A DNA stretch of 64,000 nt from Mycoplasmopsis phocirhinis. Lineage in GTDB: Bacteria; Bacillota_I; Bacilli_A; Mycoplasmatales; Metamycoplasmataceae. The position numbers were made by a program, and so were the translations under genes. Positions 1 through 64,000 of this stretch are shown here, in pieces (position 1 is the stretch's first letter; each line of letters begins with the position of its first letter). The notes under the pieces are model-generated. The model worked only from the letters and a program-made list of their open reading frames with translations. It did not search any database and had not been told where the DNA came from. The DNA is taken from contig NZ_CP034841.1 of NCBI RefSeq assembly GCF_004216495.1, positions 744,001-808,000 on the forward strand, in the 5' to 3' direction.

Positions 1-3000
1 GATGAAAATATTGTAAATAACGATTTTATAAAAGGCAAATGGATCAGCGTTAGAGGTACGACAGCCATTCAATCATTTGGCAAATCTGAATGATTTATTT
101 ACATGGATAATTACGAAATAATTGAATCGATGTGTTTAATCAGCAGCGATGAAGCTCCACAAAACCAAAAACGCATTGAGTTACATGTCAGTTCAAAACT
201 AAACACAATGGATGGGATAATAGAACCAGAAGAAATTATTCAAAGAGCCAAAAAATTCGCTATGCCAGCAGTGGCTATATCAGATTTAGATGCTGTGCAA
301 GGTTATCCAAGATTTTATCAAGCAGCAAAAAAAGCAAACATAAAAGCAATTTATGGTGCTTCTTATTCAACATACCACAAGCAACCTAAAATATTTTTAG
401 GTTCAATTCCAAAAGGTAAAATAAGTGAGCAAACATTTGTTTGTTTTGATATTGAAACTACTGGTTTAAGTCCTCGTTTCCATGAGTTGATTGAATATGG
501 TTCATTTAGTATAAATGTTGAAAAACCGAGCGTAAAACCGGTGCAATTTTTAATTAAACCAAAAGGAAAAATTAAACCTTTTACTACGTCTTTAACTGGT
601 ATTACTCAATCAGATATAGATAAAAAAGGAATTGATTATCGTGAATCATTGCAAAAAATTTATGATGATTTAAATGGCAAAATCGCTCTGGCCCACAACG
701 CTAAATTTGACTTTAATTTTATTAAAGAACAATTTAGAATTCATAATATGCCATTTCCCGATGTTTGTGTTATTGACACGTTAGTGGTTTCTAGATTAAT
801 GTTTCCAGAACGAAAAAAACATTCATTAGGTGATTTGGCAAATAATTTAGATGTTAATTATGACCCTAATGTAGCTCACCGAGCTGATTACGATGCCAAA
901 GTTTTGGCTGATGTTTGAGTTGAAATGATGGACAAAATGAGACTTAAAGATGTTTTGAGTTTTGAAGATTTACTTAATTATCAACCAGAACATAAATATA
1001 AAGAACGTTTTCCATACACAATCAGCACATTGGTAAAAAATCAGCAAGGTTTAAAAAAACAATTCAAAATGATTAGTGATTGTTTAACGACAAATTATAG
1101 TTTTGGGCCAAAAACATACCTTGAAGACATCAAAAAAGATGATGATTTATTAATTGGTTCAGGAACATTGAGGTCTAAATTAATTGATGATTACTTTTAT
1201 TCAAATCATGAGGAATTTTTAAATGAAATATTACGCTATGATTATATAGAAATTCCAGCACCTCAATGTTTTCAACATTGAATCGATACTGATTTTATAA
1301 CTAAAGAGCAATTGTATTTTGCTCTTAAAGAAATAATTATTACAGCTAAAGAATTTGGCAAAATACCAATTGCTACCGCTGATGTTAGATATTTAGATTT
1401 AGTAGACAAAAAAGCATTTGAAATTTTAGTATATGCAAAAGGCATAGGTGCTTCGAGACATTATCTTTATGATCATAGGCGAGCTAAATCAAAAACCTTA
1501 ACTATACCCAACCAACATTTTCTAACTACACAGGAAATGCTAGAACAATTTTCATTTCTAAATGATGTAAATTTAATCAATGAAATTGTTGTGAAAAATA
1601 CACAAAAAATAGCAGATATGATTGAAAATGTTGAAGTTATTAAAGACAAACTTTATACACCTGTTTTTGACGATTCAAAAACTAAGTTGCGTGATTTGGT
1701 TTATCAAAATGCGAAAAAAAAATATGGAGTAAATTTACCCGATATTGTTAAACAACGTATTGAAGCTGAATTGACTCCAATTATTAAATATGGTTTTGAT
1801 GTTATATACTGAATTTCGCATAAATTAGTTAAAAAATCTCTGGATGAAGGTTATGTTGTGGGAAGTCGTGGTTCAGTAGGTTCTTCATTAGTGGCTACTT
1901 TAAGTGATATATCAGAAGTAAACCCTTTAGCTCCACACTATGTCTGTGAACAATGCAAACACTTTGAATTAGCTAATATTGACTCAATTACTTCTTGTTA
2001 TGACTTGCCTGATCGCATGTGTAATAAGTGTAAAATTAATATGAATAAAGATGGACACTCAATTGCTTTTGAAACTTTTTTAGGTTTTGAAGCTGATAAA
2101 GTTCCCGATATAGATTTAAATTTTTCTGGTGAATTTCAAGGTGAAGTACACAACGAAACTAAAAAAATATTTGGTCAAAGCCATACATTGAGAGCGGGTA
2201 CAATTTCAACCATAGCTTTTAAAACTGGTTATGGTTATGTAAAAAGTTTTTTAGAAGAAAGTGAAAAAAAATATTCTGATTCGTTTGCTTCGTTTTTAGC
2301 TAAAAAAATAGAAGGGGTTAAAAGAACAACAGGCCAGCACCCTGGCGGAATAATAATAATACCCACTGAGTATGATGTATTTGATTTTACACCAGTTAAT
2401 TACCCAGCCGATGATACAAAATCTACTTGGCTAACTACACATTTTGAATATAAAGCTATTCATGATAATGTTTTAAAACTTGATTTACTAGGCCATGATA
2501 ATCCCACAATTATTAAAATGTTAGAAAAATATACTGGCATTAAGATTGCTTCTTTGCCAAAAAATGACGAAAATCTTATTAAAGTTTTTACTTCAACACA
2601 GCCACTTGGAATTAAACCTCAAGATATTGGTGGAGAACAAACTGGTGCAATAGGTTTACCTGAATTTGGAACTAAATTTGTTCGCCAAATGCTTACGCAA
2701 GCACAACCGAAATCATTTGCTGATTTAGTATCTATATCTGGTTTAAGTCATGGTGAGAGTGTTTGGATCGGGAATAATCAAGATTTAATTATGTCGCAGG
2801 GTTTTGTTTTACCGGAAATTTTTTCTTGTCGTGATGATATATTAGCCTCGTTGAGTAAACAAGGAGTTCCTGAGCAATATGCGTTTAATATAATGGAAAA
2901 AGTGCGTAAAGGTAAAGGAATAAATGAAGAGGAAGAAAATAAGCTTATTGAATATAAAATTCCCACCTGACAAATTGAAAGTATGAAAAAAATTAAATAT

Positions 3001-3543
3001 ATGTTTCCAAAAGCACACGCAGTTGCCTATGTTTTAATGGCTTGATGAATTGCTTGATTTAAAATTTATAAACCATTAGCCTTTTATGCCGCTTATTATG
3101 CTACACACTCAAATTCATTAGATATAGAGGGAATGATTGATGTTAGATATGGTAAAAAAGCTCATAATAAATTAATTTATTTAGAATCTAAAACTAAAAA
3201 TGAATTAGAAAGCAAAGAAAAAATTATAATGCCAACGCTTGAAATCACACGGGAATTGTATGCGAGAGGTTTATATATTTCTAATATTGATATTGAAAAG
3301 TCTTTATCAGAAGAATGATTGATTGATGAAGAAAATAATTGTTTAATTCCTCCGTTTAGTGCTCTAGATGGACTAGGCAAAGCAGTTGCTGATTCAATTA
3401 TTAATGCCCGAACACAAAAGGCTTATACATCAATTCAAGATTTTACTAGCCGGGCAAAAGTTAATAAAACATTAACTGAAAAATTAAGAGAATTAGGTGC
3501 TTTTGGTAATTTAGATGACACCGATCAAATAAGGTTATTTTAG
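1..3543 (+). CDS. polC: DNA polymerase III alpha subunit, PolC type (5' end outside window)
   Basis: Replicative DNA polymerase with built-in 3'-5' proofreading. The frame is open from base 1 to TAG at 3541 when TGA is read as Trp, so at least 1180 residues are present and only the N-terminus is missing. Order of domains: end of the OB-fold, a PHP region split around the exonuclease (from about base 180), a DEDDh exonuclease with FDIETTG (about 450) and AHNAKFDFNF, then the polymerase core with GSRGSVGSS, a Cys zinc module (about 1945-2040), PDIDLNFSGE (about 2104) and TTGQHPGG. The exonuclease residues look intact. The PHP segment reads ELHVSSKLNTMD, where active PHP domains have an HLH motif, so its metal site is probably lost. 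The next gene starts nine bases downstream, so the unit may continue into the transporter genes. Confidence 0.97.
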
Positions 3544-3552
3544 GAGCAAAAA

Positions 3553-4158
3553 ATGAATAAAAAGCAAAAAAAACCGACATTTTGAAATATGTTTATTTTA
3601 ATTTTGACTGTAACTTTTATTGGTTTTGGTGGTGGAAATGCCCTTATGCCAGTAATTAAAAGATATGTAGTTGATAAATATGCTTGATTAGATAGTGATG
3701 AATTTGACAAAAATGTTGTAATAACTAATATGTTGCCTGGACCTATGGCAATTGAGGCTCTTTCTTACATCGCGATTAAGGCTTTAGGATTTTGAAAAGG
3801 TTTTATAGTAGTAATTTTAGCCTCAATTCCCCATATAGTTTTGGCTGTGGGTTTAATATTTTTAGTTAATAAATTAAATAGACGCTATTTAGCAATAATT
3901 CAAACAGGTGTTTTAATTGCCATTGTTGGAAGTTTATTTGGTTTTGCTTGAAATTACTTTCGTAAAGGCATTAAAGAATCGCGTATTAGTGTGTGAATAC
4001 TTTTATTTATTTCAACATTTGCGTTTTCATTGTTTGTGCCAACACCTTGAAATGTTCCTGTTGCTGTAATGGTTTTAATAATTGCCGTTTTTAGTGCGGT
4101 ATATGTAATAAACAAAAGAAAAAATATTCAAAAACTTAAAAAAGAAAGACAACAATAA
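3553..4158 (+). CDS. chromate transporter family protein, first half-size subunit
   Basis: Half-size ChrA-family integral membrane protein of 201 residues. The N-terminal stretch FGGGNALMPVIKRY and the later NMLPGPMAIEALSYIA are typical of the CHR domain; bacterial CHR proteins are either long fused forms or pairs of short ones like this. About five to six hydrophobic segments are visible. ATG follows the polC stop after nine bases and is preceded by AGGAG, which fixes the start. The next gene overlaps by one base (TAATG), so the two halves are co-translated and probably form a heterodimer. Substrate is unknown; chromate or sulfate is only the family label. Confidence 0.85.
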
Positions 4159-4823
4159 TGTTCATTGCTTTATTAGTATCAATCCCGTTAATTATTTTAA
4201 TTTCATTATCCGTATTTGGTGGTGGTCAAATATTTATTCCAATTTTTACATGATTGTGAAATTCTTTAAGTTCGTGATTTGGAATAAACATTAGTACGGA
4301 ACAAATTAGTAACATATTTGCCATTTCAAATTCCACTCCAGGAATTTTGAGTCCTAAATTTGCAGCTATTACAGGTTATTTAGTATCTAATAATATATGA
4401 ATAGGAATTGTTGCAATGTTTATAACTTTTTTAGCTTTTACAATTCCCGCCATTTTAATGATGAAATTAGCACTTAAATATTCACACAAATTTGATAATT
4501 CTAACTATTTTAGACAATTGCTTAAAGTAATGAATCCAGTGATTGCAGCAATTATAATTGCTCTAGCAATTCAATTGCTGATCGGCCTTATTGCTCCGCA
4601 AGTAGTTTTTAATAAGTCAAGTAGTCGTTATGCCCAATTGAATTATAATAATACGACATATTTATTTTTATTTAAAGGTTGAAGACAAATAATATCATAT
4701 ATTTATATTCCGTTAGGTATTGGCGTTTCACTATATTTATACTTAAAAAAAGCTCCAATGTTTTCATTGATTTTAGGTAATATTGCTTTGGCATTTATTT
4801 TATATCAACCTTGGTTAAAATAA
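4158..4823 (+). CDS. chromate transporter family protein, second half-size subunit
   Basis: Partner CHR-domain membrane protein of 221 residues, starting in the ATG that overlaps the previous stop by one base. The hallmark SVFGGGQIFIPIF at the N-terminus and NSTPGILSPKFAAITGYLV mirror the motifs of the first subunit, as expected for an antiparallel pair that evolved by duplication. Four TGA-Trp codons interrupt the frame if the standard code is used. It is followed directly by a bidirectional terminator shared with the convergent rpmG gene. Function beyond anion transport cannot be deduced. Confidence 0.85.
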
Positions 4824-4856
4824 AAAATTCAGTGATAACTGAATTTTATTTTTTTT
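4824..4856. terminator. bidirectional terminator between chromate transporter and rpmG
   Basis: Perfect 10-bp hairpin AAAATTCAGT / ACTGAATTTT with a GATA loop. T-runs follow on both strands, so it serves both convergent genes; its right arm overlaps the rpmG stop codon. Confidence 0.8.
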
Positions 4857-4998
4857 CTTTATGTAATGAATGTTTGCCACATTTAGCACAAAACTTATTT
4901 AATTCAACTTTTTCTGGGTGATTTTTTTTGTTTTTTTTGCTAATGTAATTTTCCATTTTACATCCACTGCACTGAAAAGTAAAGCCTTCTCTTGCCAT
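4846..4998 (-). CDS. rpmG: 50S ribosomal protein L33
   Basis: Fifty-residue large-subunit protein bL33. It has two cysteine pairs, QCSGCK near residues 9-14 and FCAKCGKH near 36-43, which mark the zinc-binding form of L33, and the central [20 protein letters not shown] segment is characteristic. The ATG has AGGAG upstream (AGGAGAAAAA), which fixes the start. It stands alone, convergent with the chromate transporter pair. An AT-rich spacer separates it from ylxM. Confidence 0.95.
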
Positions 4999-5126
4999 TT
5001 TTTCTCCTATAACTTTATTTATATATTTTTATAAATATATAATTGTGTAATTGCTATATAAAAATAGTTCAAATCTTTTTTAATTATATATATAAACGAA
5101 ATTTTGATAAATTTTTTTTAAAAAAA

Positions 5127-5351
5127 TTATTGAATGTTTTCGTTGATATTTAGCAATTTTTTTAGAGCTTTTTTAACACTGTCATACGCCGCACTACGCG
5201 TAGTGGCGGTGATATTAGCAATTTCTTGATAACTTAAATTTTCGTAAAAATATAATCTAAATGCTTGTTTTTGAGTTTGCGTCAATAAATTTTGATATTT
5301 TTCGTATAGTTCAATATAAAACTCGCGTTGTTCAAAATTATTTATCTTCAA
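5127..5351 (-). CDS. ylxM: YlxM/p13-like DNA-binding protein, SRP-associated
   Basis: Small helix-turn-helix protein of 74 residues. The recognition region reads FYENLSYQEIANITATTRSAAYDSVKKALKKL, the sigma-factor-like HTH of the YlxM/p13 family. Members of this family sit beside SRP genes in Firmicutes and streptococci and modulate SRP-dependent targeting. It overlaps the 3' end of ftsY by 14 bases and is read in the same direction, so the two are co-transcribed. In many relatives it neighbours ffh instead; here ffh is about 5 kb away. Confidence 0.85.
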   Translation of the reverse strand: MKINNFEQREFYIELYEKYQNLLTQTQKQAFRLYFYENLSYQEIANITATTRSAAYDSVKKALKKLLNINENIQ

Positions 5352-6399
5352 TTTCGCTTGCCTTAATTAATTCTTTAGTCATGGTGTAAATAAATTTATC
5401 TAGATCAAACTCTTGCAAATCTTCTAATCCTTCACCTAAACCAATATATTTAACATTTAAATCAAACTCATCCTTGATTGATAAAACTATACCACCTTTG
5501 CTAGTACCATCCATTTTGGTTAATATAATACCGCTTGGATTAGCAACTTCTTTAAAATGACGTGCCTGACTAATGCCATTTTGACCAGTCGTTGCGTCAA
5601 GAACTAATAAACATTCATGGGGAGCATTTTGCTGAAATTTGGCAATAATTGAATATATTTTTTCTAATTCACGCATCAAATTAATTTTATTTTGTAGTCG
5701 GCCAGCCGTATCGATTAATAATAAGTCATAATTTTGTTCTTTTGCTTTTTTCAAAGCGTCAAAAACAACTGATGCAGGATCGGCACCTTCTTTAGCTGGT
5801 TTAACTATGTCTGCTCCTGCTCTTGTTGTTCATATATCAAGTTGGCTTACAGCTCCTGCTCTAAATGTATCAGCCGCTGCAATTAATACTTTTTTACCCA
5901 TTTTAACATACTTGTGAGCAATTTTAGCTACTGATGTAGTTTTACCAGAACCATTAACACCTATAAAAACAAAGATATTTAGTCGATTTTGCTCATAATT
6001 TAACGTTGTATCAATAATACTCTTGTTTGTGTATATTACAAACATTTGATCAGCAGTTAATTCCCCGATATCTTTAGAATCTGTTAAGTTACGAATTTTA
6101 ACCTGATTTTTAAGATGAGTAATTATGGCATATACTAATTGAGCACTAATATCTGACATTATCAATATTTCTTCTAATTCTTCAAAAAATTCCTCGTTGA
6201 TTTTTTTATGCTTATTTTGCAGGTTAAAAATTTTTCTTCCCAAACTTGAAGCACTAGCCAATCCAGTTGAATATTTTTCTAGTTTTTTAGACTCTAGTAA
6301 TTCTTGCTCTTCTTGTTGAGCAATTTGTTGTTCTTTTTCGGCTACTTTATCTTTTTTTCTGCCAAAAATTTTTTCTTTTAAAAATTTAAAAAATCCCAT
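5338..6399 (-). CDS. ftsY: signal recognition particle receptor FtsY
   Basis: SRP receptor GTPase of 353 residues, docking ribosome-SRP complexes at the membrane. The N-terminus (about residues 1-60) is a highly charged, KEKIFGRKKDKVAEK-type membrane-associating region, followed by the N domain and the G domain with GVNGSGKTTSVAK, DTFRAGAVSQLD, LIDTAGRLQNK and TKMDGTSKGG. One TGA codes for Trp between QLDI and TTRAG. The start is the first ATG of the frame; no strong Shine-Dalgarno is seen. Its partner GTPase Ffh is encoded in the window at 10.7-12.0 kb. Confidence 0.97.
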
Positions 6400-6614
6400 A
6401 GTATTTAAATTTTAATGTAAAAATTAAATTAAATAGCATTTATTTTGATACTTTAAGTAGATATTTTGTTTGAATAAGTTTTGTAAATTTGACCAGTTTA
6501 AAAGTTTTATAGAATGATATTATCAATTTCATTTATAATTAAAATATTGAATAAATTAATATCAATATCTGTTATTCAATATTAAAGTTGTTGCACTAAT
6601 AATTGAGGAGTAAT

Positions 6615-7205
6615 ATGCCTAATAATAAAAAAAGGGAGATGATTTTTCCACTTTTAGGGGCAATCGTTAATGTGCAAGCATATAAATATGATGGTACACT
6701 ATATCGTCAGTGAAATGGTGCTAAAGTAATAAGAAACACTGATGATCATTATGTTTTGTTTCTTTACCGTACTAAAGTTGGCGAAAAATACAAAAATTCG
6801 TGAAATTATAATGTTCCAGTAATTTGATTTTTACCTAAAAGAGAAAATTATAATGGTTTGGTAATGTTAGAAAAAACTAATAATTATATTTACGTTAATT
6901 TAGCCTCTAAACCAATTTACGAAGATAACACAATTAAATTTATTGATTTTGATTTAGATATTAAATGTTATCCACGTAGAGAAATGCTAGTTGTTGATCG
7001 TGATGAATTTAAACAAAATGCAATTAATTTTAACTATTCACTTAGTTTAAAAAAATTAATTTATGCCGGTTTAGAACAAGCAATTGAAAAAAAGAATCAA
7101 AAAAAATATTTTTTCAATCCAAAACTAATTCACTATTATGTTAATATCATCAAAAAAGACAATTGTTTACCAAAGAAATTTCGAAACTCCCTCAAAGATG
7201 AATAA
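6615..7205 (+). CDS. DUF402 family protein
   Basis: Protein of 196 residues with the DUF402 fold pattern. The N-terminal beta-rich part contains GTLYRQWNGAKVIRNTDDHYVL, and the second half has VNLASKPIYEDNTIKFIDFDLDIKCYPRRE, the conserved region where DUF402 proteins place metal-binding acidic residues (D-x-D-L-D). Characterised relatives in Staphylococcus are nucleoside tri/diphosphate phosphatases; activity here is inference from family. ATG is preceded by GAGGAG six bases upstream. A bidirectional terminator follows. Confidence 0.85.
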
Positions 7206-7213
7206 AATTAAAC

Positions 7214-7241
7214 AAAAATACTCATTGCAATGAGTATTTTT
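7214..7241. terminator. bidirectional terminator after DUF402 gene
   Basis: Inverted repeat AAAAATACTCATT / AATGAGTATTTTT around GC, ending in T-runs on both strands. It serves the DUF402 gene and the convergent small membrane protein gene, whose stop lies inside it. Confidence 0.75.
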
Positions 7242-7569
7242 AAAATTTTGATTTTGAAAAGTCAAATAATTTAGAATTTTCTGTAACATCTCGATCAATA
7301 TCGTGCGCTAATTTTTTGTCTTTATTTTTGTATCATATTTTTGATAAAAATGAACTAATTACAGTAAAAACAACAATTAAAGATAACAATGTATAACCAT
7401 AAATACTTGAATTACCACTCAATTGCTTGAAGGCATTTTTTTGTGCTTCACCACTTTCTTTTACACCTGAATATAAACCTTGATAATAAGCGATAAGAAC
7501 AAATAACCCAATCACAAGTGCTAAGGTAATAATTCACGATATTATTGTTGATATTTTTAATGACTTCAT
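7240..7569 (-). CDS. small two-helix membrane protein of unknown function
   Basis: Protein of 109 residues that I do not recognise. After a short Lys-containing N-terminus there is a first hydrophobic helix (about residues 10-30, ending IGLFVLIAYYQG), a polar loop with SGVKESGEAQKNAFKQLSG, a second helix (TLLSLIVVFTVISSF, about 59-75) and a charged cytoplasmic tail of about 32 residues. TGA codons encode two Trp residues, one in helix 1 and one just after helix 2. ATG has an AGGAG box. It lies immediately downstream of the RNase J-like gene on the same strand, 49 bases away, and could share its transcript. Confidence 0.75.
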
Positions 7570-7618
7570 AAATCTCCTATAATCAAAATAATTTAGTATA
7601 ACAATTATATACTAATAA

Positions 7619-9268
7619 TTAACTTTGATTAAGTGAAACAATAATCATTGGTTCTTTGTTGAATGTTTTAAAAACTTTTTTTCTAATCACATGACGAGCA
7701 CGATTTTGAAAGTCTTTTAAACCTTCAAATTCTTCTGTATCAATTAAATTTGCCATTGTTAAAGTGATTAATTGTTCAGCATCTTTTTTATCATCTTTTG
7801 GAATTGAACCAATCATATTAATTTGTAATTTACCGGTTAATTTTTTAGATGTTGAATCAAAAGCAGAAGTGATTATTATAGCTCCGTCTCTACCTAATAT
7901 TTCACGTTCAGCAATCACTTCAGTGCTTATATCCCCAATTCCAAATCCGTCAATGATTACATCGCCCACTCCTTTTATTTTGCCTTTTGTGCTTGAAAGT
8001 TTACCATCGATAAAATGAGCTATTTTACCATTTTGTAACAATAAACAATTTTGTGGTTTTATTTTAGCTTCTTGGCTAATAGATTTAGCCGCTTCAGCTA
8101 AATAACGATATAAACCCTGAACAGGAATAACATACTTTGGTTTTAATTTTAATGCTAAATCAATTAAATCTTGTTTAGCAGGGCGGTGTCTATAAAATTC
8201 TTTTGCACTAACATCAGAAATTTTGGGAGTAATGCGGGCTATATCATCTAGCGATATAGCAGCAATGCTTTCAAGTCCAGCAACTGGTGGCGCAATCATA
8301 ATAACATTGTCGGTTGGTTTTAAAGTCAAAAAGACATCATTATTATCAGTAATTCGTAAAAATCTTGAATATAAACGTTCAATTGCTCCGGTAACTAATA
8401 CAACGGCATTATTGCTTTTATTGGCAACTTTGTAATCAATTAATTCTGGTAAAGGCAGTTCAGGGTGTTCTTTTTTCATTAAGTTAAATAATTGACCATA
8501 TGTTTTTCCGTATGTTACAATTGGACGGTTGGTTTCGTAGGCCATATTCAATATTTGGTGAATGGCTACCATTTCTTCATCATAGGCTCCAATTATTATT
8601 CTCTCATCAGGGTTTGCCGACATAAAGACTTGGCGCAGTGATGCAGGTAAATTTATTTTTTCAACAGCTTTACCGCCGTGATTTGCTCTACCCGCGTCAA
8701 CAACCAAAGCGACTAATTGTCTTTTTTTAAATGCGTTTTGTAAGATGTCAAAATTAAGTTTTCCATAAATTCCTAAATCTCCTTCAACAAAATTAAACAT
8801 AAATAAATAATCACCATTTGGTGTTATAAAATCAAAGCCAATATGTCCTGGCATTGAACCCGCCAACTCAATAGGTTGTACAAAAATATCATTAAATTTT
8901 GTCATCTTTGAAATTGTGTGAATTTTGAAGCTTTTATGCATTATTTTATATTTAGAAATTCGCTCATTAATCATCATTTTGTTAAATGAAGATGTATATA
9001 TGTTTAAGTTTGGTATATGCATTAAAAGTCAAGGTAATGCCGAAAACGTTTCGTTTTTAACATCGCTTATAAATACACCCACTATTTTGTCTTTATTTTT
9101 CTCTAAATATGAAAAATTAGGAATTAATGTGTCAACTCCATTTTTAGAATTTATAGGAACTTTTGTTCCTGCGTTAATAATATATATTTTGTCATTATAT
9201 TCAAAAATATAACAATTTTTTCCGTTTTCGTCTAAACCACCTAATGCAAATATATTGACATTATTCAT
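7619..9268 (-). CDS. RNase J-like protein with lost catalytic motifs (pseudoenzyme)
   Basis: Full-length (549 residues) homologue of ribonuclease J: MBL/beta-CASP fold opening with NIFALGGLDENGKNCY and closing with the typical C-terminal domain. Family members degrade and process RNA using two Zn ions. None of the metal ligands survives here: the family THGHEDH is SDVKNET at residues 68-74, HSIPDS is GSMPGH, TGDFKFD is MFNFVEGD, and the IHGEYR histidine is Gln in VQGLYR. The scaffold around these sites is well conserved, so this is an inactive paralogue rather than a pseudogene. It probably partners an active RNase J encoded elsewhere. Start ATG has a GGAGA box. Confidence 0.9.
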
Positions 9269-9423
9269 ATCATCTCCTTGATTGTTAATAAATTATTGTC
9301 ATAAAAATTTAATTTTAAAATAAATAATATTTGTATTTTAATACATTAATTTTATTTTAAAAATAATTTATCTATTTTGAAACAATTATTATTAAATTGG
9401 TTTGTTTTTGAAATATTTATGTA

Positions 9424-9435
9424 TACAATAATTAT
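9424..9435 (+). promoter_or_regulatory. -10 box six bases before ATG (leaderless start)
   Basis: TACAAT at 9424-9429 is followed by exactly six bases and then ATG at 9436. No Shine-Dalgarno is present, so transcription should begin at or next to the start codon. Confidence 0.55.
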
Positions 9436-9714
9436 ATGAATAAAAGAAAAATAGATCCTCAAGGACAGACTGAATTGCTGAATAAAACATTGAATTTAGA
9501 TACAAAAATAGACAATGAAAAAATATTAAAAATGGATGAATTAAGTCGTCAAAATATTTTGCAAAAAGCTAAAAAAATGACACATCAATATTCACAACAA
9601 GTTCGCAAAGCTCGCTCCAAGCGTATTTTTGCGGCTATTGCTATTTCTCTTTTTATTATTTTACTGATTGCATTATTAGCTTTATTTCCTATTTTAATTT
9701 TTGATAAAAAATAA
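9436..9714 (+). CDS. small single-pass membrane protein of unknown function
   Basis: Protein of 92 residues that I do not recognise. The first about 68 residues are polar and charged, with KMDELSRQNILQKAKKM likely helical, followed by one strong transmembrane helix (AIAISLFIILLIALLALFPILIF) and only three charged residues at the C-terminus. The topology is that of a tail-anchored protein. It stands alone between divergent and convergent neighbours, with a -10 box ending six bases before ATG and no ribosome-binding site. A terminator follows within ten bases. Confidence 0.75.
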   Translation: MNKRKIDPQGQTELLNKTLNLDTKIDNEKILKMDELSRQNILQKAKKMTHQYSQQVRKARSKRIFAAIAISLFIILLIALLALFPILIFDKK

Positions 9715-9721
9715 TTTTTAA

Positions 9722-9755
9722 AAAATTAACATTTTGAAGATGTTAATTTTGTTTT
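9722..9755. terminator. bidirectional terminator
   Basis: Perfect 11-bp hairpin AAAATTAACAT / ATGTTAATTTT with a 7-base loop; T-rich flanks on both strands. It serves the tail-anchored protein gene and the convergent YwaF-like gene. Confidence 0.75.
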
Positions 9756-10663
9756 GCTATTTTTGGAAAAGAATTCTTAAATTCAACTCAGCGAGTTGAT
9801 TTTTGTTTAACAAATACTCATTTTGAATTAATTTTGTCTAAATAAAAATTGTCTTGTCAAATTCAAAATAGTATTGAAACAACTGCAACACCAGCTCCTA
9901 ATGTTGTTCAAGTGAATAAATTGAATGGTCATTTAGACAATACACCTAAAACGTCTTTTTGGGTATTATATGCATCTTGGCCTAAATAAAAGTAATTTGT
10001 TTTTCATGAGGTTGGAGCATAAACATCACTAATTCAATTTATTATGAAGATAATTATAGTTGTTATTAAGAAAAATAACATTGTGTATAAAAGATCTTTT
10101 GCTTTGAATTTTGAACTTGAAACTACATATAGAAATGAGGTTAATATTAATAAAAATGAGTGTGTGGTAATATGATCTCAAAAATAATATGAATCTAAAC
10201 CGGTACGAAAAGGTTTTAGACCGTTTTCAAAGTCGAAATCAGGTCTAGATAACGCGATCATTGCTCCAACAATTGCAATATGTCCAAAATATTTAACATA
10301 ATGAGTTTTATTGAAAATTAAGGATAAAGCACTCAAAAATAACATAAATCGACATAAGTGCAAAGGTAAAACCTCTCATTGTGTTGGGTATTTTATTGTA
10401 ATTATTAGAATAATTCGAGCCAACATAAAAATCAATATTATTGAACCAATTAATCTAAATAATTGCTTTTTAGTTAAAAATAGCAGATGTTTGTCTTTGT
10501 TGTTAAATGAGCGTGAAATTGGTTTTTTAAAAATTCACATCATAATCATTGTTAAAACAGCTAAAGAAAAAATCATGTTAAAGGTTGCTAATGAAATTCC
10601 TTCAAAATGAAACAGTTTATTTTCACCTTGTCAGCGGAAAAATTCCGGTACTTTAAATTCCAC
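9743..10663 (-). CDS. YwaF/TIGR02206-like integral membrane protein
   Basis: Membrane protein of about 306 residues with seven or so hydrophobic helices. VLPLHLCRFMLFLSALSL and the loop ALSRPDFDF match the PLHLC and PD motifs of the YwaF/TIGR02206 family, whose function is unknown. Several TGA-Trp codons lie in it (for example just after DSYYF). No ATG opens the frame. The likeliest start is GTG at 10663, inside the last codons of ffh, because GGAGGA lies five bases upstream within ffh's Gly-rich C-terminal coding sequence. A TTG one codon earlier is an alternative. The 11-base overlap implies translational coupling to ffh. Confidence 0.7.
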
Positions 10664-12017
10664 CAAATCCTCCGCCAAAACCAAGTTTGGATAAATCAGA
10701 AAGGTTGCCATTTTTTATTTTTTTAGCCATTTCGCCCATATTTTTAGCCATAGCGTCAAAATCATTAACTAGACGATTATATTCAAAAGCATTGCGACCG
10801 CTTCCGGCTATAATTCGTGCCTTGCGTGAGGCTTGTTTCAATAATTTGGGGTTTGAGCGTTCTTTTTTAGTCATTGATGAAATTAAAATTTCATATGAAC
10901 GCATTTTGATTTCAATTTCATCAATTTTTTCTTCACTTATTTTATTTGCCAAACCCGGAATCATTTTTAAAATAGATTTCATTTTGCCTAATTTTTTCAT
11001 CTGTGCTAAATTATTCATTAAATCATCCAAAGTAAAATTGCCTTTTAATAATTTAGCCACCATATTGTTTGCATCTTTTGGATCATAAACTTCTTCTGCT
11101 TTTTCAATTAAACTCAAAACATCGCCCATTCCAAGAATACGATCAGCCATTCGATCAGGATAAAATAAGTCTAAATTTGAAATTTTTTCACCAGTACCAA
11201 TAAATCTTATTGCTAAATCAAGAACTTTAGTTAAACTCAATGCCGCTCCACCGCGTGCATCTGAATCTAGTTTAGTAATCACGCAACCACTTAATTTTAA
11301 TTTGTCGTTAAATGTTGTAGCAACATTTATAATATCTTGACCACTTAAAGCATCTGCAACAAAGAAAATTTCACTGGGTTTAGCAATGTGTTTTAAATCA
11401 ATTAATTCGTTCATTAGATTTTCATCGATAGATAAACGACCGGCTGTATCGATGATTATTAAATCATTTTGATTTTGCTTTGCATATTCAATTGCTTCAC
11501 TTACAATGTTTTGAGCACTAACATTTACACCCTTTTCAAAAAAATCTACTTGAATACTTTTTGCTAATGTTACTAATTGTTGCACAGCGGCAGGACGATA
11601 AATATCAGCAGCTACCAAAAGAGGTTTATTGACATAATTTTTTTTTCTTAAAAAATAAGCAATTTTGGCAGTTGCTGTTGTTTTACCTGAGCCTTGCAAT
11701 CCAGTCATCATTATGATGAAAGGTTTTTTATCAATTTTAATTTCTTTGACTTCGCCACCTAAAATTTGTTGTAATTCGGCATGAACAATTTTAATCATTT
11801 GTTGAGAAGCATTTATTGAACCTACCAACCTAGATTCGAGTGCTTTTTCTTTGACGTTTTTAATGAATTCTTTAACCACTTTCAAGTTGACGTCGGCTTC
11901 TAATAGAGCCATTTTAATATCTCTAGTTACTTCTAAAATATCTTCTTCATTGATGATTGTTTTTTTGTTCATTTTTTGAATTGATTTTTGAATTCTGTTT
12001 TCTAAAAAATTAAACAT
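10653..12017 (-). CDS. ffh: signal recognition particle protein Ffh
   Basis: SRP54-type GTPase of 454 residues that binds 4.5S RNA and signal sequences on nascent membrane proteins. It has the N domain, then the G domain with TGLQGSGKTTATAK (about residues 104-117), DIYRPAAVQQL, IIDTAGRLSIDE and TKLDSDARGG. The M domain from about 295 carries GMGDVLSLIEKAEE, SMTKKERSNPKLL and RIIAGSGR. The C-terminal tail is Gly-rich (GFGGGFGGI) rather than a long Met-rich tail. ATG has GAGGAG upstream. It lies downstream of a GNAT gene and overlaps the YwaF-like gene. Confidence 0.97.
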   Translation of the reverse strand: MFNFLENRIQKSIQKMNKKTIINEEDILEVTRDIKMALLEADVNLKVVKEFIKNVKEKALESRLVGSINASQQMIKIVHAELQQILGGEVKEIKIDKKPFIIMMTGLQGSGKTTATAKIAYFLRKKNYVNKPLLVAADIYRPAAVQQLVTLAKSIQVDFFEKGVNVSAQNIVSEAIEYAKQNQNDLIIIDTAGRLSIDENLMNELIDLKHIAKPSEIFFVADALSGQDIINVATTFNDKLKLSGCVITKLDSDARGGAALSLTKVLDLAIRFIGTGEKISNLDLFYPDRMADRILGMGDVLSLIEKAEEVYDPKDANNMVAKLLKGNFTLDDLMNNLAQMKKLGKMKSILKMIPGLANKISEEKIDEIEIKMRSYEILISSMTKKERSNPKLLKQASRKARIIAGSGRNAFEYNRLVNDFDAMAKNMGEMAKKIKNGNLSDLSKLGFGGGFGGI

Positions 12018-12026
12018 TTTACTCCT

Positions 12027-12824
12027 CTACTTGACAATAATTGTATATAAACTACCGATTTCTTCATAACCCAATGAGCGATATACACTTCCAGCTTCTG
12101 GGTTATGGTAAAAAAGCATTGGTATTTTTTGTTGCTCAATTATTCAATTTGATAATTTTGCTACAACTTTTGATGCCAAACCTTGCTTGCGATATTGATT
12201 TAATGTATAAACTCCACCGATAAAACATTTATTATCGGCGTTTATTGCTATTAAAGCACAACTTATAACATCATTATTTTCATTTTTAATAATAAAAGGA
12301 TTTGATATTCCAGCCGTAAATGATTGGGTATAAACTTTTAACTCATGGTCATACTCATTAGCAAAATTTGCAAATTCTTTAATTTTTAATCTTGATTCAA
12401 CTATTTTAGGTATATCTTTGAGTTCAGCTTTGCTTACTTCGTCTGTGTTAATGTTGATTTTGTGATTTAATTTTGCCATTATTTGTTGGTGTATAACATA
12501 CTTATTTTCATTTTTGACGTATTTTTCAATTTTTTTGAACATATCATCTGAAATATTGATGTTTTTTAAATTATTTTGCAAAATTATTTCATTAATTTCA
12601 CTTCAACATAATTTTGAGTATGGATCAAAAAAAAGTAATGTTTGGTTAAAAATTAATAAAACTGCAACTATTTCATCTTGTTCAACTTTTATTAATGTTT
12701 TGTGTATTGTTGATTCAACTCCATAACTATCGATATCACCAATAAAAAAGAAATTTTTATCCGCGTCTAGATTTAAAAAATGCTTTACTGAATTTATGTC
12801 GTTTTGTGTTGCTTTTAAAATCAT
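12027..12824 (-). CDS. GNAT family acetyltransferase
   Basis: Protein of 265 residues with a C-terminal GCN5-related N-acetyltransferase domain (about 130-265). The acetyl-CoA loop is visible as TLNQYRKQGLASKVV (Q/R-x-x-G-x-A), followed by the beta5-alpha4 segment MLFYHNPEAGSVYRSLGYEEIG that ends many GNATs. The N-terminal half is a divergent domain that looks like a second, cofactor-less GNAT-type half, as in DUF4081/two-domain GNATs. One TGA-Trp (SKLCWSE) joins two open stretches. ATG has AAAGGA upstream. The acceptor is unknown. It precedes ffh by nine bases on the same strand. Confidence 0.85.
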
Positions 12825-12893
12825 GATGTCCTTTAACTAAAACAAAAATAACCTTATTAAAGGTTTAATTTTAATTATTTTTACTTATAAAAA

Positions 12894-13136
12894 TTAAAGT
12901 TTTTTTATTTCTTCATCTAAAAGAGCTTTTAAGGTTTTTAATTCATCCACTGATAAAGTAATACCTTTGCTTGAGCGAGCATAGTCTTCACTTCAATCGC
13001 GAATGTCGTATTTAGCCTCACCATTATTTCAAGAAACTAGATTTAATTCTTTTGTATAACCACTACTCGACAATCCACCAATTTTGCCAATTTTGCGCAC
13101 AATATTGTTAGTTATTTGTGTTTTTTTGAATGCCAT
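12894..13136 (-). CDS. PC4/YdbC-like single-stranded nucleic-acid binding protein
   Basis: Eighty-residue protein resembling the PC4/YdbC family, dimeric beta-sheet proteins that bind ssDNA or RNA. The pattern is an N-terminal strand (IVRKIGKIGGLSSSGYTKELNLVSWN), then AKYDIRDWSEDYARSSKGITLSVDELKTLKALL, with the DIRxW core that is highly typical of bacterial PC4-like proteins. Trp residues are encoded by TGA. ATG has AGGAG seven bases upstream. It sits alone between tsaD and the GNAT gene. A role in transcription or ssDNA handling is inferred from family only. Confidence 0.8.
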
Positions 13137-13201
13137 AATTTCTCCTTAAAATTTAAAATAATAATTAAATTATAGATTAATATTAAAATATGTAATTAAT
13201 A

Positions 13202-14149
13202 TTATATTTTATTTTTAATTTTAACATGTTTTATTTGTTCGTACGCACACATGGCTATCATTGCTCCATTATCGGTTGCATATTTTAAATTTGGCACAAT
13301 TGCTTTTTTACTTAATTTTAAAAATTCTTCTCTTAATTTAGTATTAGCACTCACTCCACCGGCTAAAGTAAGCGAATTAACTTTGAATGATTCTAATGCA
13401 TTTTGTGTTTTAGAAATTAAATATTCAATTGCTGTTTGCTGAAAACTTGCGGCAATTTTTTCTTTATCTATTTTTTGTTTTTTCATCACCTGCGTGTTAT
13501 AGTAATTTAAAACTTGTGATTTTAAACCACTAAAACTAAAATCATATGGTTTGTCGGTGTGCGGTTTTGTAAATTTAATGTATTCGCCTGTGTATGATTG
13601 ATAAATTTTATCTATTATTGGCCCACCTGGAAAACCTAATCCGAGTTTTGAACTAATCTTATCATATGCCTCGCCAACAGCGTCGTCTAATGTTTCGCCA
13701 ATAACTTCGATATTGAACGGATCTTTGACATACATTAATTGAGTATGTCCGCCTGATACAAGCAAACATAAAGATGGGTATTCAACATTTTGCTCAATAG
13801 CATTTGAATAAAAATGACCTTCTAGATGGTTGATAGGAATTAATTTTTTATTTAATACAAGGGATAATGCACTCGCGAATAAATAACCTATTTGTAATGT
13901 GCCTATTAAACCCGGTTTTTGCGTATAAGCTATAAAATCTATAGTTTCAAAATCATATTTATTTTGAAAAAATAATTGAATAATATTGATATTTGAAACG
14001 TGTATTCTTGAACTAATTTCAGGAATAGTGCCACCAAATTCTTTAAAAATGTCGATTTGACTAATTGTTTTCATTTCCAATATTTTGCCATCTTCTAAAA
14101 GCGCAATTGATGTATCATCATGACTAGTTTCTATACCTAAAATACGCAT
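13202..14149 (-). CDS. tsaD: tRNA N6-adenosine threonylcarbamoyltransferase TsaD
   Basis: Catalytic subunit of the t6A modification complex, transferring threonylcarbamoyl to A37 of ANN-decoding tRNAs. It has 315 residues with the ASKHA fold: GIETSHDDTSIAL at the start, the metal-binding HLEGHFYS histidine pair near residue 110, LLVSGGHTQL, and AGGVSANTKLR near the C-terminus. The start ATG shares one base with the tsaB stop, so tsaE-tsaB-tsaD form a translationally coupled operon. All three partners that work together in bacteria are present here; TsaC/Sua5 is not in the window. Confidence 0.97.
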   Translation of the reverse strand: MRILGIETSHDDTSIALLEDGKILEMKTISQIDIFKEFGGTIPEISSRIHVSNINIIQLFFQNKYDFETIDFIAYTQKPGLIGTLQIGYLFASALSLVLNKKLIPINHLEGHFYSNAIEQNVEYPSLCLLVSGGHTQLMYVKDPFNIEVIGETLDDAVGEAYDKISSKLGLGFPGGPIIDKIYQSYTGEYIKFTKPHTDKPYDFSFSGLKSQVLNYYNTQVMKKQKIDKEKIAASFQQTAIEYLISKTQNALESFKVNSLTLAGGVSANTKLREEFLKLSKKAIVPNLKYATDNGAMIAMCAYEQIKHVKIKNKI

Positions 14150-14706
14150 TATTTACCTCCAATTTGTGGTTTTTTAATGTAGTATGGTTCAATATTGATA
14201 ATGTCTTTTTGGTGTGTGAATAAAGTTATATAATTCTGAAAATTATTGAATATTTCAATATAATCGATTGTGTTATAAGATACATTTTCATTGTCTAAAA
14301 TCTCAATATTTTTTACATCAAAAATTTTATTATTAGTATTTTGATATGCATAAACTTTTGATCCTGAAGCATTAATTAAAAAATTATTTTTAAGTGGGTT
14401 TTGTTTTATTAGTATTTGCATTGAACTAATTGTATTTATTTGGGCTTTTGTGATTAAAGCTATTGTTCTAACATAAACCAAAGCAATTCGCACACCAGTA
14501 AAATAACCCGGTCCTAAATTTAGGTAAAAATCAGTAATTTCATTGATGTTTATTTTGTTTTTTTTCAATAATTTTTCAGTGTTTTCAACCAATAATTTAA
14601 CTTTTTTAGGAACATTTTTAAGCAGTATAAATTCAAGACAATAGTTATTTTGGTTTAATAAAGCAAGAGCAAAATCATCACCAGTTGTGTCAATAAATAA
14701 TTTCAT
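14149..14706 (-). CDS. tsaB: tRNA threonylcarbamoyladenosine biosynthesis protein TsaB
   Basis: Non-catalytic ASKHA-fold partner of TsaD in t6A synthesis, 185 residues. The family signature appears as LNLGPGYFTGVRIALVYVRTIA (canonical GPGSFTGLR) near residues 67-88. The rest is divergent, as usual for TsaB in mollicutes. It overlaps tsaD by one base downstream and tsaE by one base upstream, which supports the assignment independently of similarity. Confidence 0.93.
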   Translation of the reverse strand: MKLFIDTTGDDFALALLNQNNYCLEFILLKNVPKKVKLLVENTEKLLKKNKININEITDFYLNLGPGYFTGVRIALVYVRTIALITKAQINTISSMQILIKQNPLKNNFLINASGSKVYAYQNTNNKIFDVKNIEILDNENVSYNTIDYIEIFNNFQNYITLFTHQKDIINIEPYYIKKPQIGGK

Positions 14707-15101
14707 TATTTATACTCCTTTATTTCAAAAATGTGATTATTTTGTTCGTCTAAACTTATTCTGATATCAATGTAGTTTTTATATGAATGTGATATATTAT
14801 CCGATCATTCAATCGCAACAATGTTATCTAAATAATAATCTTCAAATTCAATTAAATCTTCACTTAAATGATAAGCGTCAATATGGACTAAACCACTATA
14901 ATCTTTCATATAGTTAAAAGTAGGTGAAGTAATTTGCTCCTTAATTCCTATTAATTTGGCTATTTCTTTAACTAAGGTGGTCTTTCCAGCACCTAAATCG
15001 CCATTTAGTAAAATTATTTTTGAACTAGTTAAGTTTGCTAAAATAAATTCAGCTATATGTTTAATCGATGAACCGTTTGAAACCTTGAAAGTTTGTTGCA
15101 T
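14706..15101 (-). CDS. tsaE: tRNA threonylcarbamoyladenosine biosynthesis ATPase TsaE
   Basis: ATPase that drives turnover of the TsaB-TsaD complex, 131 residues. Motifs: P-loop NGDLGAGKTTLVKEIA (about 33-48), SPTFNYMKDY, HIDAYHL, and the family-specific IEW near residue 99, whose Trp is TGA, so a standard-code reading truncates the protein there. Its stop (TAA 14706-14708) shares one base with the tsaB start. First gene of the tsaE-tsaB-tsaD operon. Confidence 0.95.
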
Positions 15102-15190
15102 TTTAACCCCACTTATGTTTTTTTATGGCTTATAAAATCTATAAATAAATTTAATATTAATATTTTACTATCTTTTAATTAAAAAATATA

Positions 15191-15196
15191 TATAAT
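15191..15196 (+). promoter_or_regulatory. -10 box of the rplJ-rplL operon
   Basis: TATAAT followed by TGC; transcription would start about 15203, exactly where the L10-leader stem begins. Confidence 0.6.
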
Positions 15197-15202
15197 TGCT
15201 AC

Positions 15203-15271
15203 GCAATACATAAAGACAGTAACTGTTTTAACTTAATTTGTTACCGAATGTATATTGAATATTTGTATTGC
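15203..15271 (+). ncRNA. L10 leader (autoregulatory 5' UTR of rplJ)
   Basis: The 5' UTR between the -10 box and rplJ is closed by a perfect 8-bp stem, GCAATACA (15203-15210) with TGTATTGC (15264-15271). Inside are an ACAGTAACTGT hairpin and a GTTACC segment. Position, size and a long-range closing stem fit the ribosomal protein L10 leader, where free L10(L12)4 represses its own operon. The assignment to that RNA family is inference. Confidence 0.6.
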
Positions 15272-15297
15272 TCATATTAATGAAAGGAGAAAACTCC

Positions 15298-15801
15298 ATG
15301 AACGCTAAAGAATCAAAATTTAAGTTGATGAAAAAAGAATTAGCAAAAGAAATTTCACAAAAAATTACTGATGCTAAATCTGTGATTGTTGCTGAGTATC
15401 GTGGTTTAACTGTTCAAGAACTAACACAGTTGCGTGTTGAAGCAAAAAAAGTTGGTGTTGAGTTAAAAGTTTACAAAAACCGTATTGTAAAATATGCTCT
15501 TGAAACAGCTGGATATGTAGATTTAGCAAGTCACTTGGTTGGACCAAATATTTATGCTTTTAGTAATGAGGATGAATTATCAGCAGCTAAAGTTTTAAGT
15601 AAATTTGCTAAAACCAATAAATTATTAGCACTTAAAGCTGGTATTTTTGAACAAAAAGTTATTGATGCGAAAGGTGTGGCTGAAGTTGCTGCTTTACCAA
15701 ATTACGAAGAAGCACTTGGAATACTTGCTCGCTCACTTATCTCACCTTTACAACAACTTTCTCTTTCTTTAAAACTATATACAGAAAAAGAAAGCGAATA
15801 A
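15298..15801 (+). CDS. rplJ: 50S ribosomal protein L10
   Basis: Protein uL10, 167 residues, base of the ribosomal stalk that carries L7/L12 dimers. Typical segments: ITDAKSVIVAEYRGLTVQELTQLR, YKNRIVKYALE and the C-terminal helix ISPLQQLSLSLKLYTEKE that binds L7/L12. The start at 15298 is chosen over an upstream in-frame ATG at 15268 because AAAGGAG lies nine bases before it and the protein family begins MNAKES-like. First gene of the rplJ-rplL operon. Confidence 0.96.
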   Translation: MNAKESKFKLMKKELAKEISQKITDAKSVIVAEYRGLTVQELTQLRVEAKKVGVELKVYKNRIVKYALETAGYVDLASHLVGPNIYAFSNEDELSAAKVLSKFAKTNKLLALKAGIFEQKVIDAKGVAEVAALPNYEEALGILARSLISPLQQLSLSLKLYTEKESE

Positions 15802-15837
15802 TTTTTTAATATAACATATTTGAAAGGAAAATTTATA

Positions 15838-16206
15838 ATGGCTAAATTAGAAAAAGACACATTCATTTCAGCATTAAAAGAAATGACAATTAAAGAAGTT
15901 ATGGAATTAGTTGAAGCAATGAAAGAAGAGTTTGGAATTGACCCTTCAGCAGTTGCTGTAGCAGCTGCTCCAGCAGCTGAAGCAGCTGAAGAAAAATCTT
16001 CAGTTAACGTTGTTATTACTTCAGATAACGGTAAAAAATTACCAATTGTTAAAGTAGTTAAAGAAGTTTTAGGACTACCTTTAATGGAAGCGAACAAATT
16101 AGTTTCAGCACTTCCAGCAGTAGTTAAAGAAAATGTTTCAATGAATGAAGCTGAAGAATTAAAAGCAAAACTAGTTGAAGCTGGTGCTTCAGTTGAATTT
16201 AAATAA
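15838..16206 (+). CDS. rplL: 50S ribosomal protein L7/L12
   Basis: Stalk protein bL12, 122 residues, recruiting translational GTPases. The N-terminal dimerisation domain (FISALKEMTIKEVMELVEAMKEEFGID), an Ala-rich hinge (about 38-52, AAAPAAEAAEEK), and the globular C-terminal domain with VKVVKEVLGLPLMEANKLV are all clear. The start at 15838 is used instead of the in-frame ATG at 15820 because GAAAGGA lies upstream of it and MAKLEKDTF is the normal beginning. Codon use is richer in GCA/GCT than in its neighbours, as expected for a highly expressed gene. Confidence 0.97.
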   Translation: MAKLEKDTFISALKEMTIKEVMELVEAMKEEFGIDPSAVAVAAAPAAEAAEEKSSVNVVITSDNGKKLPIVKVVKEVLGLPLMEANKLVSALPAVVKENVSMNEAEELKAKLVEAGASVEFK

Positions 16207-16225
16207 TTCAATTGTTTAATAATAT

Positions 16226-16258
16226 AATGCCAACATATAATTTGTTGGCATTTTTTAT
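16226..16258 (+). terminator. terminator of rplJ-rplL operon
   Basis: Hairpin AATGCCAAC / GTTGGCATT (9 bp) followed by TTTTTATT, twenty bases after the rplL stop. Confidence 0.8.
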
Positions 16259-16332
16259 TAAAATTTAAATAAAACTATATTTTTCTTTGAAAAAAAATAA
16301 AAAGTTATATGATTATATAGCAATTATAAATC

Positions 16333-16406
16333 GGGGATGTAGTTCAATGGTAGAACTCCAGCCTTCCAAGCTGATTATGCGGGTTCGATTCCCGTCATCC
16401 CCTCCA
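16333..16406 (+). tRNA. tRNA-Gly (UCC)
   Basis: Acceptor GGGGATG pairs with CATCCCC. The anticodon loop CTTCCAA gives UCC, and the T-arm has TTCGATT. Discriminator T, and CCA is encoded at 16404-16406. It forms its own transcription unit, followed by the TTTGT...CACC trailer and a terminator. Confidence 0.93.
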
Positions 16407-16421
16407 TTTGTAAATTACACC

Positions 16422-16443
16422 AAAGCAGCAAGCTGCTTTTTTT
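16422..16443 (+). terminator. terminator of tRNA-Gly (UCC)
   Basis: AAAGCAG / CTGCTTT hairpin with a short loop, then a T-run. Preceded by the shared trailer TTTGTAAATTACACC at 16407-16421. Confidence 0.75.
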
Positions 16444-16484
16444 AATTTAATTCAATAAATAAATATTAAGGTAAAATAAAGATT

Positions 16485-17822
16485 ATGATTAATGATACAA
16501 TAGCAGCTATTTCTTCAGGTGGTAAAATAAATCAAGCAATTTCAATTATAAGAATTAGTGGTCAGGATAGTGTTAACATTATTTCCAAAATATTCAATGG
16601 AAAAATTGGTTCAAATCATCAAATTACATACGGTCATATAATCGATAACTTTAACAATAATAAAATAATTGACGAAGTTTTGGTAATGTGATTTATTGGC
16701 AAAAATACCTTTACAGGTGAAAATACTGTTGAAATAAATTGTCATGGTGGAGTAGTAATTTCTAATCGAATTTTAGAGTTAATATTACAAAATGGAGCAA
16801 GACTTGCGACACCAGGAGAATTTAGCAGGCGAGCATTTTTAAATGGCAAAATGGATTTGATTAAAGCAGAAGCCATAAACGACTTAATTCATGCTCAATC
16901 TTTAATTCAAACAGAATTAGCTGTACAAAAATTTGATGGTAAAACTTCACAAATGATTAATGAAATGCGTGATTGACTAATGAATTTAATTGGACGTATT
17001 GAAGTTAATATTGATTATCCTGAATATGATGATGTTGAAAAAATTTTAGATCATGGTCTCATTGAAGAATTAATTAGAATAGAGAAAAAAATGAGTGAAT
17101 TAGTTGAACAAAGTGAAAATTCAAGATTATTGTTTGATGGTATTAAAGTAGCCATAATAGGTAAGCCAAATGTTGGTAAAAGCACAATACTAAATTGTTT
17201 AATTGGTGAAGAAAAAGCTATAGTAACAGATGAAGCGGGCACTACAAGGGATTTGGTTGAGGCTAGTTGACAATACAAAGGTTTTTTATTTAAATTAATT
17301 GATACTGCCGGCTTAAGAGAAACCACAACAAAAGCTGAAAAAATTGGTATTGAAAAAAGTTTTAATCAAATAAAAAATGCCGACATTGTAGTTCATGTGT
17401 TGGATACAACTCAAGTTAATAATCAATTTGATGATGAAATTAATAAAAATGCAGCTCAATTTAATAAAAATATTATCACAGTATGAAATAAAAATGATAT
17501 TAAACCAGCCCCCAAAGGTGCTTTAAGTATTAGTGCCCATCATAGCAAAATTGAAAAATTACAAGATGAATTAGTAAATAAATTTAATAAAATTGAATTA
17601 AATAATGCCGATTATGTTACCAATGCCCGGCAATTATCATTAATTAAAAAAGCAAATATTTCAGTAAAAAACGCAATACAAGCATTGCAAAATGGTGTTT
17701 ATACGGATTTAGTTATTATTGATATTACAGAGGCGTGAAAAAATTTGGTTGATATCACAGGCCGTGCTGATAATGAACAACTATTGGATGATATGTTTAA
17801 AAACTTTTGTCTTGGAAAGTAG
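16485..17822 (+). CDS. mnmE: tRNA modification GTPase MnmE
   Basis: GTPase of 445 residues that, with MnmG, installs carboxymethylaminomethyl groups on U34 of certain tRNAs. The N-terminal folate-binding domain ([24 protein letters not shown]) is followed by the G domain with [32 protein letters not shown] and NKND. It ends in the invariant FCLGK, whose Cys is catalytic. TAAAAT lies seven bases before ATG and no Shine-Dalgarno is seen, so a leaderless or very short-leader start is possible. tatD begins five bases downstream. Confidence 0.97.
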
Positions 17823-17827
17823 GTAAG

Positions 17828-18595
17828 ATGGCAATTAAATTAGTAGATGCACATACTCATCCGTTAAAGGAATATTATTCAAATATTGACGAAACTATTT
17901 CGCAAGCACATCAAAATGGTGTTAATATAATGATGGTTACTGGTTGTTCAATTCAGGAAAACGAAGAAGTTAAAAAAATTTGTCAAAATTATCCTTTTGC
18001 CTATCCAGTTATAGGAATTCACCCTAATAATGCAACGGGTAAAGTAGACGGTGATTTAATTGAGGCTCAAATAGATACAAATATAAAAGCAATTGGAGAA
18101 ATTGGTTTAGATTTTTATTGGAATAATGTATCACCGCAAATTCAAATTGATTCATTACATTCACAGATTAGAGTCGCTCAAAAACACAATTTACCAGTAG
18201 TGATTCATATGCGTGATTCATATGAAACACTATATGAAATTCTTTCGCAATATAGAGACGTAAAATTTATGATTCATACATTTAGCGGAGATTTATTTTG
18301 AGCAAAAAAATTCTATGAATTAAACACTTATTTCAGTTTTTCAGGCACAATTACCTATAAATCTTCAAATCATTTAATTGAAGTGGTTGAGTGACTACCT
18401 ATAGAAAGAATTTTAACCGAAACTGATGCACCTTATTTATCGCCTGCTCAAAAAAGAGGTGAACAAAATGTGATGGAAAATGTAATTTTTGTTGCTACAT
18501 ATATTGCCGGCATAAAAAAAATGTCTATAGAAAAATTTGCTAAACAAATATACCGAAACGCCAAGGAGTTTTTTAATATAAATGCCAAAAAATAA
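17828..18595 (+). CDS. tatD: TatD family metal-dependent hydrolase
   Basis: TIM-barrel hydrolase of 255 residues, TatD/YcfH family, probably a metal-dependent DNase or deacylase. Metal-site motifs: DAHTHPL (residues 7-13), AIGEIGLDFYWN, PVVIHMRDSYE, FMIHTFSG and ILTETDAPYLSP. The ATG at 17828 is preferred over an in-frame ATG 21 bases upstream, inside mnmE, because AGGTAAG precedes it and the protein family starts just before DAHTH. It overlaps rsmA by 14 bases. TatD-rsmA adjacency is common in Firmicutes. Confidence 0.93.
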
Positions 18596-19358
18596 TCATA
18601 TTGCTGCTAAAAAAAAATTTGGTCAAAATTTTCTGATTAATAGTCAAATTATTGAACAAATTATTGATATTATCTCTCCAAAAAACAAAAATATTTTAGA
18701 AATTGGCCCTGGTATGGGTGCTTTAACTAAACATTTAAATAAAGATGCAAAAAATCTAACTGTTTTTGAAATCGATCAAGACATGATTAATTATTTAGTT
18801 GTGCACAAAATAATTAATTTATCACAAATAATTAAAGGAGATTTTTTGTTGTCTAATTTAGACAATTTTGAGCACTACGAAATAGTAGGTAATATTCCTT
18901 ATTATATAACCAGCGAAATTATTTTTAAAATTGTTGAATATAGACATTTATTTAAACGGGCAATTTTAATGGTTCAAGATGAAGTAGCAAATCGCATTGT
19001 TGCCAAAATTAACACCCCTGAATATTCAAAATTATCAGTGACTTTGCAATACATTGCTAATGTTAAAAAAGAGTTATTTGTTGATAAAAAATTATTTTAC
19101 CCACAACCAAAAGTTGATTCAGCAATAATATCAATAGAATTTAAAGGTAAAAACGAATTAAATTTCACTAAATTGATGAATTTTTTTAAAATTTGTTTTC
19201 TTTCACGACGCAAAAAATTATCTTGGTCACTAAAATCGGCTTATTCTATGTCGAAAATAAATGCCGCATATAAGACATTAAATTTAAATGAACTTACACG
19301 TATTCAAGAATTAAGTGTTGAAAAAATAGTAGCACTTTTTAAAGAATTGGAGCAATAA
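18582..19358 (+). CDS. rsmA: 16S rRNA (A1518/A1519) dimethyltransferase RsmA/KsgA
   Basis: SAM-dependent methyltransferase of 258 residues that dimethylates two adenines in helix 45 of 16S rRNA during 30S maturation. Motifs: KKFGQNFLIN (about 11-20), LEIGPGMGALT (SAM-binding motif I), GNIPYYIT (catalytic motif IV) and FYPQPKVDSAII. ATG is within the 3' end of tatD with AAGGAG upstream. The TAATG junction with the next gene implies coupling. Confidence 0.97.
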   Translation: MPKNNHIAAKKKFGQNFLINSQIIEQIIDIISPKNKNILEIGPGMGALTKHLNKDAKNLTVFEIDQDMINYLVVHKIINLSQIIKGDFLLSNLDNFEHYEIVGNIPYYITSEIIFKIVEYRHLFKRAILMVQDEVANRIVAKINTPEYSKLSVTLQYIANVKKELFVDKKLFYPQPKVDSAIISIEFKGKNELNFTKLMNFFKICFLSRRKKLSWSLKSAYSMSKINAAYKTLNLNELTRIQELSVEKIVALFKELEQ

Positions 19359-19750
19359 TGACAATATTAGATTTTGATTTTTCTGATGAAGTAAAAAATG
19401 TAATGCAAAATCCTGAATTAATTGAAAACAAAATTAAAGCTAGAAAAAAAATGGTTGAATTTTGGTTTTTGATAGCATTAGTTTTGTTTATCGGTGTTGC
19501 TGCAATTTATTTTTTTATAAATTCATTTAATTTTGCTAAATCAATCAACATCACAATACTAGTTTTAATAACACTAGTTTTGATTGGATTTTATGTTTAT
19601 GCATTTATTTGTTTATTCACTTTATTAGTTTTTGTAAAAACAGTAAAATTAATTAAACAAGGGAATAAAAATCAAGCACGCAAAATTTATAAGATTTATA
19701 AAATATTAAAATTTGAGTGAAACTACAATAAAAATGTTAATAAAAATTAA
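19358..19750 (+). CDS. small membrane protein of unknown function
   Basis: Protein of 130 residues, not recognised. A soluble N-terminus (TILDFDFSDEVKNVMQNPELIENKIKARK has the feel of a short helix-forming tail) is followed by two long transmembrane helices (about 34-52 and 63-94) and a basic C-terminus with IKQGNKNQARKIYKIYKIL. The Lys/Arg content after helix 2 predicts both ends in the cytoplasm. Its ATG overlaps the rsmA stop by one base, and gpsA follows after 14 bases, so it is inside the tatD-rsmA-gpsA operon. Confidence 0.8.
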
Positions 19751-19764
19751 TAAAAGGGGAAATT

Positions 19765-20754
19765 ATGGCTAAAATAACTTTTATAGGAACAGGGGCTTGA
19801 GCATCGGGTTTAGCCAATGTTTTAAGCAAGAATAATCATAAAATTATTATGTGGGGTATTGATGAAAATGAAATTAAAGACATTAACCAAGGATTAAACT
19901 CAAAATATTTTGCAAATTTAAAATTTAATAATCCGCATAATTTAACTGCAACAGCCAATTTAAATCTAGCGTTAGAAGACACAGATTTGATTATTTTGGC
20001 AGTTCCTTCCCCAGCAATTGCCGATGTTATCTCAAAAATTAAGCAAATTTTAAAAACTCGCAAAGTAAATGTTATTAACGTTTCAAAAGGAATTGATTTT
20101 AATTCCAAAAAATTTATATCAGAATTAGTTAAAGATGAATTTGGCCCTAACTTAAATAATTTTGCTTCTTTAATAGGTCCATCTTTTGCAACCGAAGTTT
20201 TCCAAAACCACCACACAATGATTAATATTGTTGGTTTAAATTCTCTTTTTTTAGATAAAGTTGCTCGCTTATTTAACAATGACACATTTAAATTAAAAAT
20301 AAATACGGATGAACACGGTAGCGAAGTATTTTCGGCTTTAAAAAATGTTTTAGCCGTTGGTATAGGAATAAGTTCATATTTATATCCATCTAAAAATTTA
20401 GCTCCCGCATTAATTTCGCAGGGATTAAACGAAATTTATTTAATAGCCAAAAAAATGTTTCCTCAAACTCAAACAACAACAGGTTATCAATTGGCCGCTA
20501 TTGGCGATATTGTTTTAACCTGCTTAAGTACCACAAGTCGAAATTATAGTTTCGGGCTAAAAGTTGGAGAATTAGGGGTTGAAAAATCATTAAAATTAAA
20601 CGACAAAACTGTTGAAGGTTTTAATACTGCTTTAATTTTAAACAATATGAAAGCAGAATTACAAAATTTAGATATTCCTTTACTTAACAGCATCATTGAT
20701 ATATTATTGAACAACAAAGATAAAGAAAAATTATTAGATTTTTATTGAAAATAA
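19765..20754 (+). CDS. gpsA: glycerol-3-phosphate dehydrogenase [NAD(P)+]
   Basis: Enzyme of 329 residues interconverting dihydroxyacetone phosphate and sn-glycerol-3-phosphate, the backbone for membrane lipid synthesis. The dinucleotide-binding motif FIGTGAWASGLA has its Trp encoded by TGA; after it come LAVPSPAI, NVSKGID, LIGPSFATEV and the catalytic-domain segments SALKNVLAVGIGI and TCLSTTSRNYSFG. GGGGAAATT precedes ATG. Last gene of the operon; no clear hairpin terminator is seen before the tRNA cluster. Confidence 0.96.
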
Positions 20755-20811
20755 TATTTTTTTAAAACATAAAAATATGTATAATAAATTAGCACTAATC
20801 AAATAATATTG

Positions 20812-20817
20812 TATAAT
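20812..20817 (+). promoter_or_regulatory. -10 box of tRNA-Cys/tRNA-Arg unit
   Basis: TATAAT thirteen bases before the tRNA-Cys gene, giving a 5' leader of about six bases. Confidence 0.6.
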
Positions 20818-20829
20818 GTTTTCGCATAT

Positions 20830-20903
20830 GGCACCATAGCCAAGCGGTAAGGCATTAGTCTGCAAAACTTTGATCGCCGGTTCGAATCCGGTTGGTGCCT
20901 CCA
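20830..20903 (+). tRNA. tRNA-Cys (GCA)
   Basis: Acceptor GGCACCA pairs with TGGTGCC. Anticodon loop CTGCAAA gives GCA, T-loop TTCGAAT, encoded CCA at 20901-20903. Only three bases separate it from tRNA-Arg. Confidence 0.95.
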
Positions 20904-20906
20904 TAT

Positions 20907-20983
20907 GCGCCCGTAGCTCAACTGGACAGAGTACTTGGTTACGGCCCAAGGGGTTGTGGGTTCGACTCCTGCCGGGCGCGCCA
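20907..20983 (+). tRNA. tRNA-Arg (ACG)
   Basis: Acceptor GCGCCCG pairs with CGGGCGC. Anticodon stem CTTGG/CCAAG with loop TTACGGC gives ACG, whose A34 is expected to be edited to inosine. CCA is encoded. Followed by the TTTGT...CACC trailer and a terminator. Confidence 0.95.
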
Positions 20984-21000
20984 TTTGTTTAAATAACACC

Positions 21001-21022
21001 AAAATCCATTAGGATTTTTTTT
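21001..21022 (+). terminator. terminator of tRNA-Cys/Arg unit
   Basis: AAAATCC / GGATTTT hairpin with a 4-base loop and a T-run; preceded by trailer TTTGTTTAAATAACACC. Confidence 0.75.
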
Positions 21023-21067
21023 ATTAATTTTTTTTAAAAAAATATTTTGTTTTTTTAAAAAAAGCGA

Positions 21068-21073
21068 TATTAT
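21068..21073 (+). promoter_or_regulatory. -10 box of tRNA-Gly (GCC)
   Basis: TATTAT thirteen bases before the tRNA, the same spacing as the tRNA-Cys promoter. Confidence 0.5.
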
Positions 21074-21085
21074 TTTATTGCAAAT

Positions 21086-21159
21086 GGAAACGTAATTTAA
21101 TGGCAAAATTCTAGCTTGCCATGCTAGTAATGGGGGTTCGATTCCCCTCGTTTCCTCCA
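21086..21159 (+). tRNA. tRNA-Gly (GCC)
   Basis: Acceptor GGAAACG pairs with CGTTTCC. Anticodon stem CTAGC/GCTAG with loop TTGCCAT gives GCC. Encoded CCA. The D-arm is AT-rich (ATTT/AAAT) with GG in the loop. A second glycine isoacceptor beside the UCC gene at 16.3 kb. Confidence 0.92.
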
Positions 21160-21173
21160 TTTGTTAATCACCG

Positions 21174-21190
21174 AGTAGGTTTACCTATTT
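21174..21190 (+). terminator. weak hairpin after tRNA-Gly (GCC)
   Basis: AGTAGGT / ACCTATT around TT, preceded by the shortened trailer TTTGTTAATCACC. There is no strong T-run, so it is a poor terminator by eye. Confidence 0.4.
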
Positions 21191-21235
21191 AAAAGCGAAA
21201 TATAAAAATTTATTTATTTATTTTTAAAAATAATT

Positions 21236-21241
21236 TATAAT
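21236..21241 (+). promoter_or_regulatory. -10 box of tRNA-Asn/Glu/Val unit
   Basis: TATAAT 20 bases before tRNA-Asn; the leader would begin near 21248. Confidence 0.55.
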
Positions 21242-21261
21242 TATAAAGCATATTTCGCAAT

Positions 21262-21336
21262 GCCGATTTAGCTCAGCGGTAGAGCAGCTGGCTGTTAACC
21301 AGTTGGTCGCAGGTTCGATCCCCGCAATCGGCGCCA
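21262..21336 (+). tRNA. tRNA-Asn (GUU)
   Basis: Acceptor GCCGATT pairs with AATCGGC. Anticodon stem CTGGCTGTTAACCAG with GTT. T-loop TTCGATC, encoded CCA. Confidence 0.95.
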
Positions 21337-21340
21337 TTAT

Positions 21341-21416
21341 GGTCTGTTGGTGAAGCGGTTAACACACATGGTTTTCATCCATGCACGCACGGGTTCGATT
21401 CCCGTACAGACTGCCA
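21341..21416 (+). tRNA. tRNA-Glu (UUC)
   Basis: Acceptor GGTCTGT pairs with ACAGACT (first pair G-U). Anticodon stem CATGG/CCATG with loop TTTTCAT gives UUC. Encoded CCA. Confidence 0.94.
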
Positions 21417-21419
21417 TAT

Positions 21420-21495
21420 GGAGAATTAGCTCAGTTGGGAGAGCGGCGCCCTTACAAGGCGTAGGTCATGGGTTCGAGCCCCTTATTCTCCACCA
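21420..21495 (+). tRNA. tRNA-Val (UAC)
   Basis: Acceptor GGAGAAT pairs with ATTCTCC. Anticodon loop CTTACAA gives UAC. Encoded CCA. Last gene of the Asn-Glu-Val unit, followed by the shared trailer. Confidence 0.95.
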
Positions 21496-21510
21496 TTTGT
21501 AAATTACACC

Positions 21511-21532
21511 ACTAGCTTTGCTAGTTTTTTTA
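21511..21532 (+). terminator. terminator of tRNA-Asn/Glu/Val unit
   Basis: ACTAGC / GCTAGT hairpin with TTT loop and a T-run; preceded by trailer TTTGTAAATTACACC. Confidence 0.75.
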
Positions 21533-21575
21533 TTAAAAAAATTCAAAAATTTTTATTTTTTTAAAATCCTTTTAT

Positions 21576-21583
21576 GCTATAAT
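21576..21583 (+). promoter_or_regulatory. extended -10 box of tRNA-Thr/Leu unit
   Basis: GCTATAAT preceded by T, forming TGC-TATAAT, 17 bases before tRNA-Thr. Confidence 0.6.
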
Positions 21584-21600
21584 AATCAAGCAATTCAAAC

Positions 21601-21676
<76 letters not shown>

Positions 21677-21679
21677 TGT

Positions 21680-21764
21680 GCGCGAGTGGTGAAATTGGCA
21701 GACACGCTAGATTTAGGCTCTAGTGCTTTGCGGCGTGAGGGTTCGAGTCCCTCCTTGCGTACCA
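21680..21764 (+). tRNA. tRNA-Leu (UAG)
   Basis: Class II tRNA with a long variable arm. Acceptor GCGCGAG pairs with CTTGCGT (two G-U pairs). Anticodon loop ATTTAGG gives UAG. Encoded CCA at 21762-21764. Confidence 0.92.
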
Positions 21765-21780
21765 TTTGTTTAAATACACC

Positions 21781-21806
21781 AAACTGCTTATTAGCAGTTT
21801 TTTTTA
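21781..21806 (+). terminator. terminator of tRNA-Thr/Leu unit
   Basis: AAACTGCT / AGCAGTTT hairpin with TATT loop followed by T-run; preceded by trailer TTTGTTTAAATACACC. Confidence 0.8.
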
Positions 21807-21990
21807 TTAAATATATTTTCCACATAGGTTTGAATAATAAAAAAACTAATAAAGAGTTAAAAAATAATCAAATTCTTAATTTTTAAATACTTGTGCTAAT
21901 TTATTCACAAAATTTATAAAGTAAAAAGTTAATAAAATTTACTTTTTTAATGTTTTAGTATTTTAAGTGTAAGAAAAAAGAAAGGAAAAT

Positions 21991-22080
21991 ATGGATAAAA
22001 AAATTATGTCTTTTTTGTTACGGTTAGGTTTATTTATTACCTCACTTAAAAATATATCAAAATACTATAAATTAAAATAA
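21991..22080 (+). CDS. 29-residue basic peptide upstream of ruvA
   Basis: Short ORF with a good ribosome-binding site (AAAGGAAAAT before ATG), ending eight bases before ruvA ATG. The peptide has a Lys-rich start, a hydrophobic core (SFLLRLGLFITSL) and a basic, Tyr-containing end. I do not recognise it. It could be a leader peptide, a small membrane peptide, or a gene remnant. A weak AAAGTAAA/TTTACTTT hairpin lies about 50 bases upstream. Confidence 0.4.
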   Translation: MDKKIMSFLLRLGLFITSLKNISKYYKLK

Positions 22081-22088
22081 GGAGAAAA

Positions 22089-22697
22089 ATGATTTTATAT
22101 AGAATAGGAGAAATTGTTTATAAAAACAATTCAAACCTAATTTTTGAATCGGGTGGTGTAGGCTATAGTTTAATTATGCCAGATCATCCTAGAGTAAGTG
22201 CTAAAACAAAAACTAAATTATATTTATTTGACATAAAAAACGATTATTATCAGGCAACATATGCCTTCAAAGACTTCAAGGAGAGATTGTTGTTTGCTGA
22301 TTTAATTTCATTAAGCGGCGTAGGGCCTAAAGTTGCCTTTAATATGTTAAATCAAGGTTGAGAAAAAATAGCGAGTATGCTAGCCATTGCTGATTTTGAT
22401 GGTTTATTGAAAACACCTTATTTAAACCCAAAAGTAGCGCGTCTAGCAATTGCAGAATTAAGTGAAAAATGAGCTAAGATGATTAATTCTAAAAAAGCAT
22501 CACAAAATATATATACTTCAAATATATTAGACCAAGCACGCGAAACACTAAAAACATTAGGTTTCAAAACAAAAGAAATAGATACAGCTCTTAATGAAAT
22601 TCCTCAATTAAATGATGTGGAAGAAATTATTCAACAAGCTATGTTTGTGATAACCGGCAAAGATTTAGAAAATGAAAAGTCAAATTTTGCGTCCTAA
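22089..22697 (+). CDS. ruvA: Holliday junction DNA helicase subunit RuvA
   Basis: Junction-binding subunit, 202 residues, which forms tetramers on Holliday junctions and loads RuvB. The N-terminal OB-fold (LYRIGEIVYKNNSNLIFESGGVGYSLIM) is followed by the helix-hairpin-helix domain with LISLSGVGPKVAFNML, and a C-terminal domain with QARETLKTLGFKTKEIDTAL that contacts RuvB. TGA codes for Trp at two sites. AAGGAG precedes ATG. It overlaps ruvB by 26 bases. Confidence 0.95.
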
Positions 22698-23628
22698 AAA
22701 TTTCATAAATTTTATTGGACAAGACAAATTAATTACTACTTTAAAAACAATGATTAGTGGTTCAAAATTTCGCAAAGAAATTTTAGATCACATTCTTTTT
22801 TATGGACCACCAGGAACCGGAAAAACTACATTGGCAGGAATTTTAGCTGAAGAAATGAAGGTAAAAATTCATTATTTACAAGGTTCCTTACTTGAAAAAA
22901 AGGCTGACATTTTAAGTGTTTTTACACAAATTAATGAGGGTGATTTAATTTTTATTGATGAAATTCATAGTATCAATAAAAATGTTGAAGAATTGATTTA
23001 TTCAGCAATGGAAGATTTTAAAATTGACATTATTATTGGTCCAGAAGGTAATTCAAAAGTAATGCGAATGAATTTAAAACCTTTCACTTTAGTAGGAGCT
23101 ACAACTAAAATAAATTTATTATCACAACCACTCAAAGATCGTTTTGGTTTTCAAGGACGCTTAAATCCTTATAGTGTAGATGATATATTTAAAATTATTG
23201 AAAATGTTTATCAAAGTATGAATATTTCAGCCGAAGATAATGTGTTAGAAACAATTTCACAACATTCAAAAGGCACTCCTCGTGTCGCAATACATTTATT
23301 GAGAAGAGTGAACGATTTTTCAATAAAAAATAACGAAAAATCAATTAGTATTAAAACAGTTAATGAAACATTTAAATATCTTGAGTTATATGAATTTGGT
23401 TTAAGCAGGGAGCATCTTGAATATTTAAAACTCTTGAATGATACATTCGATGAAAAAAGTGCCTCATTAGATTCGCTAGTCGGTATATTAAATTATCAAC
23501 GCGATAATATCATTTATGATATCGAACCGCTTTTGTTATATTATCATTTAATACAAAAGAGTCCTCGTGGAAGAAAAATAACCAAAGAAGGCGTAGAATA
23601 CTTAATAAAAAATTATAGATATCATTAA
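22672..23628 (+). CDS. ruvB: Holliday junction branch-migration ATPase RuvB
   Basis: AAA+ motor of branch migration, 318 residues. Motifs: LRPKNFINFIGQDKL, Walker A GPPGTGKTTLAG (about 44-55), Walker B IFIDEIHS, sensor-I-like LVGATTKINLL, the arginine finger in DRFGFQGRL, sensor II GTPRVAIHLLRRV, and the C-terminal winged helix ending LIQKSPRGRKITKEG. The ATG lies within ruvA, so the two are translationally coupled. Followed by a hairpin terminator. Confidence 0.97.
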   Translation: MKSQILRPKNFINFIGQDKLITTLKTMISGSKFRKEILDHILFYGPPGTGKTTLAGILAEEMKVKIHYLQGSLLEKKADILSVFTQINEGDLIFIDEIHSINKNVEELIYSAMEDFKIDIIIGPEGNSKVMRMNLKPFTLVGATTKINLLSQPLKDRFGFQGRLNPYSVDDIFKIIENVYQSMNISAEDNVLETISQHSKGTPRVAIHLLRRVNDFSIKNNEKSISIKTVNETFKYLELYEFGLSREHLEYLKLLNDTFDEKSASLDSLVGILNYQRDNIIYDIEPLLLYYHLIQKSPRGRKITKEGVEYLIKNYRYH

Positions 23629-23659
23629 ATATATTTTGTTTTTATTTAAATTAAGTTTA

Positions 23660-23714
23660 AAAGTTTAAGCATACCACTGAAGAAGTAATTTTATAGTGTG
23701 CTTGAACTTTTTAT
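23660..23714 (+). terminator. terminator of ruvAB
   Basis: Bipartite stem: AAGTTTAAGCA with TGCTTGAACTT, and an inner CACT/AGTG, with a 16-base loop; followed by TTTT. Confidence 0.65.
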
Positions 23715-23757
23715 ATTAATTATTAAATTTAAAACTTAATATATAATTACATTACAT

Positions 23758-26394
23758 ATGAAAAAAATAGGGCAGTTTTTTAAGAATATATTTTCAGCTT
23801 CTACTTTAAAGAGGTTTTTTACTTTAAGCAATTGAAAAAGATGATTTTTTTCATTTTTCATTGTCGCTGCGACAATTACAACTGTTGTAGCCGGAACTAC
23901 TTTATATACAACAAAAAATGTTAAAAAATCTATCAAATACGGTGGTGGTCAGGAATTTTTAGTTTCAATTGAAAATAATAACGAGTCAAAAACACCGGTT
24001 ACAGAAGTTGCTCGTTCAGTACAAAACCGAATCGGCGATAGTAATAATTTTAATGATGTTAGAGTGGATGTTGAAAGCGACGATAAACTGAAAATTTCAA
24101 AAACTGGTGATTTAAGCGTGAAGGAACGTCAAACATTTGAAAAACTTTTAACAACTAAATCTACTTTAATTTTTACAGATATTTCTGGTCAACCACTTTT
24201 TAGAAACGGTGTTTTTGTTGAACCTAATGAAAATAATAAAATTAATTGAGAAGATGTTGTTGAAGACGAACAAATATTAAATTCTTTTGTACCACCGATA
24301 AGAAACGCTCGCCAAAATTTTAACTCATTCGGTAGCAACAATAGTTTTGTGGTTGATGTAACATTAAGCAATAAAACAGCTGAAATCGAATGAACAAAAG
24401 CAACTGATTATTTATCTAAAAAAGCTCAAGGTCAAAATCTTTTGTTGACTTGGTTAAATATTGATGATTTGATTAATATCGCACGAAATGAATATTTAAA
24501 TGAATGAATAAAAGCGAATAAAAATCCATATAATTTTGTTTATGTGAATGAAACGCCTGATCAAGGCCAAAATCAAGGTGTATTGAAAACTTATTCAATA
24601 AATGCTGATAATTATTTAATTAATAAAGTTGGTGTTAATACTCCATTACGAGGTGAAAGTTTTAGTATCCCTTCTAGTGCTAGAGGTGAAAGACTTACAG
24701 ATGAAAGTTCTAAAAAACTTGCTGAAAACATTAAATTTGGTATTGCAAAATATGATTTAAAAATTGTGTCAAGTAACTTTATAAGTGCCAATGAAACAAA
24801 TAATGCATATTTATTATCTTTAATTGCTATTGGTGTTATTTTTGTTTTAATTGCGATAATGTTTATAGTTAATTATGGCTTATTGGGTGCTTTGAGTACA
24901 ATTTCTATGGCTTTATATTTATTTATCACAATGTTAATGTTTACAACATTGCGTGGCGAATATTCTCCAATTGCTTTAGCATCAGTAATGCTTGGATTAT
25001 TAATTTTCTTTAATTCTATTGTTTTAACATATTCTAGATTAAAACAGGAAATTTATCGTGGCGAAAAAATGCGTAAAGCATTAGCCACAACTATGCGCTC
25101 AACTCTTTCAACCCTTTTTGATTCGAACATAGTAATTATTCTAATTTCATTTATGCTTTTTTACTTTGGTACACAAGGTATAAGAACATTTAGTATTAGT
25201 TTAGTGTTTTCTATAATAGGTGTTGCCACTTCAGCTATTTTGTTGACTAGATTTGTAACATCAATGTTAGTTAATACAAAATTATTTAGCAAAAAACCAA
25301 ATCTATTAGGTGTTAGAAGCAAAAAATTGAATCATGCTTTTGTAAATAAATTCACAAATTTAAATTTCATCTCTCACTCAAAATGATATTTAGTAGCAAT
25401 TGGAATTTTTGTTTTATTAGCTTTAATTACGTTTGGTGTGTTTGCTGGTATTAATCAAAATATTAGTGCTGGTTTTAATCGAGCATTAGAATTCCAAGGG
25501 GGAGTTAATATTACAATACAAGGTCGTCAAGACTTAAACACTACAATTAATATTGAGCAAGCAACGCAAATTAGAGATTATTTAATTAATAACTCGGCAA
25601 ATTTAAACATTTCTAATGCTAGTGATGTTATTAGTTTAAGTGCTCTTGATTCGCAAAATAATGCTTATAGTGTAGTAATAAAAACTTCCCAATCTATTTC
25701 GCCTCAACAAATTAGCGCCATCCGAAACGGTGTTCAAGCGATAGCGAGTGTCGATATTCTTTCTTATGGTTTTAATTCTTTATCTTCAATAGAATTTTTA
25801 TTAAATACAATTTATGCTGTATTAGTCGCCTTGGGAATAATATTTATTTACATTTTAATTAGATTTAAATGAACATACGCGATTGCTGTATTAATCGCTT
25901 TAATTATAGATATTATTTTAGGTGTTAGTTTTGTAGCGCTTGCTAGAATTGAATTAAATACATTAACAATAATTGCTTTTGCTGCGTTATTAATTATTTC
26001 TGCGAATGATAAAATTATTTTGATAAGTAAAATTAAAGAGCAAATGTCATTAAATTTCCACACTGATTTTATTGAAAAAGAAGGCGTTGAAATGGTGGCT
26101 AATAAAGCAGTGCAAACTTATTTTAAACGTAGTATTTATTCACTAATTGCAATGGTTATTATCGCAAGTATAGTAGCTTTATTCATTTATCCAATTGAAT
26201 ATTCATTTAGTGTTACATTAATTTTTGGAGCTATTAATACTGTCTTTTCGTCAATATTTATCACAATGTTTATTTGAAACAAACTTGAAAGCAAACGTCA
26301 AGCTGGTATTAAAAAACGATTTAAAAATAAATATTGAGTAATACCAGGTGTAGATGAACAAATTTTTCCTGGTATCAACGATTTTATAGCTTAA
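23758..26394 (+). CDS. secDF: protein translocase subunit SecDF (fused)
   Basis: RND-type membrane protein of 878 residues in which SecD and SecF are one chain. It uses the ion gradient to finish export of proteins through SecYEG. The N-terminal half has a first transmembrane helix (FFIVAATITTVVAGTTLY), a large extracellular region, and five more helices around AIALASVMLGLLIFFNSIVL. The SecF half begins near 25380 with its own first helix and FQGGVNITIQGR, then four to five helices. Many Trp codons are TGA. A TATAAT lies ten bases before ATG and no Shine-Dalgarno is visible. The SecF C-terminal motif is less conserved than in Bacillus. Confidence 0.9.
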
Positions 26395-26401
26395 TTAGAT
26401 T

Positions 26402-26428
26402 AATATCGCTTCGGCGATATTTATTTTT
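26402..26428 (+). terminator. terminator of secDF
   Basis: Eight-bp stem AATATCGC / GCGATATT closed by the stable TTCG tetraloop, then TATTTTT. Confidence 0.8.
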
Positions 26429-26438
26429 AGGAGAGAAT

Positions 26439-27281
26439 ATGTTTTATTTATTGTATAAACCTAAAGGCATTTCATCGTTTAAGTGTATTAAAACATTTCA
26501 GCATAAATTAAAATTGAAAAAATGTGGACACAGTGGCACTCTTGATCCTCTAGCCTCTGGATTGTTGTTGTTAGCTAGTGATGATGACACTAAACTTTTA
26601 CCATATATTGCCAATAAACATAAAACCTATATCACCACAATTCAATTTGGAACTTCAACCACTACATATGATGCTGAGGGTGATATTATCAAGGTTTCAA
26701 ATAATTTATTTGCTAAAAAAGATGTTGACAATGCTTTAGACTGAATTAAAAATCAAGCATCGCAAATACCACCGATATTTAGTGCAAAAAAAATTAACGG
26801 AATACGCAGTTATGAATTAGCACGCAAAAATATTAATATAGATTTAAAACCACAACAAATTGAAATTAGCAACGTGGAACTGATTGATTTTGATTTTATT
26901 CAACAACAACTAAAAGTTAAATTACAAGTAAGCAATGGTACATATATTCGTTCATTAGCAAATGATCTAGGTTTAGCTTTTAACACTTATTCATTTATGG
27001 CAGAACTTGAAAGAGTTGAAATTAGTGGTTTTGATAAAAAAAATTTAAAAAGTAACGACTATATTGCTATAATAAATATCCAACCTTTTTTAAGTATTGA
27101 ATCATTAAAGTTGAGCATTGATCAAATACACAGTATTAGTCTGGGCAAAATTATTACATTTGATGCCAAAGACGGGGAGTATTTAATTTATTGTGATTCT
27201 AAATCAAAATTGGCTTTGGGTATTGTTGAAGTAAAAAATAATTATTTAAAAGTAAAAAAACTTTTTGGTAATAGATTATAG
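26439..27281 (+). CDS. truB: tRNA pseudouridine(55) synthase TruB
   Basis: Makes pseudouridine 55 in the T-loop of tRNAs; 280 residues. The catalytic motif GHSGTLDPLASGLLLL (Asp in TLDP) is near residue 38, preceded by YKPKGISSFKCIK. Further family motifs are TTYDAEGDI, PPIFSAKKINGIRSYELAR and GTYIRSLANDLG. AGGAGAG precedes ATG. Followed after eight bases by a HAD hydrolase gene. In many Firmicutes truB precedes ribF, and here ribF-like follows one gene later. Confidence 0.96.
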
Positions 27282-27289
27282 GAGTTGTA

Positions 27290-28129
27290 ATGAATAAATC
27301 ACAATTAAAACAAAACATAAAATTAGCTGCTTTTGATATCGATGGTACATTATTGCCATATACTCAAGCCGAATTTAGCGATATTGTTACTTTAATGTTT
27401 GAACAGTTAAAAAACAAAAAAATTTATAGTGTTTTAGCTACTGCAAGAGAATTTATCACAATTGGTGACTTAATGAATAAAACACCTGATTTAGATTATT
27501 TTATAGGTGCTAATGGTATGTTTGTTTATGATTTAAAACAACAAAAAATAATTTATGAAAAAACTATTTCTTTACGCGATTTACGTATTATTTACGATGC
27601 GTTAAATTTTATTCCAGAATCACAAGGTTTGACAATAACAGATTTAGACTGATGTTATCATACACCTGGAATGAATTTAGATACTTGATTTTTAAAACCT
27701 CATAAAGCTAAAATGAAGCCGATGAATTTTGATACAATGGACAAAAATCACTTACATATAATTACAGTTCAAACACAAAATCAACATCAAACCGATATAG
27801 CTGTGCAAAAAATTAATGAAGTTATTAAACAAAATAATTTAAATGTTGAAATAAGTTCAACTTGATACAAAGGTGTATTTATTTCTCCAATAGGAGTAAC
27901 TAAATCGCACACTATTGAATGATTAGCTAACAAACTTGGTTTAAAAAATAATACTAACGTTATAGCTTTTGGTGATAGTTCTAATGATGTTGAGATGGTT
28001 AGCAATGTCGCTTGGGGTGTGGTGATGGAAGATGCTGATGATTCGTTAAAAAAAATAGCAAAAGATATAGCCAAAAGCGTTAAAGTTGACGGTGTTTATT
28101 TAAAACTAAAAGAATTAGAACTTATTTAA
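27290..28129 (+). CDS. HAD-superfamily hydrolase, Cof type
   Basis: Cytoplasmic phosphatase of the Cof/YidA group, 279 residues. Motif I FDIDGTLLPY (nucleophile D18 region), motif II-like VLATAREF, motif III Lys in IGVTKSHT, and motif IV AFGDSSNDVEMV are all present, with the large type-IIB cap between motifs II and III. TGA codons encode four or more Trp. Mycoplasma genomes hold several such enzymes acting on sugar phosphates or nucleotides; the substrate here is unknown. GGAG lies upstream of ATG. Confidence 0.92.
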
Positions 28130-28135
28130 TTAATT

Positions 28136-28147
28136 TATAATATTTTT
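28136..28147 (+). promoter_or_regulatory. -10 box six bases before ATG (leaderless start)
   Basis: TATAAT at 28136-28141, then six bases, then ATG 28148. No ribosome-binding site. Confidence 0.6.
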
Positions 28148-29014
28148 ATGTCTTTATATGTCTATAATTTAAAAAATTTACCAAAATTTAACCACCCGAT
28201 TTTTATGATTGGATCTTTTGAAGCTTTCCATGCCGGTCATAATTTATTGTACGAAAAAGCTAAAGAATTAAATTTATTACACAATAATACTCGCGACATA
28301 ATTATTGTTTATTTTAGTGATGTTGAACAAATGCCCAAAAATTTAGGAAAAAAATTCAGTGATCATTTATTTAGGTTGCATTCATTTGCACAATTAGGTT
28401 TTAAACACGCATTAAAATTAGATTACAAACTTATTCACGCGTTGGAACCTAATGATTTTATTGATTTAATAATTGATAAACAAAATGATTTTGACATTGT
28501 TGTTGGTTCAGATTTTAAATATGGGAGTAAGGCTAAAGCCAATGTCAAAACTCTAAAATCAAGGTTTAAAGACAAAATTCATTCAATTGACATTATGAGA
28601 CTAAATAATGAACAAAAAGTATCAACATCATTTATAAAAGAAGCGTTAATTGCTGGTGATATTGATTTGGTTAATTTATTGAATTTATATAAATATGGCT
28701 TTAATGCTAAAATTTTTAAACAAAATGATATTTTAAATTTACAATTTGATTTGGATTTAACACCAATGCGAGCAGGTGTTTATTGTGTCAATATTATTAT
28801 TGAAGATATAAATTATTATGCTTTAATGTTAATTACCAATGATAATCAACGTTTAATTGAAATGATTGATTTTAGTTGGACTAGTTTATCAAAACATGAT
28901 TGTAAAATTGTGGTATTTGCGTTTTTGCGACCTTTTTTTACCAATTCACAAATTAAAGCCAATGAAAGTGATTTTACTAGAGCAAAAGAGTATTTTACTT
29001 ATTTGTCGAATTAA
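28148..29014 (+). CDS. ribF: FAD synthase (RibF-like) with decayed riboflavin kinase half
   Basis: Protein of 288 residues in the RibF family. The N-terminal adenylyltransferase domain looks functional: IGSFEAFHAGHNLLY carries the nucleotidyl-transferase HxGH, and VVGSDFKYG and KVSTSFIKEALIAGDI match later motifs. The C-terminal part (about 190-288) follows the riboflavin kinase pattern (AGVYCVNIII, IEMIDFSW, VVFAFLRPF) but lacks the PTAN ATP-binding loop and the IGxRPT segment. It may therefore only adenylate FMN. A -10 box ends six bases before ATG and there is no Shine-Dalgarno. Confidence 0.85.
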   Translation: MSLYVYNLKNLPKFNHPIFMIGSFEAFHAGHNLLYEKAKELNLLHNNTRDIIIVYFSDVEQMPKNLGKKFSDHLFRLHSFAQLGFKHALKLDYKLIHALEPNDFIDLIIDKQNDFDIVVGSDFKYGSKAKANVKTLKSRFKDKIHSIDIMRLNNEQKVSTSFIKEALIAGDIDLVNLLNLYKYGFNAKIFKQNDILNLQFDLDLTPMRAGVYCVNIIIEDINYYALMLITNDNQRLIEMIDFSWTSLSKHDCKIVVFAFLRPFFTNSQIKANESDFTRAKEYFTYLSN

Positions 29015-29076
29015 ATTTATCAAAATGCTGTTTTAATCTATTGACAGTGTTTTTTTATCTTTTTAATTGTAAAGGT

Positions 29077-29088
29077 TATAATAATATT
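29077..29088 (+). promoter_or_regulatory. -10 box six bases before ATG of the sirtuin-lipoate operon
   Basis: TATAAT at 29077-29082, six bases, then ATG 29089. No Shine-Dalgarno; predicted leaderless first gene of the operon. Confidence 0.6.
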
Positions 29089-30066
29089 ATGAAGTTAGGT
29101 GTATTAGAACACGGTTTGTTAACTCGCGACAAAAATTATAAAAAAACATACAATGATGTAATAGATTTGTGTAAATATACTGAAAAGTTAAATTTTGATT
29201 CTTTTTGAGTTAGTGAACAACATGATGTAAATGCGTTAGTAATTTCATATCCACTTATACTTCTAAATCATTTAGCTAATCACACTAAAAAAATTAAAAT
29301 TGGTTGTGGTGGAATAATGTTAAAACATTATCAACCTTATTCAATTGCTGAACAAATTAATACTTTAAATATACTTAATCCAAACAGATTTATTTTCGGT
29401 TTCGGTAGTAATTCTGGAACAGAAAAAATACGTCAATTATTAAATTCAAATAATAGCGAAAATTATTACGCAAAAGTACTAAAAGTAAATGAATTTCTTA
29501 ATAATACTAACAAAAATACCCGTGTTAAACCGTTTAGTGATCAATATAGCACACCTGTTTTATTGATTACTTCTGAACAAAGTGCTATTTTTGCTGCTGA
29601 AAATAAGTTAGATATAATCTATGGCTGATTTTTAAATCCTTCACAAATTTATGCCCAGATAGTTATCGATACATATATTCAAACATATAAACAAAAATGA
29701 GGTTTGCAACCTGATAATATCGGTTTAAGCGTTAATATAGTGAGTGGTTTTGACACAAATGAAACTGAACAAAATGGAAAAATTGTTGCTGCTTTTAGAA
29801 AAGGTGTAAATAACTGAAACGAATTTGAGTACTATCCAGCACCAGATGAATTTAACACAGAAAAATATAATTTTGATGCTGATTTTCAAAGATTCTATAA
29901 AAATGTTTTTAGTATTAATTCAGTTCAGGATGTCAACAAGCTAGATGAATTTTGCAAAAAACTTAATGTTAATAACTTGATATTGTTACCTACTATGGCT
30001 AAACAAGAACATAAAAAACTAGCATTAAATTATGTTGCTAATTTTTACAAAAGAAATGGAGAATAA
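29089..30066 (+). CDS. luciferase-like monooxygenase family oxidoreductase
   Basis: LLM-class flavin-dependent oxidoreductase, 325 residues, TIM-barrel. MKLGVLEHGLL at the start, KLNFDSFWVSEQHDVNAL (family W-x-S/A-E-H), IKIGCGGIMLKHYQPYSIAEQ and NPNRFIFGFGSNSG match the bacterial MsnO8-like group. First gene of a five-gene operon with a GcvH-like protein, a class-M sirtuin, lipoate ligase and an old yellow enzyme homologue. This set is the extended form of the SirTM locus described in staphylococci and streptococci. Its substrate is unknown; a redox role linked to the lipoyl carrier is inference. Confidence 0.85.
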
Positions 30067-30067
30067 A

Positions 30068-30409
30068 ATGAAAAAAGTTGCAAAATATTTAATTATTGAA
30101 AAAACACAATCAAATTTATATTATTTAAGAATGACACCAGAAATGCAAGATGATATTGGAACAATAGGTTTTTTACAATTTAAAAATACAGATAAAACCC
30201 TGTTAAACACTAATGATGAATTTGCGTCATTAGAAGCTTCAAAAGCTGTATTAACCTTAAAAATGCCTTTGGACGCAAAAGTTGTTGAATGAAATCAAGC
30301 TGCTAAAAACGACCCTAAATTGATTAGCTCAGCCAACGATGAATTAAACTGAATTATGAAACTATCAGATATTGATGAGAATGTGTTTGCATCTCTTGAA
30401 GATTTTTAA
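30068..30409 (+). CDS. glycine cleavage H-like lipoyl carrier protein (GcvH-L)
   Basis: Lipoyl-carrier protein of 113 residues. The modified lysine is expected in SLEASKAVLTLKMPLDAKVVEWN (E-x-x-K hairpin, about residues 57-79), as in GcvH. No other glycine-cleavage genes are nearby, so this is the GcvH-L type, which in SirTM operons is first lipoylated and then mono-ADP-ribosylated. The start at 30068 begins MKKVAKYLIIEK; an in-frame ATG 36 bases upstream lies in the previous gene. The next gene starts in the overlapping TAATG. Confidence 0.92.
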
Positions 30410-31287
30410 TGATGTGAAATAACAATGTTAAAAACATTAAGCAATTACTTGAATTAATTAATCAAGCAGACGCACTTGTTTTAGGAATAGGTTCAGGAAT
30501 GACAGCGGCAGATGGTATTGGTTATACTGGTACCAGATTTGAACAAAATTTCAGTGATTTTATTGAAAAATTTAAATTTTTGGATATGCTACAAGCAAGT
30601 GTATATCACTTTGAAAACATTCAAAATTATTGAGCTTTTCACAGTCGTTTCATGGAATTAAATTATTTTAATCAACTACCTAGTCAAAGTTTTATAAATT
30701 TGAAAAAATTTTTAGATAATAAAAACTTTTTCATTATTACTACAAATTCTGATAATGCATTAGAAGCAGCAAATTTTGATGATAAAAAAATATTTTATAT
30801 TCAGGGTAAATATAATTTATTACAGTGCAAATCTATGTGTCATAACAAAAGATATTCAATGGATAATGTTGTTCGCCAAATGATTCATGAACAAAAAAAT
30901 ATGTTAGTTCCTTTAGAAATTATTCCACATTGTCCGGTTTGTGGTGATTTCTTGGAAGTTAATAAAAGACTTAAAGAAAAAGGAATGGTTGAGGATGAAC
31001 AATTTTTTATTGAAAAACAACGATATTTAGATTTTATAGATCAACACAAAAATAAAAAAATTTTATTTTGAGAAATAGGTGTTGGTTATTCAACACCAAT
31101 GTTAATTAAACATCCATTTTGAAATATGACACAACAATACCCTAATTCGTTATACGTTGCGATGAATAATCGCACTTACCGTATTCCAAATGAAATAAAA
31201 AACCAAACAATAGTAATTAATACAGATATAAAACATGTTATAGAAAATTTAATAAAGGAAGAAGATGATTTTAGTAGAACCAATTAG
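30409..31287 (+). CDS. class-M sirtuin, ADP-ribosyltransferase type (SirTM)
   Basis: Sirtuin-fold protein of 292 residues. Visible: NAD loop GIGSGMTAADGIGYTG (about 26-41), TTNSDNA with Asn113, Gln132 in YIQGKYN where deacetylase sirtuins have the catalytic His, and a Cys4 zinc site (Cys140, Cys144, Cys175, Cys178). Loss of that His and the genomic context identify the SirTM class, which modifies lipoylated GcvH-L with ADP-ribose instead of removing acyl groups. Asn118/Gln137 of the streptococcal enzyme, as I recall them, sit at the same spacing. It overlaps GcvH-L by one base and lplA by 23. Confidence 0.92.
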
Positions 31288-32311
31288 AAATGGAAAATAC
31301 ATTAAAGATGGGGCTTATTGATTAGCCATTCAAATTTGAGCTGTCAATAATCTAAAATTAGATGATACAGTTGTTTTTCCGGGAATTGCTGATCCGCATG
31401 TACAAATAGGGTATTTTCAAAATCCTGAAGTTGAAGTTAATTTTAAGTATTTAAAAGATAAAAAAATAGATATTGTGCGAAGAAACACGGGTGGAGGAGC
31501 TATTTATTTAGATTCTAATTCGTGCAATATTTGTTATTTAATACCATACAAAGATAATGAATCAATTATTGGAAATTACCAAAAATTTTATGCTCCCACT
31601 ATTAAAATTTTAAAAGAAATGGGTGCTAAAAATGTTACTCAATCTGGTAAAAACGATTTAAGCATCGATGGTCGCAAAGTTTCTGGTGCTGCGATGATGT
31701 TGATTGACGATGTAATTTATGGTGGTAATTCATTACTTTATAATGTGGACTATGATGCGATGATTGATGTTTTAAAACCTAATCGTAAAAAAATTGAATC
31801 TAAAGGAATCAAGTCTGTTAGACAAAGAGTTGCAGCTTTGAGTGAATATTTAGACGAAGAATACAAAAATTTAGATATTTTTGAATTTAAAGAAATCTTT
31901 TTGAAAAAATTATTCAATACTGATGATTTACGTAAAGTAAAACGGTACGAATTAAGTGAAAAAGATTGAAGTGAAATCGATGAATTAGTAAATACTAAAT
32001 ACAAAAATTGGGATTGAACTTTTGGTTTAAGTCCACGTTATTCATATAATCGTGATGCGAGATTATCAATTGGCACAATTAATTTTTCAATTGAGGTTGA
32101 ACAAGGCAAAATTGATAAAATTAAAATTTCAGGTGATTTTTTCACTAAAAAAGACTTAACCATTTTAGAGCAAGAACTAATTGGAACTAAAATGGTGCGT
32201 GAAGACTTAATTTTAGCTTTAGAAAAAGCACAATTAGATTCTTATTTTTTCAATCAATTAAATCCTTGTGAAATTGTTGATGTCATCTTAGACGAATCGG
32301 AAAATGAATAA
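31265..32311 (+). CDS. lplA: lipoate-protein ligase A family
   Basis: Ligase of 348 residues that activates lipoate with ATP and attaches it to a carrier lysine. The active site is intact: IVRRNTGGGAIYLDSN (canonical RRxSGGGAVYHD), GKNDLSIDGRKVSGAAM with the catalytic Lys. The C-terminal accessory domain (about 255-348) begins SPRYSYNRDARLSIG. The position next to GcvH-L makes that protein the likely substrate, as for LplA2 of SirTM loci. ATG lies in the 3' end of the sirtuin gene, with GGAAGAAG before it. Confidence 0.95.
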
Positions 32312-33479
32312 ATATATTGAACTTTTCAAACCACTTTCACTTAATGGGTTTGAATTAAAAAATAGATTTGTACTTTCACCAATGACATTAAATTTAACAA
32401 CAATAGATGGCAAAATGACACCTGAAGAAATTGCTTATGCCAAAAGAAGAGCTTTTTCGGCACCATTACAAATCACTGGTGGGGCATATTTTGATGAATT
32501 TGGCCAATTGTTTAAATACGGATATAGCGCTAAATCAGACGATGATATTGAATCATTAAAACAACTAGCACAAGCAATGAAAACTGAACAAAACCGAGTT
32601 ATTTTACAGTTAGCACATGCTGGAAAATTTGCTAAAATTTCTCTTCAAAAATATGGTTATACTTATGGACCATCACCTGAACAAAATAATTGACCTTTCA
32701 AACATGATGTTTATGAAATGAGTATTGAGCATATTCAAAAAGTAATTAAAGCCTATGCAGATGCTACTTTACGAGCAATTAAAGCAGGTTTTAATGGTAT
32801 TGAGATATCAATGGCACAAAGATTATTAATTCAGACTTTTTTTAGCAAAATAGTTAATAAACGCAATGATATTTATTCAGCATCCAATTTTGAAAATCGT
32901 TCAAGATTAGCTCTTGAAATAGTTGAAGCAATACGTAATGTGATTGATCGTTATGCTTCTAAGGATTTTATTTTTGGCTTTCGTGCTACACCTGAAGAAA
33001 CTTATGGCGGCGAAATAGGTTACACAATTGATGAATTTAACCAATTAATTGATTCTATAATTGAAAAAGGACAAATATCTTATTTAGCTATTGCTAGTTG
33101 AGGTCATGATATTTATTTAAATAAAGTGCGTTCAGAATCTAAACATAAAGGTCAATTAGTTAATAAAATTGTGTATGAGCATATTAAAGGTAGAATTCCA
33201 GTTATTGCTAGCGGTGGAATTAATACAGCCGATAAATGTCTTGAAGCTTTTAAATATTGTGATTTAGTTGGTTTAAGTTCAGTATTTGTTGCTGATCCTG
33301 AATTTGTGCAAAAAATTGCGTCAAATAAGCTTGAGTCTATTAATTTATCACTCAAAAAAGAACAACTGAATGATTTAGCAATACCACAAAGTTCGTTCAC
33401 TGATGTTGTTAATATGTTTGGTTATTGTGAAACTATTCCTAGTGACACTTTGAGTGTTCTTGAAAATAATGCTAAATAA
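32304..33479 (+). CDS. old yellow enzyme family flavoprotein with altered active site
   Basis: NADH:flavin oxidoreductase of 391 residues, FMN TIM-barrel. FKPLSLNGFELKNRFVLSPM, LQLAHAGKFA, ATPEETYGGEIGYTIDEF, PVIASGGINTADK and GLSSVFVADPEFVQK are typical. The substrate-anion pair of the family, two His or His/Asn in EIHGAHGYL, is missing: the corresponding GIEISMAQRLL has Ser169 and Gln172. Flavin binding seems kept. It overlaps lplA by 8 bases and is the last gene of the operon, followed by a terminator. Such an OYE is a known member of extended SirTM operons. Confidence 0.88.
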
Positions 33480-33487
33480 AACAAATT

Positions 33488-33516
33488 ATCATCATTGCTA
33501 TGATGATTTTTTTTGT
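33488..33516 (+). terminator. terminator of the sirtuin-lipoate operon
   Basis: ATCATCAT / ATGATGAT hairpin with TGCT loop followed by eight T residues. Confidence 0.8.
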
Positions 33517-33587
33517 TAAGTTAAATATATTTATATTAAGGTATATTTTTAATATAATAAGAATATTATTTATATATAAGGAGTTTT

Positions 33588-36266
33588 ATGTCTGAAAAAA
33601 ATTATAAAGATACGCTAAATATGCCTAAAACTAACTTTGAAATGAGAGCTAATTTGGTAAAAAAAGAGGGTGAATATCGTCAAAAATGACTTCAAAATCA
33701 ACTTTACCAAAAAGTATTAGAACAAAACAAAGGCAATCAAACATTCATTTTACATGATGGACCTCCCTATGCCAATGGAAATTTACATATTGGCCATGCG
33801 TTAAATAAAATTTTAAAAGATATTATTGTTCGTTATAAATCAATGAATGGTTTTTATTCACCGTATGTTCCAGGTTGAGACACACACGGTTTGCCAATTG
33901 AGCATAAAATGTTACAAGATGCTCATTTAAGCAAAAATGAATTATTACCACTTGATTTACGAAAAAAGGCAAAAGAATATGCATTAGGTCAAGTTAAAAA
34001 TCAAATGGAGCAATTTAAGCAAATGCAATTGCTAACTGATTTTGAAAAATATTATGTGACACTTGAACCAAAATTTGTTGCTCAACAACTACGTCTATTT
34101 AAAAAAATGGTTTTGGATGGTTTGGTTTATAAAGGCTTAAAACCGGTATTTTGATCACCCTCATCTCAATCTGCTTTAGCTGAAGCAGAAGTAGAATATA
34201 AAGACATTGAAAGTCCTTCAATTTATGTTGCGTTTGAAATTATTAAACCAATTAGCAATAAAATAAAAAGTGGTGATAAATTAATAATTTGAACGACTAC
34301 TCCATGAACTTTAATTGCTAATGCCGGTGTTGCTATAGGTGAAAATTTTGAATACTCATTAGTTGAGTTTAATTCTCAAAGATATATAATAGCAACTGAA
34401 TTAGTTGAAAAAGTAGCTAAAATTTTTGCTTGGGATAATTACCAACAAATTACTACTTTAAAGGCTAACGAATTAGTTGGCTCAATTTATTTTAGTCCAA
34501 TAAATTCTAATGAATGTCCTGTTGTCATTGGTCATCATGTTATTCTTGGTTCAGGGACTGGTTTAGTTCATACAGCTCCTTTATTTGGTGAAGATGACTT
34601 TTTAATTGGCCAAAAAAATTCTCTAAATATGATTATGCATATAGCCGATGATGGCAAAATTAATTCAGAAGGTGGTGAATATCAAAATTATTTTTATTCA
34701 AAAGCCAACGCGTTAATAATTGATAAACTACAAACTAAAAATTTATTAATTTTTGCTACAACAATAGTCCACTCTTATCCTCATGATTGAAGAACACATA
34801 AACCAATTTTATTCAGAGGTACACCTCAATGATTTGTTTCTATTGATAAAATAAGAGATGAAATTCTATCACAATTAAATAAAGTCAATACATATCCTGA
34901 ATGAGCTAAAAAACGCTTAACGAATATGATCCAAAACAATCATGATTGAACTATTTCACGTCAAAGAACTTGAGGTGTACCATTAATTATTTTTTACGAC
35001 AAGGATCAAAATCCAGTATTTAATGAACAAATTTTTGACCATGTTATTAATTTAGTAGAAGAGCACGGTGCTGATATTTGATGAGAAAAAGAAGCAGATG
35101 AATTATTACCCGAAGAATTTAGAGCCAAAGGCTATACCAAAGAAATGGATATTATGGATGTATGATTTGATTCTGGTTCAACTTCACTAGCTGTAGAAAT
35201 AGAACAAAATATTGTTCCTCCTTATGACTTATATTTAGAAGGTAGTGACCAATACCGTGGTTGATTTAACTCATCATTAATAAACTCAGTAGCATTTCAT
35301 TCTATACCACCATATAAAAATTTAGTTTCACATGGTTTTGTTTTAGATGGTAAAGGTGAAAAAATGTCTAAATCCAAAGGCAATACAGTTGACCCGCTAA
35401 AAGTAATATCAAAACATGGTGCAGATATTTTACGTTTTTGAGTTGCTAATAGTGAATATACTAATGATGTTACAATTTCTGATTCAATCTTAGTTCAAAA
35501 TTCTGATTTATACAGAAAAATTAGAAACACCATTAAATTTTTATTAGGAAATTTAAACGGTTTTAACTATGACATTAATTTACCTAGAAAAGGTGTTCAT
35601 TTGTTTATTAAAGAACAACTAGAACAAACGCGAGCAAATGTGCTTAAAGCCTTTGACGAATATAAATTTATTAACGGAATTAAACTTCTTAATAATTATG
35701 TTATTGAACTTTCAAGTTTTTATTTAAACTTCACTAAAGATATTTTATATGTTCAAGAATTAGATTCAATTAATCGTAAAATGACATTAACTAATTTTTA
35801 CGAAATTGCTGAATTTTTAATTACTATTTTAGCACCAATTTTGCCAACAACTACCGAAGATGCTTATGATAATTTTAATAAGCAAAACAAAAAATTATCA
35901 GTTCATCTAGAACATTTACAACGTGAAAAAGAAATTAATTTAGACATTATTAATCAATGAGACGAATTTTTTGAATTAAGAGATAAAGTTAATTTAGTTA
36001 TTGAAAATGCTATTAAAACAGGTCTAATTAAAAGAAGTAATGAAGCAAAATTAACTCTAAAACCAAATTCAAAATTTATTGAATCACTTGACTTAAAACA
36101 ATTATTAATGGTAGGTATAGTTGAATTTGGTGAAGAGTTAAAAGTTGAAACTTTTGATTCGTTTAAATGTGAGCGTTGTTGAAATCATTTTATCCCTACT
36201 CAAATTTTTGACGGCTTGTGTTCATTGTGCAACAAAGTAATGAATATTAAGGAAAACAATGAGTAA
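33588..36266 (+). CDS. ileS: isoleucyl-tRNA synthetase
   Basis: Class I synthetase charging tRNA-Ile, 892 residues. HIGH-type motif [18 protein letters not shown] (about 54-71), the CP1 editing domain, and KMSKS in [10 protein letters not shown]. The C-terminal zinc finger CERCWNHF...LCSLCNK has its Trp as TGA. About twenty in-frame TGA codons in all must be Trp. AAGGAG precedes ATG. I looked for a T-box upstream and saw none in the 70-base spacer. It overlaps lspA by eight bases. Confidence 0.97.
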
Positions 36267-36999
36267 AGAAGTAGATGGAACAAAAATAAAAACTAAAAAA
36301 ACTTGAAAAGATTATAAGCAAAATTTTAAAAAAAGATTGCTTAATGTTAAACAACACACAATAAAACGTTGAAAAGAAAACAAGAAAAAAATTATTATTA
36401 GATATGCAGTTTTTTTATCAATTTTTTTAATAACTTATTTTTTAGATCAATTTACTAAATTCCATTTTTATCCAGGCGAAGCCGCATATGAAGCTTATGA
36501 AAACGGAAATATTGTACAAGTTTATCAAGGAGCTTTCTTAGGAATACGTTTAGTGCCTCACCACGGTGTAACCATAATCCCCTTTAAAACAAATGCGGTA
36601 ATAATAATTGTGCAAATAATCAGTGTAATATCTATATTAACATTCACAATTCTTATTTTTTATATAGATTCATTTTTATGAGTTAGTATTATTGCGATGT
36701 TAGTTTCTGGTACAGCAGGTAACATGACTGATAGATTCTTATGGAATGGTTATGTTAAAGATATTTTATTCTGAACTTATTTTGAAAAAGTTTTCAAGCG
36801 CGATTTAGGAACTTTTAATGTTGCCGATGTATTAATTATTGTTTCAATTATTATTTCAGTTGTTTATTTGGTAATTTCAATTTTTGTTGAATATTTTAAA
36901 GAAGAAAAACAAAAAATTGATAATCCTAATAACCAAAATGATATTAATAACAACGATCAAATTGTTTCAACAAACAATCAACACAATACTGTTTCTTAA
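36259..36999 (+). CDS. lspA: lipoprotein signal peptidase (signal peptidase II)
   Basis: Aspartic membrane protease of 246 residues that cleaves prolipoproteins, needed for the mycoplasma lipoprotein surface. Catalytic Asp motifs are SGTAGNMTDR and GTFNVADVLI. There are four transmembrane helices; the usual first helix with DQ...K is visible as FLDQFTKF. An unusually long basic N-terminus (about 45 residues) and a hydrophilic Asn/Gln-rich tail (about 35 residues) extend the normal 150-180 residue family length. ATG lies within the end of ileS. The ileS-lspA pair is common in bacteria. Confidence 0.95.
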
Positions 37000-37010
37000 A
37001 ATTTAATACA

Positions 37011-37036
37011 AAAAACCAATAACTTATTGGTTTTTT
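37011..37036 (+). terminator. terminator of ileS-lspA
   Basis: AAAAACCAATAA / TTATTGGTTTTT, 12-bp stem around a single C (effective loop larger), then TT. Confidence 0.8.
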
Positions 37037-37039
37037 AAT

Positions 37040-37296
37040 TGACTTAGCATAATTTTCGCGAGTTTCCAAGTTGCGAATTAAAAAATCCGTAAATATCTCA
37101 TTTTAAGGCACTTTCGGAATTTTTTATAATTTAATTACATTGTAATTTTTACTGCGTTTCCCGGTTTAAGTATAAAAAACAAAAAATAAATTTTAGTTTG
37201 TTGAATTAAAAGTTCAAGCCCTCACAATAAGATAGAATTTTATTGTGAGGGCTTGAACAATTCAATATTAACATTTTAATGTTAATTTAGCAAGTT
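37040..37296. other. convergent intergenic region without a gene
   Basis: No ORF with a ribosome-binding site is visible between lspA and eno. It contains an interrupted inverted repeat, AAAAAATCCG (about 37079) with CGGAATTTTTT (about 37115), a TCGC...GCGA hairpin near 37057-37076, a perfect 19-bp hairpin at 37212-37258, and a small ATTAACAT/ATGTTAAT hairpin just before the eno stop. The GC-richer patches differ from the surrounding AT background. It could hold remnants of a lost RNA or gene. Confidence 0.4.
37212..37258. terminator. perfect 19-bp hairpin downstream of eno
   Basis: GTTCAAGCCCTCACAATAA (37212-37230) and its exact complement at 37240-37258, with a 9-base loop. No long T-run follows on either strand, so it may act as a terminator of eno, an RNA-stabilising stem, or something else. 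Confidence 0.55.
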
Positions 37297-39806
<2,510 letters not shown>

Positions 39807-39817
<11 letters not shown>

Positions 39818-41414
39818 TTATTTTTTCCTTTCTAATTAATTGAAGTGCATCGTTATATGCTATCGCAAATTCTTTATTTGTTATTTTTTGTACTATATCT
39901 TGGAGTCTTAAATTTATTTTTTCGCTTTTTATAGAAAATTTACTAATTTTATCTAAAAATACTGTTGTCATATATTTATAAATTTGGGCTTTTTGAGTTT
40001 TTTTGTATAAATATAGCAATTTTTGAACAAAAGTATCAAGATTTTTGAACGAATTAACTTTATTTTTTAATAGTTGCTCATAATTTTGGATTAATTCAGC
40101 AAAAAGTAAATCATTTTCAGTTGTATTGAGTAAAAAGTTTCGTTTTGTTAAAACAATGTAATATCATTGCTCTAATATTATTCAATAATTGTTGAAGTAT
40201 TTTGGTTTTTGTAAAGTTTCGTTTTGTTGACGTAAAAATACATTTAAATCATTTGTGAAATCAACTAGGACTTCAATAAAAGAATCAAAATCTAAAAAAA
40301 TATTAGTTTTACTTAATTGTTTTTGTTGTTTTATTTTATTAAAATTTGATTTTAAATGGTTTAATTTTAGCGTAAATTGATTACATTTGATTTTATCAAT
40401 TTCATTTTTGTTTCTATTAATAATATTAATTTTATTTTCTATTTTTGTTAAAAATTCATCAATTTGTATGAAATTGGTATCAATAAAATTCAAAATTTTT
40501 GCATCAGTGTTTAACTTATTTTGCACTAAATAATATTTATGTAATAATTTTTTTATTTCACTTGAAGTGTTTTGAAACGGTTGTGTTAAATAGTTTTTTT
40601 GTATTTGGGCTAACGATATTACTAAATTATGAGTTTCAGCTGGATAAAATTGGTGTATTGAGGTCTTTTTGAACATATTTACCAAAGTACTAAAAATTAA
40701 TTTTTCCATCACTAAAGCATGACTAATTTTGGATGCAAACATACGAAGTTTGCGATCATTTTCGCTTAATATTTCAGTAATTTCGTTTAGGGATTTGTTT
40801 TTTTTACTCTCTTCAATTCCGCTAAACTTGATTTTATATTTTTGTAATTCTTCGGATAAAAAATGATATGAACGAACAAGTTTTTGTTTATTTATATTTA
40901 ATTTTCTTTCTAAATCTTTCAACATTGCTTGAGCATTAGTTAACAATAAATCATTGATTTCGTATCTTAAATTATCCTGTTTTGTTTCTGAAAGAACTTT
41001 ATTAAAAAAATCATAAAAATTTTGATATTTTTTATTCAAAGTTAAATAAAGCGATTTACTTTTTTTAATATTGGTTTTTTTTATCGTTTGAACTATATCA
41101 CTGTATTCTTTTTCGTATTCCTGTTTTGATTTGTGTATCGAATTATTTAAAAGTTCTTTTAGTTTTTGATATTTATTGTCATATACACTGTTTATATTAG
41201 CTAATTCTTTAAACCTAATTGTTTGAGTTTTTGCGTAATTGTAATTTTTTGTGATATATTCATATCATTTTTGGGTATTTTTTCTATATCTTTGTAAGAT
41301 GTTTTTGCGTGCTAAAAAAACAAATGATGTTATTAATAAACTTAATATTAAAAGCAAAAAAATACTCATTAGTGAAATTAAAATTATTGTATTTTGACTG
41401 AAGTTGTGTTTCAT
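39807..41414 (-). CDS. membrane-anchored coiled-coil protein, EzrA-like
   Basis: Protein of 535 residues, not securely assignable by motif. It has one N-terminal transmembrane helix (about 9-34, TIILISLMSIFLLLILSL), a basic stop-transfer LARKNILQRYRK, then almost continuous helical, Lys/Asn/Gln/Leu-rich sequence with heptad-like spacing (for example NEIDKIKCNQFTLKLNHLK). This topology and the overlap with thiI match EzrA, the negative regulator of FtsZ ring formation, which neighbours thiI in Bacillus. TGA encodes several Trp. EzrA function is inference. Confidence 0.6.
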
Positions 41415-41460
41415 ATTTAAATATTATATATAAGCGAATAATTTATGAAAAGCAAATAAA

Positions 41461-41482
41461 AAATCTGTTAAACAGATTTAAA
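41461..41482 (-). terminator. terminator of rpmF
   Basis: AAATCTG / CAGATTT hairpin with a T-run on the minus strand side, thirteen bases after the rpmF stop. Confidence 0.65.
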
Positions 41483-41495
41483 GTGCACTTAGTTA

Positions 41496-41696
41496 TTAGT
41501 TATTACGTGAATTGATACTCTTGTATCCTTCAACGATTTTATCTCTGTAAAAACCACAGAATTGACAAACTTTATGTTGTTGAATAAAGTTAGAACAATT
41601 TTTACATGAAACAAGGTTTTGAATTTTTAACGCATCATGAGTACGTCTTTTGTGTTTACGTTGTTTCGAGGTTTTACGTTTGGGAACGATAGCCAT
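41496..41696 (-). CDS. rpmF: 50S ribosomal protein L32
   Basis: Protein bL32, 66 residues. MAIVPKRKTSKQRKHKRRTHDAL is the standard N-terminus and a zinc ribbon is formed by CKNCSN and CQFCGFY. AGGAGG precedes ATG. It is transcribed alone, in the opposite direction to metK, from a 150-base divergent region. Confidence 0.96.
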   Translation of the reverse strand: MAIVPKRKTSKQRKHKRRTHDALKIQNLVSCKNCSNFIQQHKVCQFCGFYRDKIVEGYKSINSRNN

Positions 41697-41847
41697 TATT
41701 CCTCCTTCTAAATATTATAAGATCTTATTATTTATTTAAAATAACGTAAAGTTATTATAAGACAAAACCGAAAAAACAAAAACAAAAAACAAAATATATA
41801 ATTTCAACATCAATTAAAAAATTAGTGTATTATTTACATAAATAACA

Positions 41848-41962
41848 TAAAGAGTTGCTTAGTTTGACAACGATGAGGCATGCCAACCCCATTACGGAAG
41901 GTGGAGAGTTAGGAAGAAATTTCTTCAACATGTTGAAAACTTTTTACTTACTCTTTGTTTTA
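41848..41962 (+). promoter_or_regulatory. structured metK leader, possible SAM-I/IV-class riboswitch
   Basis: GC-richer segment between an AT-rich promoter zone and metK. AAAGAGT near 41849 can close with ACTCTTT near 41950. Inside are GATGAGGCATGCCAACC, which resembles the conserved GATGAAACCCGGCAACC core of SAM-I/IV riboswitches, then AAGGTGGAGAG and a GAAGAAATTTCTTC stem. Placement directly upstream of S-adenosylmethionine synthetase supports SAM sensing. The match is partial and the aptamer class is uncertain. Confidence 0.5.
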
Positions 41963-41983
41963 TTTAGCAAAGGAGTTTTTTTT

Positions 41984-43132
41984 ATGAACAAAAATTTTAT
42001 TTTAAATGACAAAAAATTATTTACTTCTGAGAGCGTAGGCCAAGGCCATCCAGATAAGGTTTGCGATCAAATTTCAGATCGAATTCTTGATGCTTATTTA
42101 AAACAAGACCCAAATTCAAGAACAGCTATTGAAACAGTAGCCACTGGTAATATAGTTTTAATAGGCGGAGAGGTTTCTTCAAATGCTAATGTTGATGTGA
42201 TTGCGATCGCAAAATTAGTTTTTGAAAAACTTAATTATTCAACCGAAAATATTAAATTTATCACTGACATAAAACAACAAAGTCCTGATATTAGTCAAGG
42301 TGTTGTTTTATCAGATGAACAAATAGGAGCGGGAGACCAAGGTATTATGTTTGGTTATGCTACTAATGAAACAAAAAATTTTATGCCACTCGCAATTACG
42401 TTAGCAAATGAACTAGTTAAAAAAGCTGATTATTTACGCGAAAAAGGTACGTTTAAATGAGCTAAAGCTGATATGAAAAGTCAGGTAACAATTGATTATT
42501 CAAACAACACCGTAGAGACAATATTAATGTCAATTCAACATGATGAAAATTTTAACGAAGATGAATTTAAAAACTATATAAAATTTAATATTATTAAACC
42601 AGTTTTAGATGAATATAAATTAGAATTACCACATAAAATTTTAATAAATCCTACTGGTCGTTTTGTTATCGGTGGTCCAATTGGTGATGCTGGTTTAACT
42701 GGTCGTAAAATTATTGTAGATACTTATGGTGGTTATGCTCGTCATGGAGGTGGAGCATTTAGTGGCAAAGATGCTACAAAAGTAGATAGATCAGCTGCAT
42801 ATGCATGCCGATGAATAGCGAAAAATATTGTTGCTGAAGGCTCATTGTGCAATTGAATTGAAATACAAGTTTCTTACGCTATTGGTGTAGCCAAACCAGT
42901 CTCAATTAGCGTTAAAACAGATAAAGAACAAAACAACACCTTAATTAAAAATATTATAAATAGCGTCTTTGATTTAACTCCAAGTGCAATCATTCGTGAT
43001 TTAAATTTAAAATCACCTATATTTGCCCAAACAAGTTACTTTGGCCATTTCGGTCGTAGTGATTTAGATTTACCTTGAGAAAAATTAAATAAAATTAACG
43101 AAATTAGAGAATATTTAAAAACAAATAAATAG
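41984..43132 (+). CDS. metK: S-adenosylmethionine synthetase
   Basis: Makes SAM from methionine and ATP, 382 residues. Motifs: [56 protein letters not shown] and [19 protein letters not shown]. The start ATG 41984 has AAAGGAG upstream. The frame is open 129 bases further up, but that part lies in the structured leader and has no ribosome-binding site. TGA-Trp occurs at several sites. Confidence 0.97.
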
Positions 43133-43140
43133 TGTATATG

Positions 43141-43146
43141 TTATAA
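43141..43146 (+). promoter_or_regulatory. -10 box for the 36-residue basic peptide gene
   Basis: TATAAT in TGTTATAATG, about 50 bases before ATG; the transcript would have a GC-containing leader with TTTAGCCCGAATAAAACTGC. Confidence 0.5.
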
Positions 43147-43195
43147 TGTTTTGCATATTTAGCCCGAATAAAACTGCATAACAATAAGGAGAATT

Positions 43196-43306
43196 ATGAG
43201 AAAAATAGTTAGACAAAAAAATAAAGAACGAGCAGCTAAAAGATTACATAAATTGCAAAAAGAGCAAGCAAGAGATGCTCGTAGAGCAAGCAGAGCTCAA
43301 TTATAA
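43196..43306 (+). CDS. 36-residue highly basic peptide
   Basis: Short ORF with AAGGAGAAT before ATG, its own TATAAT promoter and its own strong terminator, so it is very likely expressed. The peptide is almost wholly Arg, Lys, Ala and Gln (MRKIVRQKNKERAAKRLHKL and an Arg/Ala-rich second half) and should form an amphipathic RNA-binding helix. Charge and size recall small ribosomal proteins or S21-like helices, but I cannot match it to a family. Confidence 0.65.
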   Translation: MRKIVRQKNKERAAKRLHKLQKEQARDARRASRAQL

Positions 43307-43313
43307 TTTTTTA

Positions 43314-43343
43314 AAAATCAAGAGAATTAGTTCTCTTGATTTT
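43314..43343. terminator. bidirectional terminator
   Basis: Thirteen-bp stem AAAATCAAGAGAA / TTCTCTTGATTTT with TTAG loop. It serves the basic peptide gene and the convergent gene whose stop lies at 43342. Confidence 0.8.
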
Positions 43344-43742
43344 ATTTATATTCAATAAATACTTTAAAACGACCCATTGGTTGGTCAACTACACTGAATA
43401 ATTCGTAACTAAAACTTGCTTGTTGTTCTTTGATAAAACATTCATTCATGAATGTTTTCAAAACAAATTTATTTTTATTTAAATTTAGTTGAGAACCACT
43501 ATGATATTTGTTTAAACGTAATTGTAGAGTTGCATTATCACTAATCACGTTAACACTTAATGGGTTTAATTCAATTCTTGTTAATTTGTTGCTTTGCGGG
43601 TCTTTAAATTCATAAATATCATACTCAAATTCTTCGTTGTCAAAAAGATGTTTAATCTTTTGCTTTAAATAATTTGCATCAGCTTCAAATTCTGTTATTT
43701 GGTCCTGGCCGCTTTGATTATATTCTGATCGAAATTTTATTT

Positions 43743-43746
<4 letters not shown>
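43342..43746 (-). CDS. conserved hypothetical protein downstream of gltX
   Basis: Protein of 134 residues, no transmembrane segment. Alternating strands (KIKFRSEYNQSG, KLTRIELNPLSVNVI, RFKVFIEY) suggest a single beta-barrel domain. This resembles DUF1934/YwiB-type calycin-like proteins, but the match is by pattern only. It overlaps the gltX stop by four bases, so it is translationally coupled. Function unknown. Confidence 0.65.
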
Positions 43747-45137
<1,391 letters not shown>

Positions 45138-45192
45138 TGTACTCCTTAAATCTATTTATAAATTGTATATTAATATCGCAAAAGTAGATAAA

Positions 45193-45212
45193 AAACACCT
45201 AAATAGGTGTTT
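45193..45212 (-). terminator. terminator of the thiamine-type ABC operon
   Basis: AAACACCT / AGGTGTTT, 8-bp hairpin with a 4-base loop, overlapping the stop of the permease gene; T-rich on the minus strand side. Confidence 0.65.
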
Positions 45213-46959
45213 AAGTTGATTTAAGTTGTTTTGTAAAAATTCTGGCAACAAAATTAATTCCTAATATGGCAAAAGTGGCTAATCATGTATATGCCATTGC
45301 TATTTCAGGATGATAATTACGAGTGTTTAAATTAGTTCAAATTTTTGTACCGATATTTAATTGCGAAGGAGCAAAAATAGAGTATGTTATTGAATTTCTA
45401 AAAATTAATTCAAAGTAGAAAAATGATAAAGCTATAAAATCAAATTTAATTGTGGGTAATACATATTTAAAATAAATTTGATTATTGCTAAAACCTTGAA
45501 TACGCATATTTGAAACAATTTCTTCATCAAGATTATCAACCGCTTCGCTTAATTGTTTAGAAATACTTGACATTTCATGTAAAGAGATAATAATTATTAT
45601 TAAAAGTAAAGGAGATTGAAACAGAGGTTGAAAGATAAAAAAATATACAATTGTTGGTATTAAACGCACCAAAACATTAATTATTCTCCAAAAAAATGCC
45701 AAATATCTATTATTTAAGCTTAGGGATTGTAATCGTATAGCGATAAATGTTAAAGCAATACATAATGCTAAAGCTAAAATAGTGAATGAAATTGATTCTC
45801 AAAGAACATATAAAGGATTAGCTAGATTTCATCGCTTTAAATTAAATACTGAAAAATCAGGTCTAAAAAAGTATTTAAAAAAACTTTTAGTAGCTGACAA
45901 TTCAAAAAAAAGTCATTTTATAGTACTTAATGTATAAATACTTAGAATAAGACAAAAACTAAATATTGCAAAATAAATAATTTTTCGAACATTTATATGT
46001 TTTGCCATTTTTTTATAATTTAGAAATTTAAAATTAGAATTAATTTGAATTTTTTTGCTTTTTGCTTCAATTAAATATTTTTTAAAAATAATATTAATAA
46101 TTTCTAAAAAAACAATAAAAAGCATCAAAAATGTAAGCGGAATACCTAATTCTTTAAAATTAGTTGTTTGACTCGCTCCATATGAAATCAAAACTCCGAT
46201 TCCAGGTAATGATAATGCTCCTAAAATCGATGACCAGCGCATATTAGATTCAAAAGAAAATATAAATAACGAATAGATTCGGTGTTTGACACGAGGTCAA
46301 ATTTCTTTGTAAAAAGCTTTGAATTTGTTATTGCCTTGGTTAATTGAATTTCAATATGAACTTAAATCTACATTTTCAAAAATTTCAATATAGTATTTAT
46401 GCAATCATAATCAAGTGAACCAAACAAAAACAAGTAATAAACTTAATTCGTTACGAGCAGTAAATGTAATCACTCTTATAAAAACTAGTTCAGGCATTGC
46501 ACGCAAGACTAAAATTATTGATTTAAACGCGAAAGCGCTATACTTATTTGTTGCTCTAGAGAATGATAAAATACTGGTAAATAAAGCAAGTAAAAAGCCA
46601 ATAAATGTTCCTACTAAACCCAATTTAATAGATAATCATAACAATGTTAACGAATCAAATATTAATGGAGTATATTCACCGCTAGTCCGGCCGGTTAAAC
46701 GATAACTTTTTGTATCAAAAATGAATAAATTTTGTATTTTTTGAATTATTAAATTTCCGTTTTCAAATCTTAATTTATCGCTTTTGTCATAAATTATATA
46801 TGCCAGTAAAGCAATTGAAAAAAGTATTGTTAAGTGAACAAAAACCGGATGTAATTTTCAGCTAGTTTTTTGATTATTTTTTGAACTTTTATACCTGTAG
46901 CGAAATCATTTTTTTTCTTTAATTACTCAAGTGTTTTGAGTGCTTGAATTAATTCTCAT
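45211..46959 (-). CDS. ABC transporter permease, P69-type (thiamine/phosphonate-like)
   Basis: Permease of 582 residues built from two fused BPD-type halves, with about a dozen hydrophobic helices. EAA-loop-like segments include AMPELVFIRVITFTARNELS in the first half and SSISKQLSEAVDNLDEEIVSNMRIQGFSNNQIYFKYVLP in the second. Upstream genes encode the ATPase and the binding lipoprotein, an order identical to the p37-p29-p69 operon of Mycoplasma hyorhinis. ATG overlaps the ATPase gene by 37 bases. The TPP riboswitch ahead of the operon points to thiamine or its phosphates as the substrate. Confidence 0.85.
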
Positions 46960-47672
46960 TGATTGATTTCCTTGGTGTTTTTTGCCAAAAACACTCGTTT
47001 ATTTTTAATTGCAATTACGTGAGTGAAATGAGATTTAATGAAACTTAAATCGTGTATATTAACCAAAATTGTCTTTCCGTCCTGAGATAATTTTTTCAAT
47101 AATTCTAAAACTTCACGACTTGTTTGGTTGTCTAAATTTGATGTTGGTTCATCAGCTAAAATTAAATCTACATTTTGAATTAATAATTTAGCAATTTCAA
47201 CTCGTTGTTGTTGACCACCACTTAATTCGCTTACTCGATAAAACGCTTTATTTAAAATTCCTAATTCATCCAATGTTTCAAAAATTTTTATTTTTTCTTT
47301 GTGTGTTAAAATTCCGAAAAATTTCTGAATAAAATTTGGATAATTAGTGTTTGTTCTTTTTATATTTTCGAATACATTTTCAGTGTTGATTAAGTTAGCT
47401 TTTTGAGTTAAAAAGCCAACTTTATTTATGGTTTTTTTTCAATCTTTTTTGTTTAATTTATTGATATCTTTATTAAATATTTCAATTGTTCCATTTTTAG
47501 GTTTTATTGCACGAACAATTAATTTAAACAATGTGCTTTTACCGACACCGCTAGGTCCAATAATTGCTACCATAGAACCTTTTTCGATATTGATATTAAT
47601 ATCTTGCAAAACTAAATCTGGATTTTTGTTGTATGCGAAATTAAGATTAGTAATTTTAATTACTTGTGTCAT
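46923..47672 (-). CDS. ABC transporter ATP-binding protein, P29-type
   Basis: ATPase of 249 residues energising the same importer. Walker A AIIGPSGVGKSTLFKLI (about 35-51), signature LSGGQQQRVEIAKLL, Walker B VDLILADEPTSNLD and the His loop in VNIHDLSFI. It is closest in style to PhnC-type ATPases. ATG lies 17 bases inside the end of the lipoprotein gene, and the stop lies inside the permease gene, so the three genes are translationally linked. Confidence 0.95.
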
Positions 47673-49041
47673 TAGTTATTTCCGGTATTGAAACATTTTT
47701 ATCATTTTTTGTTTCAGCTTGAACTTGTAAATACATAAATTTTTGGAATGTTTCAAAATCGATTGGTTGAAATTTATTATAACCAGTGTAAATACCATAA
47801 GTATTTTCACTTAAAGATAATGAATTTAGTGCTTTTGAAATTAAATTTGCTTGTTTTTGACTAATGCCTGGTCTAGCTAAAACAACATCGTATGCAGCGG
47901 GGTTTGTTATAGTTAAAGTTCTTACTACAACATTATTTTCGTTATCGTAATTTTGATCCGATTGAAAACCTTGTGGTTTAAAATATTCTGGATTTTTAAC
48001 ATTATTTGTTCAATTATATACTCCTTCATCATCAAAACCGATTAATGGAGTGATATTTGAAGAGTGTGCTTTACCCAAGGTATCTTTGATACTTTGACCC
48101 TTAACAACTTTTGAATTATTAGATTCAAAATATTCATTAATTTCTTTTAATGATTTATTAAAATGTCTTGCTAGTAAGGCAACTTGATATTTATAACCAC
48201 CTGAACTGGTGTTTTTTCTGTATGTTATTCCATGATTTATAAATTTTTCTCAATCTTTATTATTTCAATCTTGAATAATTTGATCTCGTTGTTGTTTATT
48301 ACCAGCTATATAAATTGCCCCATGATAAACATATGTTAATTTATCTTTTTCGTAAAATTCCACAAATTTAGAGCCATCAAAATTTAGTGTTTTTTTAGCA
48401 ACTGCTTTTTGTCAATCTGGATATTCATAACCAATATTTTTTACTCAACTTTCGTTGTTTTTTTGAGCAGTTAAACGTAATTTATCTGTATCTGTACCTG
48501 TTGTATATATATCATTATCTGCACCTTGTCAGTTAAATTTTAACGTACTTGTTTGTGCTACCAATTTAACACCGTTTAAATTGTTTACTTTGCCGGTTTC
48601 ATCGGCAAATGAATTTAAATATGTTGCGTAATTAGCAATCATTAAGTCTAATGTGTTATTATTGCTTTCTAATTTTGAGTAAAATGTGTCTTTATCTTGA
48701 TTTGTTTCAATTAAGAAATTAACATCAGGTAAATTTTTAGTTTCTTGGTCCAGGTTTTTAAATTCATTAAATCTTTGACCTAGTAAAGTTAAAAATTCTT
48801 TTTCAATTTTACCTTGTCCTTTATCATTTTCTGATTTAAAACCTGGATTTATATATGAATTTACAATAGTAATGTTTGTATCCCATTGGTTTGCTATTTT
48901 GTTAGAATTCTCTGTTGAACCATTACCATCACTGCCTTGACTTGGTTTATCTGTTTTTCCAACGCAGCTTGCTGCCAAAAGCGAAATAGATGACAAAGAT
49001 AGAGGACTTAGTCATAATAATAATTTTTTGTTTATTTTCAT
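47656..49041 (-). CDS. substrate-binding lipoprotein, p37/Cypl-type thiamine binder
   Basis: Exported lipoprotein of 461 residues. The signal peptide KINKKLLLWLSPLSLSSISL ends in the lipobox LLAASC, so Cys is lipidated after cleavage by LspA (encoded at 36.3 kb). The mature part begins with a Ser/Gly/Asn linker, followed by a periplasmic-binding-protein fold of the PhnD/p37 kind. In Mycoplasma hyorhinis the orthologous p37 (Cypl) binds thiamine pyrophosphate. TGA encodes many Trp. AAGGAG precedes ATG. Expression is expected to fall when TPP binds the upstream riboswitch. Confidence 0.88.
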
Positions 49042-49073
49042 TATTTCTCCTTAACAAGGAATAATATTAAAAA

Positions 49074-49143
49074 ACGAGCCACGCATGAATTACCATGATC
49101 TGCTATAGGTATGTTCTCAGCCGTTTTATCAGCACCCTTGTTA
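49074..49143 (-). ncRNA. TPP riboswitch (THI element)
   Basis: Read on the minus strand, the leader of the lipoprotein gene has AAGGGTGC, then GGCTGAGA (the pyrimidine-sensing CUGAGA core), then GCAGATCATGGTAATTCATG, matching the ACCUGAUCUGGAUAAUGCCAG half that binds the pyrophosphate, and GCGTGG to close. The order and spacing are those of the THI element. It lies 33 bases before the ATG; no separate terminator hairpin is obvious, so control may be at translation initiation. Confidence 0.85.
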
Positions 49144-49338
49144 ATTTAATTATAAACTAGAAAAAAGTTATTTTGTTTTAAATTGTGTTTAAAAAGATAA
49201 TTTTTTATTAGTTTTATCAACACTTTATTGTCTTTTTTAATTAATAGCAATTTGGATTTATCTAGACGAATAATCATAATTTTGGATATTATAGTATAAT
49301 TTAAATATTAATTTTAATATTAAATAGCAAGGAGAATT

Positions 49339-51984
49339 ATGTCGAATAATAAAGATAATAAAAATAAATTAGCTATTGAAAAGGAAGAAAATAAATCTAA
49401 ATTTGAAGATTTTGATGAAAACATAATACCAGACGAAGAATTATTTATAGCTTTTAAAGAAGAAAAGATTGAACAAGATATTGAAGATGATGAACCTAGT
49501 CCACAAAATAAAGATGACTATGTGGTTCAATCACAAATTATTGAATCTCCTGTTGATGGTTTACATCCTGTTGAAATTGATCGTGAAATGAAAAATTCAT
49601 TTTTAGAGTATGCAATGAGTGTTATTGTGTCACGAGCGTTGCCTGATGCTAGAGATGGTTTAAAACCTGTACATAGAAGAATTCTTTATGATATGAGTGA
49701 ATTAGGCATAACACATTCAAGTCAACATAGAAAAAGTGCCCGTATTGTAGGTGATGTTTTAGGTAAATACCATCCTCATGGTGATTCGTCAGTGTATGAA
49801 GCAATGGTGCGTATGGCACAAGAATTTTCTATGCGTTATCCTTTAGTCGATGGACACGGTAACTTTGGTTCTATCGATGGTGATGGTGCTGCTGCTATGC
49901 GTTATACAGAAGCTAGAATGAGCAAGGTTGCTTTTGAAATGTTGGACGGAATTAAAAAAGATACTGTTGATTTTGTAGATAATTATGACGCCAGTGAAAA
50001 AGAGCCAGTTGTTCTTCCTTCGCGTTTTCCTAATCTTCTTGTTACTGGTGGTTCAGGGATAGCGGTTGGAATGGCAACTAATATTCCACCACATAATTTA
50101 GGTGAAGCTATAGACGCAACAATTGCCCTAGCAAAAAACCCACAAATAAGCATTGAAGAATTGATGAAATTTTTACCAGGTCCTGATTTTCCGACTGGAG
50201 CAATAATTTTAGGTGTTAAAGGTATTAGGGACGCCTATGAAACGGGAAAAGGTTCAATCACAATGCGTTCGGTAGCAAAAATTGAAGAATTTAAAAACGG
50301 CAAATCTCGCATTATAGTTAGTGAAATCCCATATGAAATCAAAAAAACAGCAATTATTGAAAAAATTGCCGAATTGGTTAAAGATAAAGTAATTGAAGGT
50401 ATTTCTGATTTACGCGATGAATCTAATCGCGAAGGTATCAGAATTGTAATTGATGTAAAACGCAATATAAATCCACATATTTTGTTAAATAAACTATATC
50501 GTCAAACTAATTTACAAGTAAATTACAATGTTAATTTTGTTGCTCTGGTTAATGGTGAACCAAAACTCTTAAATATTAAACAAGCTATTGAAGTTTATTT
50601 AAAACATCAAGAAGAAGTTGTTACAAGAAGACTTAAATTTGATTTAGAAAAAGCAAAAGATAGATTACATATTCTTGAGGGTTTAAGAATAGCTGTGGAA
50701 AATATTGATGAAGTGATTAGAATTATTAAATCATCAAAAAACGATGCAGAAGCTCAACAGCGTCTAGCTAATCGTTTTGATTTAAGCGAAAGACAAACTA
50801 AAGCGATAGTTGATATGCGTTTAGGTCGTTTAACTGGACTTGCTATTGAAAATATGATTGAAGAAATGAATCAATTAATTTTTGAAATTGAAAGAATTGA
50901 ATCGATATTAGCTGATCATGGAAAATTAATTCAATTAATTATTGATGAATTAAGCGAAATTAAAAATAAATATTCTGATGAAAGAAGAACATTAATTGAT
51001 TTAGAACTGGGTTCTCAAATAACTGACGAAGATTTAATTCCTGTACGCGATATTGTTATCACAACATCTTCAAAAGGTTATGTTAAAAGAATTGATTTAG
51101 AAGAGTATAAAACACAAAAACGTGGTGGTGTTGGTGTAACCACTATGAAAACATATGATGATGACGACATCGCCTCTTTAATTACATGTTCAACTCATAC
51201 AGATTTATTATTATTTTCTAATTTGGCACGAGTTTATCGTATAAGAGCACACGAAATTCCAGAATTATCTAAACAATCTAAAGGTGTTCCGTTTATAAAT
51301 TTAGTTCCTACTTTAAATGTAAAAAATAATGAAAAAATAGTTTCTATATTACCGATCAACGAATACAAAGAAAATGAGTATTTATTTACAGCCACAAAAT
51401 TTGGTATTATTAAAAAAACTTCACTTAAAGAATATCAAAAAATAAATACTGGTGGCAAATACGCATTTAATTTACGTGAAGATGACGAACTTGTTAGAGC
51501 ATTAAAAGTAAACGATGAAGCGTTAATAATGTTAGCCAATAATCATGAACGTGTTGTTAAGTTTTTCTCATCTGATTTTAGACCTTTATCAAGAACTGCT
51601 TACGGTGTAAAAGGTATTGATCTGGATGCAAATGAACATGTTGTTTCTGCTTCATCAAATTTAGAAGGTGATATTGTTTTAACAATTGGAAGTTATGGTT
51701 ATGGTAAATTGACTAGTCATGAAGAATTTAGATTAATTAAACGTGGTGGTAAAGGGGTTAAAGGAATAAACACTAAACTTGCTGGTAATATTGTATTTTC
51801 GCGCTTTGTAAATACTACAGATGAATTGTTAATTATTACATCTTCGGGTACGACTATTCGAACTAAAATTTCTGATATTTCGCTTGTAGGAAGAGCAAGT
51901 AAAGGTGTTAAATTAATAAATTTAAAAAATAAAGAAACAATTCAAGCTGTAGAAATTATTAAAAATGAAGTTGATTCTTTATAA
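49339..51984 (+). CDS. gyrA: DNA gyrase subunit A
   Basis: DNA-breaking subunit of gyrase, 881 residues. Motifs: [41 protein letters not shown], catalytic Tyr189 in [11 protein letters not shown], and the GyrA-box QKRGGVG that begins the DNA-wrapping C-terminal beta-pinwheel, which separates it from ParC. Quinolone-determining positions equal to E. coli 83 and 87 are Ser150 and Glu154. About 75 acidic residues precede the conserved start, an extension absent from most GyrA. CAAGGAG precedes ATG. gyrB is not adjacent. Confidence 0.95.
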
Positions 51985-52010
51985 ACTAAATTAAAATTAT
52001 ATTAATACTT

Positions 52011-53570
52011 ATGAAATCAAATTCACGATCGCCAAAATCAGATAAAGATTCACTATTAATTGTTAATAATTCATTAATTTTTCAACACAAAAGTGAAAAA
52101 AATCCGCTTTCAAAACAATCCTTAGTTTTGCTTTCTAGTGCTATTGATACAGTTTTAAAACCACAATCAAATATTTTAATTTCTCTAGAAGGAGTTAGTC
52201 AAAATCAATATATCAAAAAAATTGCTTGTTTTTTACAATACCAAAATCATAAAATATATGAGTATGATAAACATGTTTCAATACCACTAATGGTCGATGA
52301 ATTTGTTTTAAAAAATGAAGCAATTGATTATTTAATTAAAATTAGCATTTCAATTCAAAATCAGTTAATTAAAATTCAAATTAAAGACAAAAATTTTGAC
52401 AATCTTAACTCACAAACTATAAATGAAATAAAAAACATCTACCAAAAAAAACCGTTTTTTAACTTTGATTACAATTCCCGGCAATTTGAACAAATAGAAT
52501 ACAAAAAATATTTAGACTTATTAACTTCAAAAGAGCAAATTCTTAAACCATTTTTACACATAAAACAAAGATATTTATCTACTCATTTGCTTTCATACAC
52601 AATGAAAACAAATGCAGATATTTTAGAAAAATTGCTTATTAATAACGAAAGTCGCAAAACATTCAAAACTCTTCGTAAACCACATAGTTTTAAATTTTTA
52701 AAATTTTTAGCGCTTTTTACTAAACGTAGACTGCTTAAGCAAAACATAAAAAACATTTTTCATATCGAAGCTAACTCACAATTAAAGGTTGGTTTATTAC
52801 TAAATAATAAATATCGTTTTTTAAGTTCAAATTTTTTAGCACTCATATATTTAGATTTTTATCTTGAAGAATACAAGCGAAGTAAATTTGACATTTCTCA
52901 ATTTAAAATTCTAATTCCTTATACTGCTAATTATGCGGTTAAAGATTTATTAAACCAATATCATATACAATGAGAATATTTCGATGAAAATACTTACAAA
53001 AAGTACAAAAACGATAGGAATTTTGTATTCGCCTATACAGAAAATTACTTTATGCCAAATCCACAATATTCGTTAGAATTTAACAATTATTATTTTTTCG
53101 CCTGTCTTGAATGAATGTTGAATTCGTATGTAAATAGAAACAATTTATTGAATTATAAATATAACAAATTAATTGAAACTTTTGGTATTGTTAAAACCAA
53201 GCATGAAGAATATAAATTACAGCCCAAAAATATTAAATACATAGCAAGTTTTATACGGAATTTATATAGTGGTAAAAAAGATAAAGAGTGAGCATTAATG
53301 GAAGTTATTGAAAAATGAGATAATGGAAAATATTATTTATTTCGTGTTGAAACAATTAAAAAGCACGAAATACTAATTTATTATGATTATTACAAAAATA
53401 AAATTTGTGTTGATTTAAAAATGTGTATGGTTTATCAATATCGTTCAAATTATTCTTTTTTAGACCATTTTAAGCTACAATTTAAAATTTGAAAAATCAC
53501 AAATATGTTGCGTAAATATGTTAAAAAACAGAAAAAAAGCGAAAAACAACAAAGCAAACTTAAGATTTAA
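52011..53570 (+). CDS. degenerate phosphohexomutase-like protein, probably non-catalytic
   Basis: Protein of 519 residues with no intact enzyme motif, but its layout follows phosphoglucomutase/phosphomannomutase. NILISLEGVSQNQYIKKIACFLQ stands where IGRDTRxSS... lies. A strand ending IKISISIQNQ (111-118) takes the place of the phosphoserine loop TASHNP. FHIEANSQLKVGLLLNNKYRFLSSNFLALIYLDFYLEE (250-287) mirrors the metal loop DGDADR and its flanks with the acidic residues lost. Start: no ribosome-binding site; TATATT lies seven bases before ATG. It follows gyrA by 26 bases. The fold assignment is by pattern only. Confidence 0.6.
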
Positions 53571-53817
53571 CTATCAAACTAAAATATGTTAATTTTCTTT
53601 AACATTTCATGTAAGATTTAAAAATCTATATTTTAACTTTTATATTAATATTTTTTTTATATAATTCATAAGCATATTACAGCTGTTAATCATAGTTATA
53701 AATTATATTTATTCATAATGGATTTGAAAGTAGGGTTGCTGAAAACCGAAATCATTAAATAAATATTAAATTACTAGAGATTATCCCTTTTGATGTTTTA
53801 TGCAGAAAGAGGAAAAC
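53571..53817 (+). promoter_or_regulatory. long 5' leader of rpsD
   Basis: Leader and promoter region of 247 bases. The segment 53700-53800 is GC-richer (GTAGGGTTGCTGAAAACCG, GATTATCCCTTTTG) and can form short stems; ribosomal protein S4 often represses its own mRNA through such a leader. No known S4-leader consensus can be confirmed by eye. Confidence 0.35.
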
Positions 53818-54414
53818 ATGAGATATACTGGTCCAGTTTTTAAAAAATCACGTCGCTACGGTTTTTCAATTTTAGAAACAGGTAAAGAATTTTCTAAAGG
53901 TAAAAAGAGAACCTATGCCCCTGGTCAACACGGGAATAAACGTGCTAAATTATCTGATTACGGACTTCACTTATACGAAAAACAAAAAGTTAAATTTGTT
54001 TATGGCTTAAATGAAAAACAATTAAGAAAATTATTTGAAAAGGCAACAAAACTTAAAGGTGTTTTGGGTACAAATTTAATTCAATTATTAGAGTCTCGTT
54101 TAGACAATTTAGTTTATAGAGCCGGTTTTGCTAATACAAGAAGACAAGCAAGACAATTAGTTGCTCACAACCACTTTACTCTAGACGGTAAAAAAGCAAA
54201 CATTCCTTCAATGATTGTTAAAGTAGGTCAAAAAATTGCTCTAAAAGAAAAATCACAAAAAAATGTACAAATTACTACTAATTTAGCAGAAAAACGCACT
54301 TCAAGTTGGTTAACACTAAAAGAATTTGAAGCTAATTTTGATCGCTTACCTGAAAGAAGCGAAGTATTACCTGAAATAAAAGAAAACTTAGTTGTTGAGT
54401 TCTATTCAAAATAA
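53818..54414 (+). CDS. rpsD: 30S ribosomal protein S4
   Basis: Primary assembly protein uS4, 198 residues. [27 protein letters not shown], the [18 protein letters not shown] segment, and the S4 RNA-binding domain [41 protein letters not shown] are present. The start at 53818 is used because AAAGAGGAAAAC lies directly before it; an ATG 18 bases upstream is in frame. rpmE follows after 19 bases. Confidence 0.97.
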
Positions 54415-54433
54415 TAAGGTTTAGGAGAAGTTT

Positions 54434-54646
54434 ATGAAAAAAGATATTCATCCAAAATATAATAATGTTAAAGTTACATGTTCAACATGCAATACAGAGT
54501 TTGAATTTGGCACAACAAAATCAGCCATTTCAGTCGATGTGTGTTCAGGTTGCCACGTAGCTTACACAGGTGATAGAGCAAAAACTAAAGCAACAGGTAT
54601 GATTGATAGATTTAATCAACGTCTTGCTAAATCAGGTAAAAAATAA
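54434..54646 (+). CDS. rpmE: 50S ribosomal protein L31
   Basis: Protein bL31 of 70 residues. DIHPKYNNVKVTCSTCNTEFEFGTTK and VDVCSGCHVAYTG show the zinc-binding form with two CxxC motifs; TGMIDRFNQRL is the usual C-terminus. AGGAG precedes ATG. A hairpin terminator follows. Confidence 0.97.
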   Translation: MKKDIHPKYNNVKVTCSTCNTEFEFGTTKSAISVDVCSGCHVAYTGDRAKTKATGMIDRFNQRLAKSGKK

Positions 54647-54653
54647 TTTTAAT

Positions 54654-54674
54654 AAACGCCAATTGGCGTTTTTC
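54654..54674 (+). terminator. terminator of rpsD-rpmE
   Basis: AAACGCC / GGCGTTT hairpin with AATT loop, then T-run. Confidence 0.8.
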
Positions 54675-54685
54675 TAATACTATAT

Positions 54686-54712
54686 TTAGCACTCAAATGA
54701 TAAATTTGCTAA
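54686..54712 (+). promoter_or_regulatory. CIRCE operator of hrcA-grpE
   Basis: TTAGCACTC, nine bases, ATTTGCTAA: the left arm is a perfect CIRCE half-site; the right arm keeps six of nine consensus bases. It lies over the expected -35 region of the hrcA promoter, where HrcA would block RNA polymerase. Confidence 0.85.
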
Positions 54713-54719
54713 AAAATGA

Positions 54720-54731
54720 TATAATAACATT
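54720..54731 (+). promoter_or_regulatory. -10 box six bases before hrcA ATG (leaderless start)
   Basis: TATAAT at 54720-54725, then six bases, then ATG 54732; no Shine-Dalgarno. Confidence 0.65.
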
Positions 54732-55739
54732 ATGAGTAATTTTGTTTTAAATCCAGACAAACAATTTATTTTAAAATCTGTAATTGATTTATATATCGAA
54801 ACAGGGCAGCCTGTTGGCTCATCAACACTAGTTGAACGTTTTAGTATTAAATTTTCAAGTGCAAAAGTTCGCTATATTATGAATGAACTTGAACAATTAG
54901 GTTATTTAGAAAAAACATATAGCTCAAGCGGTAGAGTTCCATCGATAAAGGGTTATAAATACTATGCTAATTATTTAGTTTTACACGATTCGTACTCATT
55001 AAGAGAAAAAATTAAAGATATTTTTGCCAATCGCCGAACAAATGTTGATGAAACAATTAAACAAGCTTGTAAAGTTATTTCAGATACTATTGGCTTAACA
55101 TTAATTACTAGTGAAACTAATGAAAATTCAACCCTGAAAAGTATTCAATTAGTACCATTAAGTGTTGATATGGCAACTATTGTTTTAGTTACATCTTTTG
55201 GCGAGGTTAGTCATAAAACAATTAATATTGATTTAACAAAAAGTGATATGGAAGATTTAAGGATCGCGATTCGTATTTTTAAAGAACGCTTAATTAATAT
55301 ACCGATTTTAAAATTAAGAGAAACAGCGGATAGTCTTGCCCCTATTTTAGCTACTCAAATAAAAAACTATGAATCCATTCTTGAAAGTATGGTTAATAAA
55401 GTTTTTGATTTTGAGTTGCAAAATAAAAATGTTGTCTATGGTAAAGATAAAATCGTTCTTGTAGACGAAATATCTCGCCGTGATCTTTCTAATATTTTGT
55501 ATTTAATTGAAAATCAATCAATTTGAAAAACAATTGAAGGTGATAAAACTGATGAAGATGCCACCTTAAAAATCTCGGTGCGCGATGATCATAGTTCTAT
55601 AATCACTAAAAAAATTGAGGGTAATGATAACAAAATTAGGGAAATAAGTTTAATTGGTTCAAATCGAATGAATTATCATAAATCAATCGCTGCAATTAAA
55701 TTACTTGAAGATTTAATTATAGATAAAGGAGAAAAATAA
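54732..55739 (+). CDS. hrcA: heat-inducible transcription repressor HrcA
   Basis: Winged-helix repressor of chaperone genes, 335 residues, which binds CIRCE and is kept active by chaperonin or DnaK systems. The N-terminal DNA-binding part reads LKSVIDLYIETGQPVGSSTLVERF...SSAKVRYIMNELEQLGYLEKTYSSSGRVPSIKGYKYY, very close to family consensus. A GAF-like dimerisation/effector domain follows. A CIRCE element just upstream shows autoregulation. The stop overlaps grpE ATG by one base. Confidence 0.97.
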
Positions 55740-56572
55740 TGAAAAATTTAGAATTAGGTTCAAAAATTAAAGTTGATGTTAAAGTTTTTAATGAGGGAAA
55801 AATTGTTAAACAATTGACAAAACGAAATTTTTTGCTAACTTTAGGACAAAATCAAATAGTTGCTGGCCTTGATGAAAAAATTATTGAAGCAGGCTGAAAA
55901 GAAAAATACACTATTCCGTACTTATTTCAAAACACTAATGATCAACAAATAGATGGCAAAACATTAAACATAGAAATTTTTAACTTAACTTTTAAAAAAC
56001 GCTTTTCAAAAAAAGAAAATAAAGAACAACTAAAAATATCTAATTTAACGGCCCAAATTGCTGAATTAAGTAAAATAAATTCACAATTAAAGCAAAAATT
56101 TGAAGTTTTAGAAGACATAAATAACGATTTAAAAGAAAAAATCCGTGAATTAAGTAATAAAATTGCCGAAAATAAAAGAATTACTGTACCAGATGAAGAA
56201 GTTAAAAAAATCAAACAATATGCTTTGCAAAAATTTTTCGAAGAATTTAGTAGTCCTTATTCAACTTTAAAAGCAGCGATTAATTCAGGCATTAATCTTG
56301 ATGATGTTAATGTTAAAACTTATGTTAAAGGTTTTGAAATGGTTTTAGGAATGGTCGAAAATGTTTTTACAACACACGGACTAAAAATAATAAAACCAAA
56401 TGTTGGAGATATTTTTGATCCAAATTTACAAAAGGCTATTGATTTTGTTATTGATAACGATAGGGAAACAAACACTATTGTAAAAGTTAGTTCAGATACA
56501 TATATGCTTTTTGATAGAGTTATTAAACCTGCTGTTGTTGTTTTAAGTAAAAAAGAACAATCTAATATTTAG
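55739..56572 (+). CDS. grpE: nucleotide exchange factor GrpE with N-terminal FKBP-like domain
   Basis: GrpE of 277 residues, exchanging ADP on DnaK. The C-terminal part (about 90-277) has the long coiled coil (SNLTAQIAELSKINSQLKQK) and the GrpE beta domain ending IVKVSSDTYMLFDRVIKPAVVVLS. Unusually, residues 1-85 are not disordered but follow the FKBP/trigger-factor PPIase pattern: GSKIKVDVKVFNEGK, LLTLGQNQIVAGLDEKIIEAGWKEKYTIP, GKTLNIEIFNL. This would put a peptide-binding module on the DnaK cofactor. In operon with hrcA (overlap TAATG) and under CIRCE. Confidence 0.88.
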
Positions 56573-56584
56573 GAAGTGTAAGTT

Positions 56585-57028
56585 ATGAAAAAAAATAACA
56601 ATCACATAAACAAATTTAAAACAGCTAGTAAAGATGCCTGAAGTTTAGTTAAAAAGAGCAACATGTTAATGCTTGCAATTGGTCTTTTGATTGGAACTTC
56701 GTTTAATACAGTTGTGCGTTCATTAGCAAATGATGTTATTTTGCCACCAATTGCTAAATTATTTGGTTTTAATCAACTTGAAAAATGAACTATCGGTGGC
56801 AATGTTTTAATTGGTAAATTTTTAGCAGCATTATTAGCTTTTATCATTGTTACTATTGTTATTTATTTAGCATTAATGATAATTTTTATGATTAAAGCAA
56901 CAATTGATTTTCGCAAATTATTGAATTTACAACAAAAACCAAAACCAGAACCTGAGCCAACAACCGAAGAATTGATTTTAGCTGAACTAAAAAAAATGAA
57001 TGAAAATTTTGAAAAAAAAGAAAGTTAA
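56585..57028 (+). CDS. mscL: large-conductance mechanosensitive channel MscL
   Basis: Pentameric tension-gated emergency valve, 147 residues. SNMLMLAIGLLIGTSFNTVVRSLANDVILPPIAKLFG is the pore helix TM1 region with the GxxIG packing motif. TM2 (about 85-107) and a C-terminal acidic helix LTEELILAELKKMNENF-type follow. TGA encodes Trp in the N-terminus and loop. AGGAAG lies upstream of ATG. It is 12 bases after grpE on the same strand and could be in the heat-shock operon. Confidence 0.92.
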
Positions 57029-57108
57029 AAACTCATATGCAGTTTTTAATATTTTTTTCCGTTTTTTTAGGTTCTTTATTAAGCAGCATATATTGATTGG
57101 GAGGTAAA

Positions 57109-57363
57109 ATGAAATATAAAATTAAAGAAATTCCAATTAAAGATCAGGTTAAAATTTATGGTGGTAGTGCTCTTTCAGTTTTTACAGCTGTTGCTCCTAT
57201 TGTAATATCTGGCATTAGTGCTATAGCAAGCGTGATTCGAATGTTTACATCTAAATCAGGTGAAAATAAAATAGGCACAAATTCAATAAAATGAAATAAT
57301 GAACCGGCAAAAGCAGTTGAAAACGTAATGAGTAAAACAAAAACAATTTATTTAAGTTATTAA
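57109..57363 (+). CDS. 84-residue peptide with double-glycine-type leader
   Basis: Small protein, not recognised. The start at 57109 has GGGAGG seven bases upstream. The first 19 residues, MKYKIKEIPIKDQVKIYGG, look like a double-glycine export leader (Gly at -1 and -2, Ile at -4 and -12; -7 is Gln, with Val at -6). They are followed by a hydrophobic, small-residue core (SALSVFTAVAPIVISG, then ISAIASVIRMF) as in class II bacteriocins, then a polar tail with one TGA-Trp. The frame is open further up to ATG 57037, but without a ribosome-binding site. Peptide secretion is a hypothesis. Confidence 0.6.
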
Positions 57364-57398
57364 ATAAACAAAATTATTTTATTTATGAACATATGTAA

Positions 57399-57404
57399 TA
57401 TAAT
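57399..57404 (+). promoter_or_regulatory. -10 box of rplU-rpmA
   Basis: TATAAT within TGTAATATAATTG; start expected near 57411. Confidence 0.6.
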
Positions 57405-57410
57405 TGTATC

Positions 57411-57490
57411 GTTACTTTTGTAACCATTCTGAACGGGTCTACAAGTATGTTTAACATCACCCTTAAGATGAGCCACAAAATTCAGGAGAT
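57411..57490 (+). promoter_or_regulatory. L21 leader candidate (5' UTR of rplU)
   Basis: GC-richer 5' UTR between the promoter and rplU with ACCATTCTGAACGGGTCTAC and a CTTAAGATGAG segment. Position and length match the ribosomal protein L21 leader of Firmicutes; sequence-level assignment is not certain. Confidence 0.5.
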
Positions 57491-57498
57491 TAATAGAT

Positions 57499-57798
57499 AT
57501 GTTCGCTATTATTGAAACTGGAGGCAAACAAATTTTAGTCAAAGAAGGACAAACTATCTTCATCGAAAAAATTGCCGGTGAAGAAGGGACAAAAGTTAAA
57601 TTTGACAAGGTTTTATTGGTTGGTGAAAAAATTGGCCAACCATATCTTGAAAAAGCATATGTTGAAGGAGAAATCCAAAAACAAGGCAAAAGCAAAAAAA
57701 TTATCGTTTACCGTCACAATGCCAAATCAACACACAAAAGAAAATTAGGACACCGTCAACCTTATACACGTGTTCTAATTAATAAAATTGTAGGATAA
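57499..57798 (+). CDS. rplU: 50S ribosomal protein L21
   Basis: Protein bL21 of 99 residues. [30 protein letters not shown] and [21 protein letters not shown] (the basic L21 signature) are present. CAGGAG lies before ATG. rpmA follows after seven bases. The ysxB/prp protease gene that lies between them in Firmicutes is absent, matching an L27 that needs no trimming. Confidence 0.97.
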
Positions 57799-57805
57799 TT
57801 TAGAA

Positions 57806-58081
57806 ATGGCACACACGAAAGCTGGTGGTTCCACTAAAAACGGTCGTGATAGTCGCGGCCAAAGACTTGGTATTAAATTAGGTGATGGTCAATTCTGTAC
57901 AGCAGGTTCAATTATTTTCCGTCAAAGAGGAACAAAAATTTTTCCTGGCACAAATGCCGGAATTGGTAAAGACGATACAATTTATGCTTTAATTACAGGA
58001 TACGTTAAATTTGAAAAACGTAGAAACCGTACATATGCCTCAGTATATGAAGAGAGAGTTGTAACTCCAAAAAACAAATAA
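57806..58081 (+). CDS. rpmA: 50S ribosomal protein L27
   Basis: Protein bL27 of 91 residues. Its N-terminal tail reaches the peptidyl-transferase centre. [31 protein letters not shown] is the mature-type N-terminus with no Prp-cleaved extension; [21 protein letters not shown] follows. Second gene of rplU-rpmA, then a terminator. Confidence 0.97.
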
Positions 58082-58082
58082 T

Positions 58083-58108
58083 AAAAACCAGCAGTTTGCT
58101 GGTTTTTT
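58083..58108 (+). terminator. terminator of rplU-rpmA
   Basis: AAAAACCAGCA / TGCTGGTTTTT, 11-bp stem with GTT loop, followed by TATTT. Confidence 0.8.
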
Positions 58109-58188
58109 ATTTGATTTATTAAGAATTGATAAAAAAGTTCTTTTTTTAATTCTATTGTGCACAAATATTTATAAATATTGGAGGTAAA

Positions 58189-58920
58189 ATGAATGAGTTA
58201 TTAGTTTATTTTTCATATATTAATCGTGGCGATAATTATAAAATATTTAAAGATTTAGTTAATAAAAAACGCGTTGGAGAATCACATATCCAACAAGTAT
58301 TAAACAATTTAAAAAAAGAGCAAATTAATTTTATTACTGTCTTTGATGATCAATACCCAAAAGCATTAAAAATGTTAAAATATGCTCCATATGTAATTTA
58401 TTACAAAGGAAATTTAGATATTTTAAATAAAAATTTAATTTGTTTAACAGCAGACATAAAAAATTCAAACATAACTAAATTTATTGATAAAAGCATAGAA
58501 AATTTTAACAAAAATTTTAGTTTAATAACCACTGATTTTAGCGAAATAGATCGTGAAATAAGCAAGTATTTTCGTCAAAACAATAACTATATTGTGCATG
58601 TTTTAGCAAGTGGACATTCATTCTTAAATTCAAGCATTGACATTAAAAATGAATTATATATAAGTCAATATCCTCCACAAGTTAATCCTAAATTACAAAG
58701 ATTTAAAGAAAGAAATGTTATAACAGCAGCAATTGCTAAATATTTAGTTATATATGGTTCAAAACAAGGTTCTGGAATAATAAATTTAGCGACATATTTT
58801 AATGATTTTGGTAAAAATGTTTATTGTTATCCAAGTTTAAATTTAGAAGATGGCAATAATTTTTTACTTAAAAATGGTGCAAATTTAATCACTCATGTAG
58901 CTGATGTGATAAATTATTAA
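58189..58920 (+). CDS. reduced DprA/Smf-like DNA processing protein
   Basis: Protein of 243 residues related to DprA, which loads RecA on incoming single-stranded DNA. The start of the Rossmann region is YPKALKMLKYAPYVIYYKGNL. The best-conserved part is near the end: FKERNVITAAIAKYLVIYGSKQGSGIINLATYFNDFGKNVYCYP (family RNRIIAGLS...SGSLITA..A...GR.V.AVPG) and NNFLLKNGANLI. The nucleotide-fold GSR and SGxAxGID motifs of the centre are eroded, and the protein is about 50 residues short. GGAGG precedes ATG. It may be a remnant or an altered DNA-binding factor. Confidence 0.8.
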   Translation: MNELLVYFSYINRGDNYKIFKDLVNKKRVGESHIQQVLNNLKKEQINFITVFDDQYPKALKMLKYAPYVIYYKGNLDILNKNLICLTADIKNSNITKFIDKSIENFNKNFSLITTDFSEIDREISKYFRQNNNYIVHVLASGHSFLNSSIDIKNELYISQYPPQVNPKLQRFKERNVITAAIAKYLVIYGSKQGSGIINLATYFNDFGKNVYCYPSLNLEDGNNFLLKNGANLITHVADVINY

Positions 58921-59001
58921 ATGAATAAAAATATTGAATTTATTGAACGAAAATAAACATTTTTAATATTAAAATCTACATACTAAAAAAATAAATTTAT
59001 T

Positions 59002-59013
59002 TATAATATCTCT
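59002..59013 (+). promoter_or_regulatory. -10 box six bases before ATG (leaderless start)
   Basis: TATAAT at 59002-59007, six bases, ATG 59014; no Shine-Dalgarno. Confidence 0.65.
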
Positions 59014-60210
59014 ATGAATTTTCAAGACAAAAAAAATAAAAAAACTGAACCACTTGCAGTGCGCAAAGTAAATCAAAAAATTAGGGAATTTAAAATGGGT
59101 TCGTATGCCTACGATTTTGAAAACCCACACGAAAAAGAAGTAATGCATAAACATAAATTACAGTATATTCTACGAACTTTTTATATGTTTTTAGTTGCAA
59201 TTTTATTCAATTTTGGTGTAATTGTGTTTTTACAAAAATCTGAAACTATTCCATCTGGTCTTTCTGGTATACCGATGTTAATTACCCTAGTTTGAACTAA
59301 ATTAAAACCATATTTTGCAGTATTATATTTGGTATCGAATATTCCCTTATTTTTAATTTTTTGACGTAAAACTAAATTATCCTTCAGTTTACATACATTA
59401 GAATTTATGCTTTTTCAAATTGTAATAAATTTTTTATTAACTATAGGTGGAGAAAATTCTGTTGCTGCGTGGTCACAAAAGGTATTTAATATCGCACCGG
59501 GTTGAGAACAAGTTATTGAGGTTATAGACAAAAATAATGGCACAAAACAATTATTTGAAAATTCGATTACATGACCAATTTTAGCGAATGGTTTAATTGG
59601 TTCGGTTTTTGTAGGAGTTTCAATTTCGCTTGCTTGAAAATTTGGTGGTTCAACAGGAGGTACTGATATCATTGCTTATTATTTTTCAACCAAAAAACAA
59701 AAAAGCGTGAGTTGAATGTTATCAGTATTTGCTATAGGCTCAACAATAATTTTTCTAATTATTTTTTCGTTTGCTCGCAGACATCTTCCAACTGCTAAAA
59801 TAATATATTTAGCTGACGGTACTCAACATTATCAAATGATTAATCAACGAGTGGTTATTGGTATGCGTGAATTAACTACTTTTGTTTATATTATTGTTGT
59901 TAATGGTTTAATTTCAGTTTTATATCCAAAATATAAAAAAGTTAATGTTGAGATTTCATGTGGCACATCATTTGCGCGCATTATTGAATATTTTAAAGAA
60001 ATTAAATACTGACATGCTTATTCAATTTTTACTACCCAAAGTGGTTATACGGGTGAAAAAGTTTATAAAATCAATACAACAATGTTGCTTTTAGAAACAA
60101 AAAATATTATTAAAGATTTAAGAGCAATTGACCAAAAAGTTTGAATTAGTATTAAGCCTACATACCAAATTCATGGAAGTTTTAATACTCATTATGTTGA
60201 TCAAAACTAA
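59014..60210 (+). CDS. YitT/DUF2179-type membrane protein
   Basis: Membrane protein of 398 residues. After a charged 50-residue cytoplasmic N-terminus come about six transmembrane helices typical of the YitT family (FNFGVIVFLQKSETIPSGLSGIP, SLAWKFGGSTGGTDIIAYYFS, the latter the family's hallmark GGSTGGTDI). A C-terminal soluble DUF2179 domain follows (about 320-398, ISCGTSFARIIEYFKEIKYW, TTMLLLETKNIIKDL). Transport substrate unknown. Predicted leaderless mRNA; terminator after the stop is shared with smc. Confidence 0.88.
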
Positions 60211-60219
60211 TTAAATTTT

Positions 60220-60250
60220 AAAACATCATAGATCACCTATGATGTTTTAA
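60220..60250. terminator. bidirectional terminator between YitT gene and smc
   Basis: AAAACATCATAG / CTATGATGTTTT, 12-bp stem with ATCAC loop, T-rich on both sides. Confidence 0.75.
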
Positions 60251-60261
60251 ATAAATCATTA

Positions 60262-63231
60262 TTAAATATCTTCGTCCATTTCTTTTTGCTCATCTGCCAC
60301 TAATTTTTTAGCATCGGCTAATTGTAAGCTAAAAAATGTTGTAACACCACGATTTTGCATTGTAGCCCCAAACAAAGAATCAACTCGCGACATTGTACCA
60401 TGGCGGTGTGTAATAACTAAAAATTGTGTTTTAGCCTTCAATTCTTGTAAATATTCGGCATATCTAACAACATTAGCCTCATCTAAAGCAGCTTCAACTT
60501 CATCTAAAATACATAAAGGTAAAGGTCTTGCTTTTAAAATGCCAAATAATAATGAAATTGCTATTAGTGATTTTTCACCACCTGAAAATAATTTGATGTT
60601 GGCGATATTTTTACCAGGAGGTTGAGCTTTAATTTCAATTCCTGATTCTAAAATGTCGTTAGGATCGCTTCAATATAATTCAGCTTTACCACCACCCAAC
60701 ATTGTCGCAAAAACATCATTAAATGGTGCGTTAACATCATCAACAATGCTAGTTAGTCGCGAAATAATTATTTTATCATTTTCGGCAATTGATTTTTCAA
60801 TTTTATGTTTAGCTTCGCTTAATTCGGCAAAACTTTTACTAAAATTATTAAATCTTTCTTCTTCTTCAATTAATGCCTCAAGCGATTCAATATTAACATT
60901 CCCTAATTTATCAATTTCTTCGCGTAAATCACGCACAATTTCTTCAGCCTGTTCGCGTGGTAATTCTAAATGATAATTTTGTGAGGCAGATTCAAAAGTC
61001 ATTTTGTATTGTGCAGCTAATCGTTCACGTGATTGATCTAATAATAATTTTGAACGATCTTTTTCACTCAATTTATTTGCATATGATAAAACTAATTGGT
61101 TAAGTGTTGAAGAATAATCATTGCGTGTTAAGTTTGTTTGTTCAATGTCGTTATTAAGCAATTTAATTCTCTGAGCTTTTGCACTTAATTCAGATTCAAG
61201 AGTAATTTTTTTAGTATTTAAAATTTCCAAATCATTTTGCGCACTTTTGGTGTTTTCTTTATTTTGATTATTGAAAGATTGAATTTGGGCGTTTAGATTG
61301 TTAAGTTTAATTTCAAAGCTATCTAAAGCGTTTTGTTCGTTAGTTTTTTTAGAAATTAAAGTTGAAATTTGGCTTTGTAACGATGAGTCTAATTCGTAAG
61401 ATTGTTTACGTGAATTTTCAACCTCGTGTAATTTAGTTAAAATTAATTGAATTTGAGCATTAATTCCGGGAATTAAACCTTGTAATTCTTTAATTTTTTC
61501 ATCAAAACCTAATAAACTTTGTGTTTTGTCCTTAGCACCACCAACAATTACACCGCCCGGTCTAATAGTATCACCATCCATAGTAACAATCATATAACGA
61601 CGTTCTAATATATTAGCAATTTTATTGGCTTGATCAATATCAGAAGCAACTATAACATTACCTAGTAAGAATTTTTTAAGAATATCAAATTCGCTTGAAG
61701 TGGTGACTAAATCAGCCGCGATTGCGACAAAACCAGGATGACCTTGAATACCTAATAAATGATCATCGCGCACATATTTGGCTTGTATTGAGCTTAGAGG
61801 AATAAATGTTGCTCTTCCACCGTCATTTTGTTTTAAGAAATTAACTGCTTTAACCGCAGTTTCAGATTTATCTACAACAATATGTTGAGTTGCGTTTGCT
61901 AAAACTGTGTCAATTGCACGAATATATTGATTGTCAATTTTGATTAAATCAGCTACTGTACCTTTTAAAGGTTTACCAAAAAAAGTTTTATTTTCTAAAA
62001 TTGTTCTAGTACCCTTAAATAATAAAGTATTAGATTCTTTTTGTTGTTCTAAAACTTGTAAATGTGTACGAATTTTAGTTAAATCATTTTCTTTTTTATT
62101 TTTTTGGATATTCAATAGACTTATTGCTTCTTCGGCTTTTTTAAGTGCTGCCCGGTTTTCGCTAGTACGAATACTCAAAACTTGGATTTGTCTATCTACT
62201 TGTTGGATATTTTTGGTGTGAGCCTGAGCTAATTTTTGATAGGCCGCTATTCTTTCTTCATTACTTGCACTAATTTCACCCTGAGCAATTAAACGCTCAC
62301 GAGCCGTTTCTTCTTTGAGTACCAGTTCAATATTACGTAATCTCTCGTTAATTTGTTTTAATTCTGTGTCTAATTCTTCGTATTGTTTTTGAGCTTCAAT
62401 TCTAAAACTTGTACTTTGGCTAATTTTAGTTTCACATTCTTTAATTCTTTCGTCTAAATTACTTTTTGTTTCTTGAACACCATCTAATTCTTGTGAAAGA
62501 GATTCGTATTTTTGACCAAAAGTTTTGATGTTATCAACCAGCAAACCAATTTCAACTTGTTTTAATTCGTCGCTTTTAGCGATAAAAATTTTGGCTTTTT
62601 CAGCTTGTTTTCGTAGCGGAATTAATTTACGCTCAATTTCTTTAATCCGAATGTCAATTTTTTCTAAACCTTCTTGAGTACGAGCTAACTTGGTTAAAGC
62701 CTCTTTTTTTCGAAATTTATATTTAGATACACCAGCTGCTTCTTCAAATATCGCTTTACGCTGTTCGGGTGTAGATTGAGCAATATCTGAAACTGTCCCT
62801 TGTGAAATTATTGCTAAACTCGATTTACCAATTCCAGATTCCATTGCAATTTCTAGAATATCTTTTTGACGACATTCTTCACCATTTATATAGTATTTAT
62901 TTGAACCATTACCACGTTCTAAAACACGTGAGATTGTGAAAATTTCGTGTGGTATTGAATTATTTGCTTCTTTGTTGTCGAATGTTAAAGTAACTTCGGC
63001 CTTATTCATTGCTTTGGCTGTCGCCGATCCTTGAAAAATAACATCATCCATTTTATCACCACGAAGTTCTTTAGCACTTCGCTCACCTAACACTCAACGA
63101 ATCGCGTCATTAATATTTGACTTACCCGAACCGTTAGGGCCAACAATACCTGCTACTCCTCCATCAAAACTAAGAGCAATGGGATCAGCAAATGATTTAA
63201 AACCATGAGCTTCTACTTTTATTAATTTCAT
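60262..63231 (-). CDS. smc: chromosome segregation ATPase SMC
   Basis: Condensin ATPase of 989 residues. The N-terminal head has KVEAHGFKSFADPIAL and Walker A GIVGPNGSGKSNINDAIRW (TGA-Trp). A first coiled coil follows, then the hinge (about 485-640, with YIRAIDTVLANATQHIVV and MDGDTIRPGGVIVGGA), the returning coil, and the C-terminal head with signature IKLFSGGEKSLIAISLLF and Walker B CILDEVEAALDEAN. The coils are shorter than the usual 1150-1190 residue SMC. GGAGGAAAA precedes ATG. It is 36 bases downstream of rnc on the same strand, an order common in Firmicutes. Confidence 0.96.
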
Positions 63232-63267
63232 TTTTCCTCCCCAATTATTATTTATATTATATTGATA

Positions 63268-63957
63268 TTATTCAGTGTTGGCAAGTTTTGTTAATGCGTC
63301 TTTTGCGGCATTTTCTTCAGCTTGTAGTTTGTTTTTGCCATAACCCTCGCCAAATATTTGGCTATCATGCATTGCTTTTGAATGAAATTTATTTTCTAAC
63401 ATTGTGGTTTCATAAGTGACTGAAGTGCGAGAAAATGACTGGATATATTCTTGGAATAATGTTTTTGAATCTTTAAGTTGATTTTGATTTATTTCAATTT
63501 TGAAAAGAGTTTGTTGTAAGAAAGTATTAACTTTTTGGATGCCTTGGTCTAAATATAAAGCCCCAACAAAAGATTCAAAGATATCAGCTCCCACTTTTTC
63601 TGAACGCATAATTTCTTGGTGCATCAAACCTGGCCCTGTCAGGAGAAATTTTTTTAAACCCAATTGCGTACTCAAGGCGTTTAAACTTTTAGTTGAGACT
63701 AATTTTGAGCGCATTAAGGTTAAATTACCAGCGTTAGACTGGTTGTATTTTGAATATAAAAATCTCGAACTAAGAAATTGTAAAATTGAATCACCAAGAA
63801 ATTCTAAACTTTGATAATCAATTGCGTCCGGTGCTGATTTAGAACTCTTTTTAAAACTAGGATGGGTAAATGCTGCTGCGTAATCTGAAAATTTTTTGTA
63901 GTTAATATCATATGTTTTTAAAAACAAAATAAAATCTTCAATATATTTTTTATTCAT
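63268..63957 (-). CDS. rnc: ribonuclease III
   Basis: Double-strand-specific endoribonuclease of 229 residues, processing rRNA precursors. The catalytic signature is present as QSLEFLGDSILQFLSSRFLY (about 48-67), with KVGADIFESFVGALYLDQG carrying the second acidic pair. The C-terminal dsRNA-binding domain starts KTLFQEYIQS and ends ENAAKDALTKLA. Its ATG is embedded in the end of the preceding gene. Confidence 0.96.
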   Translation of the reverse strand: MNKKYIEDFILFLKTYDINYKKFSDYAAAFTHPSFKKSSKSAPDAIDYQSLEFLGDSILQFLSSRFLYSKYNQSNAGNLTLMRSKLVSTKSLNALSTQLGLKKFLLTGPGLMHQEIMRSEKVGADIFESFVGALYLDQGIQKVNTFLQQTLFKIEINQNQLKDSKTLFQEYIQSFSRTSVTYETTMLENKFHSKAMHDSQIFGEGYGKNKLQAEENAAKDALTKLANTE

Positions 63958-64000
63958 TTTTACTCTCTAATGTAGATTTAACTTTTTGTAAAACCTCGCC
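63950..64000 (-). CDS. C-terminal end of the gene upstream of rnc (partial)
   Basis: Only the last 16 residues, GEVLQKVKSTLESKNE, are inside the window; the stop overlaps the rnc start by eight bases. In many Firmicutes and mollicutes plsX precedes rnc, so plsX is a guess from gene order; the tail itself does not identify it. Confidence 0.5.
   Translation of the reverse strand, partial: GEVLQKVKSTLESKNE

What the first reader, a model, noticed from the sequence alone, without database searches (positions are those of the whole stretch)
29089..33479. Compact SirTM (class-M sirtuin) lipoate operon with no macrodomain gene
Five overlapping or abutting genes encode a luciferase-like oxidoreductase, GcvH-L, a class-M sirtuin, lipoate ligase and an old yellow enzyme homologue. 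In the staphylococcal/streptococcal SirTM loci, lipoylated GcvH-L is mono-ADP-ribosylated by SirTM, and a macrodomain in the same operon removes the mark. Here writer, carrier, ligase and redox partners are kept, but no macrodomain lies between or beside them. Either the eraser is elsewhere, or reversal works differently in this mollicute. The whole module can be read as one redox-sensing post-translational switch in a minimal cell.
Basis: partly seen in the sequence, partly recalled or inferred. Interest (0 to 1): 0.8.

Follow-up and report, generated by a model that had tools for sequence, protein, structure and literature searches.

The report
Mycoplasma SirTM operon without its eraser
A group of mycoplasmas keeps an intact gene set for tagging a lipoic-acid carrier protein with ADP-ribose but has lost every recognisable gene of the macrodomain kind that removes this tag in other bacteria, so the tag is either one-way here or removed by something not yet known.

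Summary
At 29089-33479 (+ strand, code 4) lie five tightly packed genes: LLM, GcvH-L, SirTM, LplA, OYE. The sirtuin's best match among solved structures is S. pyogenes SirTM (E 4.5e-98). It keeps the class-M residues Asn113, Gln132 (QG for HG) and Arg187. GcvH-L keeps the lipoyl lysine (K59) and the ADP-ribosylation residues E25/D28.

No macrodomain exists anywhere in this closed 865-kb genome, by Pfam search, by Zn-Macro profile, and by an exhaustive six-frame scan. The absence is lineage-wide: 28 of 298 sampled Mycoplasmatales genomes carry SirTM, all 28 carry GcvH-L, and none has a macrodomain. Outside mollicutes, 43 of 45 extended operons contain the Zn-macrodomain, and the two exceptions encode it elsewhere. 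Mollicute SirTMs form one clade (99/94), sister to the macrodomain-bearing operons, which points to a single early loss. The genes are under strong purifying selection (SirTM dN/dS 0.03-0.07).

In Spiroplasma-sized relatives lacking SirTM, the Glu needed for ADP-ribosylation is Lys. This suggests that the writer still acts on GcvH-L wherever it is kept.

Best reading: a conserved writer-only variant of the SirTM/GcvH-L system, reset slowly (turnover, ester lability) or by an unknown non-macrodomain eraser. Activity itself is untested.

The parts
29089..30066 (+). LLM: luciferase-like flavin monooxygenase (TIGR03558/MsnO8-like group)
   Evidence: Pfam PF00296 E 5e-18; TIGR03558 E 7e-48, just under its cut-off
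30068..30409 (+). GcvH-L, 113 aa, lipoyl carrier and predicted ADP-ribose acceptor; K59 (Spy K56) predicted lipoyl site, E25 and D28 (Spy E24, D27) predicted ADP-ribosylation residues
   Evidence: phmmer to 5a35 (S. pyogenes GcvH-L) E 2e-26; residues conserved 36/36 in mollicute loci
30242..30244 (+). codon of K59, predicted lipoylation lysine (EASK motif)
   Evidence: alignment with S. pyogenes K56; the equivalent K56 of M. hyopneumoniae GcvH is lipoylated in vitro (PMC7186572)
30149..30151 (+). codon of D28, predicted ADP-ribose acceptor (Spy D27)
   Evidence: alignment; D27A abolishes modification in PMC4518038
30409..31287 (+). SirTM, class-M-type sirtuin, 292 aa; predicted lipoylation-dependent ADP-ribosyltransferase
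   Evidence: phmmer to 5a3a E 4.5e-98; N113, D115, Q132-G133, R187, N253 and four zinc cysteines (C140, C144, C175, C178) present
30802..30804 (+). codon of Q132, the glutamine that replaces the catalytic histidine of other sirtuins (Spy Q137)
   Evidence: invariant in all mollicute, extended and pair SirTMs compared
31265..32311 (+). LplA: lipoate-protein ligase (LplA2-like), predicted to be dedicated to GcvH-L
   Evidence: TIGR00545 E 2e-94 above cut-off, PF21948 and PF10437; clusters with operon ligases, away from the genome's second ligase
32304..33479 (+). OYE: old-yellow-enzyme-type NADH:flavin oxidoreductase
   Evidence: PF00724 E 6e-48; about 49-54% identical to OYEs of the macrodomain-bearing operons

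Best explanation
This is a macrodomain-less variant of the extended SirTM operon. Inferred mechanism: (1) the operon LplA attaches lipoate to K59 of GcvH-L; (2) SirTM uses NAD+ to mono-ADP-ribosylate lipoyl-GcvH-L at D28, with E25 needed; (3) the flavoenzymes OYE and LLM work on or with lipoyl-GcvH-L, and the ADP-ribosyl group blocks that; (4) no macrodomain eraser exists, so the modified state is reset only slowly, by new GcvH-L synthesis and dilution or by hydrolysis of the labile Asp ester, or by a non-macrodomain enzyme not yet recognised. The eraser was lost once, near the base of the mollicute lineage of the operon, while writer, carrier, ligase and OYE stayed under strong selection. Shown here: gene content, conserved catalytic and acceptor residues, genome-wide absence of macrodomains, single mollicute clade, purifying selection. 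Inferred from the S. pyogenes/S. aureus biochemistry and, for step 1, from M. hyopneumoniae: steps 1-3. Step 4 is a hypothesis.
For: Homology to the characterised SirTM and GcvH-L. N118/Q137/R192 equivalents, each needed for activity in PMC4518038, are invariant in mollicute SirTMs; E24/D27/K56 equivalents are invariant in 36/36 mollicute GcvH-Ls. Macrodomain absent from 28/28 SirTM-bearing genomes, from all their loci, and exhaustively from this genome; the control rings in 11/11 non-mollicute SirTM genomes and 0/7 mollicute ones. Mollicute SirTM clade 99/94, sister to the extended-operon clade, with macrodomain-linked pairs as outgroup; the LplA tree agrees. dN/dS 0.03-0.07 for SirTM and 0.02-0.07 for GcvH-L. 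Natural control: three 1.5-2.1 Mb relatives keep GcvH-L-LplA-OYE without SirTM, and there E24 is Lys while D27 and K56 persist. No P-protein in this genome, so no glycine cleavage role.
Against: No enzyme activity of any mollicute SirTM has been measured. GcvH-L E36, a macrodomain-contact residue in PMC11490716, is lost in 35/36 mollicute GcvH-Ls and its net charge drops from -13 to -4; about half of that drop is a general basic shift also seen in the other operon proteins, so it is only weak support. Two nicotinamide-contact positions of SirTM differ (A34 to S, F42 to I/N), so activity could differ. An eraser of another family cannot be excluded by sequence search. E24K comes from one lineage in which the operon is also decaying.
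Confidence: 0.6

Rival explanations
1. A dedicated eraser exists but belongs to another enzyme family encoded elsewhere in these genomes, replacing the lost Zn-macrodomain; the switch is as reversible as in staphylococci.
For: A mark with no removal is unusual. In G. haemolysans and three lone-SirTM genomes the macrodomain sits away from the SirTM locus, so eraser and writer need not be linked. This genome has at least one Nudix-type hydrolase by motif, and NUDT16 can act on protein-bound ADP-ribose (PMC4518038).
Against: No macrodomain and no ARH/DraG family member in this genome. No conserved extra gene beside the mollicute operons. Nudix cleavage would leave phosphoribose on the acceptor, not restore it.
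Confidence: 0.22
2. SirTM is its own eraser: altered contacts in the nicotinamide pocket let nicotinamide drive the reaction backwards, releasing NAD+ and free GcvH-L.
For: At Spy A34 and F42, which contact the nicotinamide amide in PMC4518038, the mollicute enzymes mostly carry S and I/N while the macrodomain-bearing extended operons keep A and F/Y. That paper found S. pyogenes SirTM insensitive to nicotinamide and suggested a protected site.
Against: Macrodomain-linked pair SirTMs also vary at these sites (L, V, I, S), so the change is not specific to losing the eraser. Mollicutes are one clade, so this is a single coincidence.
Confidence: 0.06
3. SirTM in mollicutes has drifted to another target or activity (for example deacylation) and GcvH-L serves only as a lipoyl carrier for OYE/LLM.
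For: Some divergence of the NAD loop; one diverged second SirTM copy in G210.
Against: Q137, N118 and R192 equivalents invariant; the catalytic His of deacylases is absent; GcvH-L E24/D27 invariant wherever SirTM is present and E24 lost where it is absent; GcvH-L is immediately upstream of SirTM in every mollicute locus.
Confidence: 0.08
4. GcvH-L acts mainly outside the cell as a host-directed protein, as reported for M. bovis GcvH, and the operon's modification enzymes tune that role.
For: PMC11156438 reports that M. bovis GcvH reaches the host ER and inhibits apoptosis.
Against: The same operon occurs in environmental Bacillaceae such as Lentibacillus and Oceanobacillus. That paper's text does not mention lipoylation, sirtuin or operon, and M. 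bovis also has a diverged GcvH paralogue, so which one was studied is unclear.
Confidence: 0.04

Closest known systems
Extended SirTM operon of Staphylococcus/Streptococcus (GcvH-L, Zn-Macro, SirTM, LplA2, OYE, LLM; Rack 2015, PMC4518038)
   Same: Five of the six components, catalytic and acceptor residues, GcvH-L-SirTM-LplA order; sister clade in the SirTM tree.
   Different: No Zn-macrodomain in the operon or genome; GcvH-L abuts SirTM directly; OYE lies downstream of LplA instead of upstream; GcvH-L is less acidic and has lost E36.
Lone SirTM/Zn-Macro pairs of Bacilli, and Macro-SirTM fusions (Mfs1-type in fungi)
   Same: Sirtuin class with QG motif.
   Different: Those have the macrodomain and lack GcvH-L, LplA and the oxidoreductases; the pairs form a separate outgroup clade.
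Gemella haemolysans SirTM operon (L162, L163)
   Same: Operon without a macrodomain gene.
   Different: A Zn-macrodomain is encoded elsewhere in the genome, and its SirTM groups with Abiotrophia, not with mollicutes: an independent relocation.
M. hyopneumoniae Mhp-Lpl/GcvH pair (PMC7186572, PMC7873978)
   Same: Same mollicute lineage; GcvH-specific ligase and K56 acceptor shown in vitro; GcvH-L is next to SirTM in G043.
   Different: The papers do not mention the sirtuin or ADP-ribosylation.

Membership tests
SirTM (class M sirtuin) | QG in place of the catalytic HG of other sirtuins | tested here: met
   Q132-G133; invariant across all SirTMs compared
SirTM (class M sirtuin) | Falls within the SirTM clade | tested here: met
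   Best solved-structure match 5a3a, E 4.5e-98; mollicute clade sister to extended-operon SirTMs at 99/94 and 97/85
SirTM (class M sirtuin) | Genetic linkage to a macrodomain (source of the name) | tested here: not met
   None in operon or genome. It is a SirTM by sequence and phylogeny but not a 'macrodomain-linked' one.
SirTM (class M sirtuin) | ADP-ribosyltransferase without deacylase activity | not testable with these tools
   Needs purified enzyme; active-site residues N113, Q132, R187 present
Extended SirTM operon | GcvH-L and LplA2 beside SirTM, with LLM and OYE | tested here: met
Extended SirTM operon | Zn-macrodomain gene between GcvH-L and SirTM | tested here: not met
   GcvH-L and SirTM overlap by 1 nt; Macro present in 43/45 non-mollicute operons and 0/35 mollicute loci
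GcvH-L | Lipoyl lysine, Glu24 and Asp27, no C-terminal helix of canonical GcvH | tested here: met
   K59, E25, D28; 113 aa ending at the same LEDF/LEDA position as 5a35
Glycine cleavage system | P-protein (GDC-P) present | tested here: not met
   0 in own genome; no match over the cut-off in any of 298 genomes of the order

The most novel reading that the evidence does not exclude
Mycoplasmas run SirTM/GcvH-L ADP-ribosylation as a one-way or self-reversing system: a protein modification whose writer is under strong selection with no eraser of any known family, so the modified carrier itself, or its slow turnover, is the functional output.
Probability: 0.4. Interest if true: 0.7.

Novelty: new variant of a known kind. 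Interest (0 to 1): 0.52.

Why it matters
SirTM and the Zn-macrodomain have been presented as an obligate ON/OFF pair, to the point that the sirtuin class is named after the linkage. That gives a natural experiment on what the mark does when it is not actively removed, in very small genomes, and makes the open question of GcvH-L ADP-ribosylation directly testable with five small recombinant proteins. It also gives a likely biological setting for the GcvH-specific lipoate ligase of M. hyopneumoniae, described without mention of the sirtuin.

Tried and rejected
First genome-contig scan with the single SirTM protein found nothing; an alignment that included the S. pyogenes sequence worked. The class-wide SirTM search returned only lone pairs as outgroups, no extended operons. 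Promoter and terminator scans were uninformative in this A+T-rich DNA (45 promoter-like sites against 34 expected). First count of SirTM residues used the wrong numbering offset and was redone by window numbering. The acidic-surface loss of GcvH-L looked striking (median -13 to -4) but LplA, OYE, LLM and SirTM also become more basic, by 3-4 charges per 100 residues against 8 for GcvH-L, so I give it little weight. Nicotinamide-pocket changes as the cause of macrodomain dispensability were set aside because macrodomain-linked pair SirTMs vary there too. The weak own-genome Zn-Macro hit (816716-817093, E 0.1) has no Pfam domain and is treated as chance. Four lone-SirTM loci without an adjacent macrodomain were checked: three have a strong macrodomain elsewhere, and the fourth has a truncated SirTM and only a weak macrodomain hit below the cut-off. 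Anti-phage sirtuin models in PADLOC do not match.
Full report
What is there. The five ORFs at 29089-33479 are real, co-directional and packed with gaps or overlaps of 1-23 nt. Four are identified by Pfam/NCBIfam. The sirtuin escapes Pfam but matches S. pyogenes SirTM (5a3a) over nearly its whole length at E 4.5e-98 and, weakly, a Macro-SirTM-type protein (8rsn); GcvH-L matches S. pyogenes GcvH-L (5a35) above any canonical GcvH. A RibF-like FAD synthetase gene lies upstream and ileS downstream.

Is the eraser really missing? The window lies in a single-contig 865,472-bp genome (99.8% complete). PF01661 finds nothing in it; a profile of 11 Zn-macrodomains finds nothing in 298 genomes of the order at E 0.1; and hmmsearch --max over every six-frame segment of at least 40 residues in the reassembled genome gives a best E of 0.1 and no Zn-macrodomain motif, while the same motif hits 42 of 42 real Zn-macrodomains. 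No ARH/DraG-type hydrolase is present. The same Pfam search rings at E < 1e-33 in 11 of 11 non-mollicute SirTM genomes and in none of 7 mollicute ones, so the negative result is informative.

How widespread is it? SirTM occurs in 28 of 298 sampled Mycoplasmatales genomes, all in one family and in 5 genera. Macrodomains occur in 1 of 298, in a genome without SirTM. By exact genome length (my own knowledge) G234 is M. bovis PG45, G163 M. agalactiae PG2, G043 M. hyopneumoniae J, G157 M. conjunctivae and G222 M. californicum; named records include M. simbae, M. agalactiae, M. bovis, M. hyorhinis and M. ovipneumoniae. In every locus GcvH-L directly precedes SirTM, and LplA follows it in every genome (in one it is fused to OYE); OYE and LLM are each missing beside some of them. 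Outside mollicutes, 43 of 45 extended operons hold the Zn-macrodomain (one as a Macro-SirTM fusion); both exceptions are G. haemolysans strains with a Zn-macrodomain elsewhere.

When was it lost? In an 87-row tree of SirTMs, mollicutes form one clade (99/94), extended-operon bacteria its sister (97/85), and macrodomain-linked pairs the outgroup (100/100). The LplA tree agrees. The simplest account is one loss of the macrodomain on the mollicute stem. The downstream position of OYE is shared by the mollicutes and differs from Staphylococcus and Streptococcus.

Is the module functional? SirTM N113, Q132 and R187 correspond to S. pyogenes N118, Q137 and R192, each needed for activity (PMC4518038). 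GcvH-L E25, D28 and K59 correspond to E24, D27 and K56; all three are invariant in 36 of 36 mollicute sequences. Pairwise dN/dS is 0.03-0.07 for SirTM and 0.02-0.07 for GcvH-L. The genome has no glycine decarboxylase, so GcvH-L is not a glycine cleavage subunit. A second lipoate ligase, 31% identical, sits at 4.7-5.7 kb, and the only other lipoyl domain is a 78-aa ORF next to PDH E2. This matches M. hyopneumoniae, where one ligase is GcvH-specific and the other serves PdhD as well (PMC7186572, PMC7873978). The lipoylated GcvH of those papers, with K56 in SKT and 16 lysines, fits the SirTM-linked GcvH-L of G043 (counted on the sequence).

A natural control. Three larger mollicute genomes (1.5-2.1 Mb, Spiroplasma-sized) keep GcvH-L-LplA-OYE without SirTM. 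Their GcvH-L reads PKLQDD where SirTM-linked mollicute sequences read ELQDD or EMQDD: the Glu whose mutation nearly abolishes ADP-ribosylation in the characterised system is Lys, while the acceptor Asp and the lipoyl Lys persist. Diverged GcvH paralogues in M. bovis and M. agalactiae, away from the operon, have also lost this Glu and the EASK motif. So the ADP-ribosylation signature is kept where the sirtuin is kept, which argues that mollicute SirTM still modifies GcvH-L. The caveat is few lineages, and decay of OYE in all three and of LplA in two.

Mechanism. I take the writer half as in PMC4518038: LplA lipoylates GcvH-L, SirTM then ADP-ribosylates it, which probably blocks its use by OYE (lipoylation-dependent binding of OYE to GcvH-L was shown there). 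What differs is the way back. Slow reset by turnover or ester hydrolysis fits slow-growing cells and needs no gene; an unknown eraser and self-reversal by nicotinamide are the rivals. Sequence cannot decide between them.

Novelty. The components and their biochemistry are known. I found no paper describing SirTM operons in mollicutes or SirTM genomes without a macrodomain (open-access text only; supplements not read). M. hyopneumoniae proteomics lists the sirtuin, a ligase and the OYE as consecutive accessions without interpreting them as this system (PMC6634062). I rate it a new variant of a known kind.

Noticed in passing
L137:2120-3841 (Aerococcaceae bacterium DSM 111176): A bacterial Zn-Macro-SirTM fusion protein (573 aa) within an extended operon with GcvH-L and LplA; PMC4518038 describes such fusions only in fungi.
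   Followed up: partly
L109:5256-7469 (G210): LplA and OYE fused into one 737-aa ORF directly after SirTM, supporting functional coupling of ligase and OYE; the same genome has a second, diverged GcvH-L/SirTM pair at 13281-14491.
   Followed up: partly
L197, L198, L199 (1.5-2.1 Mb, Spiroplasma-sized genomes): GcvH-L-LplA-OYE operons that lack both SirTM and macrodomain, with OYE broken by frameshift or insertion in all three and LplA in two; GcvH-L carries Lys at the E24 position.
   Followed up: yes
   Followed up: partly
L104-L107 (M. bovis/agalactiae group): Tandem duplication of the operon LplA; in L105 the second copy is shortened.
   Followed up: no
L202:1895-2131, - strand (own genome about 501.4 kb): The PDH E2 lipoyl domain is a separate 78-aa ORF directly after the E2 core gene; no other lipoyl domain was found in the genome.
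   Followed up: partly
window:28148-29014: RibF-like FAD synthetase directly upstream of the two-flavoenzyme operon in the window; a 288-aa ORF sits at the same place in its closest relative (L097/L117).
   Followed up: no
L078, L088, L090: Lone SirTM genes in other Bacilli without an adjacent macrodomain but with a strong macrodomain hit elsewhere in the genome.
   Followed up: partly
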